The notes beneath the pieces are model-generated. The model saw only the letters and a program-made list of their open reading frames with translations. It was not told the DNA's origin and did not search any database. Positions 1 to 64,000 of a stretch of 64,000 bases of DNA are shown one piece after another; position 1 is the first letter of the stretch; each line of letters opens with the position of its first letter. The position numbers were made by a program, and so were the translations under genes. The DNA comes from Saprospiraceae bacterium (GTDB taxonomy: Bacteria > Bacteroidota > Bacteroidia > Chitinophagales > Saprospiraceae). The DNA is taken from NCBI GenBank assembly GCA_022842725.1, contig JALHOZ010000018.1, positions 1 through 64,000 on the forward strand. Reading direction: 5' to 3'.

Positions 1-359
1 ATTTGTAATGTTTCATTAGGAAGCACTGCACAAATAACTACGGCAACAGCTCCTGAATTTTGTGCATTCAAACTTTTAACATCAAAAGCACAGGTACCTC
101 TGTCCAGAAAAACAACTTTTCCTGATCCATCACCCGTAAGTGTCGTACAGCCTTGTGTTGGGCTACCAAAAAATGCGCCAGCCGCAATGGTATTGTTTGA
201 TTGGCTTCCAAACAAAGCTCTGGCAATCCTGTAATCTCCTGAAATGCCGGAGGGAGCGTTGACCGTCAAGGTGTTTAACTCCTGTGCCTGAAGTGCAGAA
301 AAGTTTGTATGAATCCAACAAACCAAACCAAAAAAAATGCAATAATATTTATTTTTCAT
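1..359 (-). CDS. PA-domain secreted protein, N-terminal fragment (runs off left edge)
   Basis: Only the first 119 codons are in the window; the gene continues beyond base 1. The ATG at 357-359 opens a signal peptide (Lys-rich start, hydrophobic stretch, probable cleavage after residue 26 in QAQ). A protease-associated (PA) domain-like segment follows, with the motifs FLDRGTCAFDVK and GAVAVVICA. After the signal peptide it matches the next gene (584-3007) at about 75 of 94 residues, while the signal peptides differ. The two are therefore tandem paralogues sharing the secreted module. PA domains commonly mediate protein interaction or substrate access in secreted proteases and adhesins; catalysis cannot be judged from this fragment. 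By analogy with its neighbour it is probably a T9SS substrate, but its C-terminus is not visible. Confidence 0.8.
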   Translation of the reverse strand, partial: MKNKYYCIFFGLVCWIHTNFSALQAQELNTLTVNAPSGISGDYRIARALFGSQSNNTIAAGAFFGSPTQGCTTLTGDGSGKVVFLDRGTCAFDVKSLNAQNSGAVAVVICAVLPNETLQ

Positions 360-508
360 TTCCTACAAGTATATCACAAAATTAGTTTTTTATTTGGATA
401 TCCTTCCGTTACTCATAAATAAAGATTGTCGTCATGGACACAAATGGATATTTTTATTAGTAAATGTTGGGATTATTTCAAATAATTTATGCCTTTTGTG
501 TTGTTGGT

Positions 509-545
509 AAAAAAAAATCCCCCCGGCAAAAAATACCGGAGGGAT
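509..545 (-). terminator. Rho-independent terminator of the 584-3007 gene
   Basis: On the minus strand a 10-bp stem (arms 536-545 and 517-526, one G-U pair, A-rich loop) is followed by a run of eight U (510-517). It lies about 40 bp beyond the stop codon of the PA-domain gene. Confidence 0.8.
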
Positions 546-583
546 CGTTTTATGTATTCCCGAAAGGGAAAAATACTCTGTGA

Positions 584-3007
584 TTAGTTTTGAACCACTA
601 CTTTTCTTGAAGCTGTACCTTCAGAAGTTACGATTCTGACATTGTATACACCGTTAGTCAAAGTTGAAATATCCAATCTCAATCTGTCTTCTTTGATGTT
701 GTTGAAAGTTCTGGTAGAAACCAATCTTCCTTCGATATCAAACATAGAAACCTCAACATTTTCAGAAACTTTCTCAAGAGCCAAATCTACAAACAAATCT
801 CTTGCTGCAGGGTTAGGGAAAGTTTTAACAGCAACTGTAGGAAGTACAGTTTCAGTTGAAGAAGATTTAAGAGCAATATCCATTTCAACATATGATTTGG
901 TGTAAAGTGCACCGTTGAAGATAAATCTGAAGTTTCTCATATCGATATCTTCAATGGTAGCTGCTATGTTATTTTCAAACGCTTGTAATGAACCTGTTAC
1001 TCTTGGTTCCAACACACCGAGGTTTTCCAATGAATCCAAAGCGAAATTGGTTGCAAGCATATGTCCGATACTTCTGTTATAATTGTCAAGGTCTCTTGGT
1101 GTGAATCCTAACAACTCCATGGTTGGGTCCAATTCCGGAGAACTAGGTACAACACTGACAGCTATCAGATAGTGTGTGTCATCTTTTAAATCAACTCTTA
1201 CATCTTCGATTGGTTCACCGGTTTCGTCAGCTACCCAAATATCGGATTCGATATTTCTCAAATTTGGAATTTCTGAACTGATAAACTGGTATCCAGCACC
1301 AACTCTGGTTCTTTCGTTAGGTGTACAGGTTCCGCTGTTGTCCACATCATTCCACTCAAAAAGGTCAATTCTGATAAATTGTTCGTCTACGGCACTCAAG
1401 GCATTGTTTAAACCATATCTTACTTTAGTAGCCTGATAACCGTTTCCTTTAGGTACATAATAAGAGTTACCGATGGAATAAATTTTATTGTCAGGAACAC
1501 CTACCCAGGTTGAAGCATAAAATATCATATAGTTACTACCGAAGTCAGCCTCGGTGTCCAGATTACCGAAAGTATTTTCAGTAACTTTCCATTGGAATCC
1601 TGCTGTATTGTTAGCCGGATTTACATCATCACCATTTGAATCCAAAGAGTATTCAGCGGTATAAGTACCTACATTGGCAGGAGAAGTAAAGGCAACCGGG
1701 AAAGGTCTGTTTTCTAATACTGAACCTCCGTTTATTTCGCCATAAAACAACTCAAATTTTTGATTCGTAGAAGGTCCTGTAACTGTTGCTGTCAACAATA
1801 AATCTTCTCCGATTGCATTACCTGCATTGCTGATGTCCGCCATAAAAGGAATCTCTGAAACCTGGCTTTTAGGCATTTTATAATGCGGAGAAACAGAATA
1901 CCAATCTCTGTTTACGCGAAGATCAAGAACACTGGCATCATAAACCACTACATCGTCAACAGCCCAGTAATAGTAATCACCAAGATATTCAAACTTAAAT
2001 CGTAAGGATGTAGCACCCTTAAAACCATCAAATGTAAAAAATCTTCTTTCAGAAATATGATTACTGTTTACAGGAAATTCTGTATTAATTTGAAGAGTAT
2101 CAGAAAAAGTATTACCACCGTCTTTACTAACCATTATGAAATACTGACTTCTGAATTGTCTTAGTGATTGGCTGAATTCAATGATTAAACCATTCGCTAA
2201 AGGTTGGTTTAACACGATATTCGGAGATAATAAAAATCCTGTACATGGAGATGGGCATCCTCCGGCACCTGAGACAGGTGATCCATCAGGATTTGTCATA
2301 CCTGCATTATCAAGAAAGTCACTGTTAAACTCTGCAACACCATTACAGTATGTTTCAGAACCAACTACTTTAGGACCTCCTGTGTATGCTCCGTTTCTTA
2401 CAACACCTTCAGTGTTGGCAACCCAACCTTGATTGGTAGTCCAGTTGTCTAAACCATTTCTGAAATCACCTTGTCCGGGAAGGTGTCCCCAAACTGCATT
2501 GGCTGAATAAGTGGGTGCAGAACAAACTTTGTTTTTGATTGTAATATTGACACCACCACCTGTAAGGTCAACTCTCAAACGGTTACAAGTCTCCTGTGAT
2601 GCATAAAACGAAGGAATGGTAACCTGAGCACCAACAGAACCGGCAGGCATCATTTGTAAAGTTTCGTTAGGAAGCACTGCACAAATTACTACGGCAACAG
2701 CTCCTGAATTTTGTGCATTCAGACATTTAACGTCAAAAGCACAAGTACCTCTGTTTAGGAATACAATTTTGCCTGAACCATTTGTGGTCAAAGCACTGCA
2801 ACCAATTGCAGGCGCACCGAATATTGCATCCGCAGTGATAGTGTTGTTTGATTGACTTCCGAATAAAGCCCTTGCCACCTTGTAATCTCCGGCCAATCCC
2901 GATGGGGAGTTAACCGTCATGGTGTTCAACTCCTGACCAAATGACAAAGAAATTGTCATAATAGTCATCAATGAAACCATAAAAAATTTTGTAAAAACGT
3001 TTCTCAT
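584..3007 (-). CDS. PA-domain T9SS-secreted surface protein
   Basis: Predicted 807-residue exported protein. The ATG at 3005-3007 is chosen over a non-ATG start 39 bases upstream because it directly opens a signal peptide ending in SFGQ. A PA-domain-like region covers about residues 50-150 (FLNRGTCAFDVK, GAVAVVICA). It is followed by a beta-rich middle with a MAM/jelly-roll-like stretch (FSQSLRQFRSQYFIMVS, YYYWAVDDVVVYD). The last 80 residues are a type A T9SS C-terminal domain beginning TFPNPAARDLFV and ending in RKVVVQN, which directs export and cell-surface attachment. No protease catalytic motif is evident, so an adhesin or scaffold role is as likely as an enzyme. It is a tandem paralogue of the gene cut by the left edge and is followed by a strong terminator. 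Confidence 0.85.
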   Translation of the reverse strand: MRNVFTKFFMVSLMTIMTISLSFGQELNTMTVNSPSGLAGDYKVARALFGSQSNNTITADAIFGAPAIGCSALTTNGSGKIVFLNRGTCAFDVKCLNAQNSGAVAVVICAVLPNETLQMMPAGSVGAQVTIPSFYASQETCNRLRVDLTGGGVNITIKNKVCSAPTYSANAVWGHLPGQGDFRNGLDNWTTNQGWVANTEGVVRNGAYTGGPKVVGSETYCNGVAEFNSDFLDNAGMTNPDGSPVSGAGGCPSPCTGFLLSPNIVLNQPLANGLIIEFSQSLRQFRSQYFIMVSKDGGNTFSDTLQINTEFPVNSNHISERRFFTFDGFKGATSLRFKFEYLGDYYYWAVDDVVVYDASVLDLRVNRDWYSVSPHYKMPKSQVSEIPFMADISNAGNAIGEDLLLTATVTGPSTNQKFELFYGEINGGSVLENRPFPVAFTSPANVGTYTAEYSLDSNGDDVNPANNTAGFQWKVTENTFGNLDTEADFGSNYMIFYASTWVGVPDNKIYSIGNSYYVPKGNGYQATKVRYGLNNALSAVDEQFIRIDLFEWNDVDNSGTCTPNERTRVGAGYQFISSEIPNLRNIESDIWVADETGEPIEDVRVDLKDDTHYLIAVSVVPSSPELDPTMELLGFTPRDLDNYNRSIGHMLATNFALDSLENLGVLEPRVTGSLQAFENNIAATIEDIDMRNFRFIFNGALYTKSYVEMDIALKSSSTETVLPTVAVKTFPNPAARDLFVDLALEKVSENVEVSMFDIEGRLVSTRTFNNIKEDRLRLDISTLTNGVYNVRIVTSEGTASRKVVVQN

Positions 3008-3124
3008 AACAAATTTTTGAATTTGGTTAATTGTTAAATAAATCACATTAAAGTGTAAAATTACTGAATTATTTTTGAAAAGAATGTCCTGACGGATACA
3101 ATTTTGAGTTTTTTTTTACAAAAA

Positions 3125-3162
3125 ATTGAATTCCCTGAAAAAAAGAATTTGTCAAATTCAAT
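3125..3162 (-). terminator. Possible terminator downstream of the waaA-rfaE1 genes
   Basis: An 8-bp AT-rich inverted repeat (3125-3132 and 3155-3162) with a 22-base loop is followed on the minus strand by a U-rich tract. It lies about 70 bp past the stop of the kinase gene. The stem is weak, so this is tentative. Confidence 0.3.
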
Positions 3163-3230
3163 GTAAATCTTTTCATATATTATAAATGGATAATATATAT
3201 TTGTTTTTATATTAATTTTTTGTAATAAAA

Positions 3231-4217
3231 TTATGAATACTGTTTTAGTAATAAAAGGTCAGCCTCCCGGACAAATATTTTTTTATCAACGGGAGCTACT
3301 CCGGCAACACCACAAACCTGACCACCGGCGATGTTGGCAAACTGTGCAATTAAAGATGGTTGCAGTTTTTTTGTCCAATACAAAGAAATGATGGAAAGAA
3401 CCGTGTCACCTGCACCGCAAACATCGACGATGGCAATTTGTCGCGTAGGGTAGATGTTTTGTGTTTCAGAAGAACCTACAAAAATCCCACCGGACCCTAA
3501 TGTGATAAAATTGTATCCGTTATGAAGTTTTTCAGTCAATAATCTGTGGATATCCTCAAGCTTTGTATCGTTTTTGGCATGTAACGCCTCCCAAACTTCT
3601 TTTTTATTCGGTTTGAAAACGGTACAATTTTTAAACGCAAAAAAATTATCTTTTTTGGGGTCGACCATCGTCGGAATACCATGTTTATTGGCATAAGAAA
3701 TACAAAACTCAATATTCCTTTTAGTAAGTAACCCTTTGTTGTAATCCTGTAAAATTATGATATCAGGCAATTGTTCTGAACAATATTTCAAAAAAAGATT
3801 TTCGAAAGTATGGTGCTCTTTTTTGCTCAAATCGTTTTTGTCTTCCTGATCAATACGTAACAAATTCTGACCTTGTGCCATGATTCTGCTTTTGACGGTC
3901 GTACGTCTTTCATCTGAATGCCAGATGAGGGATGCATCGATTTCGTGCTTTTTGAACAAAGAAACTACCTCTTCACCGTAGGAATCACTCCCGACCACAC
4001 CCAAAACAGTCACTTCGGCTCCCATTGAATGGATGTTGAGCGCAACATTGGCAGCACCACCCAATCTGTTTTCAATATTTTTTAAATCGACCACCGGCAC
4101 CGGTGCTTCAGGTGAAATGCGTTTGACATCTCCAAACCAATATTGATCAATCATGACGTCTCCGACAACCAAAACCCGGGTATTACTGAAATCGTGGAGG
4201 TCTTTAGGTACATTCAT
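3231..4217 (-). CDS. rfaE1: D-glycero-beta-D-manno-heptose-7-phosphate kinase (RfaE domain I / HldA type)
   Basis: PfkB/ribokinase-family sugar kinase of 328 residues. It phosphorylates heptose-7-phosphate at C1 in ADP-heptose synthesis for the LPS inner core. Family marks are the N-terminal VLVVGDVMIDQYWFGDVKRI, the substrate-side segment RLGGAANVALN, and the ATP/anion-hole signature VCGAGDTVLS near residue 270, whose Asp is the expected catalytic base. Only the kinase half is present; the nucleotidyltransferase half of bifunctional HldE is absent, so a separate rfaE2/hldC is expected elsewhere. The ATG at 4215-4217 is preferred to a TTG 18 bases upstream. It starts 21 bp after the waaA stop, so the two LPS-core genes are probably co-transcribed. 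Confidence 0.9.
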   Translation of the reverse strand: MNVPKDLHDFSNTRVLVVGDVMIDQYWFGDVKRISPEAPVPVVDLKNIENRLGGAANVALNIHSMGAEVTVLGVVGSDSYGEEVVSLFKKHEIDASLIWHSDERRTTVKSRIMAQGQNLLRIDQEDKNDLSKKEHHTFENLFLKYCSEQLPDIIILQDYNKGLLTKRNIEFCISYANKHGIPTMVDPKKDNFFAFKNCTVFKPNKKEVWEALHAKNDTKLEDIHRLLTEKLHNGYNFITLGSGGIFVGSSETQNIYPTRQIAIVDVCGAGDTVLSIISLYWTKKLQPSLIAQFANIAGGQVCGVAGVAPVDKKIFVREADLLLLKQYS

Positions 4218-4238
4218 GAGGCAAAGGTAGTGCAAATA

Positions 4239-5477
4239 CTATAATTGAGAACAGATGTATCCGACAATTTTTTCTGATGCCCCTTTGTGTTTATCAAAAT
4301 AAACCTCAAGGCCCTCTTTGACTTTTTGACGGAATCCGGCTGCTTCTTCATAGGCATGTATAATGTTATTTATGTCATCTGCCTCATAGACACAAAAGGC
4401 ATTGCCGGCTTGAATGTTTTCAGTTGCCTCTGCAAATTTTTGGTGTTTAGGCCCCATCATAACAGGAATACCATAAACTGCGGGCTCTAAAGTATTGTGT
4501 ATTCCTTTGCCGAAACCTCCGCCAATATATACAAGGTTTGCATATTTGTACAGGCCGGAAAGATAACCAATCTGATCAAATATCTGACATTGACTGCTTT
4601 CTTCGTTTTTTGAAAAAACAGCTGATTCGACCGGGATTTCATTTTTGATTTGTCGGATATTATCAGGCCTGATGTCGTGAGGTACCACAATATGAAAATA
4701 TTCCGGATGATCCCGAATGACGTTTTTGATTATTTTTATATCCTCCATCCATACACTTCCGTAAATGATAACTTTGGGTTTGGATCTGATTATTTGTACC
4801 AATCTTTCAGGTAATTCTGTTCCATGGGATTTTATGGATAATACCCTGTCAATTCTTGGATCACCAACGGCCTCAATCTGTTGAATTCCCTTATGTAAGG
4901 CAATATCGACACTTTCTTTTTGAATGGCAAAAATATATTTCCATTTTTTTATCATAGATAAAAAGGGTCGACGGAGATAATATTTATTTTCTGTAAAATG
5001 CGCCGCCGTCAAAATGACGGGAATCTTTTTTTGTTCAAGATAACGGATGATATTCCACCAAAAATCATATTTTACTAAAATAAAAAGATCTGGTTGTAAA
5101 GTGTCAATGAGTAAAGTGGCATGGGCAGGAGTATCTGTCGGCAGATAAAAAACTTTGTCCGCTGTTTCCCAGTTTTTCCTCATTTCATATCCCGAGGGAG
5201 AAAAAAAACTGAGATAAATTTTCCATTCCGGATGTTGTTTTTTAAGGTGTTCAAGAACCATGCGGCCTTGTTCAAACTCACCCAAAGAAGCACAATGCAT
5301 CCAGATGACTTTTGTAGTTCTATTACCGGGTTTAACACTTTTCAGCCAACAAATGGTTTCTTGCTGACCTTTGATCATTAAACGGATTTTGTTATTCCAA
5401 AATGAAAAAAGATAAAGTATTCCTCCGAAAAGGTAAATAACCGGAGTATAAAAAAAAAATAAAATATGCCGGGCCAT
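4239..5477 (-). CDS. waaA: 3-deoxy-D-manno-octulosonic acid (Kdo) transferase
   Basis: GT-B glycosyltransferase of 412 residues that transfers Kdo from CMP-Kdo to lipid A precursor at the inner face of the cytoplasmic membrane. The N-terminal hydrophobic anchor (residues 5-25) is typical. The segment WMHCASLGEFEQGR around residues 59-72 carries the conserved catalytic Glu. LVKYDFWWN and the C-terminal donor-site region (GGGFGKGIHNTLEPAVYGIPVMMGP) are characteristic of WaaA/KdtA. Its start codon overlaps the stop of the upstream barrel-protein gene by one base (TAATG), indicating translational coupling, and the heptose kinase follows closely. Whether it adds one or two Kdo residues cannot be told from the sequence. 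Confidence 0.93.
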   Translation of the reverse strand: MARHILFFFYTPVIYLFGGILYLFSFWNNKIRLMIKGQQETICWLKSVKPGNRTTKVIWMHCASLGEFEQGRMVLEHLKKQHPEWKIYLSFFSPSGYEMRKNWETADKVFYLPTDTPAHATLLIDTLQPDLFILVKYDFWWNIIRYLEQKKIPVILTAAHFTENKYYLRRPFLSMIKKWKYIFAIQKESVDIALHKGIQQIEAVGDPRIDRVLSIKSHGTELPERLVQIIRSKPKVIIYGSVWMEDIKIIKNVIRDHPEYFHIVVPHDIRPDNIRQIKNEIPVESAVFSKNEESSQCQIFDQIGYLSGLYKYANLVYIGGGFGKGIHNTLEPAVYGIPVMMGPKHQKFAEATENIQAGNAFCVYEADDINNIIHAYEEAAGFRQKVKEGLEVYFDKHKGASEKIVGYICSQL

Positions 5478-6223
5478 TAATAATATATCGTCTCTTTCGA
5501 ATTCAGATAGAAAGGCAGAATCCAGGAAAGCTGTATGCCGAAGCCAAGGTCCAGTCTGTTTTGATTGGTAGGTAATCCGGTGTCAAAGTTGATTTTTCTG
5601 ACTTCTTTGGTGAAACCTTGCAAAAAAACAAAATCCAAAGCAAAATTCATCCTTCGGTTTTTACTCAAAAGCTGATATCCGATTGTTTGACGCAAAGTAA
5701 ATCCTCTGGTCAAACGGTCATATCCTTTTCTCAGGTCGCCACCTATTTGTGCCACAGCATTATTATCATCAAGAAATCTCAGATTGTGTTGCATCACACC
5801 TGCACCTATACCAGCTTTTATACCACTTCTCGAATTTTTTGACAATAAAAATATTTTTCCGAAATTTCCCGTAAGGGTCAAGCCTCTTTGTCTTAAAAAA
5901 ACTTCCGTTCCCAATCCGCCACTACCTAAAAAATAACCTTCTTTGGTCCTGAAGTTTGCCAACACATCTTCTTTTACATTATCGCCAAACAAAAATGTAA
6001 AATCCACTCCATAAAAATAATCGGATTTTGTAATATGCTGGGAAAACAGGGAAAACTGTAAATTGCGCCCATATCTGTCTGCCAAATCTCCACCGGGAAA
6101 GTTGAAGCCATAAGAGATTCCGGAATACAGAATATCACCATCATTCACTTTTTCAGTGGTTTCCTGACCGAAAATGAAAGTATTACATGACAATAATAAC
6201 AAAAATAGTAAAACAGGCTTCAT
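5477..6223 (-). CDS. Outer-membrane beta-barrel protein of unknown function
   Basis: A 248-residue exported protein with a clear signal peptide (MKPVLLFLLLLSCNTFIFGQ). The rest is made of alternating hydrophobic/polar strands rich in Gly, Phe and Tyr, for example ISYGFNFPGG and IKAGIGAGVMQHN. It ends with a membrane-strand-like aromatic pattern (LGFGIQLSWILPFYL), as expected for a small barrel of the PorT/OmpW-like shape. No specific family was recognised. The stop codon overlaps the waaA start (TAATG), so the two are translated together. That placement between lipoproteins and LPS genes suggests an envelope role, but no function can be assigned. Confidence 0.7.
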   Translation of the reverse strand: MKPVLLFLLLLSCNTFIFGQETTEKVNDGDILYSGISYGFNFPGGDLADRYGRNLQFSLFSQHITKSDYFYGVDFTFLFGDNVKEDVLANFRTKEGYFLGSGGLGTEVFLRQRGLTLTGNFGKIFLLSKNSRSGIKAGIGAGVMQHNLRFLDDNNAVAQIGGDLRKGYDRLTRGFTLRQTIGYQLLSKNRRMNFALDFVFLQGFTKEVRKINFDTGLPTNQNRLDLGFGIQLSWILPFYLNSKETIYY

Positions 6224-6354
6224 AAAATCGGGGATTAAAAAATGTCGGTATGTGTCCTTATGATGTAGAACGAACGGAAGGTGAAATTTGATGCTTTTGA
6301 GTTATAAATCATGCAACAAAGTATTAAGATACATCTTACTCAGGGTGAAAATGA

Positions 6355-6744
6355 TTACCGGATATAAACCTTTGTAGGACCGCTTACATATTTGACGTGA
6401 CAACTGTCTTTTGTCACCACAAATTTTTCTACAAGAATCAAAGAATCTTTGAAGTTGTATGCCCTGACTGTCAAATAATTTAATGAATCTGAAAGTTTGT
6501 CCATCTGATCGTCTGTTACAACCACCAAAGCACTGGGATTGTTGAGGTTTTCATAAGAAAGAATCAGGGTAGTATCATTCAGGTGGGTCTGTGTGTCTTT
6601 AAATTTGTAAGGCAATTCCAAAGAGTCCCGGACCAGCAAGCGAATAATGTTTTTTTCTCCGCATGGATCAGGTGTTATGACTTCTTCTTCACAGGAAAAA
6701 AGGAATAAACCAACCAGAACTACCAAAAATATTTTTTGTAACAT
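6355..6744 (-). CDS. Small lipoprotein, tandem paralogue of the upstream gene
   Basis: A 129-residue protein with a lipoprotein signal peptide: hydrophobic residues 4-16, then the lipobox LFSC with Cys18 as the lipidation site, followed by an acidic EEE stretch. The C-terminal half resembles that of the neighbouring 6759-7199 product, ending in a shared pattern (D-x-CHV-x(3)-SG) that points to tandem duplication. No known domain was recognised; it looks like a small beta-sandwich periplasmic protein. It starts 14 bp after the neighbouring stop codon and probably belongs to the same transcript as fabI. Confidence 0.7.
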   Translation of the reverse strand: MLQKIFLVVLVGLFLFSCEEEVITPDPCGEKNIIRLLVRDSLELPYKFKDTQTHLNDTTLILSYENLNNPSALVVVTDDQMDKLSDSLNYLTVRAYNFKDSLILVEKFVVTKDSCHVKYVSGPTKVYIR

Positions 6745-6758
6745 AAAAACTATGGATT

Positions 6759-7199
6759 TTAAATCGAAAGAATGTCTTTTCCTGATTTTTTATTAACATG
6801 ACAACAATCGTGAGCCACCGTAAATGTTTCCGAAAGGATTTGTTTTCCTGACGTATCAAACAAAGTGTACTGAATGTCCGTGCCCGACTTTTTAATCTGA
6901 CTGAGATGGCTGTCATTTACCAAAAAAGCAAAGGATTCGTCGTTGATCTGATCGTTTGAATAGCTATGCTGATGTATGGTTACACCCGAAGATATCAGTT
7001 TCGTCGTCGAACTTCCGATTTGTTCTTTTTGTATATTTTCAAATTGAAAAGGTACGGACACGGTGACAAATACTTCAGTACAAGCTATATTTTCCGGACA
7101 TTCTTCATCAGGAACAATAACACAACACTCTTTTGGCTCACATGCTGTCAAAAACATGAAGCTCAAAAATGTAGCAAATAAAGGAAAGGAAATTCTCAT
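6759..7199 (-). CDS. Small cysteine-containing lipoprotein
   Basis: A 146-residue predicted lipoprotein. The signal peptide (residues 1-19) ends in the lipobox FLTAC (Cys20). The mature N-terminus has clustered cysteines (EPKECC, DEECPENIAC), and the C-terminus has the HDCCHVNKKSG motif shared in weaker form with the next gene (KDSCHVKYVSG). The even, clustered Cys residues suggest disulphides or a metal site, but no family was recognised. It lies 49 bp downstream of fabI on the same strand. Confidence 0.7.
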   Translation of the reverse strand: MRISFPLFATFLSFMFLTACEPKECCVIVPDEECPENIACTEVFVTVSVPFQFENIQKEQIGSSTTKLISSGVTIHQHSYSNDQINDESFAFLVNDSHLSQIKKSGTDIQYTLFDTSGKQILSETFTVAHDCCHVNKKSGKDILSI

Positions 7200-7248
7200 A
7201 ACATTATTATTTTATATATCAATAACGTAAGAATTTCGTTACTGTTGT

Positions 7249-8052
7249 TTATTTGTCCAAAATTTCCGGTGCCATACCCATGCTGCTGAACCCTCCGTCA
7301 TGGAAAAGATTTTGCATCGTGACCATTCTGGTCAGGTCTGAAAACATGGTCACACAATAATCTGCACACGCTTCAGCACTTGCATTGCCCAAAGGTGACA
7401 TTTTATCAGCATAATCAAAAAAGTCTCCGAAACCTTTGACACCACTTCCAGCTGTGGTTACAGTCGGTGATTGAGATATGGTATTTACACGGACTTTGGC
7501 CTTTTTACCATAATGGTATCCAAAACTTCGGGCAAAACTTTCCAACAAAGACTTGGCTTCAGCCATTTCGTTGTAATCCGGAAATGTCCTTTGGGCAGCC
7601 ATGTAGGATAGTGCCACGATACTTCCCCAGTCATTGACCGCATCCATTTTCATGGCTGTCTGCATAAGCTTGTGAAAGGATATAGCAGAAATATCGAAGG
7701 TTGTCTGCATCCATTCGTAATTCAGGTCTGTATAATCTCTTTTTTTGCGCACGTTGAGCGACATTCCGATAGAATGAAGAATAAAATCTACTTTGCCGCC
7801 TAAAAACTCCATGGATTCTTTTAACAGATTTTCCAGGTCTTCTACTTTGGTGGCATCCGCTCCGACAACTTTTGTATTCAGTTTTTCAGCTAATTCGTAT
7901 ATTCCTCCGAATCGTAACGCAACCGGTGCATTTGTCAAAATAATCTGTGCTCCCTGTTCATGACATTTTTCTGCTACTTTCCAGGCAATTGACTTATCAT
8001 CCAATGCACCGAAAATGATGCCTTTTTTTCCTTGTAATAATCCGTTTGACAT
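7249..8052 (-). CDS. fabI: Enoyl-[acyl-carrier-protein] reductase (NADH)
   Basis: Short-chain dehydrogenase-fold enzyme of 267 residues that performs the last reduction of each fatty-acid elongation cycle. The N-terminal GKKGIIFGALDDKSIAW is the atypical FabI nucleotide-binding loop. Catalytic residues fit the family: Tyr150 (ALSY), Tyr160 and Lys167 in YNEMAEAK (Y-x6-K). SISQSP-like TISQSPTVTTAGSG forms the substrate loop region. The ATG at 8050-8052 places the start directly before the Rossmann strand; a longer reading frame upstream would add 18 residues not seen in the family. It is the first gene of the minus-strand envelope cluster. Confidence 0.95.
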   Translation of the reverse strand: MSNGLLQGKKGIIFGALDDKSIAWKVAEKCHEQGAQIILTNAPVALRFGGIYELAEKLNTKVVGADATKVEDLENLLKESMEFLGGKVDFILHSIGMSLNVRKKRDYTDLNYEWMQTTFDISAISFHKLMQTAMKMDAVNDWGSIVALSYMAAQRTFPDYNEMAEAKSLLESFARSFGYHYGKKAKVRVNTISQSPTVTTAGSGVKGFGDFFDYADKMSPLGNASAEACADYCVTMFSDLTRMVTMQNLFHDGGFSSMGMAPEILDK

Positions 8053-8240
8053 GATTTCTGATTTGATAAACGCGGCAAAGATACATTTTACATCCAACAG
8101 ATACAATCCCGGGCATCATTTTAACCATTAATTTGGTCGTTACAACCATAAAACGTTGGTCTCCCGGTATGTTTTAGCCGTTTCAGTTTGGAAAATTTCA
8201 GATTGAGTGTCCAAATATGGTAATTATAAAACAACAATCG

Positions 8241-8248
8241 TACATTTG
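8241..8248 (+). promoter_or_regulatory. Promoter -7 element of the cytochrome-like gene
   Basis: TACATTTG matches the Bacteroidota TAnnTTTG box and lies 33 bp before the ATG at 8282. No good TTG box is found 17-23 bp upstream, so confidence is limited. Its position supports the downstream start codon. Confidence 0.4.
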
Positions 8249-8281
8249 CGTTATACTTTTTATCAGAACATTTTATATTTT

Positions 8282-8650
8282 ATGTCAAAACAGATTTTTT
8301 ACACCCTTTTGGTTCTGTTTGTTTCTGCCAATTTTTTTTCTTGTTATTATGATGTGGAAGAGGAGTTGTACAAAACAAATTGTGATGCGGACACAGTAGG
8401 TTATACAAAAGACATCGCCCCGATTATTGTGAATTATTGTGATGTTTGTCACAATGATGTTGATCTTTTAGGGGCAATAAGCCTTGAATCGTATAATCAG
8501 GTAAAAGTTTATGTTGACAATGGGAAATTTTTGGGTTCTGTCCGTCATGATGCAGGATATTCTGCGATGCCGCAGGGGGGAGCAAAACTTTCAGCTTGCG
8601 ACATCCAAAAGATTGAAAAATGGATTGATAACGGCGCTCCAAATAACTGA
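8282..8650 (+). CDS. c-type-cytochrome-like lipoprotein
   Basis: A 122-residue exported protein with lipobox ANFFSC (Cys18) after a hydrophobic signal. A single heme-attachment motif CDVCH follows in YTKDIAPIIVNYCDVCHND, a pattern typical of the small cytochrome c domains found in Bacteroidota and Planctomycetes. SAMPQGGAKLS supplies a plausible distal Met ligand, and the end (IQKIEKWIDNGAPNN) is the usual C-terminal helix. The ATG at 8282 is used rather than an upstream start because it opens the signal peptide and follows a promoter-like box. It probably acts in periplasmic electron transfer; the partner is not evident. The OB-fold and YceI genes follow on the same strand. Confidence 0.85.
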   Translation: MSKQIFYTLLVLFVSANFFSCYYDVEEELYKTNCDADTVGYTKDIAPIIVNYCDVCHNDVDLLGAISLESYNQVKVYVDNGKFLGSVRHDAGYSAMPQGGAKLSACDIQKIEKWIDNGAPNN

Positions 8651-8679
8651 CAAACTTTTTTATTTAGTTTGATTTTTGT
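8651..8679 (+). terminator. Weak terminator-like hairpin after the cytochrome-like gene
   Basis: A 6-bp repeat (CAAACT at 8651-8656, AGTTTG at 8666-8671) is followed by ATTTTTG immediately after the stop codon. Low stability; tentative. Confidence 0.25.
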
Positions 8680-8774
8680 GTTTCAGGTACAGAATGATGT
8701 ACCGTTTTACGTATGATATCAGGTTTTCTAAGGAAAATCAATTTTATATATTTCCATTAAAATAAATAATTCAA

Positions 8775-9167
8775 ATGAAAAAGTGGTTATTATTGATTGT
8801 TTTGGTAGGTATCGTTGGTGCTAATGTTGGTTATTACTTGTTCACAAAACCGAAATCTGCCATGGAAGACCAAAAATCTGATGTTGTTCTTGAATCCGCT
8901 CAACTCGTGGCAGAATTTGAAGCTGATGAAGCTGCTGCGGAACTCAAATATCTGGACAAAACCATAGAAATCAAAGGGGAGATCAAAGAAATTACCGACT
9001 CCGGAATCATTTTGGAAAGCGGCAATGACATGGTTGGAGTTCAGTGCGAATTCGAACGTCCTGAAGATATTTCTTCTGTAAAAGTTAAAGATATTGTTAA
9101 AATTAAAGGTATCTGTACCGGAAAACTCCTCGACGTCGTCTTGTCCAGGTGTATCATTATTCAATAA
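8775..9167 (+). CDS. OB-fold (tRNA_anti-like) membrane-anchored protein
   Basis: A 130-residue protein with an N-terminal hydrophobic anchor (residues 4-23) and a C-terminal OB-fold of the tRNA_anti-like type found in Bacteroidota. Marks are LDKTIEIKGEIKEITDSGIILESG, then VKVKDIVKIKGICTGKLLDVVLSRC. The linker is acidic. Its biochemical role is unknown; proteins like this often sit next to YceI and cytochrome c genes, as here, which suggests a shared periplasmic function. The YceI gene begins 26 bp downstream, so the two are probably co-transcribed. Confidence 0.75.
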   Translation: MKKWLLLIVLVGIVGANVGYYLFTKPKSAMEDQKSDVVLESAQLVAEFEADEAAAELKYLDKTIEIKGEIKEITDSGIILESGNDMVGVQCEFERPEDISSVKVKDIVKIKGICTGKLLDVVLSRCIIIQ

Positions 9168-9193
9168 TTTATCATCCATAAAAATTTAGTATT

Positions 9194-9745
9194 ATGAAAC
9201 GTGTATTGCCCGTTTTATTGGGATTCTTTTGTGTTCTCAATATCGCTTTTTCTCAAAAATATTTTACCAAAACAGCAGTGATAACTTTCGAAAGTAAAAC
9301 GCCGATGGAAAATATTGAAGCCGTCAACAAGTCAGGAACTTGTGTCGCTGATATGACTTCCGGTAATGTGGAATTTGCCGTTTTGGTCAAAGGTTTCCAG
9401 TTTGAAAAAGCATTGATGCAGGAACATTTTAACGAAAACTATATGGAAAGTACCAAATTTCCTAAAGCAACCTTTAAAGGAAAATTAAACGGTGCTGAAA
9501 AAATCGATCGTACTAAAAACGGTAAACACAATGTTAAAGCTTCAGGTCAAATGACCGTTCACGGTGTCACAAAACCTCAGACGGTTGATGTGGTACTTGA
9601 AGTAAAAGAGGGTAAAATTATAGCTTCTTCAAATTTTTCAATAGCTGTAGCAGATTATAATATAGCCATTCCGTCTTTGGTAAAAGACAATATTGCCAAA
9701 ATTGTAAATGTCAAAGTTAACGCTAACCTCGAGCCATTAAAATAA
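9194..9745 (+). CDS. YceI-family periplasmic protein
   Basis: A 183-residue exported protein with a signal peptide ending in AFSQ. The YceI lipocalin-like beta-barrel is recognisable from NENYMESTKFPKATFKG, ASGQMTVHGVTKPQ and a repeated Val-rich end. YceI proteins bind polyisoprenoid or other amphiphilic molecules in the periplasm and often accompany cytochromes. Here it is the third gene of a cytochrome-like / OB-fold / YceI series. The ligand cannot be predicted from this sequence. It ends 9 bp from the stop codon of the convergent TPR gene. Confidence 0.88.
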   Translation: MKRVLPVLLGFFCVLNIAFSQKYFTKTAVITFESKTPMENIEAVNKSGTCVADMTSGNVEFAVLVKGFQFEKALMQEHFNENYMESTKFPKATFKGKLNGAEKIDRTKNGKHNVKASGQMTVHGVTKPQTVDVVLEVKEGKIIASSNFSIAVADYNIAIPSLVKDNIAKIVNVKVNANLEPLK

Positions 9746-9754
9746 TTTTTTGGT

Positions 9755-10888
9755 TCAGTCACACAAGATGTTTTCGTACGCGAGACCTTGTCGATAGCCG
9801 TTTTTGATAGCCATTTGTAAATCATTACAGGCTTTTTTGTCCTGTTCCAACTTCTTATGAACATTTGCCCGGTTGAAGTAAGCTTCTGCTAATTTCGGGT
9901 CATGTGCAATAGCTTCATCAAAATCCCTCAAAGCATTTTTATAATCATCCAATGCTAGATAACACAAGCCTCTTTGCATGTAGGTATTTGCCTGATTATT
10001 GCCTTCGATTGTCAGTATTTTTGAATATAATAATTGTGCTTTGGGATAGTTTTTAAGTTGATATTGGGCCATAGCCTGGTTTTGTAATGCTCCCGGATGA
10101 TCGGGTTGGATGTCCAGACATATGCTCAGATCAGATACTGCACTATTTAAATCCTGTAATTGTATTTTGGATATCGCTCTGAGATGGTAAGGCTCTGCCT
10201 CGTTGGGGTGTAGCCGGATATACTGATTCAGATCCTGCAGCGCTTCATTATATTTTTGCAAACTCAGGTAACATTTGGCCCGTTCAATGATACTTTTGGT
10301 ATATTTATTATCTTCCGAGTAAGCAGCGGTAAATCCTGAAATAGCCGAGAAGGTGTCTTTGTTTTTTAAGTGACAAACCGCTTTATTGTAAAAAACCTGA
10401 GCACCTTTGGTTCCGCAACTGATCGCTTTTTCGAAAGAACCTATAGCCTCATGATATTTTTCGGTCTTCATAAAAGCGATTCCCATGTTGTTCCATGCTT
10501 TTTCATTAACAGGATCCTTTTCTGTCACTTTTGAGTAATAAGAAATGGCTTCACTATATGACTGTTTGCTGAAATAAACATTTCCTAAACCAAGATAGGC
10601 TTTGTGATAGTCTGAATCCAAAGAAATACATGTTTGGAAATCCTGAAGTGCTGTTTGGGTATTACCAATGTGTAAATGAATGTTGGCCCTGTTGTAGTAA
10701 GCAGAAAGAAAATCATTTTTTGCCAAAATCGTTTTATCATACCAGACAATGGCTCCGGCAAAATCTTTTTTATTGACACATTCTATCGCTTTGGCAAAAT
10801 GTTCGTTGGCTTCATTCTGACCGTTACCGGAAAATGAAAGAAAAAGAAAAAAAATGCATATTAAAAGTGCGGTTTTTGTGTTTTCCAC
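9755..10888 (-). CDS. Exported tetratricopeptide-repeat protein
   Basis: A 377-residue protein consisting of a signal peptide (ending near SGNGQ) and about ten consecutive TPR units of 34 residues. These are recognisable by repeated patterns such as AWNNMGIAFMKTEKYHEAI and AYFNRANVHKKLEQDKKAC. TPR arrays are protein-interaction scaffolds; no enzymatic domain is present. The start is a GTG (10886-10888) directly before the signal peptide. The gene is convergent with the YceI gene and has no close co-directional neighbour, so a partner cannot be inferred. Confidence 0.85.
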   Translation of the reverse strand: MENTKTALLICIFFLFLSFSGNGQNEANEHFAKAIECVNKKDFAGAIVWYDKTILAKNDFLSAYYNRANIHLHIGNTQTALQDFQTCISLDSDYHKAYLGLGNVYFSKQSYSEAISYYSKVTEKDPVNEKAWNNMGIAFMKTEKYHEAIGSFEKAISCGTKGAQVFYNKAVCHLKNKDTFSAISGFTAAYSEDNKYTKSIIERAKCYLSLQKYNEALQDLNQYIRLHPNEAEPYHLRAISKIQLQDLNSAVSDLSICLDIQPDHPGALQNQAMAQYQLKNYPKAQLLYSKILTIEGNNQANTYMQRGLCYLALDDYKNALRDFDEAIAHDPKLAEAYFNRANVHKKLEQDKKACNDLQMAIKNGYRQGLAYENILCD

Positions 10889-11431
10889 TTTCGGAAAATT
10901 AAAGGTTATAAAATCAAAACGATACTCATCTGTATGAAGCCATTCGATTAGTCATGGTTCACAATAAATCATAAAAACTGACGGGGATTGACACAAATGG
11001 ATCAAAATAACATGTCAGTTGTCGCAAATATGTTGGAAAAACCTGATGGGATAGATAATGATGTGCAAATTTAATTAATTTTCACATCTGTCATTTTTAT
11101 TTATCGATTTTTTTTTGTAAAATACAGTATCGATAACGTCATCTGATATTCCCGGGAAAATTAATACATCATGCGTGTTATGATGTACAAATTTTATTCC
11201 AAAATGCGAAATTCAATCATAATTCAGATTTTACCATGAACATTCTACCCTTGAAAATGTCCTGATATATTCAAATTGAAATTTGATGTCTTATCAGACT
11301 TTGTTTAGGCAAAATATCCTGTCCTAAAAACAAGTTGAAATCTGATTTCATCATCTTCAGTTTGGAAATATGATTATCTTTGCCCCAATCCGGCAATTTC
11401 AAACTCACAATACAATAAGCAGTTCGTATTT
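10889..11431. other. Intergenic region upstream of fni
   Basis: No credible gene is seen in these 543 bases. They separate the divergent TPR gene and the mevalonate genes. Two elements stand out: an 8-bp inverted repeat at 11165-11187, listed separately, and a TATCTTTG box at 11375-11382 that resembles a Bacteroidota -7 element about 50 bp before the fni ATG but lacks a well-spaced TTG box. Confidence 0.5.
11165..11187. promoter_or_regulatory. Inverted repeat, candidate operator
   Basis: TACATCAT and ATGATGTA form perfect 8-bp arms around a 7-base spacer, 244 bp before the fni start. The symmetry fits a dimeric regulator site or a small hairpin. It has no U-run, so it is not a terminator. 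The function is inferred only from the symmetry. Confidence 0.3.
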
Positions 11432-12478
11432 ATGTCTCATTTTCAAAATCAGGATTACACAGACTTTGATCCCACCGCAACGGAAAGGAAAAAGGACCAT
11501 ATAGAACTTGCGTTCAAATCCAAAGTAGGTCACGGAAGTCTCGATAACCGTTTTTATTACGAACCGGTGTTGTCCGGTCATCCCGATGAAAAAAAGGTTG
11601 AAAATTCAAATTTTCTGGGAGTAGATTTTGATCTTCCTCTTTGGATTTCCAGCATGACGGGAGGAACAGAAAAAGCAGGGCTGATTAATAAAAATCTTGC
11701 CATAGCATGCAAAGAATTTGGTCTTGGAATGGGGCTTGGTTCGTGCCGCCAATTGCTGACAGATGACAGTCATCTTCAGGACTTTCAGGTTAGAAAATAT
11801 TTGGGGGACCGACCCTTATATGCCAATCTGGGCATTGCACAAATTATCCAGCTATTGGAAAGTAACACTACAGGTCTGATTTTTGATTTGTTGGACAAAC
11901 TCGAGGCTGATGGTTTGATAGTGCATATCAATCCTATGCAGGAGTTTATGCAACCCGAAGGTGACCGATATTTCAAAAGTCCTTCAGAAGCATTGACAGC
12001 TTTGCTTGATATAATCGATGGTTCGAAAATCATTGTTAAAGAAGTAGGGCAGGGTATGGGGCCTCAAAGTCTTTTGGCTTTAATGTCTCTGCCGGTGGCA
12101 GCAGTAGATTTTGCTGCAGGTGGAGGAACCAATTTTGCGCTTTTGGAAATTTTACGTACCCGGGAAGGATTGGCTCATGCATTGGAGCCGTTGACAAGGG
12201 TAGGGCACACAGCCGAAGAAATGGTCGGTTTTACCAACTGGCTGTATGATAATCATCAGCAAACAATTCAATGTCGTCAGGTCATTATTTCAGGAGGAGT
12301 GAGAGATTTTCTGGACGGATATTATCTGACACAACAATCAAAATTTCCGGCATTGTACGCACATGCTTCCGGATTTTTAAAACATGCTATGGGTGATTAT
12401 GAAGATTTACAGGCATATGTGAGTCAACAAAAAGAAGGGTATCATATGGCCAAAACATTTTTGCGTATTAAAGAGTAA
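11432..12478 (+). CDS. fni: Isopentenyl-diphosphate delta-isomerase, type 2 (FMN)
   Basis: A 348-residue TIM-barrel flavoenzyme that interconverts isopentenyl and dimethylallyl diphosphate using FMN and NADPH. Family marks are the N-terminal TERKKDHIELAF, the flavin/phosphate segment LPLWISSMTGGTEKAG, GLGSCRQLL, the HINPMQEFMQPEGDR stretch, and the C-terminal barrel loop AAVDFAAGGGTNFALLE. Type 2 isomerase normally accompanies the mevalonate pathway, and here HMG-CoA reductase follows after 2 bp, clearly one operon. Together they show that this organism makes isoprenoids by the mevalonate route. Confidence 0.94.
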   Translation: MSHFQNQDYTDFDPTATERKKDHIELAFKSKVGHGSLDNRFYYEPVLSGHPDEKKVENSNFLGVDFDLPLWISSMTGGTEKAGLINKNLAIACKEFGLGMGLGSCRQLLTDDSHLQDFQVRKYLGDRPLYANLGIAQIIQLLESNTTGLIFDLLDKLEADGLIVHINPMQEFMQPEGDRYFKSPSEALTALLDIIDGSKIIVKEVGQGMGPQSLLALMSLPVAAVDFAAGGGTNFALLEILRTREGLAHALEPLTRVGHTAEEMVGFTNWLYDNHQQTIQCRQVIISGGVRDFLDGYYLTQQSKFPALYAHASGFLKHAMGDYEDLQAYVSQQKEGYHMAKTFLRIKE

Positions 12479-12480
12479 AC

Positions 12481-13806
12481 ATGGACGAAAAATTGATCAA
12501 TGGTTTTTCCAAATTGGATAAACATCAGAAAATAGAATGGTTGCAGAAATATTTCCTTAAGGACAATGACGATTCTGTCTTTCAGGAATTTTGGCATCCA
12601 GAAAAAGAAAAACAAAAACTGATTGAAAATTTTAGTGAAAATACTATTTCTAATTTCGTGCTACCTTATGGTATTGCCCCTAATTTTGTCATTGACGGCA
12701 AAACTTATGCTGTCCCCATGGTTATTGAAGAAAGTTCAGTGGTCGCCGCCGCCGCTTCAGCAGCAAAATACTGGGCAGACAGAGGTGGTTTTTTTACTAC
12801 CATCCTCGGTGTGACCAAGGTAGGACACGTACATTTTATGTGGAATGGCACCTACGACCAACTTCAGGATTTTGTGCCTGATATAGTTCAAAAACTAATG
12901 GAAGGAGTATCTTCCCTGGAAGAAAATATGAAAAAAAGAGGAGGAGGAATCCAAAAAATTGAATTTCTGGACTTTTCTTTTTGCGAAAAAAATCTTTTTC
13001 AGTGCCGGGTACATTTTTTGACATGCGATTCGATGGGAGCCAATTTTATTAACACCATCCTGGAAAAGTTTGCCGACATCATCGAAAATTTTTTTGTTGA
13101 CCATAGTGAATTGCCGGACGAAAAAAAGGATGTTGACATTATTATGTCAATATTGTCCAATTATACACCCGAATGTTTGGTGCGGGCAGAAGTCAGGACA
13201 CCTATAGAAAATTTGGGCCAGTTTGCTAATGGTATGATGGCTCATGTTTTGGCTGAGAAGTTTTGCATTGCCGTCAAAATTGCAAAACACGACGTATATC
13301 GGGCCACAACACACAACAAAGGTATTTATAATGGCATCGATGCGGTCATTTTGGCCACAGGCAATGACTTCAGAGCCGTAGAAGCCGCCGGTCATGCTTT
13401 TGCAGCCCGGGATGGACAGTACAGAGGATTGAGTTCCTGTTCGCTGGAAGGAGATATGTTCCATTTCTGGCTTGATGTTCCCCTGGCCATCGGAACAGTA
13501 GGAGGATTGACATCACTCCATCCTTTAGCAAAAAAATCATTGGATATATTAGGTAATCCGGGTGCTGAAGAATTAATGCGCATCATTGCAAGTGTGGGTT
13601 TGGCACAAAATTTCAGCGCCGTAAAGTCATTGGTCACCACCGGAATACAAAAAGGACACATGAAAATGCATTTGATGAACATTCTCACCAGTCTGCATGC
13701 CGATGATGAATCCAAAAAAGCAGCTACGCTGTATTTTGAATCCCATACGGTTTCTTACAGTGCTGTCCGCGAATTTTTACTGAATCTCAAAGGTATTGTG
13801 GTGTAA
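12481..13806 (+). CDS. mvaA: Hydroxymethylglutaryl-CoA reductase, class II type
   Basis: A 441-residue HMG-CoA reductase that makes mevalonate from HMG-CoA. Visible marks are ENTISNFVLPYGIAPNFVIDG, the catalytic-Glu segment VPMVIEESSVVAAAAS, the nucleotide-binding DSMGANFINT, and the cofactor-domain GTVGGLTSLHPLAKKSL. The length and the ENTI...PMVIEE arrangement fit class II (bacterial) enzymes, which lack a membrane anchor. Although many class II enzymes are annotated as degradative, the overlap-close fni gene (2 bp upstream) argues for a biosynthetic role here. Later mevalonate-pathway kinases are not in the window. Confidence 0.93.
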   Translation: MDEKLINGFSKLDKHQKIEWLQKYFLKDNDDSVFQEFWHPEKEKQKLIENFSENTISNFVLPYGIAPNFVIDGKTYAVPMVIEESSVVAAAASAAKYWADRGGFFTTILGVTKVGHVHFMWNGTYDQLQDFVPDIVQKLMEGVSSLEENMKKRGGGIQKIEFLDFSFCEKNLFQCRVHFLTCDSMGANFINTILEKFADIIENFFVDHSELPDEKKDVDIIMSILSNYTPECLVRAEVRTPIENLGQFANGMMAHVLAEKFCIAVKIAKHDVYRATTHNKGIYNGIDAVILATGNDFRAVEAAGHAFAARDGQYRGLSSCSLEGDMFHFWLDVPLAIGTVGGLTSLHPLAKKSLDILGNPGAEELMRIIASVGLAQNFSAVKSLVTTGIQKGHMKMHLMNILTSLHADDESKKAATLYFESHTVSYSAVREFLLNLKGIVV

Positions 13807-13873
13807 AACCCTCACGATGAATACACAATATTTGATTTTGTAACCTGAAAAGTATCCATTTCAGAAAATGAGG

Positions 13874-15304
13874 TCAGAGCAAAGATTCATAAATTTCTTT
13901 ATACTTTTCGGCAGAAACATCCCATGAAAAGTCAAGTGACATGGCACGGGCAGCTATGTCGTTTTTGTAATCAGTTTGTTCGTAGACTTTATACGATCTG
14001 AACAGGGCGTGACTCATATCCTGGAGATTGAGGTGGTCAAATCGTATGCCGACACCATTTTCTTCTGACAAATCCCGCACACTGTCTTTTAATCCTCCGG
14101 TCGTCCTGACGATGGGAATGGTTCCATATCTCATGGCAAACATTTGGTTCAATCCGCAAGGTTCAACTCTTGAGGGCATCAAAAGATAATCAGCTCCGGC
14201 ATAAATCTGATGGGCTAACGGTTCGTCATAAGCAAGCATGCTCGCGACGTTTTCCGGATAGGTATAGGCCAGGTGCAACAATTCATTTTCAATGTTTTTG
14301 TCTCCTGTCCCTAAAAATATGAAGTTGGCATTCCGGTGATTGGCCAGCCAATTATGAATAAGTCCCGGCAGTTGGTCAGCTCCTTTTTCATACACCAACC
14401 TTCCGATAAATCCGTAGAGAGGAAGATCAGGATTGAGGTTTGCTTTTCTGCAAAGAGCTTCTTTATTTTTTCTTTTGAAACTTATGGTGTCACCTTCAAA
14501 ATGATGTTCGAGCATCGGGTCGGTGGCAGGATCCCAGGTTTCATTGTCGATCCCGTTGAGGATACCGGTACATTTCCACCACTCGCTTTGAAACAAAGAC
14601 TCCAGACCAAAAGAATTGTACATAAGTTCGTTCATGTAATTGGGACTTACGGTTGTCACTTTGTAGGAGATGCGGACAGCTGAAGCCAGTGGGTTGATGG
14701 TTTGATTCCAATCAAGAAGGCCGGTTTTCCAGTTGTCATAATGGGGAAGAAGATGCGATTTGGACCATGAAAAAGCGCCCTGATACCTTTCATTATGTAT
14801 GGTAAATACAATAGGAATGTATTTGATAGATTCAAATTCGTAGACATATTGTTTCATAAAAGGCATCAATCCGGTATGGTGGTCGTGACAGTGCAGAATA
14901 TCCGGTCTGGCTGTTGCATCATCACGCATCCACATGAGGACACATCTTTGAAAGGCAATATAACGTTCGATTTCATCCTGAAAATAATAACCGTTTTTGT
15001 CTGCATATACACCGTACCGGTCAAACTTTCCGGGTATATATATGGTGTAAAAAGGAAAACCCAGGAGGTCTTCGATGTAGTGGCGAACCTCAAAATGTAC
15101 GGTTTCGTATGGTGTATTGTAATGACCATAGTGGACTACCCGATAGAGTTTTCCTTCAAACCAGGGCATAATATAGCCGGGAATGACCACATGCGTTTCC
15201 ACTCCTGTTTTTTGCAGATATTTAGGAAGAGATCCCACGACATCTGCAAGTCCACCGACTTTGGCGACAGGATAACACTCAGCACTGGCAAATAAAACTT
15301 TCAT
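13874..15304 (-). CDS. glgA: Glycogen synthase (ADP-glucose type)
   Basis: GT5-family GT-B glycosyltransferase of 476 residues, transferring glucose from ADP-glucose to alpha-1,4-glucan. The N-terminal VLFASAECYPVAKVGGLADVVGSLP includes the KxGGL donor-binding motif near residues 15-20. PDILHCHDHHTGL, the GFIGRLVYEKGADQL hinge, and the C-terminal SRVEPCGLNQMFAMRYGTIPIVR with the conserved Glu and TTGGL are all present. Length is normal for the family. No other glycogen gene is adjacent; the GH13 enzyme at 39-40.8 kb may use the same polymer, but this is inference. Confidence 0.94.
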   Translation of the reverse strand: MKVLFASAECYPVAKVGGLADVVGSLPKYLQKTGVETHVVIPGYIMPWFEGKLYRVVHYGHYNTPYETVHFEVRHYIEDLLGFPFYTIYIPGKFDRYGVYADKNGYYFQDEIERYIAFQRCVLMWMRDDATARPDILHCHDHHTGLMPFMKQYVYEFESIKYIPIVFTIHNERYQGAFSWSKSHLLPHYDNWKTGLLDWNQTINPLASAVRISYKVTTVSPNYMNELMYNSFGLESLFQSEWWKCTGILNGIDNETWDPATDPMLEHHFEGDTISFKRKNKEALCRKANLNPDLPLYGFIGRLVYEKGADQLPGLIHNWLANHRNANFIFLGTGDKNIENELLHLAYTYPENVASMLAYDEPLAHQIYAGADYLLMPSRVEPCGLNQMFAMRYGTIPIVRTTGGLKDSVRDLSEENGVGIRFDHLNLQDMSHALFRSYKVYEQTDYKNDIAARAMSLDFSWDVSAEKYKEIYESLL

Positions 15305-15441
15305 ATATATGTTTCAGATTATTCAAATAAAATCCAAAAATAAACATTCAGCCAACAATCTGTATATTCCGGATAAAAAAAATGATGCGGAAGATGAATT
15401 CTTTTTGGTTTTAAAATTTTTTAAAATTTTATTGAAAAAAG

Positions 15442-15473
15442 TTTTCCTATTAATATAAATAGCTATATCTTTG
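15442..15473 (+). promoter_or_regulatory. Probable promoter of the tRNA-Glu gene
   Basis: A TATCTTTG box (15466-15473) matches the Bacteroidota -7 consensus and lies 18 bp before the tRNA. A degenerate T-rich -33 element (15442-15445) sits 20 bp upstream. Confidence 0.4.
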
Positions 15474-15491
15474 CATCGCTTTTCAAAAAAA

Positions 15492-15563
15492 GGCCCGTTC
15501 GTTTATCGGTTAGGACGCCAGGTTTTCATCCTGGTAGGAGGGGTTCGACTCCCCTACGGGCTA
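15492..15563 (+). tRNA. tRNA-Glu (anticodon UUC)
   Basis: The sequence folds as a cloverleaf. The acceptor GGCCCGT pairs with ACGGGCT (ending in a G-U pair), the anticodon stem CCAGG/CCTGG encloses loop TTTTCAT with anticodon TTC, and the T arm is AGGGG-TTCGACT-CCCCT. The discriminator is A at 15563 and the CCA tail is not encoded. A promoter-like box precedes it and a terminator follows directly, so it is a single-gene unit. Confidence 0.95.
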
Positions 15564-15571
15564 CATAAATC

Positions 15572-15607
15572 AGAGTCTTCAAATCATTTTGGAGGCTCTT
15601 TTTTTTT
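15572..15607 (+). terminator. Terminator of the tRNA-Glu unit
   Basis: A 9-bp stem (AGAGTCTTC with GGAGGCTCT, two G-U pairs) around a 10-base loop is followed by a run of nine T, starting 9 bp after the tRNA. Confidence 0.8.
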
Positions 15608-15875
15608 GAAAAAACCAGACAAAAAGGGGATTGGCTGTATTCTTTTTTACAGCATGAAGTATTTTACCATGGTATCTTTTTTGTATGTAAAAGAAGCACG
15701 GTTGTAACATTTGTGTCTTTTAAAAACGTCCGTCAAACCTTAAAATGGTAAAAGCATGTCTGGCTACTTACATATATAAATACACTAACATACATTTCCT
15801 GAATTTCTCATATTTCCCCATACCTACCATCTTATATTTTTTTTGTACTTTTGCGGCTCAAAATTTCAAAAAGTT
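15608..15875. other. Intergenic region between tRNA-Glu and lysS
   Basis: No gene seen. A TACTTTTG box at 15846-15853 resembles the Bacteroidota -7 element and lies 22 bp before the lysS ATG; the expected TTG box upstream is not obvious. Confidence 0.4.
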
Positions 15876-17390
15876 ATGCAACACTTAAGCGAACAGGAAA
15901 TCATACGCCGTGAAAATCTTCAGAAACTGTCAGACGCAGGTATCAATGCCTATCCGAGCGAACTGTTTCCTGTCAATGCCAAAGCAACAGAAATCAAAGA
16001 AAACTTTAAAGAAGGAGGCACAACCTATCAGGAAGTTTTTCTGGCAGGAAGACTGATGTCCAGAAGGATCATGGGTAAAGCATCCTTTGCAGAACTTCAG
16101 GATAGCAGCGGCAGAATCCAGATTTATATATCCCGGGATGATATTTGTCCGGGGGAGGATAAAACCCTTTATAACGATGCTTTTAAAAAGTGGTTTGATC
16201 TCGGTGATTTTATCGGCATCAAAGGGTATGCTTTTTACACACAAGTGGGTGAGTGTTCGGTTCATGTCACAGAACTAAAAATGTTGTCCAAATCATTGCG
16301 GCCGCTTCCGGTGGTTAAAACAGACGATCAGGGCAATGTTCACGATGCATTCAGCGATCCGGAACAAAGATACCGTCAAAGATATGTCGACCTCGTCGTT
16401 AATACCCACGTGCGTGAAGTTTTTGAAAAAAGAACTAAAATGTATAATTCCATGAGGGAATACCTGAATGAGAAAGGGTATCTCGAAGTAGAAACACCGA
16501 TTTTACAGCCTTTATACGGCGGTGCGGCGGCAAGACCGTTTACCACCCACCACAATACGTTGGACATGAAACTCTATATGAGAATCGCTAATGAATTGTA
16601 TCTGAAAAGATTGATTGTCGGTGGATTTGACGGCGTGTATGAATTCAGTAAAGACTTCAGAAATGAAGGGATGAGCCGTTTTCACAACCCGGAATTCACT
16701 CAGATCGAACTTTACGTCGCTTATAAAGATTATCAGTGGATGATGGATCTTGTGGAAGAAATGGTGGAAAAAGTCGCCATCGATATACATGGTACAACGG
16801 AAGTTCAGGTAGGTGAAAATATCATCAATTTCAAACGACCATGGAAACGATACACCATGTTTGAAGCGATCGAACATTTTACCGGTGTAGATATCAGTCA
16901 GATGGATGAAGACCAACTGAGAGCTACGGCCAAACAATTGCATGTTCCTGTAGACAATACGATGGGGAAAGGGAAAATTATTGACGAAATTTTTGGCGAA
17001 AAATGTGAAGGAAATCTCATCCAGCCAACATTTATCACCGATTATCCGGTGGAAATGTCACCTCTTGCCAAAAAACACTCGACAAAACCCGGTTTGGTGG
17101 AAAGATTTGAAGCCATTTGCAATAAAAAAGAAATTTGTAACGCATTTTCTGAATTAAATGATCCTATCGACCAGAGACAAAGATTTGAAGGTCAGCTTGA
17201 ATTGGGTAAAAGAGGAGACGAAGAAGCCATGGTCCTTGACGAAGATTTTTTAAGAGCTTTGGAATATGGTATGCCTCCTACAGCCGGACTTGGAATCGGG
17301 ATGGACAGACTCGCTATGATCATGACCAATCAGAATTCGATTCAGGATGTACTCTTTTTTCCGCAGATGAAACCTCAGCCCAATCAATAA
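15876..17390 (+). CDS. lysS: Lysyl-tRNA synthetase, class II
   Basis: A 504-residue class II aminoacyl-tRNA synthetase charging tRNA-Lys. The N-terminal OB-fold anticodon-binding domain (residues 50-150, for example [23 protein letters not shown]) precedes the catalytic domain. Class II motif 2 is [18 protein letters not shown] and motif 3 is [11 protein letters not shown] near the C-terminus. The ATG at 15876 is preferred over a TTG 33 bases upstream that overlaps a promoter-like box. The acyltransferase gene begins 6 bp after the stop codon. Confidence 0.96.
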
Positions 17391-17396
17391 CCCACA

Positions 17397-18146
17397 TTGA
17401 AGCCGTTTTTTTATATCGTCGCAGCGCTCAGAGCCCTGATTATTTTTCCAAGTATGGTGGGTTATCTGGTATTGTATAGCGTGGGTCGGATTTTTAAAAA
17501 ACACAATCCTCAATCTGCCTTTGCACTTCGAAGGTTTTGGCTTAATAGTATCGGTATTCCGGTTTTGAATATCCATATCATTAAAGAAGGAAAAGTCAGT
17601 GACCGACCGGCGATCTACATGGGAAATCATCGTTCATTTGCCGATCCGATCGTCATCTGCAGATATCTTGACGCTTTTGTTATCGCTAAAGCGGAAGTAG
17701 CTAATTATCCGATAATCAACAAAGGGGCGGAAATTACCGGAGTCATTTGGGTCGACAGAAATAATAAAAATTCCCGTAAAGAAACAAGAGGTAAGTTGGT
17801 GGAAACCTTTGAAGCCGGTCACAATATTCTGGTTTTTCCTGAAGGAACCGTAGGAACTGAATCCACAACCCTTCCTTTCAAGATGGGGACTTTTATCGAA
17901 GCGGCCCACCACGGTATACCGATTGTTCCTTTTGCCATCGAATTTAAAAGCAAAAAAGACCTTTGGGTGTTACCAAAATTTATACCGCAATACTTTTATC
18001 AGTTTTCAAAATGGAAAACCGAAGTGAAAATCTCTATTGGTTCGCCGGTTACAGATACAGACCCGGAAAGATTGATGTCTGCTGTCCGGGGTTGGGTGGA
18101 TGAAAAACTCAAAGAACAACAAAAAGACTGGTCTGAGGTGTTCTGA
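17397..18146 (+). CDS. 1-acyl-sn-glycerol-3-phosphate acyltransferase (PlsC family)
   Basis: A 249-residue membrane-associated acyltransferase of phospholipid synthesis, converting lysophosphatidate to phosphatidate. Conserved blocks are visible: NHRSFADP (the catalytic NH-x4-D), WVDRNNKNSRKE, and FPEGTVGTE (substrate-phosphate binding), then GIPIVPFAIEF. An N-terminal hydrophobic segment (residues 5-30) would anchor it at the inner face of the membrane. The likely start is TTG, 6 bp after lysS, since no ATG fits before the first hydrophobic segment. Substrate specificity within the PlsC family (phospholipid or ornithine-lipid type) is not determinable here. Confidence 0.88.
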   Translation: MKPFFYIVAALRALIIFPSMVGYLVLYSVGRIFKKHNPQSAFALRRFWLNSIGIPVLNIHIIKEGKVSDRPAIYMGNHRSFADPIVICRYLDAFVIAKAEVANYPIINKGAEITGVIWVDRNNKNSRKETRGKLVETFEAGHNILVFPEGTVGTESTTLPFKMGTFIEAAHHGIPIVPFAIEFKSKKDLWVLPKFIPQYFYQFSKWKTEVKISIGSPVTDTDPERLMSAVRGWVDEKLKEQQKDWSEVF

Positions 18147-18266
18147 AAAGTTTTATAACTTGATTTTTAGATAATTTAAGGTTTTACATTGGAAAGTTTG
18201 GTTATCCTTCTTTGGGTTTATCCAAAGTGTTAATCTTTTATTAAGCTTTTTGATAAAAAGAACTTT

Positions 18267-18295
18267 TTTGTGGCTATCGTTATTTACTACGTTTA
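18267..18295 (+). promoter_or_regulatory. Bacteroidota-type promoter of the 18304 gene
   Basis: TTTG (18267-18270) and TACGTTTA (18288-18295) are separated by 17 bp, close to the TTG-N17-23-TAnnTTTG consensus, just before the ATG. Confidence 0.4.
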
Positions 18296-18303
18296 TGTAA
18301 AAA

Positions 18304-19482
18304 ATGATAATTATGAAAAACTGGTATTTTATTACAATTCTATTTTTGTCTTCACCATTTTTTGGATATTCTCAATGTCCTGAAGTTAGATTTATCATGG
18401 TCGATGCCTGCACAGGCTCAGGAAATGAACCGGATAACGAGTTTTTTGTGTTGGATTCCGGAGTGGGATTTAATGTCGATGACCTTGGTTTTAGTACACC
18501 TACAGGTACCGTTACGGCAAGTAGTTCTAATAATTCAGATTTTAATGCAACCAATCCTTGTCCTTCATGTGTCACGGGATGTACCATCAATTTTGTCACC
18601 AATGGAGGAAGTGTACCTGCCAATCAACACGTCGTCGTTTTTACTTCGAGAAATCTTAATTTTTTGACTTACGACCTCACCGGTCTGTGCATAGGTGGAG
18701 AAATTTACGTTTTGGTAGCCAATGCAACGCCGGGTTCAGGCCAGTTTGCCAATTGGTCAGGAGCCAACTGTTCAGGATGTAATCCGTCTTCAGGAGATCC
18801 TTTCCGTACCTTAAATGTCACATTGACAGGAGGCTGTAATCATGATGCAGCCTACAGCAGATGTCAGCTTCGCAATATGGCCGGGAATTGTGGTGCTCAG
18901 GACGGTGGTGCGGTCACTTTTGAAAACGGGGTAGCGCAATACAACAATAATGGTTGTTCCGCACCGGTTTTGCCGGTCTCATTCGGTGATTTTGTAGTGA
19001 CAAAAATAGATGATGTTGTCGAATTGTTCTGGACGACGTATCAGGAAGTGAACAATGACTTTTTTACGGTCGAGCGCTCAATAAATGGTTATGAATTTGA
19101 AGCTGTCGGCAAAGTAAAGGGTGCCGGATTCAGCGATTCCAGGAAGACATACAGTTTTGAAGACCGGACATCTGTGGACGATTACGTTTTTTACCGGATA
19201 AAACAAACAGATTTTGATGGAAAAGCCGGGTATTCTGAAATCCGTATGGTAACAAATGACCCAAAAGCTGTTGAGGTGAATTTTTCCGGACCTAATATTT
19301 ACATCAGCGCCGGTGAAAATACATGTTCTCTGGCAATATATTCACTTTCGGGAGTTTTTTTGTCAGTAGTTCACGACAGGACAGGTGATTTTGAATATAG
19401 TTTGGAAAACCTGCCTCCGGGTATGTATATCCTCAGGGTTCAAAATGGTTTTGCCTGGGAATCCTATAAATTTGTCAGATAA
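18304..19482 (+). CDS. T9SS-secreted surface protein, unknown function
   Basis: A 392-residue exported protein with a signal peptide ending in FGYSQ; translation may begin at the second ATG (18313). The N-terminal half (FIMVDACTGSGNEPDNEFFVLDSG) is Cys- and Gly-rich and resembles the lamin-tail-like modules of Bacteroidota surface proteins. A FN3-like segment follows (VELFWTTYQEVNNDFFTVERSINGYEFE, FYRIKQTDFDGKAGYSEI). The end (LAIYSLSGVF through LPPGMYILRVQNG) is a T9SS C-terminal sorting domain. The role is probably adhesion or matrix. Its last 8 bases overlap the 3' end of the convergent PIN-domain gene. Confidence 0.8.
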   Translation: MIIMKNWYFITILFLSSPFFGYSQCPEVRFIMVDACTGSGNEPDNEFFVLDSGVGFNVDDLGFSTPTGTVTASSSNNSDFNATNPCPSCVTGCTINFVTNGGSVPANQHVVVFTSRNLNFLTYDLTGLCIGGEIYVLVANATPGSGQFANWSGANCSGCNPSSGDPFRTLNVTLTGGCNHDAAYSRCQLRNMAGNCGAQDGGAVTFENGVAQYNNNGCSAPVLPVSFGDFVVTKIDDVVELFWTTYQEVNNDFFTVERSINGYEFEAVGKVKGAGFSDSRKTYSFEDRTSVDDYVFYRIKQTDFDGKAGYSEIRMVTNDPKAVEVNFSGPNIYISAGENTCSLAIYSLSGVFLSVVHDRTGDFEYSLENLPPGMYILRVQNGFAWESYKFVR

Positions 19483-19927
19483 TTCTGTTTTTTTTAGGTT
19501 GCTTATTTTCTGTAAAGTAGTCGGCAAGAAAATTTTTGCAGTTTTTTACCGGAATGTCAGAAAAATAAAAATCTTCTTCATTTTCAGTGATGATTGATGT
19601 ACATTGTGCACCTTCTGCAGCAAAATATTCAAGGCCGTCTTCAAAGTCGTGGATTTTGACATTTGAAATGGTTTTTTTGACCATCTCTTCATTCATGGCA
19701 CAAATACCCATATGATCAATGAGTGTGTTTATTTTTTGTTTGGCCTTTTGGGTCCCACATTTTTTTTCAGCAAAATAAAAGGCAATGGATAGGCAAACAG
19801 GTGATGTATACAAATTGATACCGGGTTTGTCCGCCAGACTCAATATCCGTGCGGCATGGGTAAATAAAGGATATTCTTTGTTTAATACAGCGATGATTAC
19901 ATTAGCATCCAAAAATAGTCTTTGCAT
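19475..19927 (-). CDS. PIN-domain ribonuclease toxin (VapC-like)
   Basis: A 150-residue PIN-fold protein. The N-terminal FLDANVIIAVL holds the first metal-binding Asp (Asp7). HDFEDGLEYFAA carries the mid-protein acidic cluster, and IITENEEDFYFSDI corresponds to the usual ITRN..DF block, with Glu in place of the typical Arg. PIN toxins cleave RNA and are neutralised by a co-encoded antitoxin. The DUF6364-like antitoxin gene ends 8 bp upstream, forming the usual antitoxin-toxin order. RNA target unknown. The 3' end overlaps the convergent T9SS gene by 8 bp. Confidence 0.85.
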   Translation of the reverse strand: MQRLFLDANVIIAVLNKEYPLFTHAARILSLADKPGINLYTSPVCLSIAFYFAEKKCGTQKAKQKINTLIDHMGICAMNEEMVKKTISNVKIHDFEDGLEYFAAEGAQCTSIITENEEDFYFSDIPVKNCKNFLADYFTENKQPKKNRII

Positions 19928-19935
19928 AAAAACGG

Positions 19936-20193
19936 TTATTTTTTTGAATCGAAGTATTCAGACCTAACTTTTTTGCGGGATTTGGGTCGGGTGATGTATT
20001 CGGCCTGACCTTCGGCTACGCCGTGAACCCAATCTGATATATCCAGCTCTTCCAGACTTTTATAGGATTTTTCTGTCATTTTTTTGTAGAGAAATTCAGT
20101 GAGCCGTGACAGGCTGATGTTTTGCCCTTCGGCAAATTCTTTTGCTTTGCGAATGACTTCTGCATCAAATGATAAAGTAACTTTCGTATCCAT
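19936..20193 (-). CDS. DUF6364-type antitoxin (ribbon-helix-helix-like)
   Basis: An 85-residue protein starting MDTKVTLSFDAEVIRKAKEF, a beta strand followed by two helices typical of ribbon-helix-helix DNA-binding antitoxins. The C-terminal half is charged (ITRPKSRKKVRSEYFDSKK), as expected for the toxin-wrapping tail. It precedes the PIN toxin by 8 bp on the same strand, so the pair is probably co-expressed and autorepressed, though no operator was identified. DUF6364 is the best family guess. Confidence 0.8.
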   Translation of the reverse strand: MDTKVTLSFDAEVIRKAKEFAEGQNISLSRLTEFLYKKMTEKSYKSLEELDISDWVHGVAEGQAEYITRPKSRKKVRSEYFDSKK

Positions 20194-20514
20194 CTTCTAC
20201 GTATTTAAAAATATTTTATTACGTAAACACGATTCATTTGTTTTTTGTTCCCTGCCACCTCATTTTTTACAAAAAAAAAACAATCTTTTCCCTTCGAACA
20301 AAAAAAAACATCTATATTTGCCGAATAAACCGACAATAAAATGACGTAAATACCGACATTTTGTATTTTTGATAAGTTTGTTATTGATAAACTGATGATT
20401 TGACAAGTAGACCTATGATGATAAGTTGACTCCAATAAAACCTAAAACCCGGCACCTAAAACCTATCCTCAATCTCAACCTTAACCTCATTCTCAACCTT
20501 AACCTTATTCCGAC
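20194..20514. other. Intergenic region between the toxin-antitoxin pair and dnaE
   Basis: No supported gene. It contains A-rich tracts (20269-20312) and, next to the dnaE start, the short direct repeats listed separately. No SOS-box-like site was recognised. Confidence 0.4.
20441..20505. repeat. Low-complexity short direct repeats before dnaE
   Basis: A 15-base unit (TCTCAACCTTAACCT) occurs at 20473-20487 and again, identical, at 20491-20505, an 18-base period. A related CCTAAAAC unit occurs twice just upstream. The array ends 9 bp before the GTG start of dnaE. Confidence 0.8.
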
Positions 20515-23451
20515 GTGTATCTCAATACCCACACCTATTACAGCCTTCGTTACGGGACATTGTCTCCGGAGGAATTGCCGGCACTGGCAAAATCCTTTGG
20601 TGTGACGGCTATGGTATTGACAGATATCAATAATACTTCCTGCGCTTTCCAGTTTGTGACCGCCTGCCGGAAACAAAACATCAAACCCATCCTCGGTATC
20701 GAATTCCGGCAGGACGGAGATTTTTTGTACCTGGGGATTGCCCGCAACGATGAAGGGTGGAGAGAATTGTGTTCTCTTCTGACTGAATCTTCCCTCAATG
20801 GCGAACCTTTACCGTCCGAAGCTCCGGTTCTCCAACATTGTTATATTGTGTACCGTAAGCTTCCCAAAGGGGTGGAGTTGTTGCACGACTATGAATATGT
20901 TGGTGTCCGGCCTTCGGAGGTCAACCATCTGTATTCATCGTATCTCAAAAATTATCAGCATAAACTTGTTGTATTCAGCCCTGTGACTTTTGCCGACCAG
21001 GATGGGTTTAAGGCACATAAACTTTTGCGCTGCATCGATCTGAATATTGTCATCGGCAAGCTCGATTCTAAGGCTTGTGCCATGTCCTCGGAGATATTTT
21101 ATCCGCAGGATTACTTCGAAAAAGTATATGAAACGTATCCGGCTATTCTCGAAAATACCCGAAATATCCTAAACTCCTGTCATACTGAAATGGAGGCTTC
21201 ATACCTGCACAACCGACGAACCTTCACCGGAGATAAGGCAGATGACTATAAACTGCTGACAAAACTGGCCGTCAGCGGATGTGACCGGAGATATGGCCCG
21301 GGACATAAAAAAGCGATGGAAAGAACCCTTCGTGAGCTGAAAGTAATCGAAAAAATGGGTTTTTGTGCTTATTTTCTCATTACCTGGGATATTGTGCGGT
21401 ACGCACATTCTGTCGGGTATTTTCATGTAGGGCGGGGGAGCGGCGCCAATTCCATCGTGGCTTACAACCTGGATATTACGGATGTCGATCCATTGGAACT
21501 CGACCTCTACTTCGAACGTTTTATCAATCCGCACCGGAGTTCGCCGCCTGATTTCGACATTGATTTTTCATGGAATGAAAGAGATGACGTCACAGATTAT
21601 ATTTTTAAAAGATACGGAAAAGAAAATACTGCGCTACTGGCGACATACAATACCTTCAAAGGCAAATCCATCATCCGTGAGTTGGGCAAAGTGCTTGGAT
21701 TGCCCAAGGCGGATATTGATACCATCGTCGACGAGCCTATGGCTACAGAAAAACACCATCCTTTTGCCCGTCATATATTTAAGTATGGAAAGATGATCGA
21801 AAAGTTTCCCAACTATCTTTCCATTCATGCCGGCGGGATACTGATCAGCGAAAGACCGCTCAACTATCACACGGCTTTGCTTATGATGCCCAAGGGATTT
21901 CCGGTTGTACATTTTGATATGTACGGTGCTGAAGATTTGGAATACCACAAATACGATGTCCTGTCCCAAAGAGGTCTCGGCCATATCCGGGATGCAGTGG
22001 AGTTGGTCAGACAAAATCAGGGCAAAGCAATCGACGTACACAATGTGGCGTTGATCAAAGAAGATCCCAACGTCAAAGCTCAGTTGCGTTCGGGTCACTG
22101 TATCGGCTGTTTTTATATCGAGTCACCGGCGATGCGGGGACTCTTGCACAAGTTGCGTTGTGACAATTACGTTCACCTGGTGGCGGCATCTTCTATCATC
22201 CGGCCCGGTGTGGCACAATCCGGGATGATGAGGGAGTATATCCAACGTTTTCACAAGCCCGACAGTTTCAGTTATTTACATCCCGTTTTTGAAGAACATC
22301 TGGGGGAAACTTTCGGAGTGATGGTCTATCAGGAAGATGTGATGAAGATTGTCCATCATTTTTCCGGTCTCGATCTGGACGAATCTGACGTATTGCGGCG
22401 GATTATGACCGGTAAAAAAAAGAGTTCCGACACCTTCTATCGCCTTCAGGAAAAGTATTTTAAAAACTGTAAAGAAAGAGGGTATCCAGACGATCTGATC
22501 AAAGAAGTATGGCGACAGATTGAAAGTTTCAGCGGATATTCCTTTTGTAAGGCGCACTCGGCCAGTTTTGCGGCAGAGTCCTTTCAGAGTCTTTACCTCA
22601 AGACCTATTTTCCGTTGGAGTTTATGACCGCTGTGATCAACAATTTTGGGGGTTTTTACAGTACAGAGCAGTATATCCATGAGGCCAGGATGTGCGGAGC
22701 AAAGATTGAGGCTCCCTGTGTCAACAACAGTACATATCTGACGAATATATATGGCAAGTCGATATATATCGGATTTATTCACTTGTCCAACCTCGAACGG
22801 AAGATTGCATTGGCCATAGTCGAAGAGCGGTTGACGCACGGCGATTACCGAAGCCTTAAGGACTTTGTCAATCGGGTGGATATGTCCAAAGAACAACTTG
22901 AGATACTGATCAGGATCGGAGCTTTCCGGTTTACGGGGATGAACAAGTACGAGCTCATGTGGGAGAAAAATGCCGTGCACAATCCATTGATCAAACACGT
23001 TCATTGTGCTACTTTTTTTGAAGTCGAACCGGAAAATTACGCCTTACCGGTTTTGTCGGAGACCGAGCACGAACAATCTTTTGACGAGATTGAGTTGTTG
23101 GGTTTTCCCTTGTGCAATCCCTTTGACTTGCTGGTGACGAAATTCCGGGGAGAGATCACCGCTTCACGGATGAAAGATTGTATCGGCAAAACCGTCAGGA
23201 TGGTAGGATATTATGTCTGCCGCAAGTGGGTCACCACGATCAAAGGTGATATCATGAATTTCGGCACCATGACCGACGTGGAAGGCCATTTTTTTGACAC
23301 GGTACACTTTCCGCCCAGCCTGGCAAAGTACCCGTTCAAGGGCAAGGGTTGTTATCTTGTGTTAGGCAGGGTAGTGGAAGATTTCGGTTTTCCCAGCCTC
23401 GAGGTCGACAAGATGGAGAAGCTGCCGTGGGTCAAGGACGGGAGATATTGA
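20515..23451 (+). CDS. dnaE2: DNA polymerase III alpha subunit, short error-prone type (DnaE2/ImuC-like)
   Basis: A 978-residue C-family DNA polymerase, shorter than replicative DnaE1 (about 1150 or more). The PHP domain occupies residues 1-200 (THTYYSLRYGTLSPEEL). The polymerase palm has GRGSGAN (307-313) and the catalytic triplet region PDFDIDF (345-351). GYSFCKAHSASFA marks the fingers region, an HhH segment lies near residue 800, and an OB-fold ends the protein (VRMVGYYVCRKWVTT), closing with a conserved tail (KMEKLPWVKDGRY). It probably serves translesion synthesis. The usual imuA/imuB partners are absent. GC content is visibly higher than in neighbouring genes. Start is GTG. Its last 63 bases are repeated downstream at 26359 and, more diverged, before 27870. 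Confidence 0.88.
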   Translation: MYLNTHTYYSLRYGTLSPEELPALAKSFGVTAMVLTDINNTSCAFQFVTACRKQNIKPILGIEFRQDGDFLYLGIARNDEGWRELCSLLTESSLNGEPLPSEAPVLQHCYIVYRKLPKGVELLHDYEYVGVRPSEVNHLYSSYLKNYQHKLVVFSPVTFADQDGFKAHKLLRCIDLNIVIGKLDSKACAMSSEIFYPQDYFEKVYETYPAILENTRNILNSCHTEMEASYLHNRRTFTGDKADDYKLLTKLAVSGCDRRYGPGHKKAMERTLRELKVIEKMGFCAYFLITWDIVRYAHSVGYFHVGRGSGANSIVAYNLDITDVDPLELDLYFERFINPHRSSPPDFDIDFSWNERDDVTDYIFKRYGKENTALLATYNTFKGKSIIRELGKVLGLPKADIDTIVDEPMATEKHHPFARHIFKYGKMIEKFPNYLSIHAGGILISERPLNYHTALLMMPKGFPVVHFDMYGAEDLEYHKYDVLSQRGLGHIRDAVELVRQNQGKAIDVHNVALIKEDPNVKAQLRSGHCIGCFYIESPAMRGLLHKLRCDNYVHLVAASSIIRPGVAQSGMMREYIQRFHKPDSFSYLHPVFEEHLGETFGVMVYQEDVMKIVHHFSGLDLDESDVLRRIMTGKKKSSDTFYRLQEKYFKNCKERGYPDDLIKEVWRQIESFSGYSFCKAHSASFAAESFQSLYLKTYFPLEFMTAVINNFGGFYSTEQYIHEARMCGAKIEAPCVNNSTYLTNIYGKSIYIGFIHLSNLERKIALAIVEERLTHGDYRSLKDFVNRVDMSKEQLEILIRIGAFRFTGMNKYELMWEKNAVHNPLIKHVHCATFFEVEPENYALPVLSETEHEQSFDEIELLGFPLCNPFDLLVTKFRGEITASRMKDCIGKTVRMVGYYVCRKWVTTIKGDIMNFGTMTDVEGHFFDTVHFPPSLAKYPFKGKGCYLVLGRVVEDFGFPSLEVDKMEKLPWVKDGRY

Positions 23452-23580
23452 GGGGGGTGAATAAGACTATAAACAAAGGTCATTGAATCACAAGAGAGAA
23501 TAAATTCAGAATATTGCGATGAGAGTTGAGGTGTACAAGGTAATTTAAAAAGATATATATTTGTTCCTTAAATTATAAAT

Positions 23581-26217
23581 ATGAAATACAAATCAGTATT
23601 TTTTTTGCTTTTTTTCTTTTTTAGTTTTTCTCCGGTTTATGCTCAGGATACATTAGGGTTTAGTGCGGATTTGTATAAATATTTAATAAAAAATGATGAT
23701 TTTAACAAGGATGGTATCCTAAGTGAGAGCGAAATAGACTATGTTTGTTGTGTTCAGATTGTAAACTTTAAATCTATTAAAGGATTAAGCCGATTGAAAA
23801 ATCTAAAGTCAGTAACTATAGAAATAGGGGATTTTAGTTTGGATGAGTTGTTTGAATTAAAAGAACTGAAAAGGTTGACGGTTACATCAAAAAAAGGCAG
23901 AAAAACATTTACAATACCACAGAAATGTAATTTTTCATTGGAGCTTACCAATTTGTCCATAGATAATTGTGTTTTTAATATTGAAGATAATAAATTTGAG
24001 AATATTAAAGAAATAAATATAAATGGATGTGAAATAATTTATGATATATCAAAAATATTTTATTATAATAATATAATGGAATTAAGTATAAATAATTCAC
24101 TGATAAATCACGATATTCATATTAATAGTGTTAATGAATCTCTGGAGAGTTTAACTCTTAATTCAATCAATTTGCCTGGGATTCCAAATACAATAAATAA
24201 TCTTAAAAACCTTAAGTCGCTTTCTGTGGCGAATAATAATCTTAGTAATTTACCTGAGTCTATAAAGTTATTAGAAAGTTTAAATAGTTTGAATTTGAGT
24301 GAAAATAATTTTGACTCATTTCCTGAAATATTACTTTATTTAAAAGAGTTAAAGTATTTGTATTTAATCAGAAATAAAAAAGAAATTGCTTTACCTGAAA
24401 ATATTAATCGTCTGTCAAAACTCGAAAACGTACCTATTATTTTGAATTGTATAAATGGTATACCGGAGGAAATTTTTAAAATTAAAAATTTAAAAAATTT
24501 AACATTGAGCAATTGTAATCTTAAAACGATTCCAAAGAAGGTATTTGCCTTAAATAAACTTGAAAGCTTGATTCTTAGCAATAATCAAATTACCGAAATA
24601 AGTCCTGACCTGTTAAAATTAAAGTATTTAAAATTATTGAATTTAAATAGTAATAAATTATCAAGGATTCCTGATTGGATTGGTAGTTTTGAATATCTGA
24701 GTGAATTGAATCTTAGTCATAATGAGATAAGTGATTTTGATTTCAATATAACTAAAATGTGCCATTTAAAAATCGTAAACTTGGATTTTAATAAGTTAAA
24801 GGATTTTCCGTATGTTCTTAATCATTGCAAAAATCTTGAATTCCTGACGTTGAATAATAATAGTATTTCTTCCTTGGATCGTTTAAAATATGGCGACTTT
24901 AATAAGATCACTGAGATCGAGATTAGTAACAATTTGATTTCAGAGATACCGGGTTTATTTCATCATAAATTTGATTTGGAAATAAAAGAAAAGACTTATG
25001 ATACTTCTATGGAAGAACCTTATAATAATCTTAATATAGTTGAAGAAGTTTTAGTTCCCAGAGAAAATATGGCATTATTTACATGTAATATTTTATCATC
25101 AGCCAGAGTTTATTCAAAATACAGGTACAAGGTAAAAATAGTGGATTGTTTTTATGGTGTGTGCGATATGGACACATTTTATGTAAATTCTGATAAATTT
25201 TTCAAAATTGGTTCATATTGTATTATTAACGGTCATTTGGATATACATAACAAATCCCTTGATAGTTACTTTAACTATTTTCAAATTAATGCAACTTATG
25301 AAGGTTTTGACGACAAGAGTTATATGGCAGGCCGGAAAGAGTATTTTGAAATAGCAGCGCAACTCTCGCAATACAGGAAAACCAAATATACTGGGAAAGT
25401 TAAATTAAATGGTAAAGATTTTACATATGCAGAAGGAGAGTTCATAAAGGGTAATCCGCATGGTACCTGGAGTATATATTTTGCTCATAAAGAAATATCT
25501 GGCATTATTAAGTCAGAGTTGAATTTTTATAATGGTAAGTTGCATGGTCCGACTACAAAATTCCTTTTCAAAAACGGAATTTTGCATAAAAGTTTCGTAG
25601 AAGATTATATTCATGGTAGTTTGCAAAAAAAGGAAGAATTTAAATATATATATGAAAAGCTTTACACGATTGAAGGTGTAAAGTATTCTTACCAAGCTCC
25701 ATTCAATCTTAAATATATTTACACCATAGATGCTGATAATCATGACACTTTGGGCACTAGTTTGAATGTTGATTTAAATCAATCCGATAATTCAAAATCA
25801 AGTTATGATAATATAGTTTCTCTCCCCTCATTTTACCATGGGAAATGGCAATTTGTACATTTTAAAAATGTACGTGCCACAGGTGAATACTTTATGGGAA
25901 TGAAAATAGGCGTATGGTATTCTAATGAGCGTTGCTGTTCAGATACCATTGCGATTTATGAAAAACCTGAAAATAATAAAAACATTATTGCCTATTATGG
26001 TAATGGAAAAACCATGATAGAAGGCTCTATCATAAATAAGAAGAAAGAAGGAATATGGAAAGTTTTTAGTGAGAAAGGTGATTTAACCAAAACTTTTTCC
26101 TATAAAAATGATATTTTAGATGGTAACGTTGATATAAATATGTCTAGCCAAATTATTAGACGTACATATATTGATGGAACACTCATTCATGAAGAAACCA
26201 TTAAAAAAACTAATTAA
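23581..26217 (+). CDS. Exported leucine-rich-repeat protein with EF-hand-like loop and YwqK/MORN repeats
   Basis: An 878-residue protein with a signal peptide ending in VYAQ. Residues 40-51 form an EF-hand-like Ca loop (D40, N42, D44, G45, E51). About 15 LRR units follow between residues 60 and 470, with patterns such as LKSLSVANNNLSNLPESI. A linker with NTF/CUB-like beta strands (ILSSARVYSKYRYKVKIVDCFYG) leads to C-terminal MORN/YwqK-like repeats (GNPHGTWSIYF, GKLHGPTTKF, KKEGIWKVF). It is very AT-rich and lies between dnaE and a displaced dnaE tail, both consistent with transfer. LRR and MORN modules suggest protein or surface binding; no enzymatic motif was seen. No terminal T9SS domain is evident. 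Confidence 0.75.
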   Translation: MKYKSVFFLLFFFFSFSPVYAQDTLGFSADLYKYLIKNDDFNKDGILSESEIDYVCCVQIVNFKSIKGLSRLKNLKSVTIEIGDFSLDELFELKELKRLTVTSKKGRKTFTIPQKCNFSLELTNLSIDNCVFNIEDNKFENIKEININGCEIIYDISKIFYYNNIMELSINNSLINHDIHINSVNESLESLTLNSINLPGIPNTINNLKNLKSLSVANNNLSNLPESIKLLESLNSLNLSENNFDSFPEILLYLKELKYLYLIRNKKEIALPENINRLSKLENVPIILNCINGIPEEIFKIKNLKNLTLSNCNLKTIPKKVFALNKLESLILSNNQITEISPDLLKLKYLKLLNLNSNKLSRIPDWIGSFEYLSELNLSHNEISDFDFNITKMCHLKIVNLDFNKLKDFPYVLNHCKNLEFLTLNNNSISSLDRLKYGDFNKITEIEISNNLISEIPGLFHHKFDLEIKEKTYDTSMEEPYNNLNIVEEVLVPRENMALFTCNILSSARVYSKYRYKVKIVDCFYGVCDMDTFYVNSDKFFKIGSYCIINGHLDIHNKSLDSYFNYFQINATYEGFDDKSYMAGRKEYFEIAAQLSQYRKTKYTGKVKLNGKDFTYAEGEFIKGNPHGTWSIYFAHKEISGIIKSELNFYNGKLHGPTTKFLFKNGILHKSFVEDYIHGSLQKKEEFKYIYEKLYTIEGVKYSYQAPFNLKYIYTIDADNHDTLGTSLNVDLNQSDNSKSSYDNIVSLPSFYHGKWQFVHFKNVRATGEYFMGMKIGVWYSNERCCSDTIAIYEKPENNKNIIAYYGNGKTMIEGSIINKKKEGIWKVFSEKGDLTKTFSYKNDILDGNVDINMSSQIIRRTYIDGTLIHEETIKKTN

Positions 26218-26640
26218 TAATTAATATCTCAGGAATTTAGTAAGCCTTATTCGATATGTTTTTGATTACTCATTTAAAAAGCCAAGTCGCAATTTCTATT
26301 GTCGTATATTTATTATAGATTTTGTATTATTATGAGAAAGCTATCAAAAGCACTGCGCTTTTCCAGCCTCGAGGTCGACAAGATGGAGAAGTTGCCTTGG
26401 GTGAAGGATGTGCGGTATTGATTTTAATTATGAATTGGTAATGTGTGAATTACGAATCTTAAAGTATCAAATCGTTTTAGATTGATGGAAGTAATGCTAT
26501 TCCTTTTTGACAAATTGACATTTTTTTGAAAGGTCAATATACATGCTATCCAAATATGTAGACTTCTTTAGATATTTAACTGCCTTATCAACACATCACC
26601 GTTTTTTTGGTTACTAAGTCATTACATCATTTCAATACGA
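26218..26640. other. Intergenic region carrying a displaced dnaE tail
   Basis: Apart from the dnaE-tail copy at 26359-26421 this AT-rich region shows no gene. The in-frame ATG at 26332 gives a 29-codon reading frame that ends with the tail. Confidence 0.5.
26359..26421 (+). pseudogene. Displaced dnaE 3'-end copy (tail 2)
   Basis: The last 20 codons plus stop of dnaE recur here with 55 of 63 bases identical to 23389-23451, including an uninterrupted 28-base match. The encoded tail differs by two residues (Pro to Ser, Gly to Val). It retains the reading frame and stop codon, and an ATG 27 bases upstream (26332) opens a 29-codon frame. It follows the LRR gene and precedes the MBL gene. It is read as a remnant, not as a functional gene. 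Confidence 0.85.
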
Positions 26641-27666
26641 ATGAACATTTTTATTTATATAGTTTTTGTGTTGGCAGTCTTGAGCATCTGCTCGTGTCAC
26701 ATGTTATCTGTCCGCAAGTATGATGGCTCAGTGAGCGACCATTTTGACGGTAAAAAATTCATACATGCCGACGGTAATAAAATGGGCAGTTTTCGTGATC
26801 TGATGCGTTATCAAATGACCCACAAAAGAACAAAGTGGCCAAGGATTGATACCGTTTTACCACAGCCTGCTATTGTGCATGTAGCGTACGATGAGATAAG
26901 ATATAAGGTTATCAATCACGCTACTGTACTACTGCAGCATCATGGGGTAAATGTTTTGACCGATCCGGTTTTCGGAAAAAGAGCCAGCCCATTCACCTGG
27001 TTGGGGCCAAAAAGGCACAGGCCGCCTGCGCTTAGTATCGATGAGTTGCCAAAAATTGATATCATTTTATTGTCACATGACCACTTTGATCATCTCGATA
27101 TTTTTTCGCTTAAAATTTTGGTCAGTAAATGGAATCCTAAGATTTTTGTTGGTCTGGGATTGAAAACCTACTTAGCCAAATTTGACTTAACCAATGTTGT
27201 GGAAATGGACTGGCAACAACAAATCGATTACATGGGACTGAAACTTACATTTTTACCGGCAAAACACTGGAGTAATCGTGGATTTTCTCCCTTCAGAACA
27301 TTGTGGGGAAGCTATATGATTTCTAGTCCTAAACGACATATTTATTTTGCAGGAGATACAGGCTTTTATTCGCACTTTGAAGACATAAAAGTTGCTTTTC
27401 CTACCATAGATTTAGCTTTAATTCCTATAGGGGCGTATATCCCTCGCTCATTTATGAAATATGTACACATGCCTCCTGAAGACGCTATCAAGGCACATAA
27501 AATTCTTAATCCAAGATTAAGTGTGGCTATTCATTGGGGAACTTTCCAACTTACAGGTGAGGGAATGTACGAACCCGTAGATCTACTTCAATCACTATTG
27601 AACAAAGAAGGAATTCTGAACTTCACATATGATAAAGAACATAATCAGTATGGTTTTTTGGAGTGA
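26641..27666 (+). CDS. Metallo-beta-lactamase-fold hydrolase (NAPE-PLD/UlaG-like), membrane-anchored
   Basis: A 341-residue MBL-fold enzyme. The metal-binding signature SHDHFDHLD (H146, H148, D150, H151) is intact, further ligands lie in LPAKHWSNRG and FAGDTGFYSHF, and AIHWGTFQL near residue 300 supplies the late histidine. The overall pattern, including NHATVLLQHHGVNVLTDPVFG and WLGPKRHRPPAL, resembles N-acyl-phosphatidylethanolamine phospholipase D-like hydrolases. The N-terminus (VLAVLSICSC) is a signal or lipoprotein-type anchor, so it acts outside the cytoplasm. The substrate is probably a phosphodiester lipid, but that is inference. It lies between two displaced dnaE tails. Confidence 0.85.
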   Translation: MNIFIYIVFVLAVLSICSCHMLSVRKYDGSVSDHFDGKKFIHADGNKMGSFRDLMRYQMTHKRTKWPRIDTVLPQPAIVHVAYDEIRYKVINHATVLLQHHGVNVLTDPVFGKRASPFTWLGPKRHRPPALSIDELPKIDIILLSHDHFDHLDIFSLKILVSKWNPKIFVGLGLKTYLAKFDLTNVVEMDWQQQIDYMGLKLTFLPAKHWSNRGFSPFRTLWGSYMISSPKRHIYFAGDTGFYSHFEDIKVAFPTIDLALIPIGAYIPRSFMKYVHMPPEDAIKAHKILNPRLSVAIHWGTFQLTGEGMYEPVDLLQSLLNKEGILNFTYDKEHNQYGFLE

Positions 27667-28136
27667 GAATTGAATAGCAAAAGCAATTTCGACACCCCAA
27701 AGCTTATAAACTACAATTACCTATTATTTTTCACCGAACCTGAAGGCTACATATTTCAGGGCAATGGTTGCTATATTGCATTAGGTAATGTAGTGAATGA
27801 TTTTGGCTTCCCGAGTTCGGAGTTAAGCAAGATGGAAAAACTACCTTGGATCAAGGACGGGAGGTATTGAGTGGATTTGGAGTTTGAGCCTGTGATCCTG
27901 CCTGAAAATAAGATAATCCTGCTTTTTACTCATCGTAATTTTCAAAAGTATGATGTAGTTGCACAAACTATTAAGATCACAGGACTTTCGAGGGAAATAA
28001 TGTAGATTTAACATAAAAAAGCACCTTTTGATTGAAATTTAATGAAGATGTTACATTTTATTTTATTCCTCTAATATTTATCATATGTTTGAGCAGATTG
28101 TTAAAAAAGTGTACATTTGTTTAAATTATTAATGGA
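27667..28136. other. Intergenic region carrying the distal dnaE tail
   Basis: The first 200 bases contain the diverged dnaE tail (to 27870). The remaining 266 bases up to the ArsC-like gene are AT-rich and contain no gene that can be supported. Confidence 0.5.
27757..27870 (+). pseudogene. Displaced, diverged dnaE 3'-end copy (tail 3)
   Basis: The encoded 37-residue stretch from QGNGCYIALG to KDGRY matches the dnaE C-terminus at 27 positions and ends at the same stop position. Weaker similarity may extend upstream to about 27736. The reading frame is open from 27670 with only a TTG start and unrelated N-terminal residues, so it is treated as a remnant. It is more diverged than tail 2, as expected for an older copy or one from another dnaE allele. 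Confidence 0.8.
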
Positions 28137-28502
28137 ATGCAAATGGTGAAGTACCCTTTTTACTACCTGAAGTCTTGTGACACCTGTCAGAAAATACTCA
28201 GGTCATTACCACAGGAAAAGCTTATACTCATCAATATCAAAGATACTCCTTTGGATGAAAATGACCTTGAACAATTAAAAATGAAAGCCGGAACGTATCA
28301 GGCATTGTTTAATACCAAAGCACAATTGCTCAAATCTTTGGCACCGGAAGATAAACCGGTCAAAGAGGAAGACTTCAGAAAGCTACTTCTTGAACATTAT
28401 ACATACCTGAAAAGACCGGTTGCTTTGGTCGGAGATCAAATATTTATTGGAAATGCAGCAGAAACAACAGCAAATCTGGCAGAATACCTGAAAAAAAGCT
28501 GA
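28137..28502 (+). CDS. ArsC/Spx-family thioredoxin-fold protein
   Basis: A 121-residue ArsC-like protein. The N-terminal FYYLKSCDTCQKIL carries a CxxC pair in the active-site position of arsenate reductase-like and Spx-like proteins. KAGTYQALFNTKAQLLKSL and YLKRPVALVGDQIFIGNA are the conserved middle and basic motifs. The first Cys is the predicted redox residue. Related proteins include YffB-type members whose arsenate activity is not established, so the substrate is left open. No arsenic genes are nearby. Confidence 0.85.
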   Translation: MQMVKYPFYYLKSCDTCQKILRSLPQEKLILINIKDTPLDENDLEQLKMKAGTYQALFNTKAQLLKSLAPEDKPVKEEDFRKLLLEHYTYLKRPVALVGDQIFIGNAAETTANLAEYLKKS

Positions 28503-28607
28503 AAATGTCTTTGATGTGACGGTTCTTTGATTTGTTCACCTGAAATGAATCGACTACGTCACAATAAGCAGGCACATTCGTTAAGATTTTAGTAAACCTG
28601 ATCACCC

Positions 28608-29114
28608 TTGACAACGCAAAACTTCAAAGATATTTTTCTGACCTACTACAACCCGTTGTGTAATTATGCACTCAGCATAGTACATGATGAAGTATGGGTC
28701 GAAGATATCGTTCAGGAAGTTTTTTTGAATTTTTGGAATCAAAGACACAACATCGACTTGACAGGAAATATTAAAAGTTATTTATTCACGGCAACAAAAC
28801 ATCAGATTTTTGAATCTTTAAGGAAAGATAAGAGCAGAAACAAAATGCTGGAAGGATTTTTAACGTTGTCAAATCAGCAAAATATACAAAATGATGAGCA
28901 GGAATGGTCAGAATGGGTAAAAATAGATCAAGTTTATTCGTCGCTGCGACATTTACCCCCAAAATGCAGGGAAGTTTTTGAGTTGGCTAAACTAAAAGGT
29001 TTAACTTACAGCCAAATTGCAGAAAACATGCAAATCAGTCCTAAAACAGTCGAAAACCATATGGCGAAAGCCTTCACCATTTTAAGAGACAAATTAAAGG
29101 ATACATCGTATTAA
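28608..29114 (+). CDS. ECF-subfamily RNA polymerase sigma-70 factor
   Basis: A 168-residue ECF sigma factor of the Bacteroidota FecI-like type. Region 2 appears as FLTYYNPLCNYALSIVHDEVWVEDIVQEVFLNFW. Region 4 appears as LRHLPPKCREVFELAKLKGLTYSQIAENMQISPKTVENHM, with the recognition helix. The likely start is TTG (28608). The FecR anti-sigma gene follows 6 bp later and the TonB receptor after that, so it should direct transcription of this transport operon in response to the receptor ligand. Confidence 0.92.
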   Translation: MTTQNFKDIFLTYYNPLCNYALSIVHDEVWVEDIVQEVFLNFWNQRHNIDLTGNIKSYLFTATKHQIFESLRKDKSRNKMLEGFLTLSNQQNIQNDEQEWSEWVKIDQVYSSLRHLPPKCREVFELAKLKGLTYSQIAENMQISPKTVENHMAKAFTILRDKLKDTSY

Positions 29115-29120
29115 AAAGAA

Positions 29121-30065
29121 ATGAGTTTAATAAAAAAAATAGTACAAAAAATTTCTCCCGATATTCATGAAGAAATGAATGTAGTAGAGTCGTGGAAAAA
29201 TGAATACAACGAACAAATAAAAGCTTTGAGTAATCTGCACACTGAACCTCTCGATGAGGAAAAAGTGAAAGCTTTCAAAGATTTTAATCCGGATAAAGCC
29301 TGGACATCATTTGAAGCCAGAGTAGATACTGGTTCCGAAAACGTGAACCACAAGTTTAGATTGGCTCCGCTTGTCAGATGGGCAGCAGTATTTGTTTTTG
29401 TGGCAGTTGCCGGAATCGTTTGGCAAAACTATCTCAGAATATCACCTGAAAGTATCGTTCATCAGGCAAAGGAAGAAGCCCTCAATGTTTATTTACCGGA
29501 TAAGAGTAATGTCACCCTCGACGTTGGCGCAGTACTCACCGAAAATAATTTCAGAAAAGTTTCCGTTACAGGTCGGGCTTTCTTTGAAGTAGCTAAAAAT
29601 CCGGAAGATACCTTTGAGATCAAAACCACACATGGAAAAGTTCAGGTTTTGGGAACCTCTTTTTTTGTTTCTGCATTTGATACAAAAAGTGAAGTCCATG
29701 TGTTGGAAGGAAAAGTAGCTCTGGACAACGGAAAAGTTAAAATATTCCTTACTGCCGGACAAAAGGCCGTCATGAATAAAGATACGATGTATAAAGTAGA
29801 TTTGACCGGCTCTATCATTGCTGACTGGAGATCAAATGTATTACATTTTAACAATGCATCCCTTTCAGATGTCCTGAAAACAGTTGCTGACTATTTTCAG
29901 ATAGATCTCATTATGCCCGAAAATATCAAGCCTGATGACTGTACGATCAAAACCAGATTTGTGGATGCAAAACTGGAGGACGTACTGAAGGAAATCAGTC
30001 TGATCACAAAAATGAAATATACCTTAAACCAAAACCAACTGATTGTCACCAAAATGGGATGTTAA
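29121..30065 (+). CDS. FecR-family anti-sigma factor
   Basis: A 314-residue anti-sigma regulator. Residues 1-80 are cytoplasmic (sigma binding), a single membrane span lies near residues 84-102 (WAAVFVFVAVAGIVWQNY), and the periplasmic FecR domain follows (VYLPDKSNVTLDVGAVLTEN, GRAFFEVAKN). A DUF4974-type C-terminus ends the protein (FNNASLSDVLKTVADYFQIDL). It is expected to hold the sigma factor inactive until the outer-membrane receptor, via its STN domain, signals ligand binding. Its 3' end overlaps the receptor start by 7 bp, indicating translational coupling. Confidence 0.93.
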   Translation: MSLIKKIVQKISPDIHEEMNVVESWKNEYNEQIKALSNLHTEPLDEEKVKAFKDFNPDKAWTSFEARVDTGSENVNHKFRLAPLVRWAAVFVFVAVAGIVWQNYLRISPESIVHQAKEEALNVYLPDKSNVTLDVGAVLTENNFRKVSVTGRAFFEVAKNPEDTFEIKTTHGKVQVLGTSFFVSAFDTKSEVHVLEGKVALDNGKVKIFLTAGQKAVMNKDTMYKVDLTGSIIADWRSNVLHFNNASLSDVLKTVADYFQIDLIMPENIKPDDCTIKTRFVDAKLEDVLKEISLITKMKYTLNQNQLIVTKMGC

Positions 30066-32725
30066 AGAAGTGTTTAATATCAGGTCTGTGGTTAGTTGTT
30101 TTTCCGTTTTTTACGGGAAAAGTTTTTTCTCAGCAAATATTTTTGAAAGAAAAAGTAAGGTTTTCTTATCTTACTTTTTCAGGTCAGACGATTCAGGAAC
30201 ATTTACACTGGCTCGAATCTGAAAAAGGACTGACAATCAGCTACAGTTCATCTGCTATTGATGATCAAAAAAAAGTTGTTATAAAAGAAGGTGTATATTC
30301 CATAGAGGATTTTTTATTTTTGGTATTGGCAGAATTTGATATTTCATTGACCTTCAAACCGCCGGATAAAATCCTGATTATACCTTCCGGACCGACAAAG
30401 AAAGAAATTAAATACCAACTTTCCGGATATATTAAAGACAAATTGTCCAAAGAAGTACTCATTGGTGCAGTTATCGAATCACAGCCCGGCGGTTATTTTG
30501 CATTTTCAAACAGCTCCGGATACTATATTTTATTATTGCCTGAAGGTTTGCATCAATTAGAGGTCAACTACCTTGGATACAAAGTTCTGACAACAAACAT
30601 TGAAGTAAATGGGAATGACGAAAAAAACTTTTTCCTTGAGTTTCATAATGAATTGCCTGCTGTTACCATCAGTCAGGAAAGAATCAGTAAAGAAAGGATC
30701 AATTATTGGAATTTTGGAGATCAGATAGATGCTTTCAAAAGCAAAGAATTTAAAAGTCTGTTGGGCGAAAGTGACCCGATCAACAATGTCAGGGTTATGC
30801 CGGGTGTTCAATCAGGTGGAGAAGGGCAGAGCGGATTATTTGTCAGAGGTGGTGGTGCAGATCAAAACCTGATATTAATGGAAGGAGTTCCTTTGTACGA
30901 AGCATCACATACAGTGGGTATTGCGTCTTTATTTATTGAAGAAAGCATCAGAGAAGCCAGCCTCATCAAAAACGGGTTTCCTGCCAGATATGGCGGGAAA
31001 CTGTCTGCAGTAATGGATGTTCATCTGAAAGAGGGTAATACCACCCGACACGAAAGAACATTTTCTGTAGGTATACCGGGAGCAAAGTTTCATGCCAACG
31101 GACCCATTTGGAAAAATAAAACAACATACAACTTTTCAGCAAGAACCTCCTGGATCAATTATTATATCAATAAGTTTTTGGTAAAATATACCAATTATGA
31201 CAACATTACGCTCGATTACCGCGATATAGTCGGCAAAATCACCCACAGGTTTAGTGAAAACCACAAAATTTCATTGTCCGTTTACACGGGAGGTGACAGG
31301 CTTGCACTTCAAAAAACCTTTACTCGTGATACAACCAACTATCAGTTTAATTCTTTTGATCAGAACAGACTGACATGGTCAAATACGTTGGCAAGCGCCC
31401 AATGGTACTATACCCCATCAAAAAAATGGAGTTTTTATGGTCTTGCCGGTTTTTTGTCGTACAAACACCGGTCAAGGTCCAGTTATACCTTTTTGACAGT
31501 TACTCCTGGCCTGGAACGGAAAGACGAACTGGATATTTTTTCATATGCTGATATACTTACTGGTAATGTTAAATTTTCTGCAGATTATTTTATTTCAGGA
31601 AAACATACCTTAAAGTTCGGAACAGAATTTATTCACCATGAATTTAATCCCGTTGTAAAACAAAGTACTATCATACTTCAGGGCGAAGAAGCAAATATCC
31701 TGGACAAAGATTCGGTCATCTTTGCAAATGAATTTAACTTATTTGTCGAAGATCATTACAGAATCAATCAGTCTTTATCCATGTATGCAGGGGTTCATTT
31801 TAATTCTTTTCACCCGGACAGAAGATCATATTATTCTTTTCAGCCAAGATTTAATCTGGTATGGAAACCTTTTAAAAATATGTTGTCTTCACTTGCCGTG
31901 ACCAAAATGCGACAGAACATTCACTTGCTGGTAAATTTAGGGATTGGACTTCCGTCAGACTTGTGGGTGCCTTCAACAGATAAAGTCAGGCCTCAGGAAG
32001 CATGGCAATACTCACTTTCAAACAGTTATACAATTGATAAGTTTCATTTTATCCAGTTAAACGGATTTTATAAAAATTTTAAAGGTTTGCTCGAGTTTCA
32101 ATCTCCGGTAGATCTGTTTTACTTTTTTATAAATGATACAGACATCGTCCCGGTATATAACACATCCAGAGATTGGGAAAGAAATGTTTTTGAAGGTTCG
32201 GGATATGCCAGAGGACTTGAATTTTTGTTCCAACGAAAAAATAAAAAAATCAATGGTTGGTTTTCAGCAACCTGGAGTAAGTCGGAACGTAGTTTTCCGG
32301 ATATTGAAAATGGTCGTCCCTTTCCATTCAGATATGACAGAACGTGGGATATCAATACAGGTTTGTCGTTTACATTTTCACCATCGTTCAGCGCCGCTAT
32401 TAATTTTGTTTATGGTACAGGAAACGCTTTTTCATTAGCTACTGAAGAATATTCTACAACATGGGGAACTTATGTTATTAATTCAGGAGCCAGAAATAAC
32501 CAAAGGTTACCTGATTTTCATCAGATGAGTCTTAATCTAAACTACAGCCGGACCATTCTCAAAAACGGGATATTAAACATACATTTTAATGTATATAATG
32601 TCTACAACAGACTAAACGCTTACTTTGTTTACATATACAAAAACCCGGACACTTCCAGATATTTCGGCCGTAAAGTAAGTATTTTACCAATTACACCTTC
32701 ATTATATTTTTCTGTTTCTTTTTAG
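30059..32725 (+). CDS. TonB-dependent outer-membrane receptor with STN signalling domain
   Basis: An 888-residue receptor. After the signal peptide (KVFSQ) an STN domain (TIQEHLHWLESEKGLTISYS) can contact the FecR regulator. A carboxypeptidase-regulatory-like beta-sandwich follows (YQLSGYIKDKLSKEVLIGAVIE), then the plug (RVMPGVQSGGEGQSGLFVRGG, GGKLSAVMDVHL) and the 22-strand barrel ending in FSVSF with a terminal Phe. It imports an unknown ligand using TonB energy. The operon is sigma, anti-sigma, receptor and, 180 bp on, a DUF4249 lipoprotein. The absence of a SusD-type partner argues against a glycan-uptake SusCD pair. Confidence 0.92.
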   Translation: MLKKCLISGLWLVVFPFFTGKVFSQQIFLKEKVRFSYLTFSGQTIQEHLHWLESEKGLTISYSSSAIDDQKKVVIKEGVYSIEDFLFLVLAEFDISLTFKPPDKILIIPSGPTKKEIKYQLSGYIKDKLSKEVLIGAVIESQPGGYFAFSNSSGYYILLLPEGLHQLEVNYLGYKVLTTNIEVNGNDEKNFFLEFHNELPAVTISQERISKERINYWNFGDQIDAFKSKEFKSLLGESDPINNVRVMPGVQSGGEGQSGLFVRGGGADQNLILMEGVPLYEASHTVGIASLFIEESIREASLIKNGFPARYGGKLSAVMDVHLKEGNTTRHERTFSVGIPGAKFHANGPIWKNKTTYNFSARTSWINYYINKFLVKYTNYDNITLDYRDIVGKITHRFSENHKISLSVYTGGDRLALQKTFTRDTTNYQFNSFDQNRLTWSNTLASAQWYYTPSKKWSFYGLAGFLSYKHRSRSSYTFLTVTPGLERKDELDIFSYADILTGNVKFSADYFISGKHTLKFGTEFIHHEFNPVVKQSTIILQGEEANILDKDSVIFANEFNLFVEDHYRINQSLSMYAGVHFNSFHPDRRSYYSFQPRFNLVWKPFKNMLSSLAVTKMRQNIHLLVNLGIGLPSDLWVPSTDKVRPQEAWQYSLSNSYTIDKFHFIQLNGFYKNFKGLLEFQSPVDLFYFFINDTDIVPVYNTSRDWERNVFEGSGYARGLEFLFQRKNKKINGWFSATWSKSERSFPDIENGRPFPFRYDRTWDINTGLSFTFSPSFSAAINFVYGTGNAFSLATEEYSTTWGTYVINSGARNNQRLPDFHQMSLNLNYSRTILKNGILNIHFNVYNVYNRLNAYFVYIYKNPDTSRYFGRKVSILPITPSLYFSVSF

Positions 32726-32907
32726 GTTAACAAAATATTATTTTTTTACCTCACTATAATTTGTTTGATTGCAAAATATTGTTTTGTAAAATTGCTTAAT
32801 ATGTAGTTTCTGTTAATAAAACTTCAGGATTTACTGAAAAAAAAATCTGTTTCTTTAAGGTTTTTTATTTTTTATTTAACGTATCTTTATCCTGCAAAAA
32901 GAATTAA

Positions 32908-33798
32908 ATGCGTTTTTTACAATCTTTTTTGGTTTTAAGTATTTTCATCTTACTGACTTCATGTGAGGAAGAATACGTTTTTACCCAAGAAAAGTTTGTA
33001 CCCAAAATTGTCGTCAACTCTGTATTTACCGAAAATAATCCGTTTAATGTTCATTTGAGCTTTAGCAGAGATATTTTATCAAATAACAACAGCCCACAGT
33101 TTATTTCGAATGCAGTTGTGACGATCAAAGAAACTGCGACCGGCAGAACAGAAGAATTGCCCTACAAGGGAGATGGTAATTATTCCTACACGTTTTTTAC
33201 GCCTAAAATAGACTTCACTTACGAATTGACCGTCTCTGTACCGGGACACAAAGTAATAACTGCAAAAAGTAAAGTTCCCCTGAAAGTGTCAAATGTAGAC
33301 ATCAATACAGAAAATATCATACATCAGCAGCAGGAGGCCGTAAAGATCAATTTTAATATCAGTGATAAAAATCAGGGATTTTTTGTGTGGAACTGGTTTC
33401 AATCTAATAAACAAAATCCTATAGATTCTATTGGTTTTGCAACACCTGAAAAACTGTTAAACTCTACAGGTAACATCAGAAATGTGAACCTAAATGATAA
33501 TGACCAAACGAATGTTATCTCTAAAGACACAAATTTAGAATACAACACATCGTTTGTGATTGACGGCAAAAAAGATGGTGAAACAGACCCTGCAACACCT
33601 GAGGTGGAAGAGTTTTATTTGAGAATTGTGTCGCTGAGTAAAGAAATGTACGAATTTTACATCTCTCTTGAGAAATATATTGATGAAGATGGTCAGATAT
33701 CTTCACTTTCCTACCTTCCAAAGGTTTTTTCTAATGTTGACAATGGTTTAGGGTTGTTTGCAGGTTATTCTCAAAGGTATATTGAGGTAAAAAAATAA
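32908..33798 (+). CDS. DUF4249 lipoprotein
   Basis: A 296-residue predicted lipoprotein, with lipobox ILLTSC (Cys19) followed by an acidic EEE stretch. The body matches the DUF4249 pattern of Bacteroidota: FVPKIVVNSVFTENNPFNVHLSFSRD, then VTIKETATGRTEELPYKGDGNYSY and a FTYELTVSVPGHK segment. Proteins of this family occur next to TonB receptors, as here, and are thought to be surface partners of the receptor, though no biochemical role is established. Transcription is probably from the same unit as the receptor. Confidence 0.88.
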   Translation: MRFLQSFLVLSIFILLTSCEEEYVFTQEKFVPKIVVNSVFTENNPFNVHLSFSRDILSNNNSPQFISNAVVTIKETATGRTEELPYKGDGNYSYTFFTPKIDFTYELTVSVPGHKVITAKSKVPLKVSNVDINTENIIHQQQEAVKINFNISDKNQGFFVWNWFQSNKQNPIDSIGFATPEKLLNSTGNIRNVNLNDNDQTNVISKDTNLEYNTSFVIDGKKDGETDPATPEVEEFYLRIVSLSKEMYEFYISLEKYIDEDGQISSLSYLPKVFSNVDNGLGLFAGYSQRYIEVKK

Positions 33799-33813
33799 TT
33801 AACACATCACTGC

Positions 33814-34260
33814 GTGGAAAATACTTTTTTTTGTTGTCAAATAGATTTTGCAACCCCTGAAGCCGATCAGGCACTCATGATCCGTAATGAAATATTGCGA
33901 AAACCACTTCAATTGTCTTTTGACCCTGAAGATATTGAAGATGAATGGGATTCTATTCATCTGGGAATCTTTTTATCCGATCACACCATGATCGGCACCC
34001 TGATTTTAAAACCGGTTTCACCTGAAATAGTCAAAATGCGACAAGTGGCAATCTCAAATGATTGGCAAGGTAAAGGAATCGGAAAGTTGTTGGTGACTTA
34101 TTCGGAGGACTTTGCAGCTAAACTGGGTTATTCCCGAATCGAATTACATGCAAGAAGTACAGCGATTCCATTTTACACGTCTCTACAATATGAAATAATA
34201 GGTGATGTCTTTTTGGAAGTTGGTATTGAACATGTAAAAATGGTCAAAAATTTGACATAA
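33814..34260 (+). CDS. GNAT-family N-acetyltransferase
   Basis: A 148-residue GNAT protein. The acetyl-CoA binding loop is VAISNDWQGKGIGKLLVTYSE (the Q/RxxGxG/A motif, QGKGIG). The adjacent LGYSRIELHARSTAIPFYTSLQYEIIG matches the C-terminal GNAT block. Start is GTG (33814), 15 bp after the DUF4249 stop codon, so it may be co-transcribed although functionally unrelated. The substrate is unknown. Confidence 0.85.
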   Translation: MENTFFCCQIDFATPEADQALMIRNEILRKPLQLSFDPEDIEDEWDSIHLGIFLSDHTMIGTLILKPVSPEIVKMRQVAISNDWQGKGIGKLLVTYSEDFAAKLGYSRIELHARSTAIPFYTSLQYEIIGDVFLEVGIEHVKMVKNLT

Positions 34261-34438
34261 TATGCTGAACCATAATGCACTCCAATCTGCGAATATACTT
34301 CATCTTGTCAATTTTTAAGAAATTCGTATCCTTTCCTGAAATAGTTTTTCAAACCATTTCTGCTAAACATTTAGTGGATTATACTATATGACCTCAAAAG
34401 AGGTTTTAGATAAAAAGTAAAGTATCTTTAGAATTGGC

Positions 34439-34480
34439 AAAAAAAATCAGAACGCGGACATGTCAATCCATCGTTCTGAT
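34439..34480 (-). terminator. Terminator of the metalloprotease gene
   Basis: A 9-bp perfect stem (34446-34454 and 34472-34480) is followed on the minus strand by seven or more U. It lies about 24 bp beyond the stop codon. Confidence 0.8.
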
Positions 34481-34503
34481 ATGATATTTTACCAAATAAA
34501 TCC

Positions 34504-37410
34504 TTAGATTTTTACAATCTTTAACCGGTTTGTACCTTTAGCTGGAATCAATATTTCAAAGATATAAGCACCAGACCGGTACGTTGTAAGATCTACAGTA
34601 TACACTTTGTCCGTTGGTGTTATCTTCTTTTTTCCAAAAACCATCACACCATCTGTATTGTAAACGGTCAGGTCATAACTTTCGACAGAAGGGTCAACTA
34701 CAAGATTGAACAGACCGGAACCCGGGTTTGGATAGACTGAAAATCCCTTATTGGATAGGTCTTTTGAAGACGAAATCTGGGTTACAACTGAAGAAATACA
34801 TCCCAGGCTGTCAATGACCCAGATTTGATAATCTCCAGGCCCAAGTTCTTCAAAAGTGCCGTCTTCAGTATATATAATACCATCCTTACTGAATCGGTAA
34901 GGCCCTGTTCCGCCTGATGCCGCCACACCGATACTTGCATCATTTTGGCCGGTTCCGTTACTCAAAGATGTTATGGTAATGATAAGTGACGAGTCAGGCT
35001 GGGAAATCTCCGCACTGATGGTTTGTTCGCATCCTAATGAATCTGTAACCACGATTTCATAAGTACCTGCCGGTAAATTTTCAAATACTCCATTATCATT
35101 GGTCAAGGTTCCTAAGCGGAAAGTAATGGGTGATAACCCGTTTTGAATGCCTACTTCAATAATCCCTGTGGAATCTCCGAAACAATTTACGTTGGTTACA
35201 TTGACATCACCAATTTGTAGATTAGTATCTTCGTTTAAAACCACCGTAAAACCTACAGAACAATCATTTTCATCAGCTACTAAAATATTATATGAACCTT
35301 TGCCTAATTGCATAAACTCACCGGTATTATTTGTCGTTTGTAACAAACTGTATTCATACGAAGTTCCTGTACCTCCTGTTGCTGATAAAAGAATACTTCC
35401 ATTGGACATTCCACAACTCGGATTTATGGTTGACAAAGACAATATTTCAATTTTTTCAGGACCAAAAACTTCAGCGTCAAAAAAATCTGTACAACCATTA
35501 AGGTCTCTCACTGTACCCTGATAGACGCCCCTGCCCAAATGATTAAAAGTTGACTGATCCTGGTAACCATTACCTCCCAACGAATACTGATAGGGTGGTG
35601 TGCCACCGGAACTCATTACATTAATAATCCCTGTTGTGTCACCAAAACATAATAAATCTGCCGAAACTGAGGCACTTGCCTGTAGAGCACTTGGCTGTGT
35701 AATGGTGTATTGTCCCTGCTTTAAACATCCGTTATTGTTGCGTACTGCAATGTTATAAGTTCCCGCACTCAGATTGCTGTAACTATTTTGGGTAGAAAAG
35801 GGCTGATTGTTCACGCTATAGACATAATTTCCTGTACCACCGCTGCCTGTTGCAGTAAATCCTGCATTATTTTCTCCAAAACAACTAATAATAGAAGTAG
35901 GAGTAAATGCAAGTTGCAATGCTTCCGGTGAGTTTATGTCAACTTCTGCGATTGCTTCACATGCATTGTCGTCCCTAACAATTATGTTGTAAGCCCCGTT
36001 TGCCAGATTAGGAAATATACCTGTATTATTTTGAGTCATTCCATTTAAAATAAAAAGATACCCTGTCAGGTTGGTTCCTCCTTGGGCAGAAACAACTATT
36101 TCACCGCCAAAATCCTCAAAACATAAATTATCTGAAACAGATTCAACTATAATGAGTAATTCCTGTGGTTCTGAAATGGTAATGGTTTCTTCTACAATTT
36201 GATTGGATTGGTCAGTGACTTCTACAGTATAAGTTCCTGCAGGAAGCGATAAAAATTCACCATCCATAGAATTCATCCCATTACTTAGGCTGATTTCATA
36301 AGGCGGTATGCCTCCTGAAACTTCCACTAATATTTGTCCGTCATTAGCACCAAAACAACTGAGATCCTCTCCTGTGACAATGATTTCAAGAGGATCAATT
36401 TGTGTACAGGCAGAATTTGACGCTGCTAATAAAGATGATCTTACACCGTTCAAAATACTTCTCATGTAAGCACCCTGGTCCGGTGTAAACGCATTCATAC
36501 AATTATCATTCACATAATCCATATAATTCATAAACATATCGCCTGAATTGCTACAACTGGGTGAAGGATGGTTAGGACAACCAAAATTTTCATCATCCTG
36601 GACAGGAGTGTCAGACATTCCGTCATCCGCAGAACATCCATTACTTTGCCAGATATGTCTCATGCCTAAAAAATGCCCGACTTCATGTGTAGCCGTCCTT
36701 CCTAAATTGTAAGGTACAAAAGTAGCAAAACCCGGTCCTCCGAATGCGTCTGCATTAACAACGACGCCATCCAAAATCGCATTTGGCAATGATGATAATG
36801 AAGGCAGATAAGCATAACCGAGAGCAGAAATACCGGGAGCGGACCAGATATTCATATATGAACTTCTGTCCCAACGGGTTGCCTGTTTGATTTCAAATTC
36901 ATTATTGTCAAAATCTCCGTTAAATGCATATCGGGTGATTCCATCAGTTGGGTTACCGTTTGGATCAACTGTCGCCAGACAAAATTGTATTCCGGTATCT
37001 TCAGCAGGAAATACAGAAGGTGTATTACCGGCATCACCATTATATCGGCCAAAATCTTCATTTAATACATCAATTTGTGACTGAACGTGTTCAATACTGA
37101 AATTCTGTCCTTGTCCTATGGCCTGTCCTGCGGGATGGACGATGATTACATGTACTGCTATGACACCTCCGGTTTGTCTTGAGCCACTTTTGTTTTTGTT
37201 GAATTCTTCAAATCCCTGCTCTATACTTTCCTGAAGGTCCGGCATCTTCATAAACCATTTTTGCATCTTATGTTCCTGACTGCATCGTTCCGGACTTTTT
37301 TGGCTTATTCCGGTATTTGTTAGTGTAAATATGAAGATAAAAAGGGATAAAAAAGTGCGGATTACACTTGTAGTTATATAACTTGAATGTTGTAAAGGTA
37401 AGGTAGACAT
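34504..37410 (-). CDS. T9SS-secreted PAPP-A-type metalloprotease with SprB repeats
   Basis: A 968-residue secreted protease. The ATG at 37408-37410 opens the signal peptide (ending NTGISQ); a TTG start 39 bases upstream is less likely. The catalytic zinc site HEVGHFLGMRH lies near residue 242 and the Met-turn in FMNYMDY near 290, as in M43 (pregnancy-associated plasma protein-A / cytophagalysin) peptidases. About seven SprB-type repeats of 70-80 residues follow (repeated GGTGxYxYSxNNxxxxxxSxxxxLxAGTYxIxVxDxxGC pattern). The last 75 residues are a T9SS type A sorting domain (FSVYPNPGSGLFNL to the end). It likely digests protein outside the cell while attached by the repeats. Confidence 0.92.
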   Translation of the reverse strand: MSTLPLQHSSYITTSVIRTFLSLFIFIFTLTNTGISQKSPERCSQEHKMQKWFMKMPDLQESIEQGFEEFNKNKSGSRQTGGVIAVHVIIVHPAGQAIGQGQNFSIEHVQSQIDVLNEDFGRYNGDAGNTPSVFPAEDTGIQFCLATVDPNGNPTDGITRYAFNGDFDNNEFEIKQATRWDRSSYMNIWSAPGISALGYAYLPSLSSLPNAILDGVVVNADAFGGPGFATFVPYNLGRTATHEVGHFLGMRHIWQSNGCSADDGMSDTPVQDDENFGCPNHPSPSCSNSGDMFMNYMDYVNDNCMNAFTPDQGAYMRSILNGVRSSLLAASNSACTQIDPLEIIVTGEDLSCFGANDGQILVEVSGGIPPYEISLSNGMNSMDGEFLSLPAGTYTVEVTDQSNQIVEETITISEPQELLIIVESVSDNLCFEDFGGEIVVSAQGGTNLTGYLFILNGMTQNNTGIFPNLANGAYNIIVRDDNACEAIAEVDINSPEALQLAFTPTSIISCFGENNAGFTATGSGGTGNYVYSVNNQPFSTQNSYSNLSAGTYNIAVRNNNGCLKQGQYTITQPSALQASASVSADLLCFGDTTGIINVMSSGGTPPYQYSLGGNGYQDQSTFNHLGRGVYQGTVRDLNGCTDFFDAEVFGPEKIEILSLSTINPSCGMSNGSILLSATGGTGTSYEYSLLQTTNNTGEFMQLGKGSYNILVADENDCSVGFTVVLNEDTNLQIGDVNVTNVNCFGDSTGIIEVGIQNGLSPITFRLGTLTNDNGVFENLPAGTYEIVVTDSLGCEQTISAEISQPDSSLIITITSLSNGTGQNDASIGVAASGGTGPYRFSKDGIIYTEDGTFEELGPGDYQIWVIDSLGCISSVVTQISSSKDLSNKGFSVYPNPGSGLFNLVVDPSVESYDLTVYNTDGVMVFGKKKITPTDKVYTVDLTTYRSGAYIFEILIPAKGTNRLKIVKI

Positions 37411-37610
37411 AAATACTGCTTCTGTTATTAATCTTGAACGGTTACACAAAATAAAAAGGAACTACTTCGTTTTTATTTGTAGCCACAAATAAACAAATTT
37501 TATACATATGTTTTTACTTTTTCGAAAAAATTATTTTTTAAAAAGCTTATGAAACATCATATTGTTTTAAAGGTTATATTGCAAAAAATAATTTAACGGA
37601 ATCATTCGTT

Positions 37611-38537
37611 TTATTCAAAACTGAAGTGTTTGATGATTTTTTCATATTTTTCTTTATTCAGAATTTTAATGTTTTTGAGTTGTTGCGGAGAAGTAAACGG
37701 TCCATGATTTTCCCGGTAGTTGAGAATGACTTTTACAAGATTTTCGTCAAAATATGGATGTTGAATCAACGTTTTGTACGACGCCTGATTTAAGGGGATT
37801 TTTTCCATTTTGGAATCATCAACGGTTATAAAAGGTGAGATTTTTTCAAACACACTGTCGGGCAAAATATTACATTCGGTTAATTGATCTGCCGAAAAAA
37901 ATCCTCCCAATCGTTGCCTCATTTTGATCATTTTTTTGGCAAAAAAAGGTCCAATTCCCCGGATGGACACCAAGGCAGCACTATCGGCACTATTGATTTC
38001 AACAATGTGAGCGGGCTTTTTGGTTGCGTCATCAACATAGGTTGAGTTTTTGGGAGCAGGTGATGTCGGTTCAGCTGCAGTATTTTTTTCTGTACTACCC
38101 TGTAAAGTGATATGATCCTCAAGATGTTTGATTAGCAAACTATCTGTACCGTATATTTTATAAAGCTGTTCTTTTGTTTTGAATTTCCCGCCTTTATTTC
38201 TGTAATTCAAAAGATTTTTAGCTGCAAAAGCAGAAAAACCTAAAAGCTTCAGAGAATCATAAGATATGGTGTTGGGATTGAAAGCAAATGTCTGACGCTT
38301 CTGTGATGATTTTGATGTTTTGTTTTGATTCATTTTTTTTGTTTTGCCCGTATATTTTTTTTCTGCCAAATATTCAGTTTGAGGCGAACCTGAATTGATG
38401 ATAACCGGAGCTGATTTTAGGGCAGTATACATTTGCAGACCGGTTATGATACTTACGGAACAAATCAGAAAAATAAGAATGCCGTTTCTTTCCCCTTTGG
38501 GAATGTAAAATGGATGGTGAACTTGATTTTTTTTCAT
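37611..38537 (-). CDS. ComEA-like helix-hairpin-helix DNA-binding protein
   Basis: A 308-residue protein with an N-terminal membrane segment (NGILIFLICSVSIITGLQMY, residues 17-36) and three HhH modules in the remainder. The first is around KLLGFSAFAAKNLLNYRNKGGKFKTKEQLYKIYG. The second is EINSADSAALVSIRGIGPFFAKKMIKMRQRLGGFFSADQL. The third begins PLNQASYKTLIQHPYFDENLVKVILNYRENHGPF. The ATG at 38535-38537 starts directly before the anchor; the longer frame lacks support. Membrane-anchored HhH proteins of the ComEA type bind incoming DNA during natural uptake, but a role in uptake is inferred. Confidence 0.85.
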   Translation of the reverse strand: MKKNQVHHPFYIPKGERNGILIFLICSVSIITGLQMYTALKSAPVIINSGSPQTEYLAEKKYTGKTKKMNQNKTSKSSQKRQTFAFNPNTISYDSLKLLGFSAFAAKNLLNYRNKGGKFKTKEQLYKIYGTDSLLIKHLEDHITLQGSTEKNTAAEPTSPAPKNSTYVDDATKKPAHIVEINSADSAALVSIRGIGPFFAKKMIKMRQRLGGFFSADQLTECNILPDSVFEKISPFITVDDSKMEKIPLNQASYKTLIQHPYFDENLVKVILNYRENHGPFTSPQQLKNIKILNKEKYEKIIKHFSFE

Positions 38538-38973
38538 AATAAAAATAATAATAATAACAGTGTTTAAACAAATAAAATATTTTTTTAAAAGTTGTCTGTA
38601 TTCAAATATTCCGTTGGTTTGGAAGTTTTTGCCACAGATTTTAATACGAAACAATTTGACTATTTATTCAGTTTCGGATTTTTCTAAAATAACATTTTTT
38701 TAAGAAATGAGAGGGAATGATCTTCCGGGTATCTGAGCGTCCAATAAATAACAGGATGTCTTTAGTAAACGGCTTACCTTTAGATTCAAAATTTTGATGT
38801 GTTTTTTTAATTAGTTAAAATGCCACCAGAATGTAATCCTTTTTTGTTCTTTACATTACGATTATTGATGTCAAAAAATGATTTTATAGTAAACTGCCCA
38901 ATAGAAAGTTAAAAAAATTATTAAAATAGTTAGGCACACTTTTACATGTATGGGGTAACGTAAGACTCAAATA
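38538..38973. other. Intergenic region between the ComEA-like gene and the GH13 gene
   Basis: No gene, terminator or clear promoter was recognised in these 436 AT-rich bases. It contains the presumed promoter of the ComEA-like gene and the untranslated end of the glycosidase gene. Confidence 0.4.
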
Positions 38974-40770
38974 CTAGTTTTTTTTGAGTATACTATAAGG
39001 GTCCGAACATGTTTTGATAAATGCTGAATACGGAGGCATTTCAGTATCAAGACAGTCCGATATATTGTAATAAAAAAGAACCGACCCATATTGGAAATCT
39101 TTAGGGATAAGTTGAGGTTCCGGATTGTTATTTATCAGCACGACCATAGATTGGTTTTTATAGCTTCGGGTATAAATCACCAATTTTGATGTTTTGATTT
39201 CGAAGGTGTAAAACAAACAGTCTCCAAGACTCAAGCAAAGGTGTTTTTTTCGCAATTTTATTAGTTTTTGATACAAATCAAATACCGATGCATCAAAAAC
39301 AGGCTGAATTTGGTATTCGTAAGAGCTGTATTCTGATGCATTTTCTTTGCGGAATAAAATGTCAGGCCAATGGAGTGGTTTTCTGTTGTCAGGGTCATCC
39401 GCGCCAACCATTCCCATTTCATCTCCATTCCAAATGTGCGGAGCACCTAAAAAGGTAAATTGATGTATCAAAAGTAAAATGGTAGCAGTATAACTTCGTT
39501 TGTCGGGGTAATCAGTCCGATATGTATCATCTTCAGGAGGTTTACATTTATATTTATATTGATTTTTATTAAACATACTTGTCCAAATTCTGGGTGCATC
39601 ATGCGATGAGGCCAGATTCATCAGGACCCGACAATTGTTAACCCTGATGTCATTGTATAAAGCCTGCATTCTCCCTATAAATTCAACCAAATCTATATTG
39701 TCAGCCGAATCTCCGAAATAGGCTCTTGCTACCTGAAACCATTGATAATGCATCACAGAATCAAAACTATCTCCTTCAAGCCAAGGTCGGGGATCAAGTA
39801 ATTTATGCGGCCATTCTTCCCACCAGTTCTCCCCAACCAACAAAAAATTTTTATTCAATCCACGGGTAAAAACTCTCAATTCTCTCCAAAATGACATGGG
39901 GACAAGATCAGCGACATCAAGACGCATACCATCTATACCCTTACATTTTTTTCCGTTTATGACGGGTTGAATCCACCGTTTACAAACATCAAAAATATGT
40001 TGTTTTATGCCTGGATGTAAGTCTCCATCCATAAATCCTTTTTCGGGATTTCTGCTCTTATTGGTCTTTTTAAGTTCGGGTAAGGTGGTAATATCATTCC
40101 AGGATCCGTAGACCAGGTTGTCATTTTTATCAAAATGAATACCCTCATACCAATCTATATAATCGGAATTACTTTTATTTTTTTTTATGTCTTCAAAGGC
40201 CCAAAACGTATGACCGGTATGGTTCCAGGAAAAATCAACTATAGTATAAATTCCATTTTCCGCAAAAGTAGCAATGATTTTGATAAACAGTTTATCAGCT
40301 TCAGTCCAGGTCCATGTTGCGGGATCGCCGGGATCTTCGTTTTTTATTTTTTCAAGGTCGCCCTGGGGGTCCGGACCAAAATGGACATCAATGTGATGAT
40401 AGTAAGTGGTGTCGTACTTATGAAGGGATGGTGCATGGTTTAAAGGATTAAAATAAACAGCATTTACACCCAATTTTTTTAAATAGGGGATTTTTGATAA
40501 TACTCCGGAAAGGTCACCACCATATCTTCTGAGTTGCACAGCCCGGTAGAAATCAACAGGCATGTCTTTTGCCCAGTCTTCTTTAGCGTACCAATCATGT
40601 CCCCATGGGGTCACATGCCAGGCATCAGGCACTTTGTCTACTGTGCTCTCCTGAATACTTTGAAATGTGGGTTCTGCGTTTGTATTGCCGTTTCTGAATC
40701 TTTCAACAAAAATTTGGTACCAAATGGCTTTGGAAGCCCATTCAGGTGGGTTGTAGAAGGATTCCGACAC
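38974..40770 (-). CDS. GH13-family alpha-glucan hydrolase (alpha-amylase type)
   Basis: A 598-residue GH13 enzyme. Conserved regions are DFSWNHTG (region I), GMRLDVADLVP (region II, Asp nucleophile), LLVGENWWEEW (region III, Glu acid/base) and NLASSHDAPR (region IV, stabilising Asp). The N-terminal SKAIWYQIFVERFRNGN is typical of maltogenic/neopullulanase-like amylases. No signal peptide is evident, so it is probably cytoplasmic or released by an unknown route, which would suit intracellular glycogen or maltodextrin turnover. The start appears to be GTG (40768-40770). It follows the Omp28 gene by 18 bp, so they may share a transcript. Confidence 0.9.
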   Translation of the reverse strand: MSESFYNPPEWASKAIWYQIFVERFRNGNTNAEPTFQSIQESTVDKVPDAWHVTPWGHDWYAKEDWAKDMPVDFYRAVQLRRYGGDLSGVLSKIPYLKKLGVNAVYFNPLNHAPSLHKYDTTYYHHIDVHFGPDPQGDLEKIKNEDPGDPATWTWTEADKLFIKIIATFAENGIYTIVDFSWNHTGHTFWAFEDIKKNKSNSDYIDWYEGIHFDKNDNLVYGSWNDITTLPELKKTNKSRNPEKGFMDGDLHPGIKQHIFDVCKRWIQPVINGKKCKGIDGMRLDVADLVPMSFWRELRVFTRGLNKNFLLVGENWWEEWPHKLLDPRPWLEGDSFDSVMHYQWFQVARAYFGDSADNIDLVEFIGRMQALYNDIRVNNCRVLMNLASSHDAPRIWTSMFNKNQYKYKCKPPEDDTYRTDYPDKRSYTATILLLIHQFTFLGAPHIWNGDEMGMVGADDPDNRKPLHWPDILFRKENASEYSSYEYQIQPVFDASVFDLYQKLIKLRKKHLCLSLGDCLFYTFEIKTSKLVIYTRSYKNQSMVVLINNNPEPQLIPKDFQYGSVLFYYNISDCLDTEMPPYSAFIKTCSDPYSILKKN

Positions 40771-40788
40771 AACTATAAATTTAAGAAC

Positions 40789-41622
40789 TTATTCTTTAAT
40801 GTATTTTGTAACTCCTTGAACGATATCCCTTGTATTAAATCCGTTTTTATGGATAAATGCAACAACTGAAGTGTTTTCCGAATGATTTAACTTTCCGTTT
40901 ACTTCCGGGAGTACATAACTGTATTTTTGTTTCAGAATTTGTCCTTTAGTCATATCTCTGGCAAAAAAGTCGCCTGAGAATGTTGTCAGACTTTTTCTAA
41001 GTACATGATTATGTTCATATTCTTCAATGATTTCAGTGCCGTTGTATTGAGCTCCAATGATGTGAGATTCAAGGATGTATACTGTTATATTATACTCACC
41101 AGCCAAATCTACAATGGGATTTGCTCCTACCTCTATATCTATTTTGCGACTTTCTTCATCAAATTCGACAGCCATAAACATATTCATTTGCAGAGGTTTT
41201 TCAAGTTCCTCTTCGACTAATGATTGGTACAAATCAATAGATTCTCTGACAAAATATAGTGTGCCGCTTTCAGTATAGCCAACTCTGTTGATGGAAGCTG
41301 CCGGTTTTCCAAACCAGGGTTTAAACCAAAGTTCCAGATTTTTGGAATCTTCATTTCTGAAATCAGGATCTCCTGGTTTTGCAGGCTCAGCCAAAAGTAC
41401 ACCATGAATATTTACAGCAATTACATTATCCGGATACTTTTCAATAATGTTTTCAACGGTTTTTGTAGCTTTTGGACAATTAGGACATTTGGCACCTGTC
41501 AACTCTTCAATGATTACTATTTTGTTGGTCGGAGGAATGACTACATCCGTGATTTCCATAGAAATTTCAGAACATGAAGTTATCAAAACAAATCCTACCA
41601 GTAAAATTGTAAATTGTTTCAT
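40789..41622 (-). CDS. Omp28-family lipoprotein with thioredoxin-like domain
   Basis: A 277-residue lipoprotein (lipobox LITSC, Cys17). The N-terminal part has the thioredoxin-like CPNC motif in IEELTGAKCPNCPKATKTVENI, which defines Omp28-like proteins of Bacteroidota. The C-terminal half is beta-rich and includes NHVLRKSLTTFSGDFF and a closing VVAFIHKNGF segment. Omp28 proteins are envelope proteins often encoded beside DUF6029 proteins, as here (18 bp from that gene). The CxxC motif suggests thiol chemistry but this is not proven in the family. Confidence 0.87.
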   Translation of the reverse strand: MKQFTILLVGFVLITSCSEISMEITDVVIPPTNKIVIIEELTGAKCPNCPKATKTVENIIEKYPDNVIAVNIHGVLLAEPAKPGDPDFRNEDSKNLELWFKPWFGKPAASINRVGYTESGTLYFVRESIDLYQSLVEEELEKPLQMNMFMAVEFDEESRKIDIEVGANPIVDLAGEYNITVYILESHIIGAQYNGTEIIEEYEHNHVLRKSLTTFSGDFFARDMTKGQILKQKYSYVLPEVNGKLNHSENTSVVAFIHKNGFNTRDIVQGVTKYIKE

Positions 41623-41640
41623 TTTTAATTTCTTTTATGA

Positions 41641-43305
41641 TTAAAAAATAGTATTCATACTGAACCTCACTCCACTGAATGCGGGCTCTAATCTGCAAAT
41701 TCCACCACTGCAGACAACTCCTTCAACCTGTTTAACGTATCGAAGTGAAAATCTGTTGCTCCCCTGGTTAAAAACTGCACCAAATGTCGGATAAAGTGTC
41801 TTTTCAATGCGCCCTCTTGCATCCGGTTTTTTCGGATCAAAGTTGTACATCCCTGAAACTTCAAATATCCATTTCGGTGCAATGCTGTATTCCATTAAGC
41901 CAAAAACCCAACTTCCAAAATCCTGCTCAGTGATCATTAGCTGGAATTCAGTTCTTAAGGCTTTTTTGGCTGAAAACTTATAAAGGAAATCGAAATAAGG
42001 AACTACAGTCTCTACAATAGGAACTTTTGGTTTTTGTTCGAAAACTTCCTGATTGTAATTCAAAAATTGAATTCCGGTAGTCAATTGATATTTTCTTTTG
42101 TATTTATATATGATCTCTGTAAATAATTCTCTGTAAAGTAATTGGTCGTCAAGTGTGGTGACATTAGAAAAATTGGCAAGTACACTCAGTGATTTTGATA
42201 ATTTATATCGGACATCCAAAGAATAAGCCATTTCACTGATGTCTTGTGCAGCAGGTGAATACCTGGCGGTCAATCTGTAAGTGTTTTGACGGTTTAATGG
42301 CACCAGGTAATTAACCAAACCACGGATCAGCCTCAGATCCGGATCAATCCTGAAACTAAAATTTTCAGTTCTTTTCATTTCAGCAGTTACGCCAAGATTG
42401 CCATATGCAAATGATACGCTGTTGTAAATGACAGAACCGGGACTTAATACAAATTTTCCAAGAGTACTTCCGGCAACTTCTGTTTTTATTGCAAAAGGAT
42501 TAAAAAATATGTCATTTGATTTTAATGCAACTTCGGAATACCAGGTTAATCCTCTGTAAGATAAAGTATTGTAAATTGATGTGGCATAAGTATTAAATAC
42601 CGGGACAAATTTATCTTCCGGCAGATAAGTCCTCAACGCACTTTTAACTTTGTCCATGTTTTCATCTGAGATGGTTCTGTTGACAAAGCCAATTCCCGGC
42701 GCCAAACTTAAAGGGTTTTCTTCACCAAAACTCAAAAATCCTTCCAGTCTTGCACCTTTGATATTTCCTGTGTAGGTTCCAAAAGCATTTTTTTGAACCC
42801 CGGCAAAACCCATAATTTTCCACTCTTTTCCCAGATTATACTGCGCTTTGGCCCCATATAGGGCATTATCAATGAACAAGGGTCTGGTTTCAAAAGACCT
42901 GAAAATTATACCGGAACCTATCTGATCATAAATATATCCGGCCTGCAATTCTAATTTGTCAAAAGACTTTTTAACAATCCATCGTCCTATGCCAACACCT
43001 GAATAGGAAGAAGTAGGATTTTGTAAATTTGAATTATTGAACATATCAAAACGTATCCCAAAATTAAATCCTTGAATAGCATAATTCAAATTCAGCCATG
43101 CCTCTCCACCAAATATTTGATGATCGTATTGTGGTGTGTTTATGGCGTTGATGGAAGAATCTCTCAAAAAAATATTGGCATTCGTTTCAAATCCGCCTGA
43201 AAAAACGCCTTTTTCCTGAGTATAGCCCGTAAAACTCACTATCAGAAAATAAATGATTATATAAAGTTTTTTACTGAAATGAAATGTAATGGTTGGGTTC
43301 AACAT
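41641..43305 (-). CDS. DUF6029-type outer-membrane protein
   Basis: A 554-residue exported protein. The ATG at 43303-43305 is followed by a signal peptide (hydrophobic IIIYFLIVSFTG, then TQ); the open frame upstream would add 39 unsupported residues. The remainder is strand-rich with many aromatic and Gly residues (for example LELQAGYIYDQIGSGIIFRSFETRP, RLTARYSPAAQDISEMAYSLDVRYKLSK) and ends in an outer-membrane-type strand (SGVRFSMNTIF). This matches the family found next to Omp28. Probably a porin-like barrel; ligand unknown. Confidence 0.8.
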   Translation of the reverse strand: MLNPTITFHFSKKLYIIIYFLIVSFTGYTQEKGVFSGGFETNANIFLRDSSINAINTPQYDHQIFGGEAWLNLNYAIQGFNFGIRFDMFNNSNLQNPTSSYSGVGIGRWIVKKSFDKLELQAGYIYDQIGSGIIFRSFETRPLFIDNALYGAKAQYNLGKEWKIMGFAGVQKNAFGTYTGNIKGARLEGFLSFGEENPLSLAPGIGFVNRTISDENMDKVKSALRTYLPEDKFVPVFNTYATSIYNTLSYRGLTWYSEVALKSNDIFFNPFAIKTEVAGSTLGKFVLSPGSVIYNSVSFAYGNLGVTAEMKRTENFSFRIDPDLRLIRGLVNYLVPLNRQNTYRLTARYSPAAQDISEMAYSLDVRYKLSKSLSVLANFSNVTTLDDQLLYRELFTEIIYKYKRKYQLTTGIQFLNYNQEVFEQKPKVPIVETVVPYFDFLYKFSAKKALRTEFQLMITEQDFGSWVFGLMEYSIAPKWIFEVSGMYNFDPKKPDARGRIEKTLYPTFGAVFNQGSNRFSLRYVKQVEGVVCSGGICRLEPAFSGVRFSMNTIF

Positions 43306-43543
43306 AAGTTTTGTGTCTGAATAATAAATATGTGGCATAAAGGTAAAAAATCTTAACAAAACACGCCATACCAATAAAAAAATATTCAAGGTTTGTCGCA
43401 TTTGGTCTGTTTGTTTAATCATACAAGTTGCCGGGTTTGCAAAAGAACCATGTGTAGAACCATTTTTTCAATTTTTAATGCCCGCCATAGGATGCAGAAA
43501 AAAGTTATATTTCTTTGGATCAAGTTAAAATTCAGTTAACATG

Positions 43544-43576
43544 TTTGCAAAAATGTATCCTTTTCTTGTACATTTA
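43544..43576 (+). promoter_or_regulatory. Possible promoter of the TlpA-like gene
   Basis: TTTG (43544-43547) and TACATTTA (43569-43576) are separated by 21 bp, within the Bacteroidota spacing range, and lie 24 bp before the ATG at 43601. Confidence 0.35.
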
Positions 43577-43600
43577 CGTCTCAAACAAAAAAATAGCAAG

Positions 43601-44098
43601 ATGTCTTTAAAAAACCTTTTAACTTTCAGCTTTTTTGCCTTTGTTTTATTTTCATTTTCTGCTCACGTAAGCAAGCCGTTTCCGGAATTGGATATTAAAT
43701 CTGTTGATGGAAAAGTGGTCAGTACCAATAGTTTTACGAAAAATGAAAAAATTACCATAGTAAGTTTTTGGGCAACATGGTGTACGCCTTGTAAAAGAGA
43801 ATTGGATGCTATTCATGAAGTTTATGAGGATTGGGTAACCGATTATAATATTCAACTGGTGGCAATTACAATCGACGATGCACGAGGATTGACAAAGGTT
43901 CCTGCTATCGTTCAATCGAAAGGTTGGGAATTTACGGTTTTAGCCGACAGTAAACAGGAATTGATGCAAACGCTTAATTTTCAAACGATACCTCAAACAT
44001 TTTTGTTAGATAAAAAAGGAAATATTGTTTACACCCACAGCGGCTATAATCCGGGAGATGAAATCAAGTTGGAGGAGGAAATTAAAAAATTACAATAA
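43601..44098 (+). CDS. TlpA-family thioredoxin-fold protein
   Basis: A 165-residue exported thioredoxin-like protein. A signal peptide (residues 5-20) precedes the TlpA/ResA core, with the active-site motif SFWATWCTPCKREL near residue 55 and the cis-proline stretch TIPQTFLLDKKGNIV near residue 135. Such proteins reduce periplasmic disulphides, for example in cytochrome c maturation. The ATG at 43601 is favoured over an upstream frame because it opens the signal and follows a promoter-like pair. It is convergent with lpxB and stands alone on its strand. Confidence 0.88.
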   Translation: MSLKNLLTFSFFAFVLFSFSAHVSKPFPELDIKSVDGKVVSTNSFTKNEKITIVSFWATWCTPCKRELDAIHEVYEDWVTDYNIQLVAITIDDARGLTKVPAIVQSKGWEFTVLADSKQELMQTLNFQTIPQTFLLDKKGNIVYTHSGYNPGDEIKLEEEIKKLQ

Positions 44099-44166
44099 GT
44101 TGTAGGTTGCCTGGAACTCTGATAAGACGTGAAACGTTTCCGGTATTTCCGGAACCATTTTATGGT

Positions 44167-45279
44167 TTATCCAGGTATCAATAATTTTTTTATTTCCGCT
44201 GCTGCTCTGTCAGAAGCACCTTGCGTACCGAGCAATTTTTTTAAGGTTGCGTAACCTTCCAAAATTTTTTCCCGTTGAAGTTGCATGTCGGTATAGCTTT
44301 GACTAAGTGTTTCAGAAGTAAGATTGTCCTGGATTAGCTCTTCTACTAATTTTCGGTTTAGAATAATATTTACCAATGAAATAAATGGTAAAGTGATTAT
44401 TTTTTTTGCAATGTAATAGGAGAGGGGATTGGCTTTGTAAGCCACGATTTGAGGCACATTCCACAATGCTGTTTCAAGTGTTGCTGTACCTGATGTGACA
44501 AAAGCAAATTCACTTTTTCGCAATATCGAATACATTTTATTAAAAACAAGTTGCACATTATTTTCAGGAATACCTGATTCCCGAATGATATCCAGATACA
44601 TCGATTCAGGTATGTTTGAACTTCCTGCTATCACAGCCTGCAAGTTATGTTTTTTGATGGTGCTTAGGAAAACAGGGAGCATTTGCTTTATTTCTTGTTT
44701 TCTTGATCCCGGTAAAAGAGCAATTTTTATATTGTCAGGCAAATCAGACGGTTCTTTTATCTGTTTTGATTCATAATTTTTTATTTCATCGAGCAAAGGG
44801 TGACCAACAAAGGTAACTTTACAGCCATGGTCAGCATAAAATTTTTCTTCAAAAGGAAGGATAGCCAACAATAAATCGGTATACTTTCTTAGTTTATGGA
44901 CCCTGCTTTTGTGCCAGGCCCAAACCTGAGGAACAATATAATACACCACTTTAAAACCGTTATTTTTTGCCCATTCTGCTATTCTCAGGTTAAAACCCGG
45001 ATAGTCAATAAGAATGATTACGTCCGGGTTATAAGTTAAAATATCTTTTTTACAGAATGACATAAGTTTCAGAATGGTTCTCAGATTTATAAGAACCTCA
45101 TAAAAACCCATAAATGCCAGATCTTCTATATGTTTTACCATAGTCCCACCCGCTTCTGACATGTTTTCACCACCCCAAAATCTTATATCTGCTTCAGAAT
45201 CAATATTTTTGAGTGAATGCATCAGATTGCTTCCATGTTTATCACCTGAAACTTCACCTGCAATGATATAATATTTCAT
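44167..45279 (-). CDS. lpxB: Lipid-A-disaccharide synthase
   Basis: GT19 glycosyltransferase of 370 residues that condenses UDP-2,3-diacylglucosamine with lipid X to form the lipid A disaccharide. The N-terminal YYIIAGEVSGDKHGSNLM is highly characteristic, as are IDYPGFNLRIAEWAK, YYIVPQVWAWHKSR and VGHPLLDEI. The C-terminal LLPGSRKQEI and TSGTATLETALWNVP form the UDP-binding half. It is the last gene of the minus-strand series arcA, thioesterase, yihY, surE, small membrane protein, lpxB. With waaA and rfaE1 in this window it shows a complete outer-membrane LPS route. Confidence 0.95.
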   Translation of the reverse strand: MKYYIIAGEVSGDKHGSNLMHSLKNIDSEADIRFWGGENMSEAGGTMVKHIEDLAFMGFYEVLINLRTILKLMSFCKKDILTYNPDVIILIDYPGFNLRIAEWAKNNGFKVVYYIVPQVWAWHKSRVHKLRKYTDLLLAILPFEEKFYADHGCKVTFVGHPLLDEIKNYESKQIKEPSDLPDNIKIALLPGSRKQEIKQMLPVFLSTIKKHNLQAVIAGSSNIPESMYLDIIRESGIPENNVQLVFNKMYSILRKSEFAFVTSGTATLETALWNVPQIVAYKANPLSYYIAKKIITLPFISLVNIILNRKLVEELIQDNLTSETLSQSYTDMQLQREKILEGYATLKKLLGTQGASDRAAAEIKKLLIPG

Positions 45280-45435
45280 GAGTTTGGATTTATAGGTTTG
45301 TTGCGTTTGCGATTTTTAAAAACCTCGTTACTTGTTCATTCACATGATTTTGAAGGCAGAACGTAAAGTGATTTTTGAAGGTACATGGATTACCGGGTTA
45401 TTTACACGTTTTACGTTAGTCGCTTAATAGGAGTA

Positions 45436-45735
45436 TTAAAACAAACCACCTCCAAACATATAAACCCATGCTCCTACATATATCATGGTCGGTATCACAA
45501 TCCCACGCATGGTGTCGTCCCACCGATTCTTTTTGCCTATCTGAAAAGGAATCAGATTCATACACAAGGACAATAATAATATGGTTCTGTACCTCTTATC
45601 AGCGGTAGACATTGATACTTCTTCCAATAATCCTGCTTGTGTAAGTAAGTCAAAAAGAAAGGTTAAAAGGATATAACCTAAAACGGGAACAATCGCTCCT
45701 AAAACAAAACCGGTAAGAACTGAATCCTTTTGCAT
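45436..45735 (-). CDS. Small membrane protein, unknown
   Basis: A 99-residue protein with about three membrane-spanning segments (residues 8-32, 49-65 and 77-95, including LTGFVLGAIVPVLGYILLTF and GIVIPTMIYVGAWVYMFGGG). A polar loop between the first two contains SMSTADKRYR. No named family was recognised. It begins 9 bp after surE and precedes lpxB by 156 bp on the same strand, so it is likely part of the same transcript. Confidence 0.65.
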   Translation of the reverse strand: MQKDSVLTGFVLGAIVPVLGYILLTFLFDLLTQAGLLEEVSMSTADKRYRTILLLSLCMNLIPFQIGKKNRWDDTMRGIVIPTMIYVGAWVYMFGGGLF

Positions 45736-45744
45736 ATAATATAA

Positions 45745-46500
45745 TTAAGATAAATTTTCTAATTGTTTTAACGGTAGAATGGCATCATAAGCTGTAAGGT
45801 CAAATCCGGAGGGTACCACGGAAACATAGTTTTGAGAAAGCGCAAAAATATCTGTGTCTTCCCCGTCATCGTTGTTCTGAAATCTACCGGTCAACCAATA
45901 ATACTTTTCTCCCCGCGGATCGAGACCCTCCTGAAATTCTTCAATCCAATGTCCTTTGGCTTGTCTGCAGACTTTGATGCCCCTGATGTCGGGACCTTTG
46001 GGGATATTTACGTTCAACAATTTACAATGTTGCAGTTTGTTTTTGAGGAGATGTTCAATCATTTGGGATGCTATTACTTTAGCATGTGTAAAATCTGCAT
46101 CAAATGCATAGTCCAGTAAAGAAAAACCAATAGAATCGATTCCCTCCAGACTTGCTTCCATGGCAGCTGACATCGTTCCTGAATACAAAATGTTTATAGA
46201 AGCATTTGATCCGTGGTTTATGCCCGAAACACACAAATCAATAGTCTGACCTTTTAATAAGACATTTTTGGCCAGTTTGACACAATCTACAGGTGTTCCG
46301 GAACATTCGTATGACGTGACGCCGTCATATAGGTCTACTTTTCTCAGTTTTAACGGTTTGGTGATTGTAATAGCATGCCCTTGTCCGGATTGTGGTGCAT
46401 CAGGTGCAACCACTAGAACTTCACCAAACTTTGAAGCTACTTCAATCAAAGCCTTTATCCCCGGTGCTACGATACCATCGTCATTGGTTACTAAAATCAT
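45745..46500 (-). CDS. surE: 5'/3'-nucleotidase SurE
   Basis: A 251-residue SurE phosphatase acting on nucleoside 5'- and 3'-monophosphates and possibly short polyphosphate. The metal-binding signature is at the N-terminus (ILVTNDDGIVAPGI; Asp7 and Asp8), with VVAPDAPQSGQGHAITI and SGINHGSNASINILYSGTMSAAMEA further on. All expected residues are intact. Its start overlaps the yihY stop codon by 4 bp (ATGA), so the two are translationally coupled. Confidence 0.94.
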   Translation of the reverse strand: MILVTNDDGIVAPGIKALIEVASKFGEVLVVAPDAPQSGQGHAITITKPLKLRKVDLYDGVTSYECSGTPVDCVKLAKNVLLKGQTIDLCVSGINHGSNASINILYSGTMSAAMEASLEGIDSIGFSLLDYAFDADFTHAKVIASQMIEHLLKNKLQHCKLLNVNIPKGPDIRGIKVCRQAKGHWIEEFQEGLDPRGEKYYWLTGRFQNNDDGEDTDIFALSQNYVSVVPSGFDLTAYDAILPLKQLENLS

Positions 46501-47492
46501 AACATTTTTTTATTTTGTTCTATCAACATATTATTTTTTACAACGGCAATACTGGCATTGAGTTCAAATCCTACCAATAAAATGAAGGATGTAGCCTGAA
46601 ACCATATCATCACCACGATCAATGCACCTATAGACCCGTATATTTCATTATATCTTCCGAAGTTGTTAATAAAAAAGCTGAACAGATACGTACCTCCGAT
46701 AAATAGAAGTGTCGAAGTCATGGCACCGACATTCAAAAAAGGGGACTTTCTGTACAAGGACGGACCATATTGAAATATGAAACTTATACCTGTATATATC
46801 AAAGAAATACCAAGAACAAACCTTGAAGTATTTGAAAAAAACAGTAATAACCAATCGTTGATGACATAGTGGGTTGAAAGCCAATCAAAAAAACTTTTGC
46901 TTAAAACCACCATGGCAATTACAACAATAAATAAACCTGAAAGGACAATAGTCAATGATAAAGCTATAATTCGCTTTCTCAGAAACGACCTATGTACAAA
47001 TACATCATTATAGGATTTGTCAAATCCGGACATTAATGTAATCATTCCGTTGGAAGCGAAAAATAAAGATAAAAAAAATCCTAACGACAACAATCCACTT
47101 CTTTTTATGGAGGTTATGTCAATTAAAATCTGTGACAAATACTCATAAGCACTTCTGGGTAACATATTGTTCAGGTTTCTGTCTATAATGACAACATAAT
47201 CCTGAATAATAGGTATATGTGGTAGCAAAGTAAATAAAAAAATGATACCCGGAAAAATAGCAATAAAAAGACTGAAAGCAATCGAATTGGATCGCATGGT
47301 TAGGTTATCTTTTTTTGCCTCTTCAATAATAAAGGAGATTACGTAATAGAGCGGAACTCCTGAAAATCCGGGAGGTGCATACCATTTTGACCAATCAAGA
47401 ATTTGTTTTATAACCGGAAGATTGGAAAATTTGTTTTGTACTATATGGTAATATTTTTTCAAGTATGTTTTTTTAATATATCTGTCATCCAA
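46497..47492 (-). CDS. YihY/BrkB-family inner-membrane protein
   Basis: A 331-residue protein with six membrane spans of the YihY (formerly RNase BN-like) family. Marks are NSIAFSLFIAIFPGIIFLFTLLPHIP, then LLSLGFFLSLFFASNGMITLMSGFDKSYN and the conserved FLNVGAMTSTLLFIGGTYLFSFFINNFGRYNEIYGSIGA pattern (split over several spans). Molecular function is not established. The start is uncertain: a TTG at 47490-47492 overlaps the thioesterase gene by 34 bp, while a TTG at 47459 would overlap its stop codon (TTGA) and better matches the usual short N-terminus. Confidence 0.85.
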   Translation of the reverse strand: MDDRYIKKTYLKKYYHIVQNKFSNLPVIKQILDWSKWYAPPGFSGVPLYYVISFIIEEAKKDNLTMRSNSIAFSLFIAIFPGIIFLFTLLPHIPIIQDYVVIIDRNLNNMLPRSAYEYLSQILIDITSIKRSGLLSLGFFLSLFFASNGMITLMSGFDKSYNDVFVHRSFLRKRIIALSLTIVLSGLFIVVIAMVVLSKSFFDWLSTHYVINDWLLLFFSNTSRFVLGISLIYTGISFIFQYGPSLYRKSPFLNVGAMTSTLLFIGGTYLFSFFINNFGRYNEIYGSIGALIVVMIWFQATSFILLVGFELNASIAVVKNNMLIEQNKKML

Positions 47493-47866
47493 TCAGGACA
47501 GGAAACCCTGAGTTGTGATGACATGTCTATAAAAAATAATTTTACGGTTGCTTTATGAAGACATATCTGCTCTGAATTATAGATTTCACTTAAAAATGTG
47601 ACCATTTTACCAGGCATTTCAGGTATAATGGTTCTGATGTTTAATAAATCGTCATACAAGGCAGGTTTTAAGTATCGTGCTTCGACAGATACAACGGGCA
47701 TCATGATCTGATGATTTTGTTCCATCTCTTTATAATAGATTCCCAGACTCCGCATGGTTTCAACCCTCCCGATTTCATAAAGTGTTGCATAGTTTCCGTA
47801 ATACAAATATCCCATTTTATCTGTATCAGCGTAAGTTACTCTATATGGAAAATCAAATTGGTACAT
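47459..47866 (-). CDS. Acyl-CoA thioesterase, hotdog fold (YbgC-like)
   Basis: A 135-residue 4HBT-family thioesterase. The N-terminal YRVTYADTDKMGYLYYGNYATLYE carries the catalytic Asp of the hotdog fold (YADTD). The rest follows the usual pattern (VVSVEARYLKPALYDDLLNI). It hydrolyses acyl-CoA; whether it acts on fatty, aromatic or short acyl chains is not determinable. It starts 6 bp after arcA and overlaps yihY, so it belongs to the same operon. Confidence 0.9.
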   Translation of the reverse strand: MYQFDFPYRVTYADTDKMGYLYYGNYATLYEIGRVETMRSLGIYYKEMEQNHQIMMPVVSVEARYLKPALYDDLLNIRTIIPEMPGKMVTFLSEIYNSEQICLHKATVKLFFIDMSSQLRVSCPDWMTDILKKHT

Positions 47867-47872
47867 AAAACC

Positions 47873-49126
47873 TTAATTTTCTCTCAATATCGGGCAGGTC
47901 ATACAATGTGAGCCTCCTCTTGCTCTGGATAATTCATTAGAAGGGAGAGTAATAATGGTTTTTGTTAATTGTTTCGCATCAATTTTTCCGTTGGCTGCGT
48001 CTTCTAACAAGTTTCTGGCATGAATAATTGTATATCCATGTTCCATCAAAGCCTGCTCAGTGACTGGGTTTCTGTCATACGTCAAAGCAACCCCGGGCTT
48101 TAGTGCAACAAGATTGCATCCGTCCGTCCATTGTTCTCTTTCCTGATAAGGGGATTCACCTTTACCACTGTATATAAATTTCATGTCAGGGTTGATTTCC
48201 GTTTGCATAAAAGAGCGAACAGAATCATACACAGCTTCTGTGCCGTCTGCTTTAAATACTTTTACATTAGAACTGATACCATCAAAAATAATGGGTTTGT
48301 AACAGACGACTTCATCTTTGTCAATCAAAGTGAACAAAGTGTCAATGTGCATAAAACTCCTTTCAGAAGGAATGTTGATTTGTGCTACATTTTTGATCAG
48401 ACCTCTTCTGAATACTTCATTTTTTACTTGTTCGATGGCATAATTTGTTGTTCTTTCTGAACAACCGATCAATAAAAAGTCTTCATTCAGCATCATGACG
48501 TCACCACCTTCCATACTGACGACCTCTCCCTTTTTACTTGGTGGGAATTTATCAAGATGGTTGAGATTGATGATTTTGTCGTTGGAAGACAGATTTTTGA
48601 AAAGTGGATGTGCATAAAAAATAAATCTTGTCAGTAAGTTTTCTCTGTGTCGTGCAATTTTGGCAGCCTTTGTGATGATTACACAATCTTTTACAACCAC
48701 AGCAACGTCTCTGGTAAAAATAAAATTGGGTATGGGGTCGAAATATATGGTTTCGTTTTCATGGTGAAAACCTGTAATCAGAACTTTTGTTAAAATATCG
48801 TCATCCATGGTAGTAAAATCATGGAAAGCCGTTTCCGGAAGTTCTTCATAATCAACAATTTTACGCAACAATTCTTCTTTAATTTCCGGACTGGCTTTAA
48901 ATCCCTCCTCAATTAAGGTTTGGGTGTCCAATACGTTTTCTTTGCCAATAATAAGTTGCAGTACTCTCCTGAAAATGTCATGTTCTTCGCGCATTTGAGG
49001 TAAATGTACGATATCGTCAAAAAGTAGTTCTTCTGCTTTTTTGGGTGAAATACGTGCAATACCTTCGTCAGGTCTGTGAATAATAACTTTTTTAAGAGGT
49101 GCTATTTCAGAATACACGTTTATCAT
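47873..49126 (-). CDS. arcA: Arginine deiminase
   Basis: A 417-residue guanidino-group hydrolase that converts arginine to citrulline and ammonia. Conserved motifs are FTRDVAVVV, SMEGGDVMML, MHIDTLFTLID and the C-terminal GGSHCMTCPI with the nucleophilic Cys near residue 409. The usual pathway partners arcB, arcC and an arginine/ornithine exchanger are not adjacent; instead a thioesterase gene follows after 6 bp. It may therefore function in arginine catabolism or pH defence with partners elsewhere. Length is normal. Confidence 0.93.
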   Translation of the reverse strand: MINVYSEIAPLKKVIIHRPDEGIARISPKKAEELLFDDIVHLPQMREEHDIFRRVLQLIIGKENVLDTQTLIEEGFKASPEIKEELLRKIVDYEELPETAFHDFTTMDDDILTKVLITGFHHENETIYFDPIPNFIFTRDVAVVVKDCVIITKAAKIARHRENLLTRFIFYAHPLFKNLSSNDKIINLNHLDKFPPSKKGEVVSMEGGDVMMLNEDFLLIGCSERTTNYAIEQVKNEVFRRGLIKNVAQINIPSERSFMHIDTLFTLIDKDEVVCYKPIIFDGISSNVKVFKADGTEAVYDSVRSFMQTEINPDMKFIYSGKGESPYQEREQWTDGCNLVALKPGVALTYDRNPVTEQALMEHGYTIIHARNLLEDAANGKIDAKQLTKTIITLPSNELSRARGGSHCMTCPILREN

Positions 49127-49218
49127 ATAAAGTCGTTTGGTTGAAGTGCAAAGGTAGTAAAAATTTACTCACTTTAATTTTATGATATTGAAAAATCACT
49201 TGCCCCCAAATGTTATAT

Positions 49219-50016
49219 TTATATGAATCCTTTATTTTCTGTTATAAAGTTCATGTAGGTCGGTGCATCGTAGATTGCTTTCAGATGTTCTCCGGGACAT
49301 TCCTGATATCTGAACGGAACTTTTGTTTTGTTCATCAACTTACGACCCATGTCCGTTGTGGTGAGACTATCGTTTTTACAATAAATATACAATATTTGCG
49401 AAACATTTTGAATGTTTTCTGCCATCCCCACAAAATCAGCTTCCCGTTTTGCTTTGGGGTTTAACACGTAAAGTACTTTGAAAAAATAATAGAGCTTAAT
49501 ATTTCTCACTTTAAAATAGTGGATACTTTTGTCCAGACAATTTTCAATAATAATTTCGATTCCCGGCAGTTTATTGCGACCGGCTGCTCTCAGGATTTGT
49601 GAAGCACCAAAGGAGATGCCATGTACAGAAATAACATCAGGATCCAGTTCTTTTTTAGTCCATGCATAAACAGATAAAATGTCTTTATAAAAATCAAAGT
49701 CAATAAATCCAGACTCTCCAAATCCGTTAAAATCAAATATAACAACACCATAACCATGCTTCTTGTACTCTCTGACATGATTTTCCTTTAAAAAAAAAGA
49801 TTTAGCGGCAGCAAGATATGGATGAGCCAAAATGACAACATGGGTGTCATTTTTTACTTCCTGAGGCATGGAATACGACCCGACAATTTTTCTTTCAGGT
49901 TCTGTAAAGGGCGTCATTCCTTCATAAAGGGCAGGGTCGTGCAAATACTGTTTACCCCTCGTAAAAATCTTATCGAATACATATTTTTTGACCTTATAGG
50001 TCGCCTTTGACTTCAT
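49219..50016 (-). CDS. Alpha/beta-hydrolase
   Basis: A 265-residue alpha/beta-hydrolase. The nucleophile elbow is SVHGISFGASQIL (GxSxG, Ser near residue 136), an oxyanion region HVVILAHPYLAAAKSFF precedes it, the likely acid lies in IYCKNDSLT, and the His is in PGEHLKAIYD near residue 244. No signal peptide is seen. The substrate is unknown, possibly a lipid or small ester. It is divergent from the serA-like gene and separated from arcA by about 90 bp. Confidence 0.82.
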   Translation of the reverse strand: MKSKATYKVKKYVFDKIFTRGKQYLHDPALYEGMTPFTEPERKIVGSYSMPQEVKNDTHVVILAHPYLAAAKSFFLKENHVREYKKHGYGVVIFDFNGFGESGFIDFDFYKDILSVYAWTKKELDPDVISVHGISFGASQILRAAGRNKLPGIEIIIENCLDKSIHYFKVRNIKLYYFFKVLYVLNPKAKREADFVGMAENIQNVSQILYIYCKNDSLTTTDMGRKLMNKTKVPFRYQECPGEHLKAIYDAPTYMNFITENKGFI

Positions 50017-50160
50017 TTTGTGAAATTTATGTTAATTCCTCCGTATAAATCTTTTTACGATTTATAAAATTAGGTTAGACTTGTCGGTATGTTTAAATTT
50101 GTGTCAAAATTAACGGAAAGTATTGTTTTTCAGTTGATTTTCTTTACTTGAAGAGGCTGT

Positions 50161-50175
50161 AAAGGTTAAACCTTT
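50161..50175. promoter_or_regulatory. Short palindrome upstream of the serA-like gene
   Basis: AAAGGTT and AACCTTT form 7-bp arms around one central base, 83 bp before the 50259 start. The symmetry is compatible with an operator, but a chance occurrence is possible. Confidence 0.2.
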
Positions 50176-50258
50176 TCCTTTCACTTATGTATGATGTTGA
50201 AAAGCAGTCGTTTGTGTGTTTTTAATAATCGTATTTTTACTAAAATAAATATATTTAT

Positions 50259-51209
50259 ATGAAAGTCCTGGTTAATGATGGAATTGAGGAGATAGGAAAA
50301 AAAATAATGGAAGATGCAGGCATTGAAGTAAATACGAATGCAGTCAGCCAGGAAGAACTTTTTACAGTATTACCGGGCTATGATGCAATCTGTGTCAGAA
50401 GTAATACCAAAGTCAGAAAGGAATTGATTGATGCCTGTCCTAACCTGAAGGTTATAGGTCGGGGTGGAGTAGGGCTGGACAATATTGATGTCGAATACGC
50501 TAAAAGTAAAGGTATTAAAATCGTAAATACACCGGCAGCATCTTCAAGGTCAGTAGCTGAGTTGGTGTTTGCGCACGCATTGTCTCTTTCAAGGTTTTTA
50601 CATCAGGCTCATGCCGAGATGCCGGTCAATGGAAACGATGAGTTTTCAAACTTAAAAAAGAAATATGCAAAAGGTCTGGAAATGACCGGTAAAACAATGG
50701 GAATCCTGGGATTGGGCCGTATCGGTAAAGAACTTGCCAGTTTAGCACTTGGTTTTGGCATGAAAGTAATAGCTTATGACCCCTTTGTTGAATCTGCGGA
50801 TATTCAGGTTGGAGATAAAATGTTGAACATATTTTACCCATTAAATACAACTAATCTGGATGATGTATTAAGCAATTCGGATTATATTTCGCTTCACATT
50901 CCTTCTTTGGACAAACCGGTTTTGGATGATCAGGCTTTTCAGAAAATGAAACGAGGCGTCATTATACTTAATGCCAGCAGAGGAGAGTCAATAGATGAAA
51001 CCGCTCTTCTACATCATTTAGAGCAAGGTAATGTATTTATGGCAGGTCTGGATGTTTTTCATAACGAACCAAAACCTGATCAAAAATTATTAAATCATCC
51101 TGGAATATCAGCGACACCTCATATCGGAGCATCTACCATTGAAGCACAAAATAAAATTGGTGTCGAATTAGGAGAAAAAATGGTGGAAGCCCTAATGACT
51201 AAAAACTAA
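50259..51209 (+). CDS. D-isomer-specific 2-hydroxyacid dehydrogenase (phosphoglycerate dehydrogenase-like)
   Basis: A 316-residue NAD-dependent dehydrogenase. The substrate domain begins KVLVNDGIEEIGKKI and includes VRSNTKVRKELIDACPNLKVIGRGGVGLDNID. The Rossmann motif is GLGRIG near residue 151, RG...ASRGESID carries the catalytic Arg region, and TPHIGASTIEAQ contains the catalytic His. It most resembles SerA, which oxidises 3-phosphoglycerate for serine synthesis. No ACT regulatory domain is present, so it would be a short form without serine feedback. serC and serB are not adjacent. A bidirectional terminator follows. Confidence 0.87.
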   Translation: MKVLVNDGIEEIGKKIMEDAGIEVNTNAVSQEELFTVLPGYDAICVRSNTKVRKELIDACPNLKVIGRGGVGLDNIDVEYAKSKGIKIVNTPAASSRSVAELVFAHALSLSRFLHQAHAEMPVNGNDEFSNLKKKYAKGLEMTGKTMGILGLGRIGKELASLALGFGMKVIAYDPFVESADIQVGDKMLNIFYPLNTTNLDDVLSNSDYISLHIPSLDKPVLDDQAFQKMKRGVIILNASRGESIDETALLHHLEQGNVFMAGLDVFHNEPKPDQKLLNHPGISATPHIGASTIEAQNKIGVELGEKMVEALMTKN

Positions 51210-51316
51210 AATCCAATTGTAAAATCAGTTTTGACAGACTATCTTTTGATAGAAAAGCAAGGATTTTTAGTTTTGGTTCTGGATCAAAGGCAGGTTTTTT
51301 GTAGTCTGAAAATAAA

Positions 51317-51352
51317 AGGGCTGATGTCTCCGTCACACCAGCCCTCTTTTTT
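51317..51352. terminator. Bidirectional terminator
   Basis: A 7-bp GC-rich stem (AGGGCTG at 51317-51323 with CAGCCCT at 51339-51345) is followed by CTTTTTT on the plus strand and a U-rich tract on the minus strand. It would end both the serA-like transcript and the minus-strand mini-ORF transcript. Confidence 0.7.
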
Positions 51353-51419
51353 AAGCCTCTTTAAGGATACTGTCACCAAATGCAATGAGCAGTATCAATG
51401 CAATACTAAATATGATCAT
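51351..51419 (-). CDS. Candidate 22-residue membrane peptide
   Basis: An ATG (51417-51419) opens a 22-codon frame ending TAA at 51351-51353. The first 14 residues are almost entirely hydrophobic (MIIFSIALILLIAFG) and are followed by a short polar end (DSILKEA). A Bacteroidota-type promoter pair lies just upstream and the terminator hairpin begins at the stop codon, giving a complete compact transcription unit. Such short single-span peptides often act on a membrane-complex partner, as with KdpF-like proteins, but no family was recognised. It could be a chance ORF. Confidence 0.45.
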   Translation of the reverse strand: MIIFSIALILLIAFGDSILKEA

Positions 51420-51435
51420 GGGTAATAATTTAGGA

Positions 51436-51466
51436 TAAAGATATGTATATACAACGTAAAAGTCAA
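51436..51466 (-). promoter_or_regulatory. Promoter of the 22-codon ORF
   Basis: On the minus strand, TTG (51464-51466) and TATCTTTA (51436-51443) are separated by 20 bp, matching the TTG-N17-23-TAnnTTTG consensus with one change. The predicted start point lies about 10 bases before the ATG. Confidence 0.5.
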
Positions 51467-51585
51467 TTATAAATCGCACATATTTAATCATTTAAGTGTA
51501 TTTTAACAGTAAAATAGAGGAATTCACTGATGCGCTTTCAGGGTAAACCCCGAATCATTTTTATGTCATTTTTAAATGCAAACCA

Positions 51586-52281
51586 ATGTTCACAATTCTT
51601 TTTGAAGATGAAAATATTGTAATCATAGATAAACCAACCGGATATTTTGTACATAAATCGTCTTATGATGCCAAAAGTGAATGGATTGTATTACAATTAC
51701 TCAGGGATCAGATTGGTCAAAGGGTTTATCCGGTTCATCGTCTTGACAGGAAAACTTCAGGCATTTTGGTTATGGCAAAATCAACAGAGGCCCATCGTTT
51801 TTATTCTCAAAAATTTATGAATAAAGATGTTGAAAAAAAATATATAGCTATAGTAAGAGGACACACTCCGGACACATTTGAGGTAGATGCTCCCCTGAAT
51901 ACTGAGCGAGGAACTTCTCAGGAAGCTTTGACATTATGTAAAACCATTTGCAGGAGTGAAATTCAAAAAGTTTCTTCTTCACGGTTTGCCACTTCAAGAT
52001 ACAGCCTGATTGAGGCACAGCCGGTCACCGGCAGGCAACATCAGATAAGAAGGCATTTGTCGCATTTACGCTACCCGATAATCGGAGACAGACCTTATGG
52101 ATGTAGTAAACAAAACAGATTTTTTTTGTCGGAATGGAACATGACGCGGATGTTTTTGCACGCATGGCAAATCACTTTACCCAAAGAAGGAAGTGATGAA
52201 AAAATATTAGTTTCTCATTTACCGGGTGATGAATTTCTGACTACGCTGGAAAATCTATCCTTACACAAATGTGACTGGTAA
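51586..52281 (+). CDS. truC: tRNA pseudouridine synthase (TruC/RluA family)
   Basis: A 231-residue RluA-family pseudouridine synthase. The catalytic Asp sits in VYPVHRLDRKTSGILVMAKS, and the RNA-binding block is SLIEAQPVTGRQHQIRRHLSHL. The DENIVIIDKPTGYFVH start is also typical. Length and motif pattern fit TruC, which modifies position 65 of certain tRNAs, better than the longer RluC or RluD enzymes. No S4 domain is present, as in TruC. The assignment to TruC rather than RluA is tentative. Confidence 0.87.
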   Translation: MFTILFEDENIVIIDKPTGYFVHKSSYDAKSEWIVLQLLRDQIGQRVYPVHRLDRKTSGILVMAKSTEAHRFYSQKFMNKDVEKKYIAIVRGHTPDTFEVDAPLNTERGTSQEALTLCKTICRSEIQKVSSSRFATSRYSLIEAQPVTGRQHQIRRHLSHLRYPIIGDRPYGCSKQNRFFLSEWNMTRMFLHAWQITLPKEGSDEKILVSHLPGDEFLTTLENLSLHKCDW

Positions 52282-52338
52282 ATGATTTTTATTGCAATCC
52301 TGTAGCTTGACAGAAACAGATTCCGGTTTTTTCTAAGG

Positions 52339-53349
52339 TTATTTCATTTCAAATTTAGGATCCGGCGTAATGTTAAGATCCGAAAAATCTTTTGCCATAT
52401 ATTTATAGTATCCGGTGATACCAATCATGGCTGCATTGTCAGTACAATATTCAAAATCAGGTATATAAACTTCCAATTGGTTTTTTTTGCCAAATTGTGT
52501 AAAAGCTTGTCTTAATGCTGAATTGGCGGAGACACCACCTGCCAAAGCTATATGTTTCACCGGATGCAACGTAACAGCTTTTTCAAGTTTTTTGATCAAA
52601 ATGTCTACTATGGCAAATTGGATGGAATGACATAAGTCATTGAGATTATTTTGGATAAATGAATCGTCATTTTTCATTTCTTTTTGCAAAAAGTATAGCA
52701 CTGAAGTCTTGAATCCACTAAAACTAAAGTCCAGATCGGGTATATTGGGAATCGGAAATTGATATTTTAACTGACCCTTTTGGGCAAGTTTATCAATGTG
52801 TGGTCCTGCAGGGTAAGGCAAACCCAACATTTTTCCTGCTTTATCAAAGGCTTCTCCGGCGGCATCATCCCGGGTTTCACCCAAAATTACCATGTCTAGA
52901 TGGTTTTTGACCAATACAATTTGTGTATGCCCTCCTGAAACGGTAAGACACAAAAAAGGAAATTCCGGTTTATGTTCAGTTGCAAAGTGAGCTAGAATAT
53001 GTGCCTGCATGTGGTGCACTTCGATTAAAGGGACATGTAAGGTCATAGCCATAGCTTTTGCAAAGGATACCCCGACCAATAAACTTCCCATCAATCCCGG
53101 ACCTTTGGTTATAGCTACAGCAGATATATCTTGTAGTGAAATACCAGCAGTAAGGATCGCCTGATCTACCACAGGAACTATATTTTCCTGATGTTGTCTG
53201 GATGCAACTTCCGGTATGACACCACCATAACGTTCGTGAATGCTTTGATTTGCAATACAATTGCTGAGCACCTTTCCATCTGAAATAACAGAAGCTCCTG
53301 TGTCATCACAAGAGGATTCAATAGCCAAAATGATATTTTTTTTTAACAA
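52339..53349 (-). CDS. tsaD: tRNA N6-adenosine threonylcarbamoyltransferase
   Basis: A 336-residue ASKHA-fold protein of the t6A37 tRNA-modification complex (with TsaB, TsaE, TsaC). Key segments are NIILAIESSCDDTGASVI at the N-terminus, HHMQAHILAHF with the metal-binding His pair, SGGHTQIVLV, and the C-terminal ALAGGVSANSALR and CTDNAAMIG. The start is taken as TTG at 53347-53349, which gives the length of known TsaD; an ATG at 53434-53436 would add 29 residues. It is divergent from the next gene. Confidence 0.93.
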   Translation of the reverse strand: MLKKNIILAIESSCDDTGASVISDGKVLSNCIANQSIHERYGGVIPEVASRQHQENIVPVVDQAILTAGISLQDISAVAITKGPGLMGSLLVGVSFAKAMAMTLHVPLIEVHHMQAHILAHFATEHKPEFPFLCLTVSGGHTQIVLVKNHLDMVILGETRDDAAGEAFDKAGKMLGLPYPAGPHIDKLAQKGQLKYQFPIPNIPDLDFSFSGFKTSVLYFLQKEMKNDDSFIQNNLNDLCHSIQFAIVDILIKKLEKAVTLHPVKHIALAGGVSANSALRQAFTQFGKKNQLEVYIPDFEYCTDNAAMIGITGYYKYMAKDFSDLNITPDPKFEMK

Positions 53350-53480
53350 TTGAAGTAAATTTTGAAATTTCAGGTATAAATATGCTAAGAAATAATATTT
53401 TTGTGCTTCATACACCAAATGAACAGATTTTTGCATCTTATTGTTGTTTCACATATAAAGGAATAAAATAATATTATAAT

Positions 53481-54068
53481 ATGAGTAAGATAATCAACAT
53501 CGGTCTTGTTTTTTTAGCTTTATTTTTGGGTTATTGGTTATATAAATCCATTCAGGATCCTATTGCTTTTCAGGAAGAAAAGGGTAAACGTAGAGATGCG
53601 GTAGTAGAAGTACTTAAAAAAATTCAGACTTCACAAGAGTTATACAGAACCATTAAAGGCAGTTATGCTGGAAGTTTTGATACCCTGACTAAAGTATTAA
53701 TGACCGCCGATGTTACTTTAGAGAAATTGGAAGCAGATCCGACTGATCCTACAAATCAGGACAAATTTATCAGAACGATTATTAAAAAGCCAGCCAAAGA
53801 TTCACTTTTCAGTCTTTTAGGTGGAGTGGTCAATCTTGACTCTTTAAGGTTTATACCATATGGAGAAGGTAAAACTTTTACCATAGAGGCAGATACCATT
53901 ACACAACAAAATTCAAAAGTTTATGTAGTGGAGGTAGGCACCAAATATAAAGACTTTATGGGTGAGTTTGCCAGCCCTAAGTACAAAAAATATGATGCTT
54001 TATATGATCCTGAAAAAGCATTAAAATTTGGTGATTTGAATTCTGCCAGTACCGCAGGAAACTGGTAA
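53481..54068 (+). CDS. Membrane-anchored protein, unknown
   Basis: A 195-residue protein with one N-terminal membrane segment (residues 5-22, IINIGLVFLALFLGYWLY) and a soluble part. The segment RDAVVEVLKKIQTSQELYRTIKGSYAGSF near residues 38-66 resembles the start of pseudopilin-like soluble domains, though no prepilin motif is seen. No family could be named. It precedes the DUF3822-like gene and rsmD on the same strand, an order that recurs in this phylum from general knowledge. Confidence 0.7.
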   Translation: MSKIINIGLVFLALFLGYWLYKSIQDPIAFQEEKGKRRDAVVEVLKKIQTSQELYRTIKGSYAGSFDTLTKVLMTADVTLEKLEADPTDPTNQDKFIRTIIKKPAKDSLFSLLGGVVNLDSLRFIPYGEGKTFTIEADTITQQNSKVYVVEVGTKYKDFMGEFASPKYKKYDALYDPEKALKFGDLNSASTAGNW

Positions 54069-54125
54069 AATAAATTCGAGATTCTGTCCATTCACACCCA
54101 TATTCCGAAAGATAAATTACCTTTT

Positions 54126-54833
54126 TTGTTCGTTTCTCGATCAGAATGGTATTATTGTTTTTACGATGTTACTAACTCAGGTTTTGGGATAAAACCGTTG
54201 ACAGACGCAGAAGATTTCAAAGTTTTGGAAGATATGGACAATAAAAAGTGTTTTATTGTTTCTAAAGATCTTCCTTTGGTTCATTTGAAAGAGCCAGACG
54301 ATGAAGTGGTTGCAGAACTTCCCTCATTCTTATTGTGTGAGACCTACAAAGAAAAATGGTTGCATCAGGATGTCACCTGTTACTTTGGCATCAAACATGG
54401 TGTTCCGCCATCTGTTTTAGAAAGTTTTTCGGTGCAATATTGCCATTATTCAGGACTTCTAAACGATTTTTGGCTTGATTGTGAAGACGTCTTCCACGTT
54501 GACTTTGAATTTAAATACATGCATGTGTATGTTAAAAAGGGTAATCAATTCTTATATTATAATAAGTTAATATTTGAAAATGAAGCCGATGTACATTATA
54601 ATTTGATGTTGATTCAAAGAGAGGTTCTCGGTAATGTCCCTAATCCGGAAGTGGTGTTTTCCGGTGAGATGGACAGAAATTCCAGAGTTATAAAATCTTT
54701 AGAAAATTATTATAGTGAGATAAGGTTTCTCAATGAAAAAAAGACTGAGTTGGTTATTAACGATCAGGTCGCAGACATATTATTTTTTGATAAATATCTG
54801 ATGTTATATGCGAATTATAAGCGGTCGGTTTAA
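54126..54833 (+). CDS. DUF3822-like protein
   Basis: A 235-residue cytoplasmic protein. FYDVTNSGFGIKPL, LPSFLLCETYKEKWL and FHVDFEFKYMHVYVKKGNQFLYYN match the general pattern of the DUF3822 family of Bacteroidota (ASKHA-like folds) encoded next to rsmD. The start used is TTG at 54126. The frame is open upstream to the stop at 54066, and upstream residues (KFEILSIHTHIPKDK) look protein-like, so translation may begin at a rarer codon. The gene overlaps rsmD by 26 bp. Confidence 0.75.
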   Translation: MFVSRSEWYYCFYDVTNSGFGIKPLTDAEDFKVLEDMDNKKCFIVSKDLPLVHLKEPDDEVVAELPSFLLCETYKEKWLHQDVTCYFGIKHGVPPSVLESFSVQYCHYSGLLNDFWLDCEDVFHVDFEFKYMHVYVKKGNQFLYYNKLIFENEADVHYNLMLIQREVLGNVPNPEVVFSGEMDRNSRVIKSLENYYSEIRFLNEKKTELVINDQVADILFFDKYLMLYANYKRSV

Positions 54834-55359
54834 AGGCAGAAGATTTATCCCACCGGCAAAAAACTGGCCTACAAGACCAACAACAGATTTTGCAAAAGAA
54901 GGATTATTTAACATTCTTCAAAACAGAATTAGTTTTGAAGAAACAAAAATGTTGGATCTTTTTGGCGGAACCGGAAACCACTGTTACGAATTTATTTCAA
55001 GAGGTTGTATGGATGCTACGTATGTAGACAAATTTCCGGGTTGTGTTCAATTTGTAAAAAAAATAGCTCATGAATTAGGTATTGAAAACGAATTGCACAT
55101 ACATAAAGGTGATGTTTTTGACTTTATAAAACACAATCAATCTTCTTTTGATTATATTTTTGCAGGTCCGCCTTATCCGCTTCCTAACCTGAATGATATA
55201 CCTGATGTGATTTTTTCAACGACTATCCTGAAAACAGATGGTTTGTTTATCCTTGAACATAACCCAAACCATGACTTTAAAACACACAGATGTTATAAAG
55301 AAGAGAGAAATTACGGCACGACAATCTTTAGCTTTTTTACGCACGTTGATCGTGAATAA
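54808..55359 (+). CDS. rsmD: 16S rRNA (guanine(966)-N2)-methyltransferase RsmD
   Basis: A 183-residue SAM-dependent rRNA methyltransferase. MRIISGRFKGRRF and RPTTDFAKEGLFNIL at the N-terminus, and the SAM motif LDLFGGTG (49-56) are normal. The catalytic motif, normally (D/N)PPY, reads GPPY at 120-123: residues FAGPPYPL, codon GGT for the first position. The motif residue contacts the target amino group, so activity may be affected or the residue may be replaced functionally. The start overlaps the DUF3822-like gene by 26 bp. Confidence 0.9.
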   Translation: MRIISGRFKGRRFIPPAKNWPTRPTTDFAKEGLFNILQNRISFEETKMLDLFGGTGNHCYEFISRGCMDATYVDKFPGCVQFVKKIAHELGIENELHIHKGDVFDFIKHNQSSFDYIFAGPPYPLPNLNDIPDVIFSTTILKTDGLFILEHNPNHDFKTHRCYKEERNYGTTIFSFFTHVDRE

Positions 55360-55398
55360 AAATATATTTTCATGTATTAATTGAAAACCTGATTGGGC

Positions 55399-56757
55399 TT
55401 ACAATGCCTGAATTATATCATAATTTGTGATAATAACTTTGTTTCCTGACCTGTCACTGGTTATTACAGCAGGATTAGTTCTGGAAATATACTTGTTCAG
55501 ATCTTTTAAGGATAGATCAAGGGATACCATAGGAAAAGGATCGCCCATAATAGAACCAATTTCTTTGTCGCCGTTATAAAGCGGTGACTCCAATAAATGT
55601 TCTAAAAGCTTATTTTCTGTGATGGATCCGACCAAAGTTTCATTTCGCAAAACAGGCAATTGGCTGATATCATGTTCTTTCATGATATGCAAAGTTGATT
55701 TAATACTTTGCGTAACATCAACGCCAATAAATTTTTTGTCCTTTTTCTTTTCGACAAGTTGGGCAAGACTCAATTCAGGTTCAAGGAATCCCCTCTCTTT
55801 CATCCAGTCGTCATTGTACAATTTTCCAACATATCTTGAACCGTGATCGTGAAATAATATGACTACAACATCATCAGGCTTTAACTCATCCTTTAGTTGC
55901 AGAACCCCAGCCAGGGCTGACCCTGCTGAATATCCTAATAAAATACCTTCTTCCCGGGCCAGTTTTCTGGCAGCAAGAGCTGCATCTTTATCTGTTACCT
56001 TCTCAAAGTGATCAATTAACGAAAAGTCAACATTTTTAGGAAGTATATCTTCACCTATACCTTCAGTGATATAAGGATAAATTTCGTTTTTATCAAAAAC
56101 GCCGGTTTCGTGGTATTTCTTGAAAACAGACCCGTAGGTATCAATACCCCAGATTTTGATATCAGGATTTTTTTCTTTCAGATATTTTGCAACTCCTGAA
56201 ATAGTTCCTCCGGTTCCGACTCCTACTACAAAATGGGTGATTTTACCATCTGTTTGTTCCCAAATCTCAGGTCCTGTACTTTCATAATGGGCTTGTCGGT
56301 TTGAAAGATTATCATATTGGTTCAGCCAACAGGAATTTGGAATTTCTTTACTCAATCTTTCAGCTACAGAATAATAGGATCTTGGGTCATCCGGTTCTAC
56401 GTTTGTAGGACAAACGATTACTTCAGCACCTAATGCTTTGAGTAAGTCAATTTTTTCTTTAGATTGTTTATCACTGGTCGTAAAAATACAACGGTACCCT
56501 TTTACAGCAGCCGCAATAGCGATACCCATACCGGTATTACCGGAAGTACATTCAATAAATGTTCCTCCTTCCTGAATTTTGCCTTCTAAAATGGCATCTT
56601 CCACCATTTTAAGGGCCATTCTGTCTTTTGTCGAATGGCCGGGGTTAAAAGTTTCAATTTTTCCAAGAACCAAACAGGGAACTGAAGAAACGGTTTTGTT
56701 TAGTTTTACCATAGGCGTATTTCCTATGGTTTCTAAAATATTATTTTTAAATTGCAT
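55399..56757 (-). CDS. Cystathionine beta-synthase (PLP) with CBS domain pair
   Basis: A 452-residue fold-type II PLP enzyme followed by a CBS domain pair. The PLP Lys is K44 in GHSTKDRM, and SGNTGMGIA and VGVGTGGTISGVA bind the cofactor phosphate and substrate. The C-terminal part (FIGVDVTQSIKSTLHIMKEHDISQLPV, then a second repeat near PFPMVSLDLSLKDLNKYI) is a CBS pair, which in this family senses adenosyl ligands. It makes cystathionine from serine and homocysteine, or cysteine-related products. The TlpA-like gene ends 13 bp upstream, so they may be co-transcribed. Confidence 0.92.
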   Translation of the reverse strand: MQFKNNILETIGNTPMVKLNKTVSSVPCLVLGKIETFNPGHSTKDRMALKMVEDAILEGKIQEGGTFIECTSGNTGMGIAIAAAVKGYRCIFTTSDKQSKEKIDLLKALGAEVIVCPTNVEPDDPRSYYSVAERLSKEIPNSCWLNQYDNLSNRQAHYESTGPEIWEQTDGKITHFVVGVGTGGTISGVAKYLKEKNPDIKIWGIDTYGSVFKKYHETGVFDKNEIYPYITEGIGEDILPKNVDFSLIDHFEKVTDKDAALAARKLAREEGILLGYSAGSALAGVLQLKDELKPDDVVVILFHDHGSRYVGKLYNDDWMKERGFLEPELSLAQLVEKKKDKKFIGVDVTQSIKSTLHIMKEHDISQLPVLRNETLVGSITENKLLEHLLESPLYNGDKEIGSIMGDPFPMVSLDLSLKDLNKYISRTNPAVITSDRSGNKVIITNYDIIQAL

Positions 56758-56770
56758 ATAATTTTAACTA

Positions 56771-58180
56771 TTAAATCAGGTTTTTTAATATTTGTTCTGT
56801 TCCCGGATTGCTTGGTCTCGGTGCATTACCATCTACCAGTTTGCCTTCTTTGTCAATGATGATAAATCTTGGAATACCATTGATTCTATAGTTGGCAATA
56901 ACATCGGAGTTCCAGGCACCTTGTGCATATAACTGAAGCCCTTGCATATTTTTTGCCTCAATCATTTTTCTCCAGGGTTCTGAACTTTGATCTATAGATA
57001 TAGAAACAAATTCAATATTTTTTACACCGTGAAAAGAGGATTGTAGTTTTTCTAAATAAGGCAATTCCGCAATACATGGACCACACCAGGTAGCCCAAAT
57101 ATCAATATATAATACTTTGCCCTTCAACTGAGCCAATGAATATGATTTCCCGTTTTTATCTACTGCTGTGAAGTCAGGAGCAACATTTCCCGGTTTTAAA
57201 GGCAACCATTGATTGTACAGATTTTCAATATTTTTTTTCTTTTTTTCGTCTTTTGCCTGATTCAGATACGATTCATACATAGCAAATGCATCTGACAGCT
57301 TGGTTTCAAATGATTCTTTCATGATTTGATAAGAAATTTCTTCTCTTATTTTTTCACTCGTGATGGTTTCTGAAAGAATACTTAACTTGTTTAAACCTGT
57401 AGACTCATAATTTTCAACATTATTATTTTTTTCCTTCAATAGATGTTCAATGTATAACGGAACAAAAGCAATAAAGTGCTCACTTTGTAGGTTGATTTCA
57501 TTATTGATATCCAATCCCTGAAAATAACTGTAAAAATTTTCAGATGGTTTAAAATCGGTTGTTTTCATGAGGTAGTTATAATAAACGGGATACAACATCT
57601 TTAAATTTGTTATCTGAAAAGTGATATCCTGATTTACAATTTCTTCAAAATGCGGGCTGAAAACACCATTTTGTTTTTGGTATTCTTTTTTAAATTCAAT
57701 GAGTTTTGATTTAACTTCTTCAACCTGTTTTAAAAAATCAACTTCAGGAAGGGTAAAAAAGGTAGTCTGATCAATTTGAATCAGATTCGGCTCATTAAAC
57801 ATTTTGGCTACCAAAAAATTATTTTCATGTTTGGTTTTTCCGTCAAATTTAGCGGTCATAATCATATTGCTACCGTCACAATTCAGCATGGTACTTTCGC
57901 CCGGAAGTAAATAAACAGGTAGGACCACACCCTGATTACCGGTTTCGATTTTATATATACCTGCTCCCGGAATTTCAAGGTCTGTTTTAAAACTACCATC
58001 CTGTGAAAGCGGGATGTCTGTTTTTTCACCTTGAATATCAATGGTAACAGCGGGACCGGCAGCATTGGTGACTTTACCACTTAAGGTTGCTTTTCCCGAT
58101 TTTGTGAATGTTTCCGCATTTTTACATTGAAAGAAGAATAGAACAGAAAGAATTCCGGAAATAAATAAAAATTTACGCAT
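56771..58180 (-). CDS. TlpA-family thioredoxin-domain lipoprotein
   Basis: A 469-residue lipoprotein (lipobox FFFQC, Cys19). The N-terminal beta-domain (KATLSGKVTNAAGPAVTIDIQGEK) is DUF4369-like, a helical middle follows, and the C-terminal thioredoxin domain has WATWCGPCIAELPYL near residue 359 and the cis-proline loop in INGIPRFIIIDKEGKLVD. It probably acts as a periplasmic thiol-disulphide oxidoreductase. It ends 13 bp before the CBS gene. The next co-directional gene upstream (58436-59830) has the same overall design. Confidence 0.88.
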   Translation of the reverse strand: MRKFLFISGILSVLFFFQCKNAETFTKSGKATLSGKVTNAAGPAVTIDIQGEKTDIPLSQDGSFKTDLEIPGAGIYKIETGNQGVVLPVYLLPGESTMLNCDGSNMIMTAKFDGKTKHENNFLVAKMFNEPNLIQIDQTTFFTLPEVDFLKQVEEVKSKLIEFKKEYQKQNGVFSPHFEEIVNQDITFQITNLKMLYPVYYNYLMKTTDFKPSENFYSYFQGLDINNEINLQSEHFIAFVPLYIEHLLKEKNNNVENYESTGLNKLSILSETITSEKIREEISYQIMKESFETKLSDAFAMYESYLNQAKDEKKKKNIENLYNQWLPLKPGNVAPDFTAVDKNGKSYSLAQLKGKVLYIDIWATWCGPCIAELPYLEKLQSSFHGVKNIEFVSISIDQSSEPWRKMIEAKNMQGLQLYAQGAWNSDVIANYRINGIPRFIIIDKEGKLVDGNAPRPSNPGTEQILKNLI

Positions 58181-58435
58181 CAGAGATGGATTAATTGTTT
58201 GTTTGTTTAAAAAAGTGACTTCAGTATTAAATAGTCTGAAATTGACGATAAACTACTTAATCACAATGTGCCGGTACCACAAAGAATGCAGCCGGCTTAA
58301 TTTTGATGACAAAAATACAACGGATTTACTCTAAAACTTTATAAAGCCTTACGTTGAGATGAAAAATTATACCTTTTTAACAATTATTAACATCCGGGAA
58401 GGGTTCAAATTTTTGCTGCCGGAAATTAAAAGATT

Positions 58436-59830
58436 TTATTTCCTTTTCCTTTTATCTTTTTCTATGATTACAGGAATCTGCTCTGATTTTAAATTTTTAC
58501 CAATAATAATTCTTTCCTGGTTTAGTACATAGATTTCAGGTGTTACGTCAACGTAGTATTTTGCATAAATAGAGGCATTTGTAGGGTCAAAAACATTTAT
58601 CCAGTCAGAAATACCATTCATTTCTATGTATTTATTCCATTCCTGAGGGGTTGTCTCTAAAGCGATGGCATAAACTTCAACCCCTTTGTTTTTCCATTCA
58701 TCATAAAAAGCTTTGAGTTTTGGTGTCTCCAGCTTACAATGTTCACAATTTGGGGCGTACATATATATAACAATATAGGGTGACTGAATTTCGTAAACAG
58801 ATTTTTTTTTGCCTTCCGGATCAGTAGAAACCACATTGGGTCCTTTACGATTTAATAAAGAGGCCCTCATTTCTGAAGTTTTTTTATGTAATTTGTTGAG
58901 TTCTTCAGGGGAAAGCCAATCTACAATATCCTGAGTAAAATAGGTGTCAATAATATGCACATAAACAGCTTCGCCATCCATTACAGTTGTTTTGGTCGGT
59001 TGGTACTGCAAAGCGATCCAGTTTGATATAAACGAAAACATTTCTTTATTGACTTTGGATGCTTTAATGATGTCATCTGCCTGTTTAATGATAGAATCAG
59101 GATGTTGAGGTGTCAGCTCTTTAATAAATCTCCTCAATTTATTTGCAATAACCGGTGTTCTTAACAGCCTTATGTCGTTAAGGTCAGTATTTTTCCAAAA
59201 CGCTTTTCGATAAGCATGTAATTGGCCAAAAGTATCAATATCTCCGTTTGGTTTTTTTACCTCAATAAATCCGGGATTCTGTCCGGAAGATTTAAAGACG
59301 GTAAAAAAATTAGAAGGATGATTTATCTGTATTTCTGAAAGTTGTGCAGATTTTTGCCCCATCCAATATTCAAGTTGGTTTTTCAAATCAGGGGCTGTAT
59401 TTCCTTTTTTGATAAGTTGACTTACAGAGTCTGTTTTTTCCTGAATGACAAGACTTTTGTAGTATAGTTGATTACAGGCATGGTTGATTACTTTCATCGA
59501 ACCTGTTAAGGATTCTTTTTTTGTTTTTAAACCAAATTTTTGATTTTCATCCAATAGGATACTAATATTTTTAAAATCTGGTAGTAATATATAATACAGC
59601 CCTTCAGAAAATAAGGTGTCTCTGCTAATTAAGAACTGTCCGTTTTTGTTCATATAAAATGAGTCGACAATGTAATTTTGGTCGCCGTACATACCGATCA
59701 TCTTACACCAACCTTCCTGGTACCCTTCAATACTTATTTCAATTTCTGCAGGTTTCTGACCAGTAAGATTACCGGGTAATAAAAAACAAAACATTATAAA
59801 ATGGACAGTTAATATTATTTTTATATTCAT
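58436..59830 (-). CDS. Thioredoxin-fold envelope protein with CEHC site
   Basis: A 464-residue exported protein with a signal peptide ending in NLTGQ. A beta-rich N-terminal domain and a helical middle (DUF5106-like from SNFFTVFKSSGQNPGF onward) precede a C-terminal thioredoxin-like domain whose active site is YMYAPNCEHCKLETP, with a CxxC spacing (CEHC) that differs from the CGPC of its neighbour. VTPEIYVLNQERIIIGK is the cis-proline loop. It resembles the neighbouring TlpA lipoprotein and is probably a distant relative. The role is likely redox or chaperone work in the envelope. Confidence 0.82.
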   Translation of the reverse strand: MNIKIILTVHFIMFCFLLPGNLTGQKPAEIEISIEGYQEGWCKMIGMYGDQNYIVDSFYMNKNGQFLISRDTLFSEGLYYILLPDFKNISILLDENQKFGLKTKKESLTGSMKVINHACNQLYYKSLVIQEKTDSVSQLIKKGNTAPDLKNQLEYWMGQKSAQLSEIQINHPSNFFTVFKSSGQNPGFIEVKKPNGDIDTFGQLHAYRKAFWKNTDLNDIRLLRTPVIANKLRRFIKELTPQHPDSIIKQADDIIKASKVNKEMFSFISNWIALQYQPTKTTVMDGEAVYVHIIDTYFTQDIVDWLSPEELNKLHKKTSEMRASLLNRKGPNVVSTDPEGKKKSVYEIQSPYIVIYMYAPNCEHCKLETPKLKAFYDEWKNKGVEVYAIALETTPQEWNKYIEMNGISDWINVFDPTNASIYAKYYVDVTPEIYVLNQERIIIGKNLKSEQIPVIIEKDKRKRK

Positions 59831-59905
59831 GGTTGGATGCTATGTTTTTACAGAAAGATTTAAAGATATTCCTTAGAACGAATCAGATAAAACACGAATT
59901 AAACA

Positions 59906-59942
59906 AAAACTGCTGCTTATTTTAACAATAAACAGCAGTTTT
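59906..59942. terminator. Terminator downstream of infC
   Basis: A strong near-perfect hairpin (arms 59906-59921 and 59927-59942, one mismatch, 5-base loop) begins AAAACTGCTG and ends CAGCAGTTTT. It is U-rich on both sides, so it can act in either direction. It lies about 50 bp past the infC stop codon. Confidence 0.7.
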
Positions 59943-59950
59943 ATATTTCT

Positions 59951-59983
59951 GATTCTTTACTTATTACGTTGTAGTAAAGAATC
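59951..59983 (-). promoter_or_regulatory. Perfect 11-bp hairpin next to the infC stop
   Basis: GATTCTTTACT (59951-59961) and AGTAAAGAATC (59973-59983) form a perfect 11-bp stem with an 11-base loop. It begins 10 bp after the infC stop codon and precedes the terminator. No U-run follows directly, so a role in 3'-end stability or processing is a guess. Confidence 0.5.
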
Positions 59984-59993
59984 GCACATATTT

Positions 59994-60572
59994 TTATTTT
60001 TTCTTTTTAGGAGAAATGACAACTATCATTCTTCTTCCTTCAAGTTTCGGCAATTCCTCTGCAGCACCGTGTTCTTCCAATTCCTTAAGGAACTTCAGGA
60101 GGATAAGTTCTCCACGATCTTTAAATACAATCGCCCTTCCTTTAAATTGTACATAGGCTTTGATTTTGGATCCTTCTTCCAAAAATTTAAGACCATGTTT
60201 TACTTTAAAATCAAAGTCATGGTCATCTGTATTGGGTCCGAACCTGATTTCCTTTATGACTGTTTTAGCTGTTTTGGCTTTCAGTTCCTTATCTTTCTTT
60301 TTACGATCATACACAAATTTTTTGTAATCTATGATCTTACAAACTGGTGGATCAGCATTAGGGCTGATCTCGACCAAATCCATTTCAAGTGCAGATGCCC
60401 ATTGTAGTACCTGATGAGTAGGGTAGACACCTGTTTCTATCTCTTTGTTAGCTACTTCGCTAACCAGTTCCAGATTCTCGCCAACTAATCGGACTCTTGG
60501 AACTCTAATAGCATCGTTTAAACGATAATTAAACTTATCGTCCTGAGTTGGTTGATTTTTTCCTTTTGACAA
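59994..60572 (-). CDS. infC: Translation initiation factor IF-3
   Basis: A 192-residue IF-3. The N-terminal domain (NYRLNDAIRVPRVRLVGENLELVSEVA) and C-terminal domain (IRFGPNTDDHDFDFKVKHGLKFLEEGSKIKAYVQFKGR) are complete. It dissociates ribosomes and checks start-codon pairing. The start appears to be TTG (60570-60572); infC commonly uses non-ATG starts for self-regulation. The usual downstream ribosomal genes rpmI and rplT are absent, and upstream is clpC instead of thrS. It follows clpC by 50 bp. Confidence 0.95.
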   Translation of the reverse strand: MSKGKNQPTQDDKFNYRLNDAIRVPRVRLVGENLELVSEVANKEIETGVYPTHQVLQWASALEMDLVEISPNADPPVCKIIDYKKFVYDRKKKDKELKAKTAKTVIKEIRFGPNTDDHDFDFKVKHGLKFLEEGSKIKAYVQFKGRAIVFKDRGELILLKFLKELEEHGAAEELPKLEGRRMIVVISPKKKK

Positions 60573-60622
60573 ATGTTAAAATTTTTATTAAAAAAAGACT
60601 TAATTTCTGCAAAGATGGTTAA

Positions 60623-63178
60623 TTATTTTGAATCCTCAAGATTTTTAACACTTTGTTCATTATGAATGACGATTCCATCCTTTCCTTCGTTCAGTTCGGC
60701 CACCAAAATATCACCTTTTCCGGGTTGGTGTGCCAGTATGAATTCAGCCAACGGGTCTTCGACGTACTTTTGTATAGCTCTGTTAAGTGGTCTGGCTCCG
60801 AATTGTGGGTCATAACCCTTTTCAGCTACAAATTCTTTAGCTTCCGGGGTTAATACCAATTCGAAATCTAAATTTTTCATCCGGTTAATCAATTGTGCCA
60901 GGCTGATGTCAATGATTTTAAAGATATCTTCTTTTTCAAGGGCATTAAAGATAACAACATCATCGATCCTGTTCAAAAATTCCGGTGAAAATGTCTTCTT
61001 AAGGGCATTATGGATGACAGACTTAGAGTAGTCGTCAGACGTTTCCTGTCTCGATTTTGTAGCAAAACCTACTCCCTGGCCAAAGTCTTTCAACTGTCTG
61101 ACACCAATATTGGAAGTCATTATGATCAGGGTGTTTTTAAAATCTACCTTTCTTCCCAAGCCATCGGTCAATTGTCCGTCGTCGAGTACCTGTAAAAGGA
61201 TGTTGTATACATCGGGGTGAGCTTTTTCAATCTCATCCAGGAGGATTACTGAATACGGTTTTCTGCGAACCTTTTCCGTCAGTTGACCCCCTTCTTCGTA
61301 TCCGACATACCCCGGAGGAGCACCAATCAATCTGGAGATAGAAAACTTCTCCATGTATTCAGTCATGTCGATTCTGATCAGGGCATCCTGAGAGTCAAAT
61401 AAATATTTGGCTAAAGCTTTTGCCAATTCTGTTTTTCCGACACCGGTAGGACCCAGGAAAATAAAAGAACCGATAGGTTTTGAAGGGTCTTTCAGACCTA
61501 CGCGGTTACGTTGAATTGCCTTAGTAACTTTAACCAAAGCTTCATTTTGACCAATAATCATATTTTCCAGATCACTGACCATCTTGACCAACTTGGTACT
61601 TTCACTTTGAGCCACCCTTTTAACAGGTATACCTGTCATCATGGATATCACTTCGGCAATATTTTCTTCATCAACCGGGAATTTTTTTGTTTTTGATTCT
61701 TCTTCCCATTCCTCCTTAAACTGTTCCAGTTTTCGAATAAGTTTAGACTCCTGATCTCTCAGGTCTGCGGCTTTTTCGTATTGCTGGTTTTTTACAGCAT
61801 TATTTTTGCTTTCTTTGATGACTTCGATTTCATTTTCGACATCTTCAATATATTTTGGAACGTGAATGTTTTTTAAATGTGTTCTTGCTCCGACTTCATC
61901 CATTACATCAATGGCTTTGTCAGGTAAAAATCTGTCTGTAATGTATCGTTCACTCATACGAACACAGGCTTCTATGGCTTCATCAGTGTAGGATACATTG
62001 TGAAAGTCTTCGTATTTTGATTTGATATTGTGTAGTATATGTATGGTATCCTCAGGACTTGGTGGTTCAACCAGAACTTTTTGAAATCTACGGTCTAAGG
62101 CTCCGTCTTTCTCAATGTATTGGCGGTATTCATCGAGAGTCGAAGCTCCAATACATTGTAATTCTCCTCGGGCAAGAGCAGGTTTGAAAATATTGGAAGC
62201 ATCCAACGAGCCGGTAGCGCCTCCGGCACCAACCATGGTATGAATCTCATCGATGAATAAAATGACATCTCTGGCTTTTTCAAGCTCATTCATGATGGCT
62301 TTCATTCTTTCTTCAAACTGACCTCTGTATTTTGTCCCTGCGACGATAGCCGCCAGATCCAGCATCACTACTCTTTTGTTAAAAAGTGTTCGGGAAACCT
62401 TTTTTTGAAGAATACGTAACGCAAGCCCCTCGACAATGGCTGTTTTTCCTACACCGGGTTCACCTATCAGAATAGGGTTGTTCTTTTTACGCCTGCTCAG
62501 AATTTGTGATACTCTTTCAATTTCTACTTCACGACCGATAATAGGGTCGAGTTTTCCTTCTTCCGCGAGTCTGGTTACATCTCTGCCGAAATTATCCAGA
62601 ACCGGAGTTCTTGATTTTCCGGGAGCTCCTTTTTTGCCCTGACCGTAAGATTCTGAAATGTCATCATCATCCATAGGGATGTCAGAGTCTGAGTGCGATG
62701 CGTTAAATACATCCGGAGTGCCAAACTCAAATTCTTGTCGGACGTATTCAAGTTCAGACCTGAACGATTCATAATCTATCTGGAAATCATTCAAAATTTT
62801 ATTTGCAATGTTTTCCGGATGTTTTAAAATTGACAACATCAGGTGCTCAGGATTAATTTCTTCACTTCTGTAGACTTTAGCTTCGAGTGAAGTAACTTTT
62901 AATACCTTTTCAGCATGTTTGTTTAACGGAATGTTACCATAATTGTAACCCAGGTCACTTTCCAACTTATCTATTCTTGTATTTTCAATTTCTTTCCTTA
63001 GTTTGTCAATATCTACGTCTAATGCCTGAAGTACTTTGACAGGAAGGCTGTCTTGTTCGTGGAGCAGACCCAATAAAAAATGTTCCGTTCCTATGTAGTC
63101 ATGCCCCAAGCGGATAGCTTCTTCCCGACTGACTTTTATGATTTTTTTGACTTTTGCTGAAAATTTTCTGCTATTCAT
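60623..63178 (-). CDS. clpC: ATP-dependent Clp protease ATPase subunit ClpC
   Basis: An 851-residue HSP100 unfoldase that feeds substrates to ClpP. Two N-terminal Clp repeats come first ([28 protein letters not shown]). ATPase domain 1 has Walker A GEPGVGKT and Walker [10 protein letters not shown]. The middle has a UVR-like motif ([18 protein letters not shown]). Domain 2 has GPTGVGKT and [12 protein letters not shown]. The ATG at 63176-63178 matches the usual N-terminus; two upstream ATGs (63202, 63208) would add 8-10 basic residues. Complete and intact. Confidence 0.95.
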
Positions 63179-63787
63179 CTTTTTGTTTTTATTTTTTAGC
63201 ATCTTCATAATCTGAAATCATGAGGACGATCTTTTTTTGTTAACTTATATTGTTATCATTACATTGGATGTCAAAATTCTCAATAAAAATAACATAACTA
63301 CAAAAATAAAGTATTTACTATTAAGTTCAAAATACATCGCTTATTTTCTTATATATTAACTATAATTTAACCATTTCAGGACAACGAAAGACATAAAAAG
63401 AATTTGTTTTAAATTTGCCTCTTCAGGAAAAACTTCTGATTAAATCAAGATTATATATTAAATAAAATACAAATATAATTGGACCGAATGGATTTAACAT
63501 ACTTTTATGTGAATAATTTTGGATAAATTTTGTTGAAATGTATAGTTTTGCACTTCGGTTTACATATTTGAACCGGAAAATTGAACCTTTCAACAGGTTT
63601 GCTGTATTGAATGGCAATACATACAAAAATTTGTTTTGGTTTCTAAAACAATGTCTTACTATGATTTTACGTTCAAAAGTGTAATTTAAAATCAGCGAAA
63701 AGACCTTTAATAAAATGTAATTTTAACTCTTCAGAAGAGTAAACAACCCGGTAACAACAAATTAAATCATAGATAAAAATTCGAAAG
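63179..63787. other. Intergenic region between clpC and the STAS gene
   Basis: About 600 AT-rich bases with no supported gene; the ORFs here are short and lack features. It should hold the divergent promoters of clpC and the STAS-domain gene, but no convincing box pair was found. Confidence 0.4.
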
Positions 63788-64000
63788 ATGAAATATAGTT
63801 TAAATAAAGAAGAAAAATACACTGTGTTTGTTTTAGATGAAGAAAACTTGAATTCAGTATTGGCTCCAGCATTAAAGTCTGAGTTTATATTTTGTAGAAA
63901 TGAGGGTGTACGAAATTTAATATTCGACATGTCGGCTGTAAAATATGTAGATTCTTCAGGATTGAGCTCAATCTTAACGGCAAACAGGCTTTGGAAGGAT
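63788..64000 (+). CDS. STAS-domain protein, N-terminal fragment (runs off right edge)
   Basis: The first 71 codons are visible, without a signal peptide. The segment NLIFDMSAVKYVDSSGLSSILTANRLWKD is the core of a STAS domain, with the conserved DSSG whose Ser is the phosphorylation site in anti-sigma-factor antagonists. It therefore resembles SpoIIAA/RsbV-type regulators. The partner kinase and sigma factor are not in view, and the remainder of the gene is outside the window. Confidence 0.8.
   Translation, partial: MKYSLNKEEKYTVFVLDEENLNSVLAPALKSEFIFCRNEGVRNLIFDMSAVKYVDSSGLSSILTANRLWKD

Follow-up and report, generated by a model that had tools for sequence, protein, structure and literature searches.

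Integron arrays are made of units in which cargo is followed by a distal repeated sequence; they grow at one end and hold several toxin-antitoxin cargos. The Acinetobacter dif (pdif) modules are small, often carry toxin-antitoxin genes, and have recombination sites at their borders without a recombinase of their own. Tandem accretion at a target gene's 3′ end, with direct repeats at the borders, is described for ICE, IME, and CIME in PMC5704250, in which CIME are units without their own integrase and toxin-antitoxin genes are common cargo of these elements. A survey of 80 species (PMC5635113) reported that half of the gene-exchange hotspots have no visible mobile elements, and the entry of DNA was inferred from recombination in neighboring genes.

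The array considered here lies in the window, that is, the whole stretch of 64,000 nucleotides that was analysed, on contig C18 of a 4.6 Mb Saprospiraceae genome (G000). A short dnaE is followed there by unrelated, newly acquired genes, each succeeded by a scrap of a polymerase end; this arrangement points to new DNA arriving time and again at the end of the gene, without breaking it. The features of the array are as follows:

20515..23451, + strand: short dnaE, a second DNA polymerase III alpha (978 aa) and the anchor gene, with Pfam PHP, DNA_pol3_alpha, finger, and HHH_6 domains
23389..23451, + strand: tail 1, the resident 3′ end of dnaE
23452..26358, + strand: unit 1, the LRR cargo gene and its flanks, G+C 27.5%
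23581-26217, + strand: LRR gene, 878 aa, Pfam LRR_4/LRR_8/LRR_14
26359..26421, + strand: tail 2 (T2), a 63-nt copy of a dnaE 3′ end, 55/63 identical
26422..27725, + strand: unit 2, cargo with a metallo-beta-lactamase-fold (MBL) gene, G+C 36.9%
26641-27666, + strand: MBL gene, 341 aa, Lactamase_B_2
27726..27870, + strand: tail 3 (T3), a dnaE 3′ end of about 145 nt that is older or more foreign

The gene order given in the initial annotation was confirmed by ORF and Pfam domain analysis, as was its claim that the last 63 nt of dnaE recur in tail 2 (87.3% identity) in the same frame and with a TGA end. The search of the whole genome returned tail 2 with E = 5.9e-16; within its 60 sense bases, the first 33 contain one mismatch and the last 27 contain seven. 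The longer, diverged copy proposed to end at 27870 was also recovered, as a match of 113-117 nt with 75% identity ending at or just after this position, and at the protein level as 42 residues with 69% identity (E = 2.7e-14 in the genome). Tail 3 is nearer to the dnaE genes of the relatives G006 and G007 than to the resident one: it aligns with the G006 dnaE end over about 145 nt (27728-27871, 79%), and its last 120 nt are 79% identical to G006 dnaE versus 73% to its own dnaE. Chance repeats are excluded for both window copies, and control scans showed that tail-only copies of other genes are rare. A further tail-like match in G000 (C14:107536) is in another frame inside a putative hsdM ORF and is probably due to chance. 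The G+C content of window dnaE is 46-51%, compared to 27.5% in unit 1. At E<=1e-40 in 59 other genomes, the LRR gene has no match, and the MBL gene has a best identity of 43% in another genus and a single match within its own genus (34%, in G006).

The window array is not unique, since tail-only copies behind dnaE, with other cargo, are found in relatives. Within the same genus, G004 and G007 carry different cargo between dnaE-end copies, namely YefM and YoeB genes in the former and a 208-aa gene without a Pfam match followed by two AAA ATPases in the latter; G002 probably has an array as well, its tail copy and dnaE being on different contigs. In another genus, three tail copies of G437 are associated with a PIN toxin, a KAP NTPase plus a PIN gene, and a zeta toxin, respectively, and G439 has one tail copy behind dnaE. 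A decayed copy lies behind dnaE at locus L112 in G311, and an orphan tail in G310 came from 40 further genomes of the family that had multiple profile matches. Two matches in G052 proved not to form an array: one is a complete dnaE that follows a dinB-like gene, and the other is a decayed dnaE at a distant site. Thus, the comparison with relatives proposed in the initial annotation did reveal other cargo between dnaE-end copies, and the gene order is not conserved among them. No downstream synteny of dnaE is conserved in the genus of the window, and therefore no empty site can be drawn there. This analysis did not find an identical unit in two genomes.

As to the nature of the cargo, the KAP NTPase of G437 matches the defence models PifA/QatA, weak matches were obtained for a 512-aa protein of G439 and the two G007 ATPases, and none for the LRR, MBL, zeta toxin, and G007 208-aa proteins. 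With so few matches, the label of defence islands would be too strong.

An empty-site comparison, also suggested at the outset, is available in the genus of G437. Positions 9965-10193 of G437, comprising its tail T4 and a YoeB remnant, align with the own dnaE end of G439 plus the same remnant over 230 nt with 88% identity; the joined G439 map depends on a 141-nt contig overlap. From this match it follows that three units (6.6 kb) entered G437 at the dnaE end. A downstream gene beginning MYNT is common to G437, G438, and G439, in which conserved genes flank variable content and a search for tyrosine recombinases as mobility genes found none. Such a setting could also arise by plain turnover at a hotspot, with double homologous recombination taking place in core genes that flank it and the tails being incidental scars of unequal or illegitimate joins on the right-hand side. 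Many hotspots in PMC5635113 show recombination in flanking core genes. Moreover, window dnaE resembles G002 unusually closely at silent sites in its last 78 codons (47/71 vs 101/212 upstream; p = 0.009, uncorrected, in only one of seven pairs), and alignment column 900 separates two parts of the main DnaE of G000 that group differently, although long branches make this tree result weak. However, this process predicts neither tails nor tail ends near the stop codon, and tail lengths would be expected in kilobases, which makes it improbable.

The origin of the tails was addressed on the basis of codon changes between each copy and its own dnaE, counted within the aligned stretch only. Six of nine copies show silent changes above the neutral 18-23% of changed codons (p 5e-6 to 0.02), with silent fractions of 11/13 for G437 T2, 10/14 for G437 T3, 5/7 and 13/24 for window T2 and T3, 4/6 for G007 T2, and 3/4 for G002 T2. 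The excess indicates that these six are ends of once-working genes rather than decaying local duplicates. The other three, G004 T2 (0/3), G007 T3 (1/5), and G437 T4 (3/7), have no such excess, which counts against stepwise accretion of foreign ends and is compatible with the view that dnaE and its neighbors were duplicated locally and then decayed to their ends. Leftovers of tandem duplication would also be expected downstream and in direct orientation, as the copies are. Nevertheless, we consider this explanation very improbable: a protein search of the whole genome found no further fragment of short dnaE besides the three ends, and no dnaE remains between the window tails, contrary to what a whole decayed duplicate would leave; the remaining matches of short dnaE all belong to the main dnaE, a distinct gene on contig C1. 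The predominance of silent differences in six copies, the affinity of window T3 to other species, and the insertion seen from G437 and G439 argue in the same direction, as does the fact that similarity breaks off a few bases from the stop codon, also in copies whose last 38-45 nt are identical and in the stretch of about 390 nt with 96% identity.

In three-way comparisons with a sister genome, the downstream copy has more private differences than the resident dnaE end in 11/11 cases; these comparisons overlap, only window T3 is individually significant (p = 0.0002), and decay of the copies contributes. Since the copies are the outliers, and since tail 3 of the window is nearer to G006/G007 dnaE, the foreign end is more probably at the far end of the unit. 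On the basis of these sequence comparisons, an inserted unit likely carries a foreign dnaE end at its far border, the direction being not proven, and the scraps after the cargo genes probably come from the polymerase gene of another strain. The repeated insertion at the dnaE 3′ end put forward in the initial annotation is therefore upheld by the differing cargo in relatives and by the G437/G439 empty site, but its wording that each arrival brings its own tail and pushes the old one downstream is unsupported, the outlier being the downstream copy and not the resident end.

The right border of the copies is sharp, no more than a few bases from the stop codon, whereas the left border varies from about 40 to 190 nt from it. 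This regularity on the right is too great for random homologous exchange unless the units already end there, which weighs against accretion by homologous recombination. In G004 T2, G007 T3, and G437 T2, every mismatch is at least 37 nt from the end; in window T2, 7/8 mismatches fall within 27 nt of it. Both patterns speak for exchange inside the dnaE end. Five of nine copies have no clear identical block, another point against accretion by recombination. In line with an age gradient, identity is lower in the far than in the near copy, with 87 and 75% in the window and, less strictly, 92, 86, and 88% in G437; the near/far values for G007 depend on the alignment (92/87% or 85/87%), which weakens such a gradient. 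The separate main DnaE of G000 (1176 aa) also has a displaced tail behind 5.7 kb, of about 390 nt and 96% identity, in which 11/12 changed codons are silent. No sequence common to the two dnaE ends of G000 was seen though both carry copies, and this likewise disfavors accretion.

These borders bear on the idea that the units are remnants of integrative elements, or CIME, or units served in trans, with the dnaE 3′ end as attB, the tails as att sites, the gene end restored at each entry, and the recombinase lost or located elsewhere. Direct repeats of a gene 3′ end at each unit, tandem stacking, and a border that is sharp near the stop codon fit ICE/IME/CIME as presented in PMC5704250, and tyrosine recombinases are present elsewhere in each of 13 genomes searched (7 matches in G000). 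By contrast, left borders that spread over about 40 to 190 nt, with main dnaE reaching about 390 nt, do not define the single crossover position expected of CIME/IME, and of the four copies in which an identical block is clear, three diverge to its left, opposite to a restoring att piece. In line with the early remark that no integrase is nearby, Phage_integrase (PF00589) has no match on C18 or the contigs of the other arrays; a crude regular expression for tyrosine-recombinase boxes, applied to 92 loci, many on contigs ending close to dnaE, returned a single ORF, which lies 6 kb away from a dnaE that has no tails. Plasmids and phages gave only short, weak matches in unrelated genes, and viral contigs gave none to the window motif or the A1 profile; the one viral-contig match of the G437 tail, L220, is no loose tail but a complete dinB-dnaE operon on a contig that is classed as viral. 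Integrase-mediated accretion is accordingly possible but doubtful.

We give an even chance to the proposal that the dnaE end is a hotspot that grows by accretion, through recombination within this end that joins on units composed of cargo and a foreign dnaE end. A unit would consist of accessory cargo and, behind it, the final 40-190 nt of a dnaE that belongs to another strain or species. It would join at the resident end, leaving dnaE whole with the cargo directly behind its stop codon, and its far border would be marked by the foreign end; the unit after it would again enter at the dnaE end, so that older scraps tend to lie farther away. The joining step could be ordinary recombination between incoming and resident dnaE ends, in its simplest form a single crossover by which a circular unit integrates through the shared end, or else two crossovers if the incoming DNA is linear; the units may also pass between relatives. 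More tentatively, and with distinctly less confidence, these could form a cassette-like system without its own integrase, in which dnaE ends serve as landing sites in some Bacteroidota, units are exchanged between strains or species and stack at the resident end, and both dnaE genes are used in G000. The short coding scrap left by entries at the dnaE end can be typed, placed in order, and set against donor lineages, which makes it possible to read the order of entry, the donor, and the point of exchange. Should the units turn out to be mobile, they would represent a very small gene-exchange format built on the end of a housekeeping gene.

Our literature search found no description of dnaE-end arrays, which does not itself prove their absence from print. 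By analogy with integron cassettes, the dnaE units may be viewed as cargo plus a distal repeat, with growth at one array end and several toxin-antitoxin cargos; unlike in cassettes, the repeat is a coding gene end, and no tyrosine recombinase gene was found on the array contig. No convincing attC-like folding was seen in either strand of the tails of the window (1-3), G437, and G004 (ten strands in total; z-scores -1.80 to +1.61, only the two tail 3 strands being negative). The small units without their own recombinase might similarly be likened to the dif (pdif) modules, from which they differ in having direct gene-end copies as borders, all in the same orientation. As in ICE/IME/CIME, direct repeats of the dnaE end bound units stacked stepwise at one site (window, G004, G007, G437, and G439), but the units are only 0.5-4.4 kb, show no integration or transfer genes, and have tail lengths that vary several-fold, and no related integrase-bearing element was found at the dnaE site. 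Finally, the variable accessory genes between two conserved genes, without visible mobility genes, resemble hotspots of flanking-gene recombination, whereas the dnaE units leave a one-sided gene-end scrap that is traceable to a lineage.

The array in the window runs from the short dnaE (20515..23451, plus strand; 978 aa) through an LRR gene, a 63-nt copy of the dnaE end and a metallo-beta-lactamase-fold gene to a longer second copy ending at 27870, and the coordinates that the initial annotation had assigned to these repeats all hold on re-analysis. Such copies, which lack the rest of the gene, are called tails here (T2, T3 and T4 for successive downstream ones), and a unit is the cargo together with its dnaE-end scrap. 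Both cargo genes look acquired, because matches at E≤1e-40 in 59 other genomes searched are absent for the LRR gene and reach a top identity of only 43%, in another genus, for the metallo-beta-lactamase-fold gene, and because the G+C contents of their units (27.5% and 36.9%, respectively) lie below the 46-51% of dnaE. The window belongs to a Bacteroidota genome, most likely of the Saprospiraceae, since the nearest public dnaE loci belong to MAGs classed under that family or as Bacteroidetes. A toxin-antitoxin-like pair (PIN_3 and DUF6364; 19475-20193, minus strand) lies immediately upstream of dnaE, which may thus gather genes of this kind on either side.

Comparison within another genus shows insertion at the dnaE end. 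A DNA match to the dnaE end of genome G437 (locus L128) was found in five of 35 genomes of its genus, two of which, G437 and G439, carry extra copies. In G437, dnaE is followed by a PIN-toxin unit, T2 (182-nt match), a KAP NTPase and a PIN gene, T3 (92 nt), a zeta toxin, T4 (69 nt), a YoeB remnant and a conserved gene. The YoeB remnant is shared by G439, where it lies immediately behind the dnaE end, and positions 9965-10193 of the G437 locus align with this end and remnant over 230 nt at 88%, spanning the tail and beyond. Three units are thus present in G437 and absent from the same spot, the dnaE end, in G439. A gene beginning MYNT is common to G437, G439 and a third genome, G438; another tail lies 0.55 kb downstream in G439, and no such tail is present in G438.

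In the genus of the window, the tail profile detects the short dnaE in eight of ten genomes, with no match in G008 and G009. Tail-only copies number two each in the window and G007 and one in G004, with none in G001, G003 and G005; in G002, the single copy and dnaE are on separate contigs, so that their linkage is putative. The G006 contig stops 1.2 kb past dnaE. Contig ends 0.6-1.3 kb downstream of dnaE recur in three of the eight dnaE-bearing genomes (G002:C15, G004:C348 and G006:C43), a pattern that variation of the region within the population would produce.

Across the family, at least 286 of 398 genomes match the tail profile at E≤1, and by our own count among the matches listed at least 76 besides that of the window have several matches. 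All 76 (36 + 40) were re-examined, and within this set of several-match genomes tail-only copies were found in G002, G004, G007, G310 and G311; G190 apart, the remaining matches are second dnaE genes, either whole or decayed, or hits so weak that they resemble chance. The G310 copy (L226:1134-1202, contig G310:C95) is a 22-residue dnaE end with stop codon on a 3.9 kb contig holding no other dnaE piece, and the profile finds no whole dnaE in this genome. In G190, a contig of 3.3 kb (L079, G190:C85) has at its extreme edge a 51-nt dnaE end that differs from the dnaE listed for that genome; it may reflect a further array or else an error in binning. Of 80 dnaE loci in the public genome collection, four have downstream end copies at E<1e-10, namely L085 and L086 (the same genomes as G004 and G007), L112 (from G311) and L128.

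The origin of the scraps was addressed by the share of changed codons that are silent, each copy being compared with its own dnaE within the aligned stretch. Six of the nine copies have a share above the neutral 18-23%.

Silent/changed codons in copies above the neutral 18-23%
G437 T2: 11/13
G437 T3: 10/14
window T2: 5/7
window T3: 13/24
G007 T2: 4/6
G002 T2: 3/4

No excess is seen over the aligned stretch of G004 T2 (0/3), G007 T3 (1/5) and G437 T4 (3/7). Since their changes are mostly silent beyond the neutral level, the silent-rich scraps belonged to working genes after parting from the resident end, the 3′ end of the intact dnaE. Moreover, in all 11 three-way comparisons with a sister genome, which overlap and of which only one is individually significant, private changes are more numerous in the copy than at the resident end, and window T3 is closest to the dnaE of G006 and G007. 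Both observations favour a resident end that stays while a foreign end arrives with the unit, with ageing of the copies also contributing.

The borders of the copies suggest where exchange occurs. Likeness to dnaE ceases no more than a few bases from the stop codon, and this also holds for copies whose final 38-45 nt are identical; in L112, a gap breaks the match, which resumes at the stop. Every mismatch lies at least 37 nt upstream in G004 T2, G007 T3 and G437 T2. Mismatches of window T2 are crowded into the last 27 nt, and five other copies have no comparable block. We interpret the blocks as signs of exchange within the dnaE end. A single att crossover is disfavoured by the left borders, which differ widely.

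A second case was found at the main dnaE of the same genome, G000, on another contig:
C1:27606-31136, main dnaE
C1:21526-21919 (L170), copy of its end, ~390 nt, 96%, ending at the stop codon, 5.7 kb downstream of main dnaE

The two genes between them encode proteins of 1315 and 501 aa that, to judge from their ends, are probably secreted. Eleven of 12 changed codons in the copy are silent, and a search with the main-dnaE end matched 104 of 148 genomes, with a second match only in that of the window. Compared by eye, the two dnaE ends of G000 show no common sequence, and one sequence-specific recombinase for both is accordingly disfavoured.

Controls indicate to what extent dnaE is special. Up to five 150-nt pieces from upstream in each dnaE gave one clear copy elsewhere, compared to nine copies of the tail across five loci, of which the window is one; this copy (L142:3399-3459, 65 columns, 94%) derives from an internal piece and sits next to where a neighbouring gene starts, 7.5 kb upstream of dnaE. 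In L128, a 32-nt hit was discounted as a mere continuation of the tail copy there. Across 89 loci, eight of which partly overlap places already counted, 909 ORFs including those of dnaE were scanned; two other genes have tail-only copies, and further hits, including L140, look like paralogues or pieces of them. In these two unrelated genes (L155:1765-1797, 33 nt; L139:10118-10144, 27 nt), a copy of the own 3′ end follows a small gene ~0.7-0.9 kb downstream, and dnaE may therefore not be the only gene subject to the process. Among 659 ORFs in 0.86 Mb of the window's genome, only the two dnaE genes, the main one unexpectedly, gave clear tail-only copies; the rest included a tandem pair (C1), repetitive sequence (C5) and a 39-nt repeat located 5 nt past a gene (C4). 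On C2 (L211:1356-1420), the scrap behind the first gene of a cluster of three small lipoprotein-like genes matches the third gene's end at 86% over 65 nt. A rough test with approximate denominators (4/80 versus 3 of about 1,400) gave p = 2e-4, or 0.003 with the two same-genus loci merged, dnaE being centred in its loci and thus often having more downstream sequence than its neighbours.

The earlier remark that no integrase is visible is borne out for the tyrosine type searched: Phage_integrase has no match on the window's contig and seven elsewhere in G000, and a crude tyrosine-recombinase motif search of 92 loci returned one ORF, 6 kb from a tail-less dnaE. Tails were not found in plasmids or phages, nor as loose pieces in viral contigs. 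One IMG/VR contig filed as viral (L220) carries a whole dnaE operon, whose first gene we take to be dinB, followed by a presumably SRAP-like gene.

In the way they work, the dnaE-end arrays resemble both tandem accretion at the end of a gene (PMC5704250) and hotspots supplied by flanking-gene recombination (PMC5635113), sharing part, not all, of the defining features of each. They are also similar to cassette arrays in their growth, again with part, not all, of the defining features.
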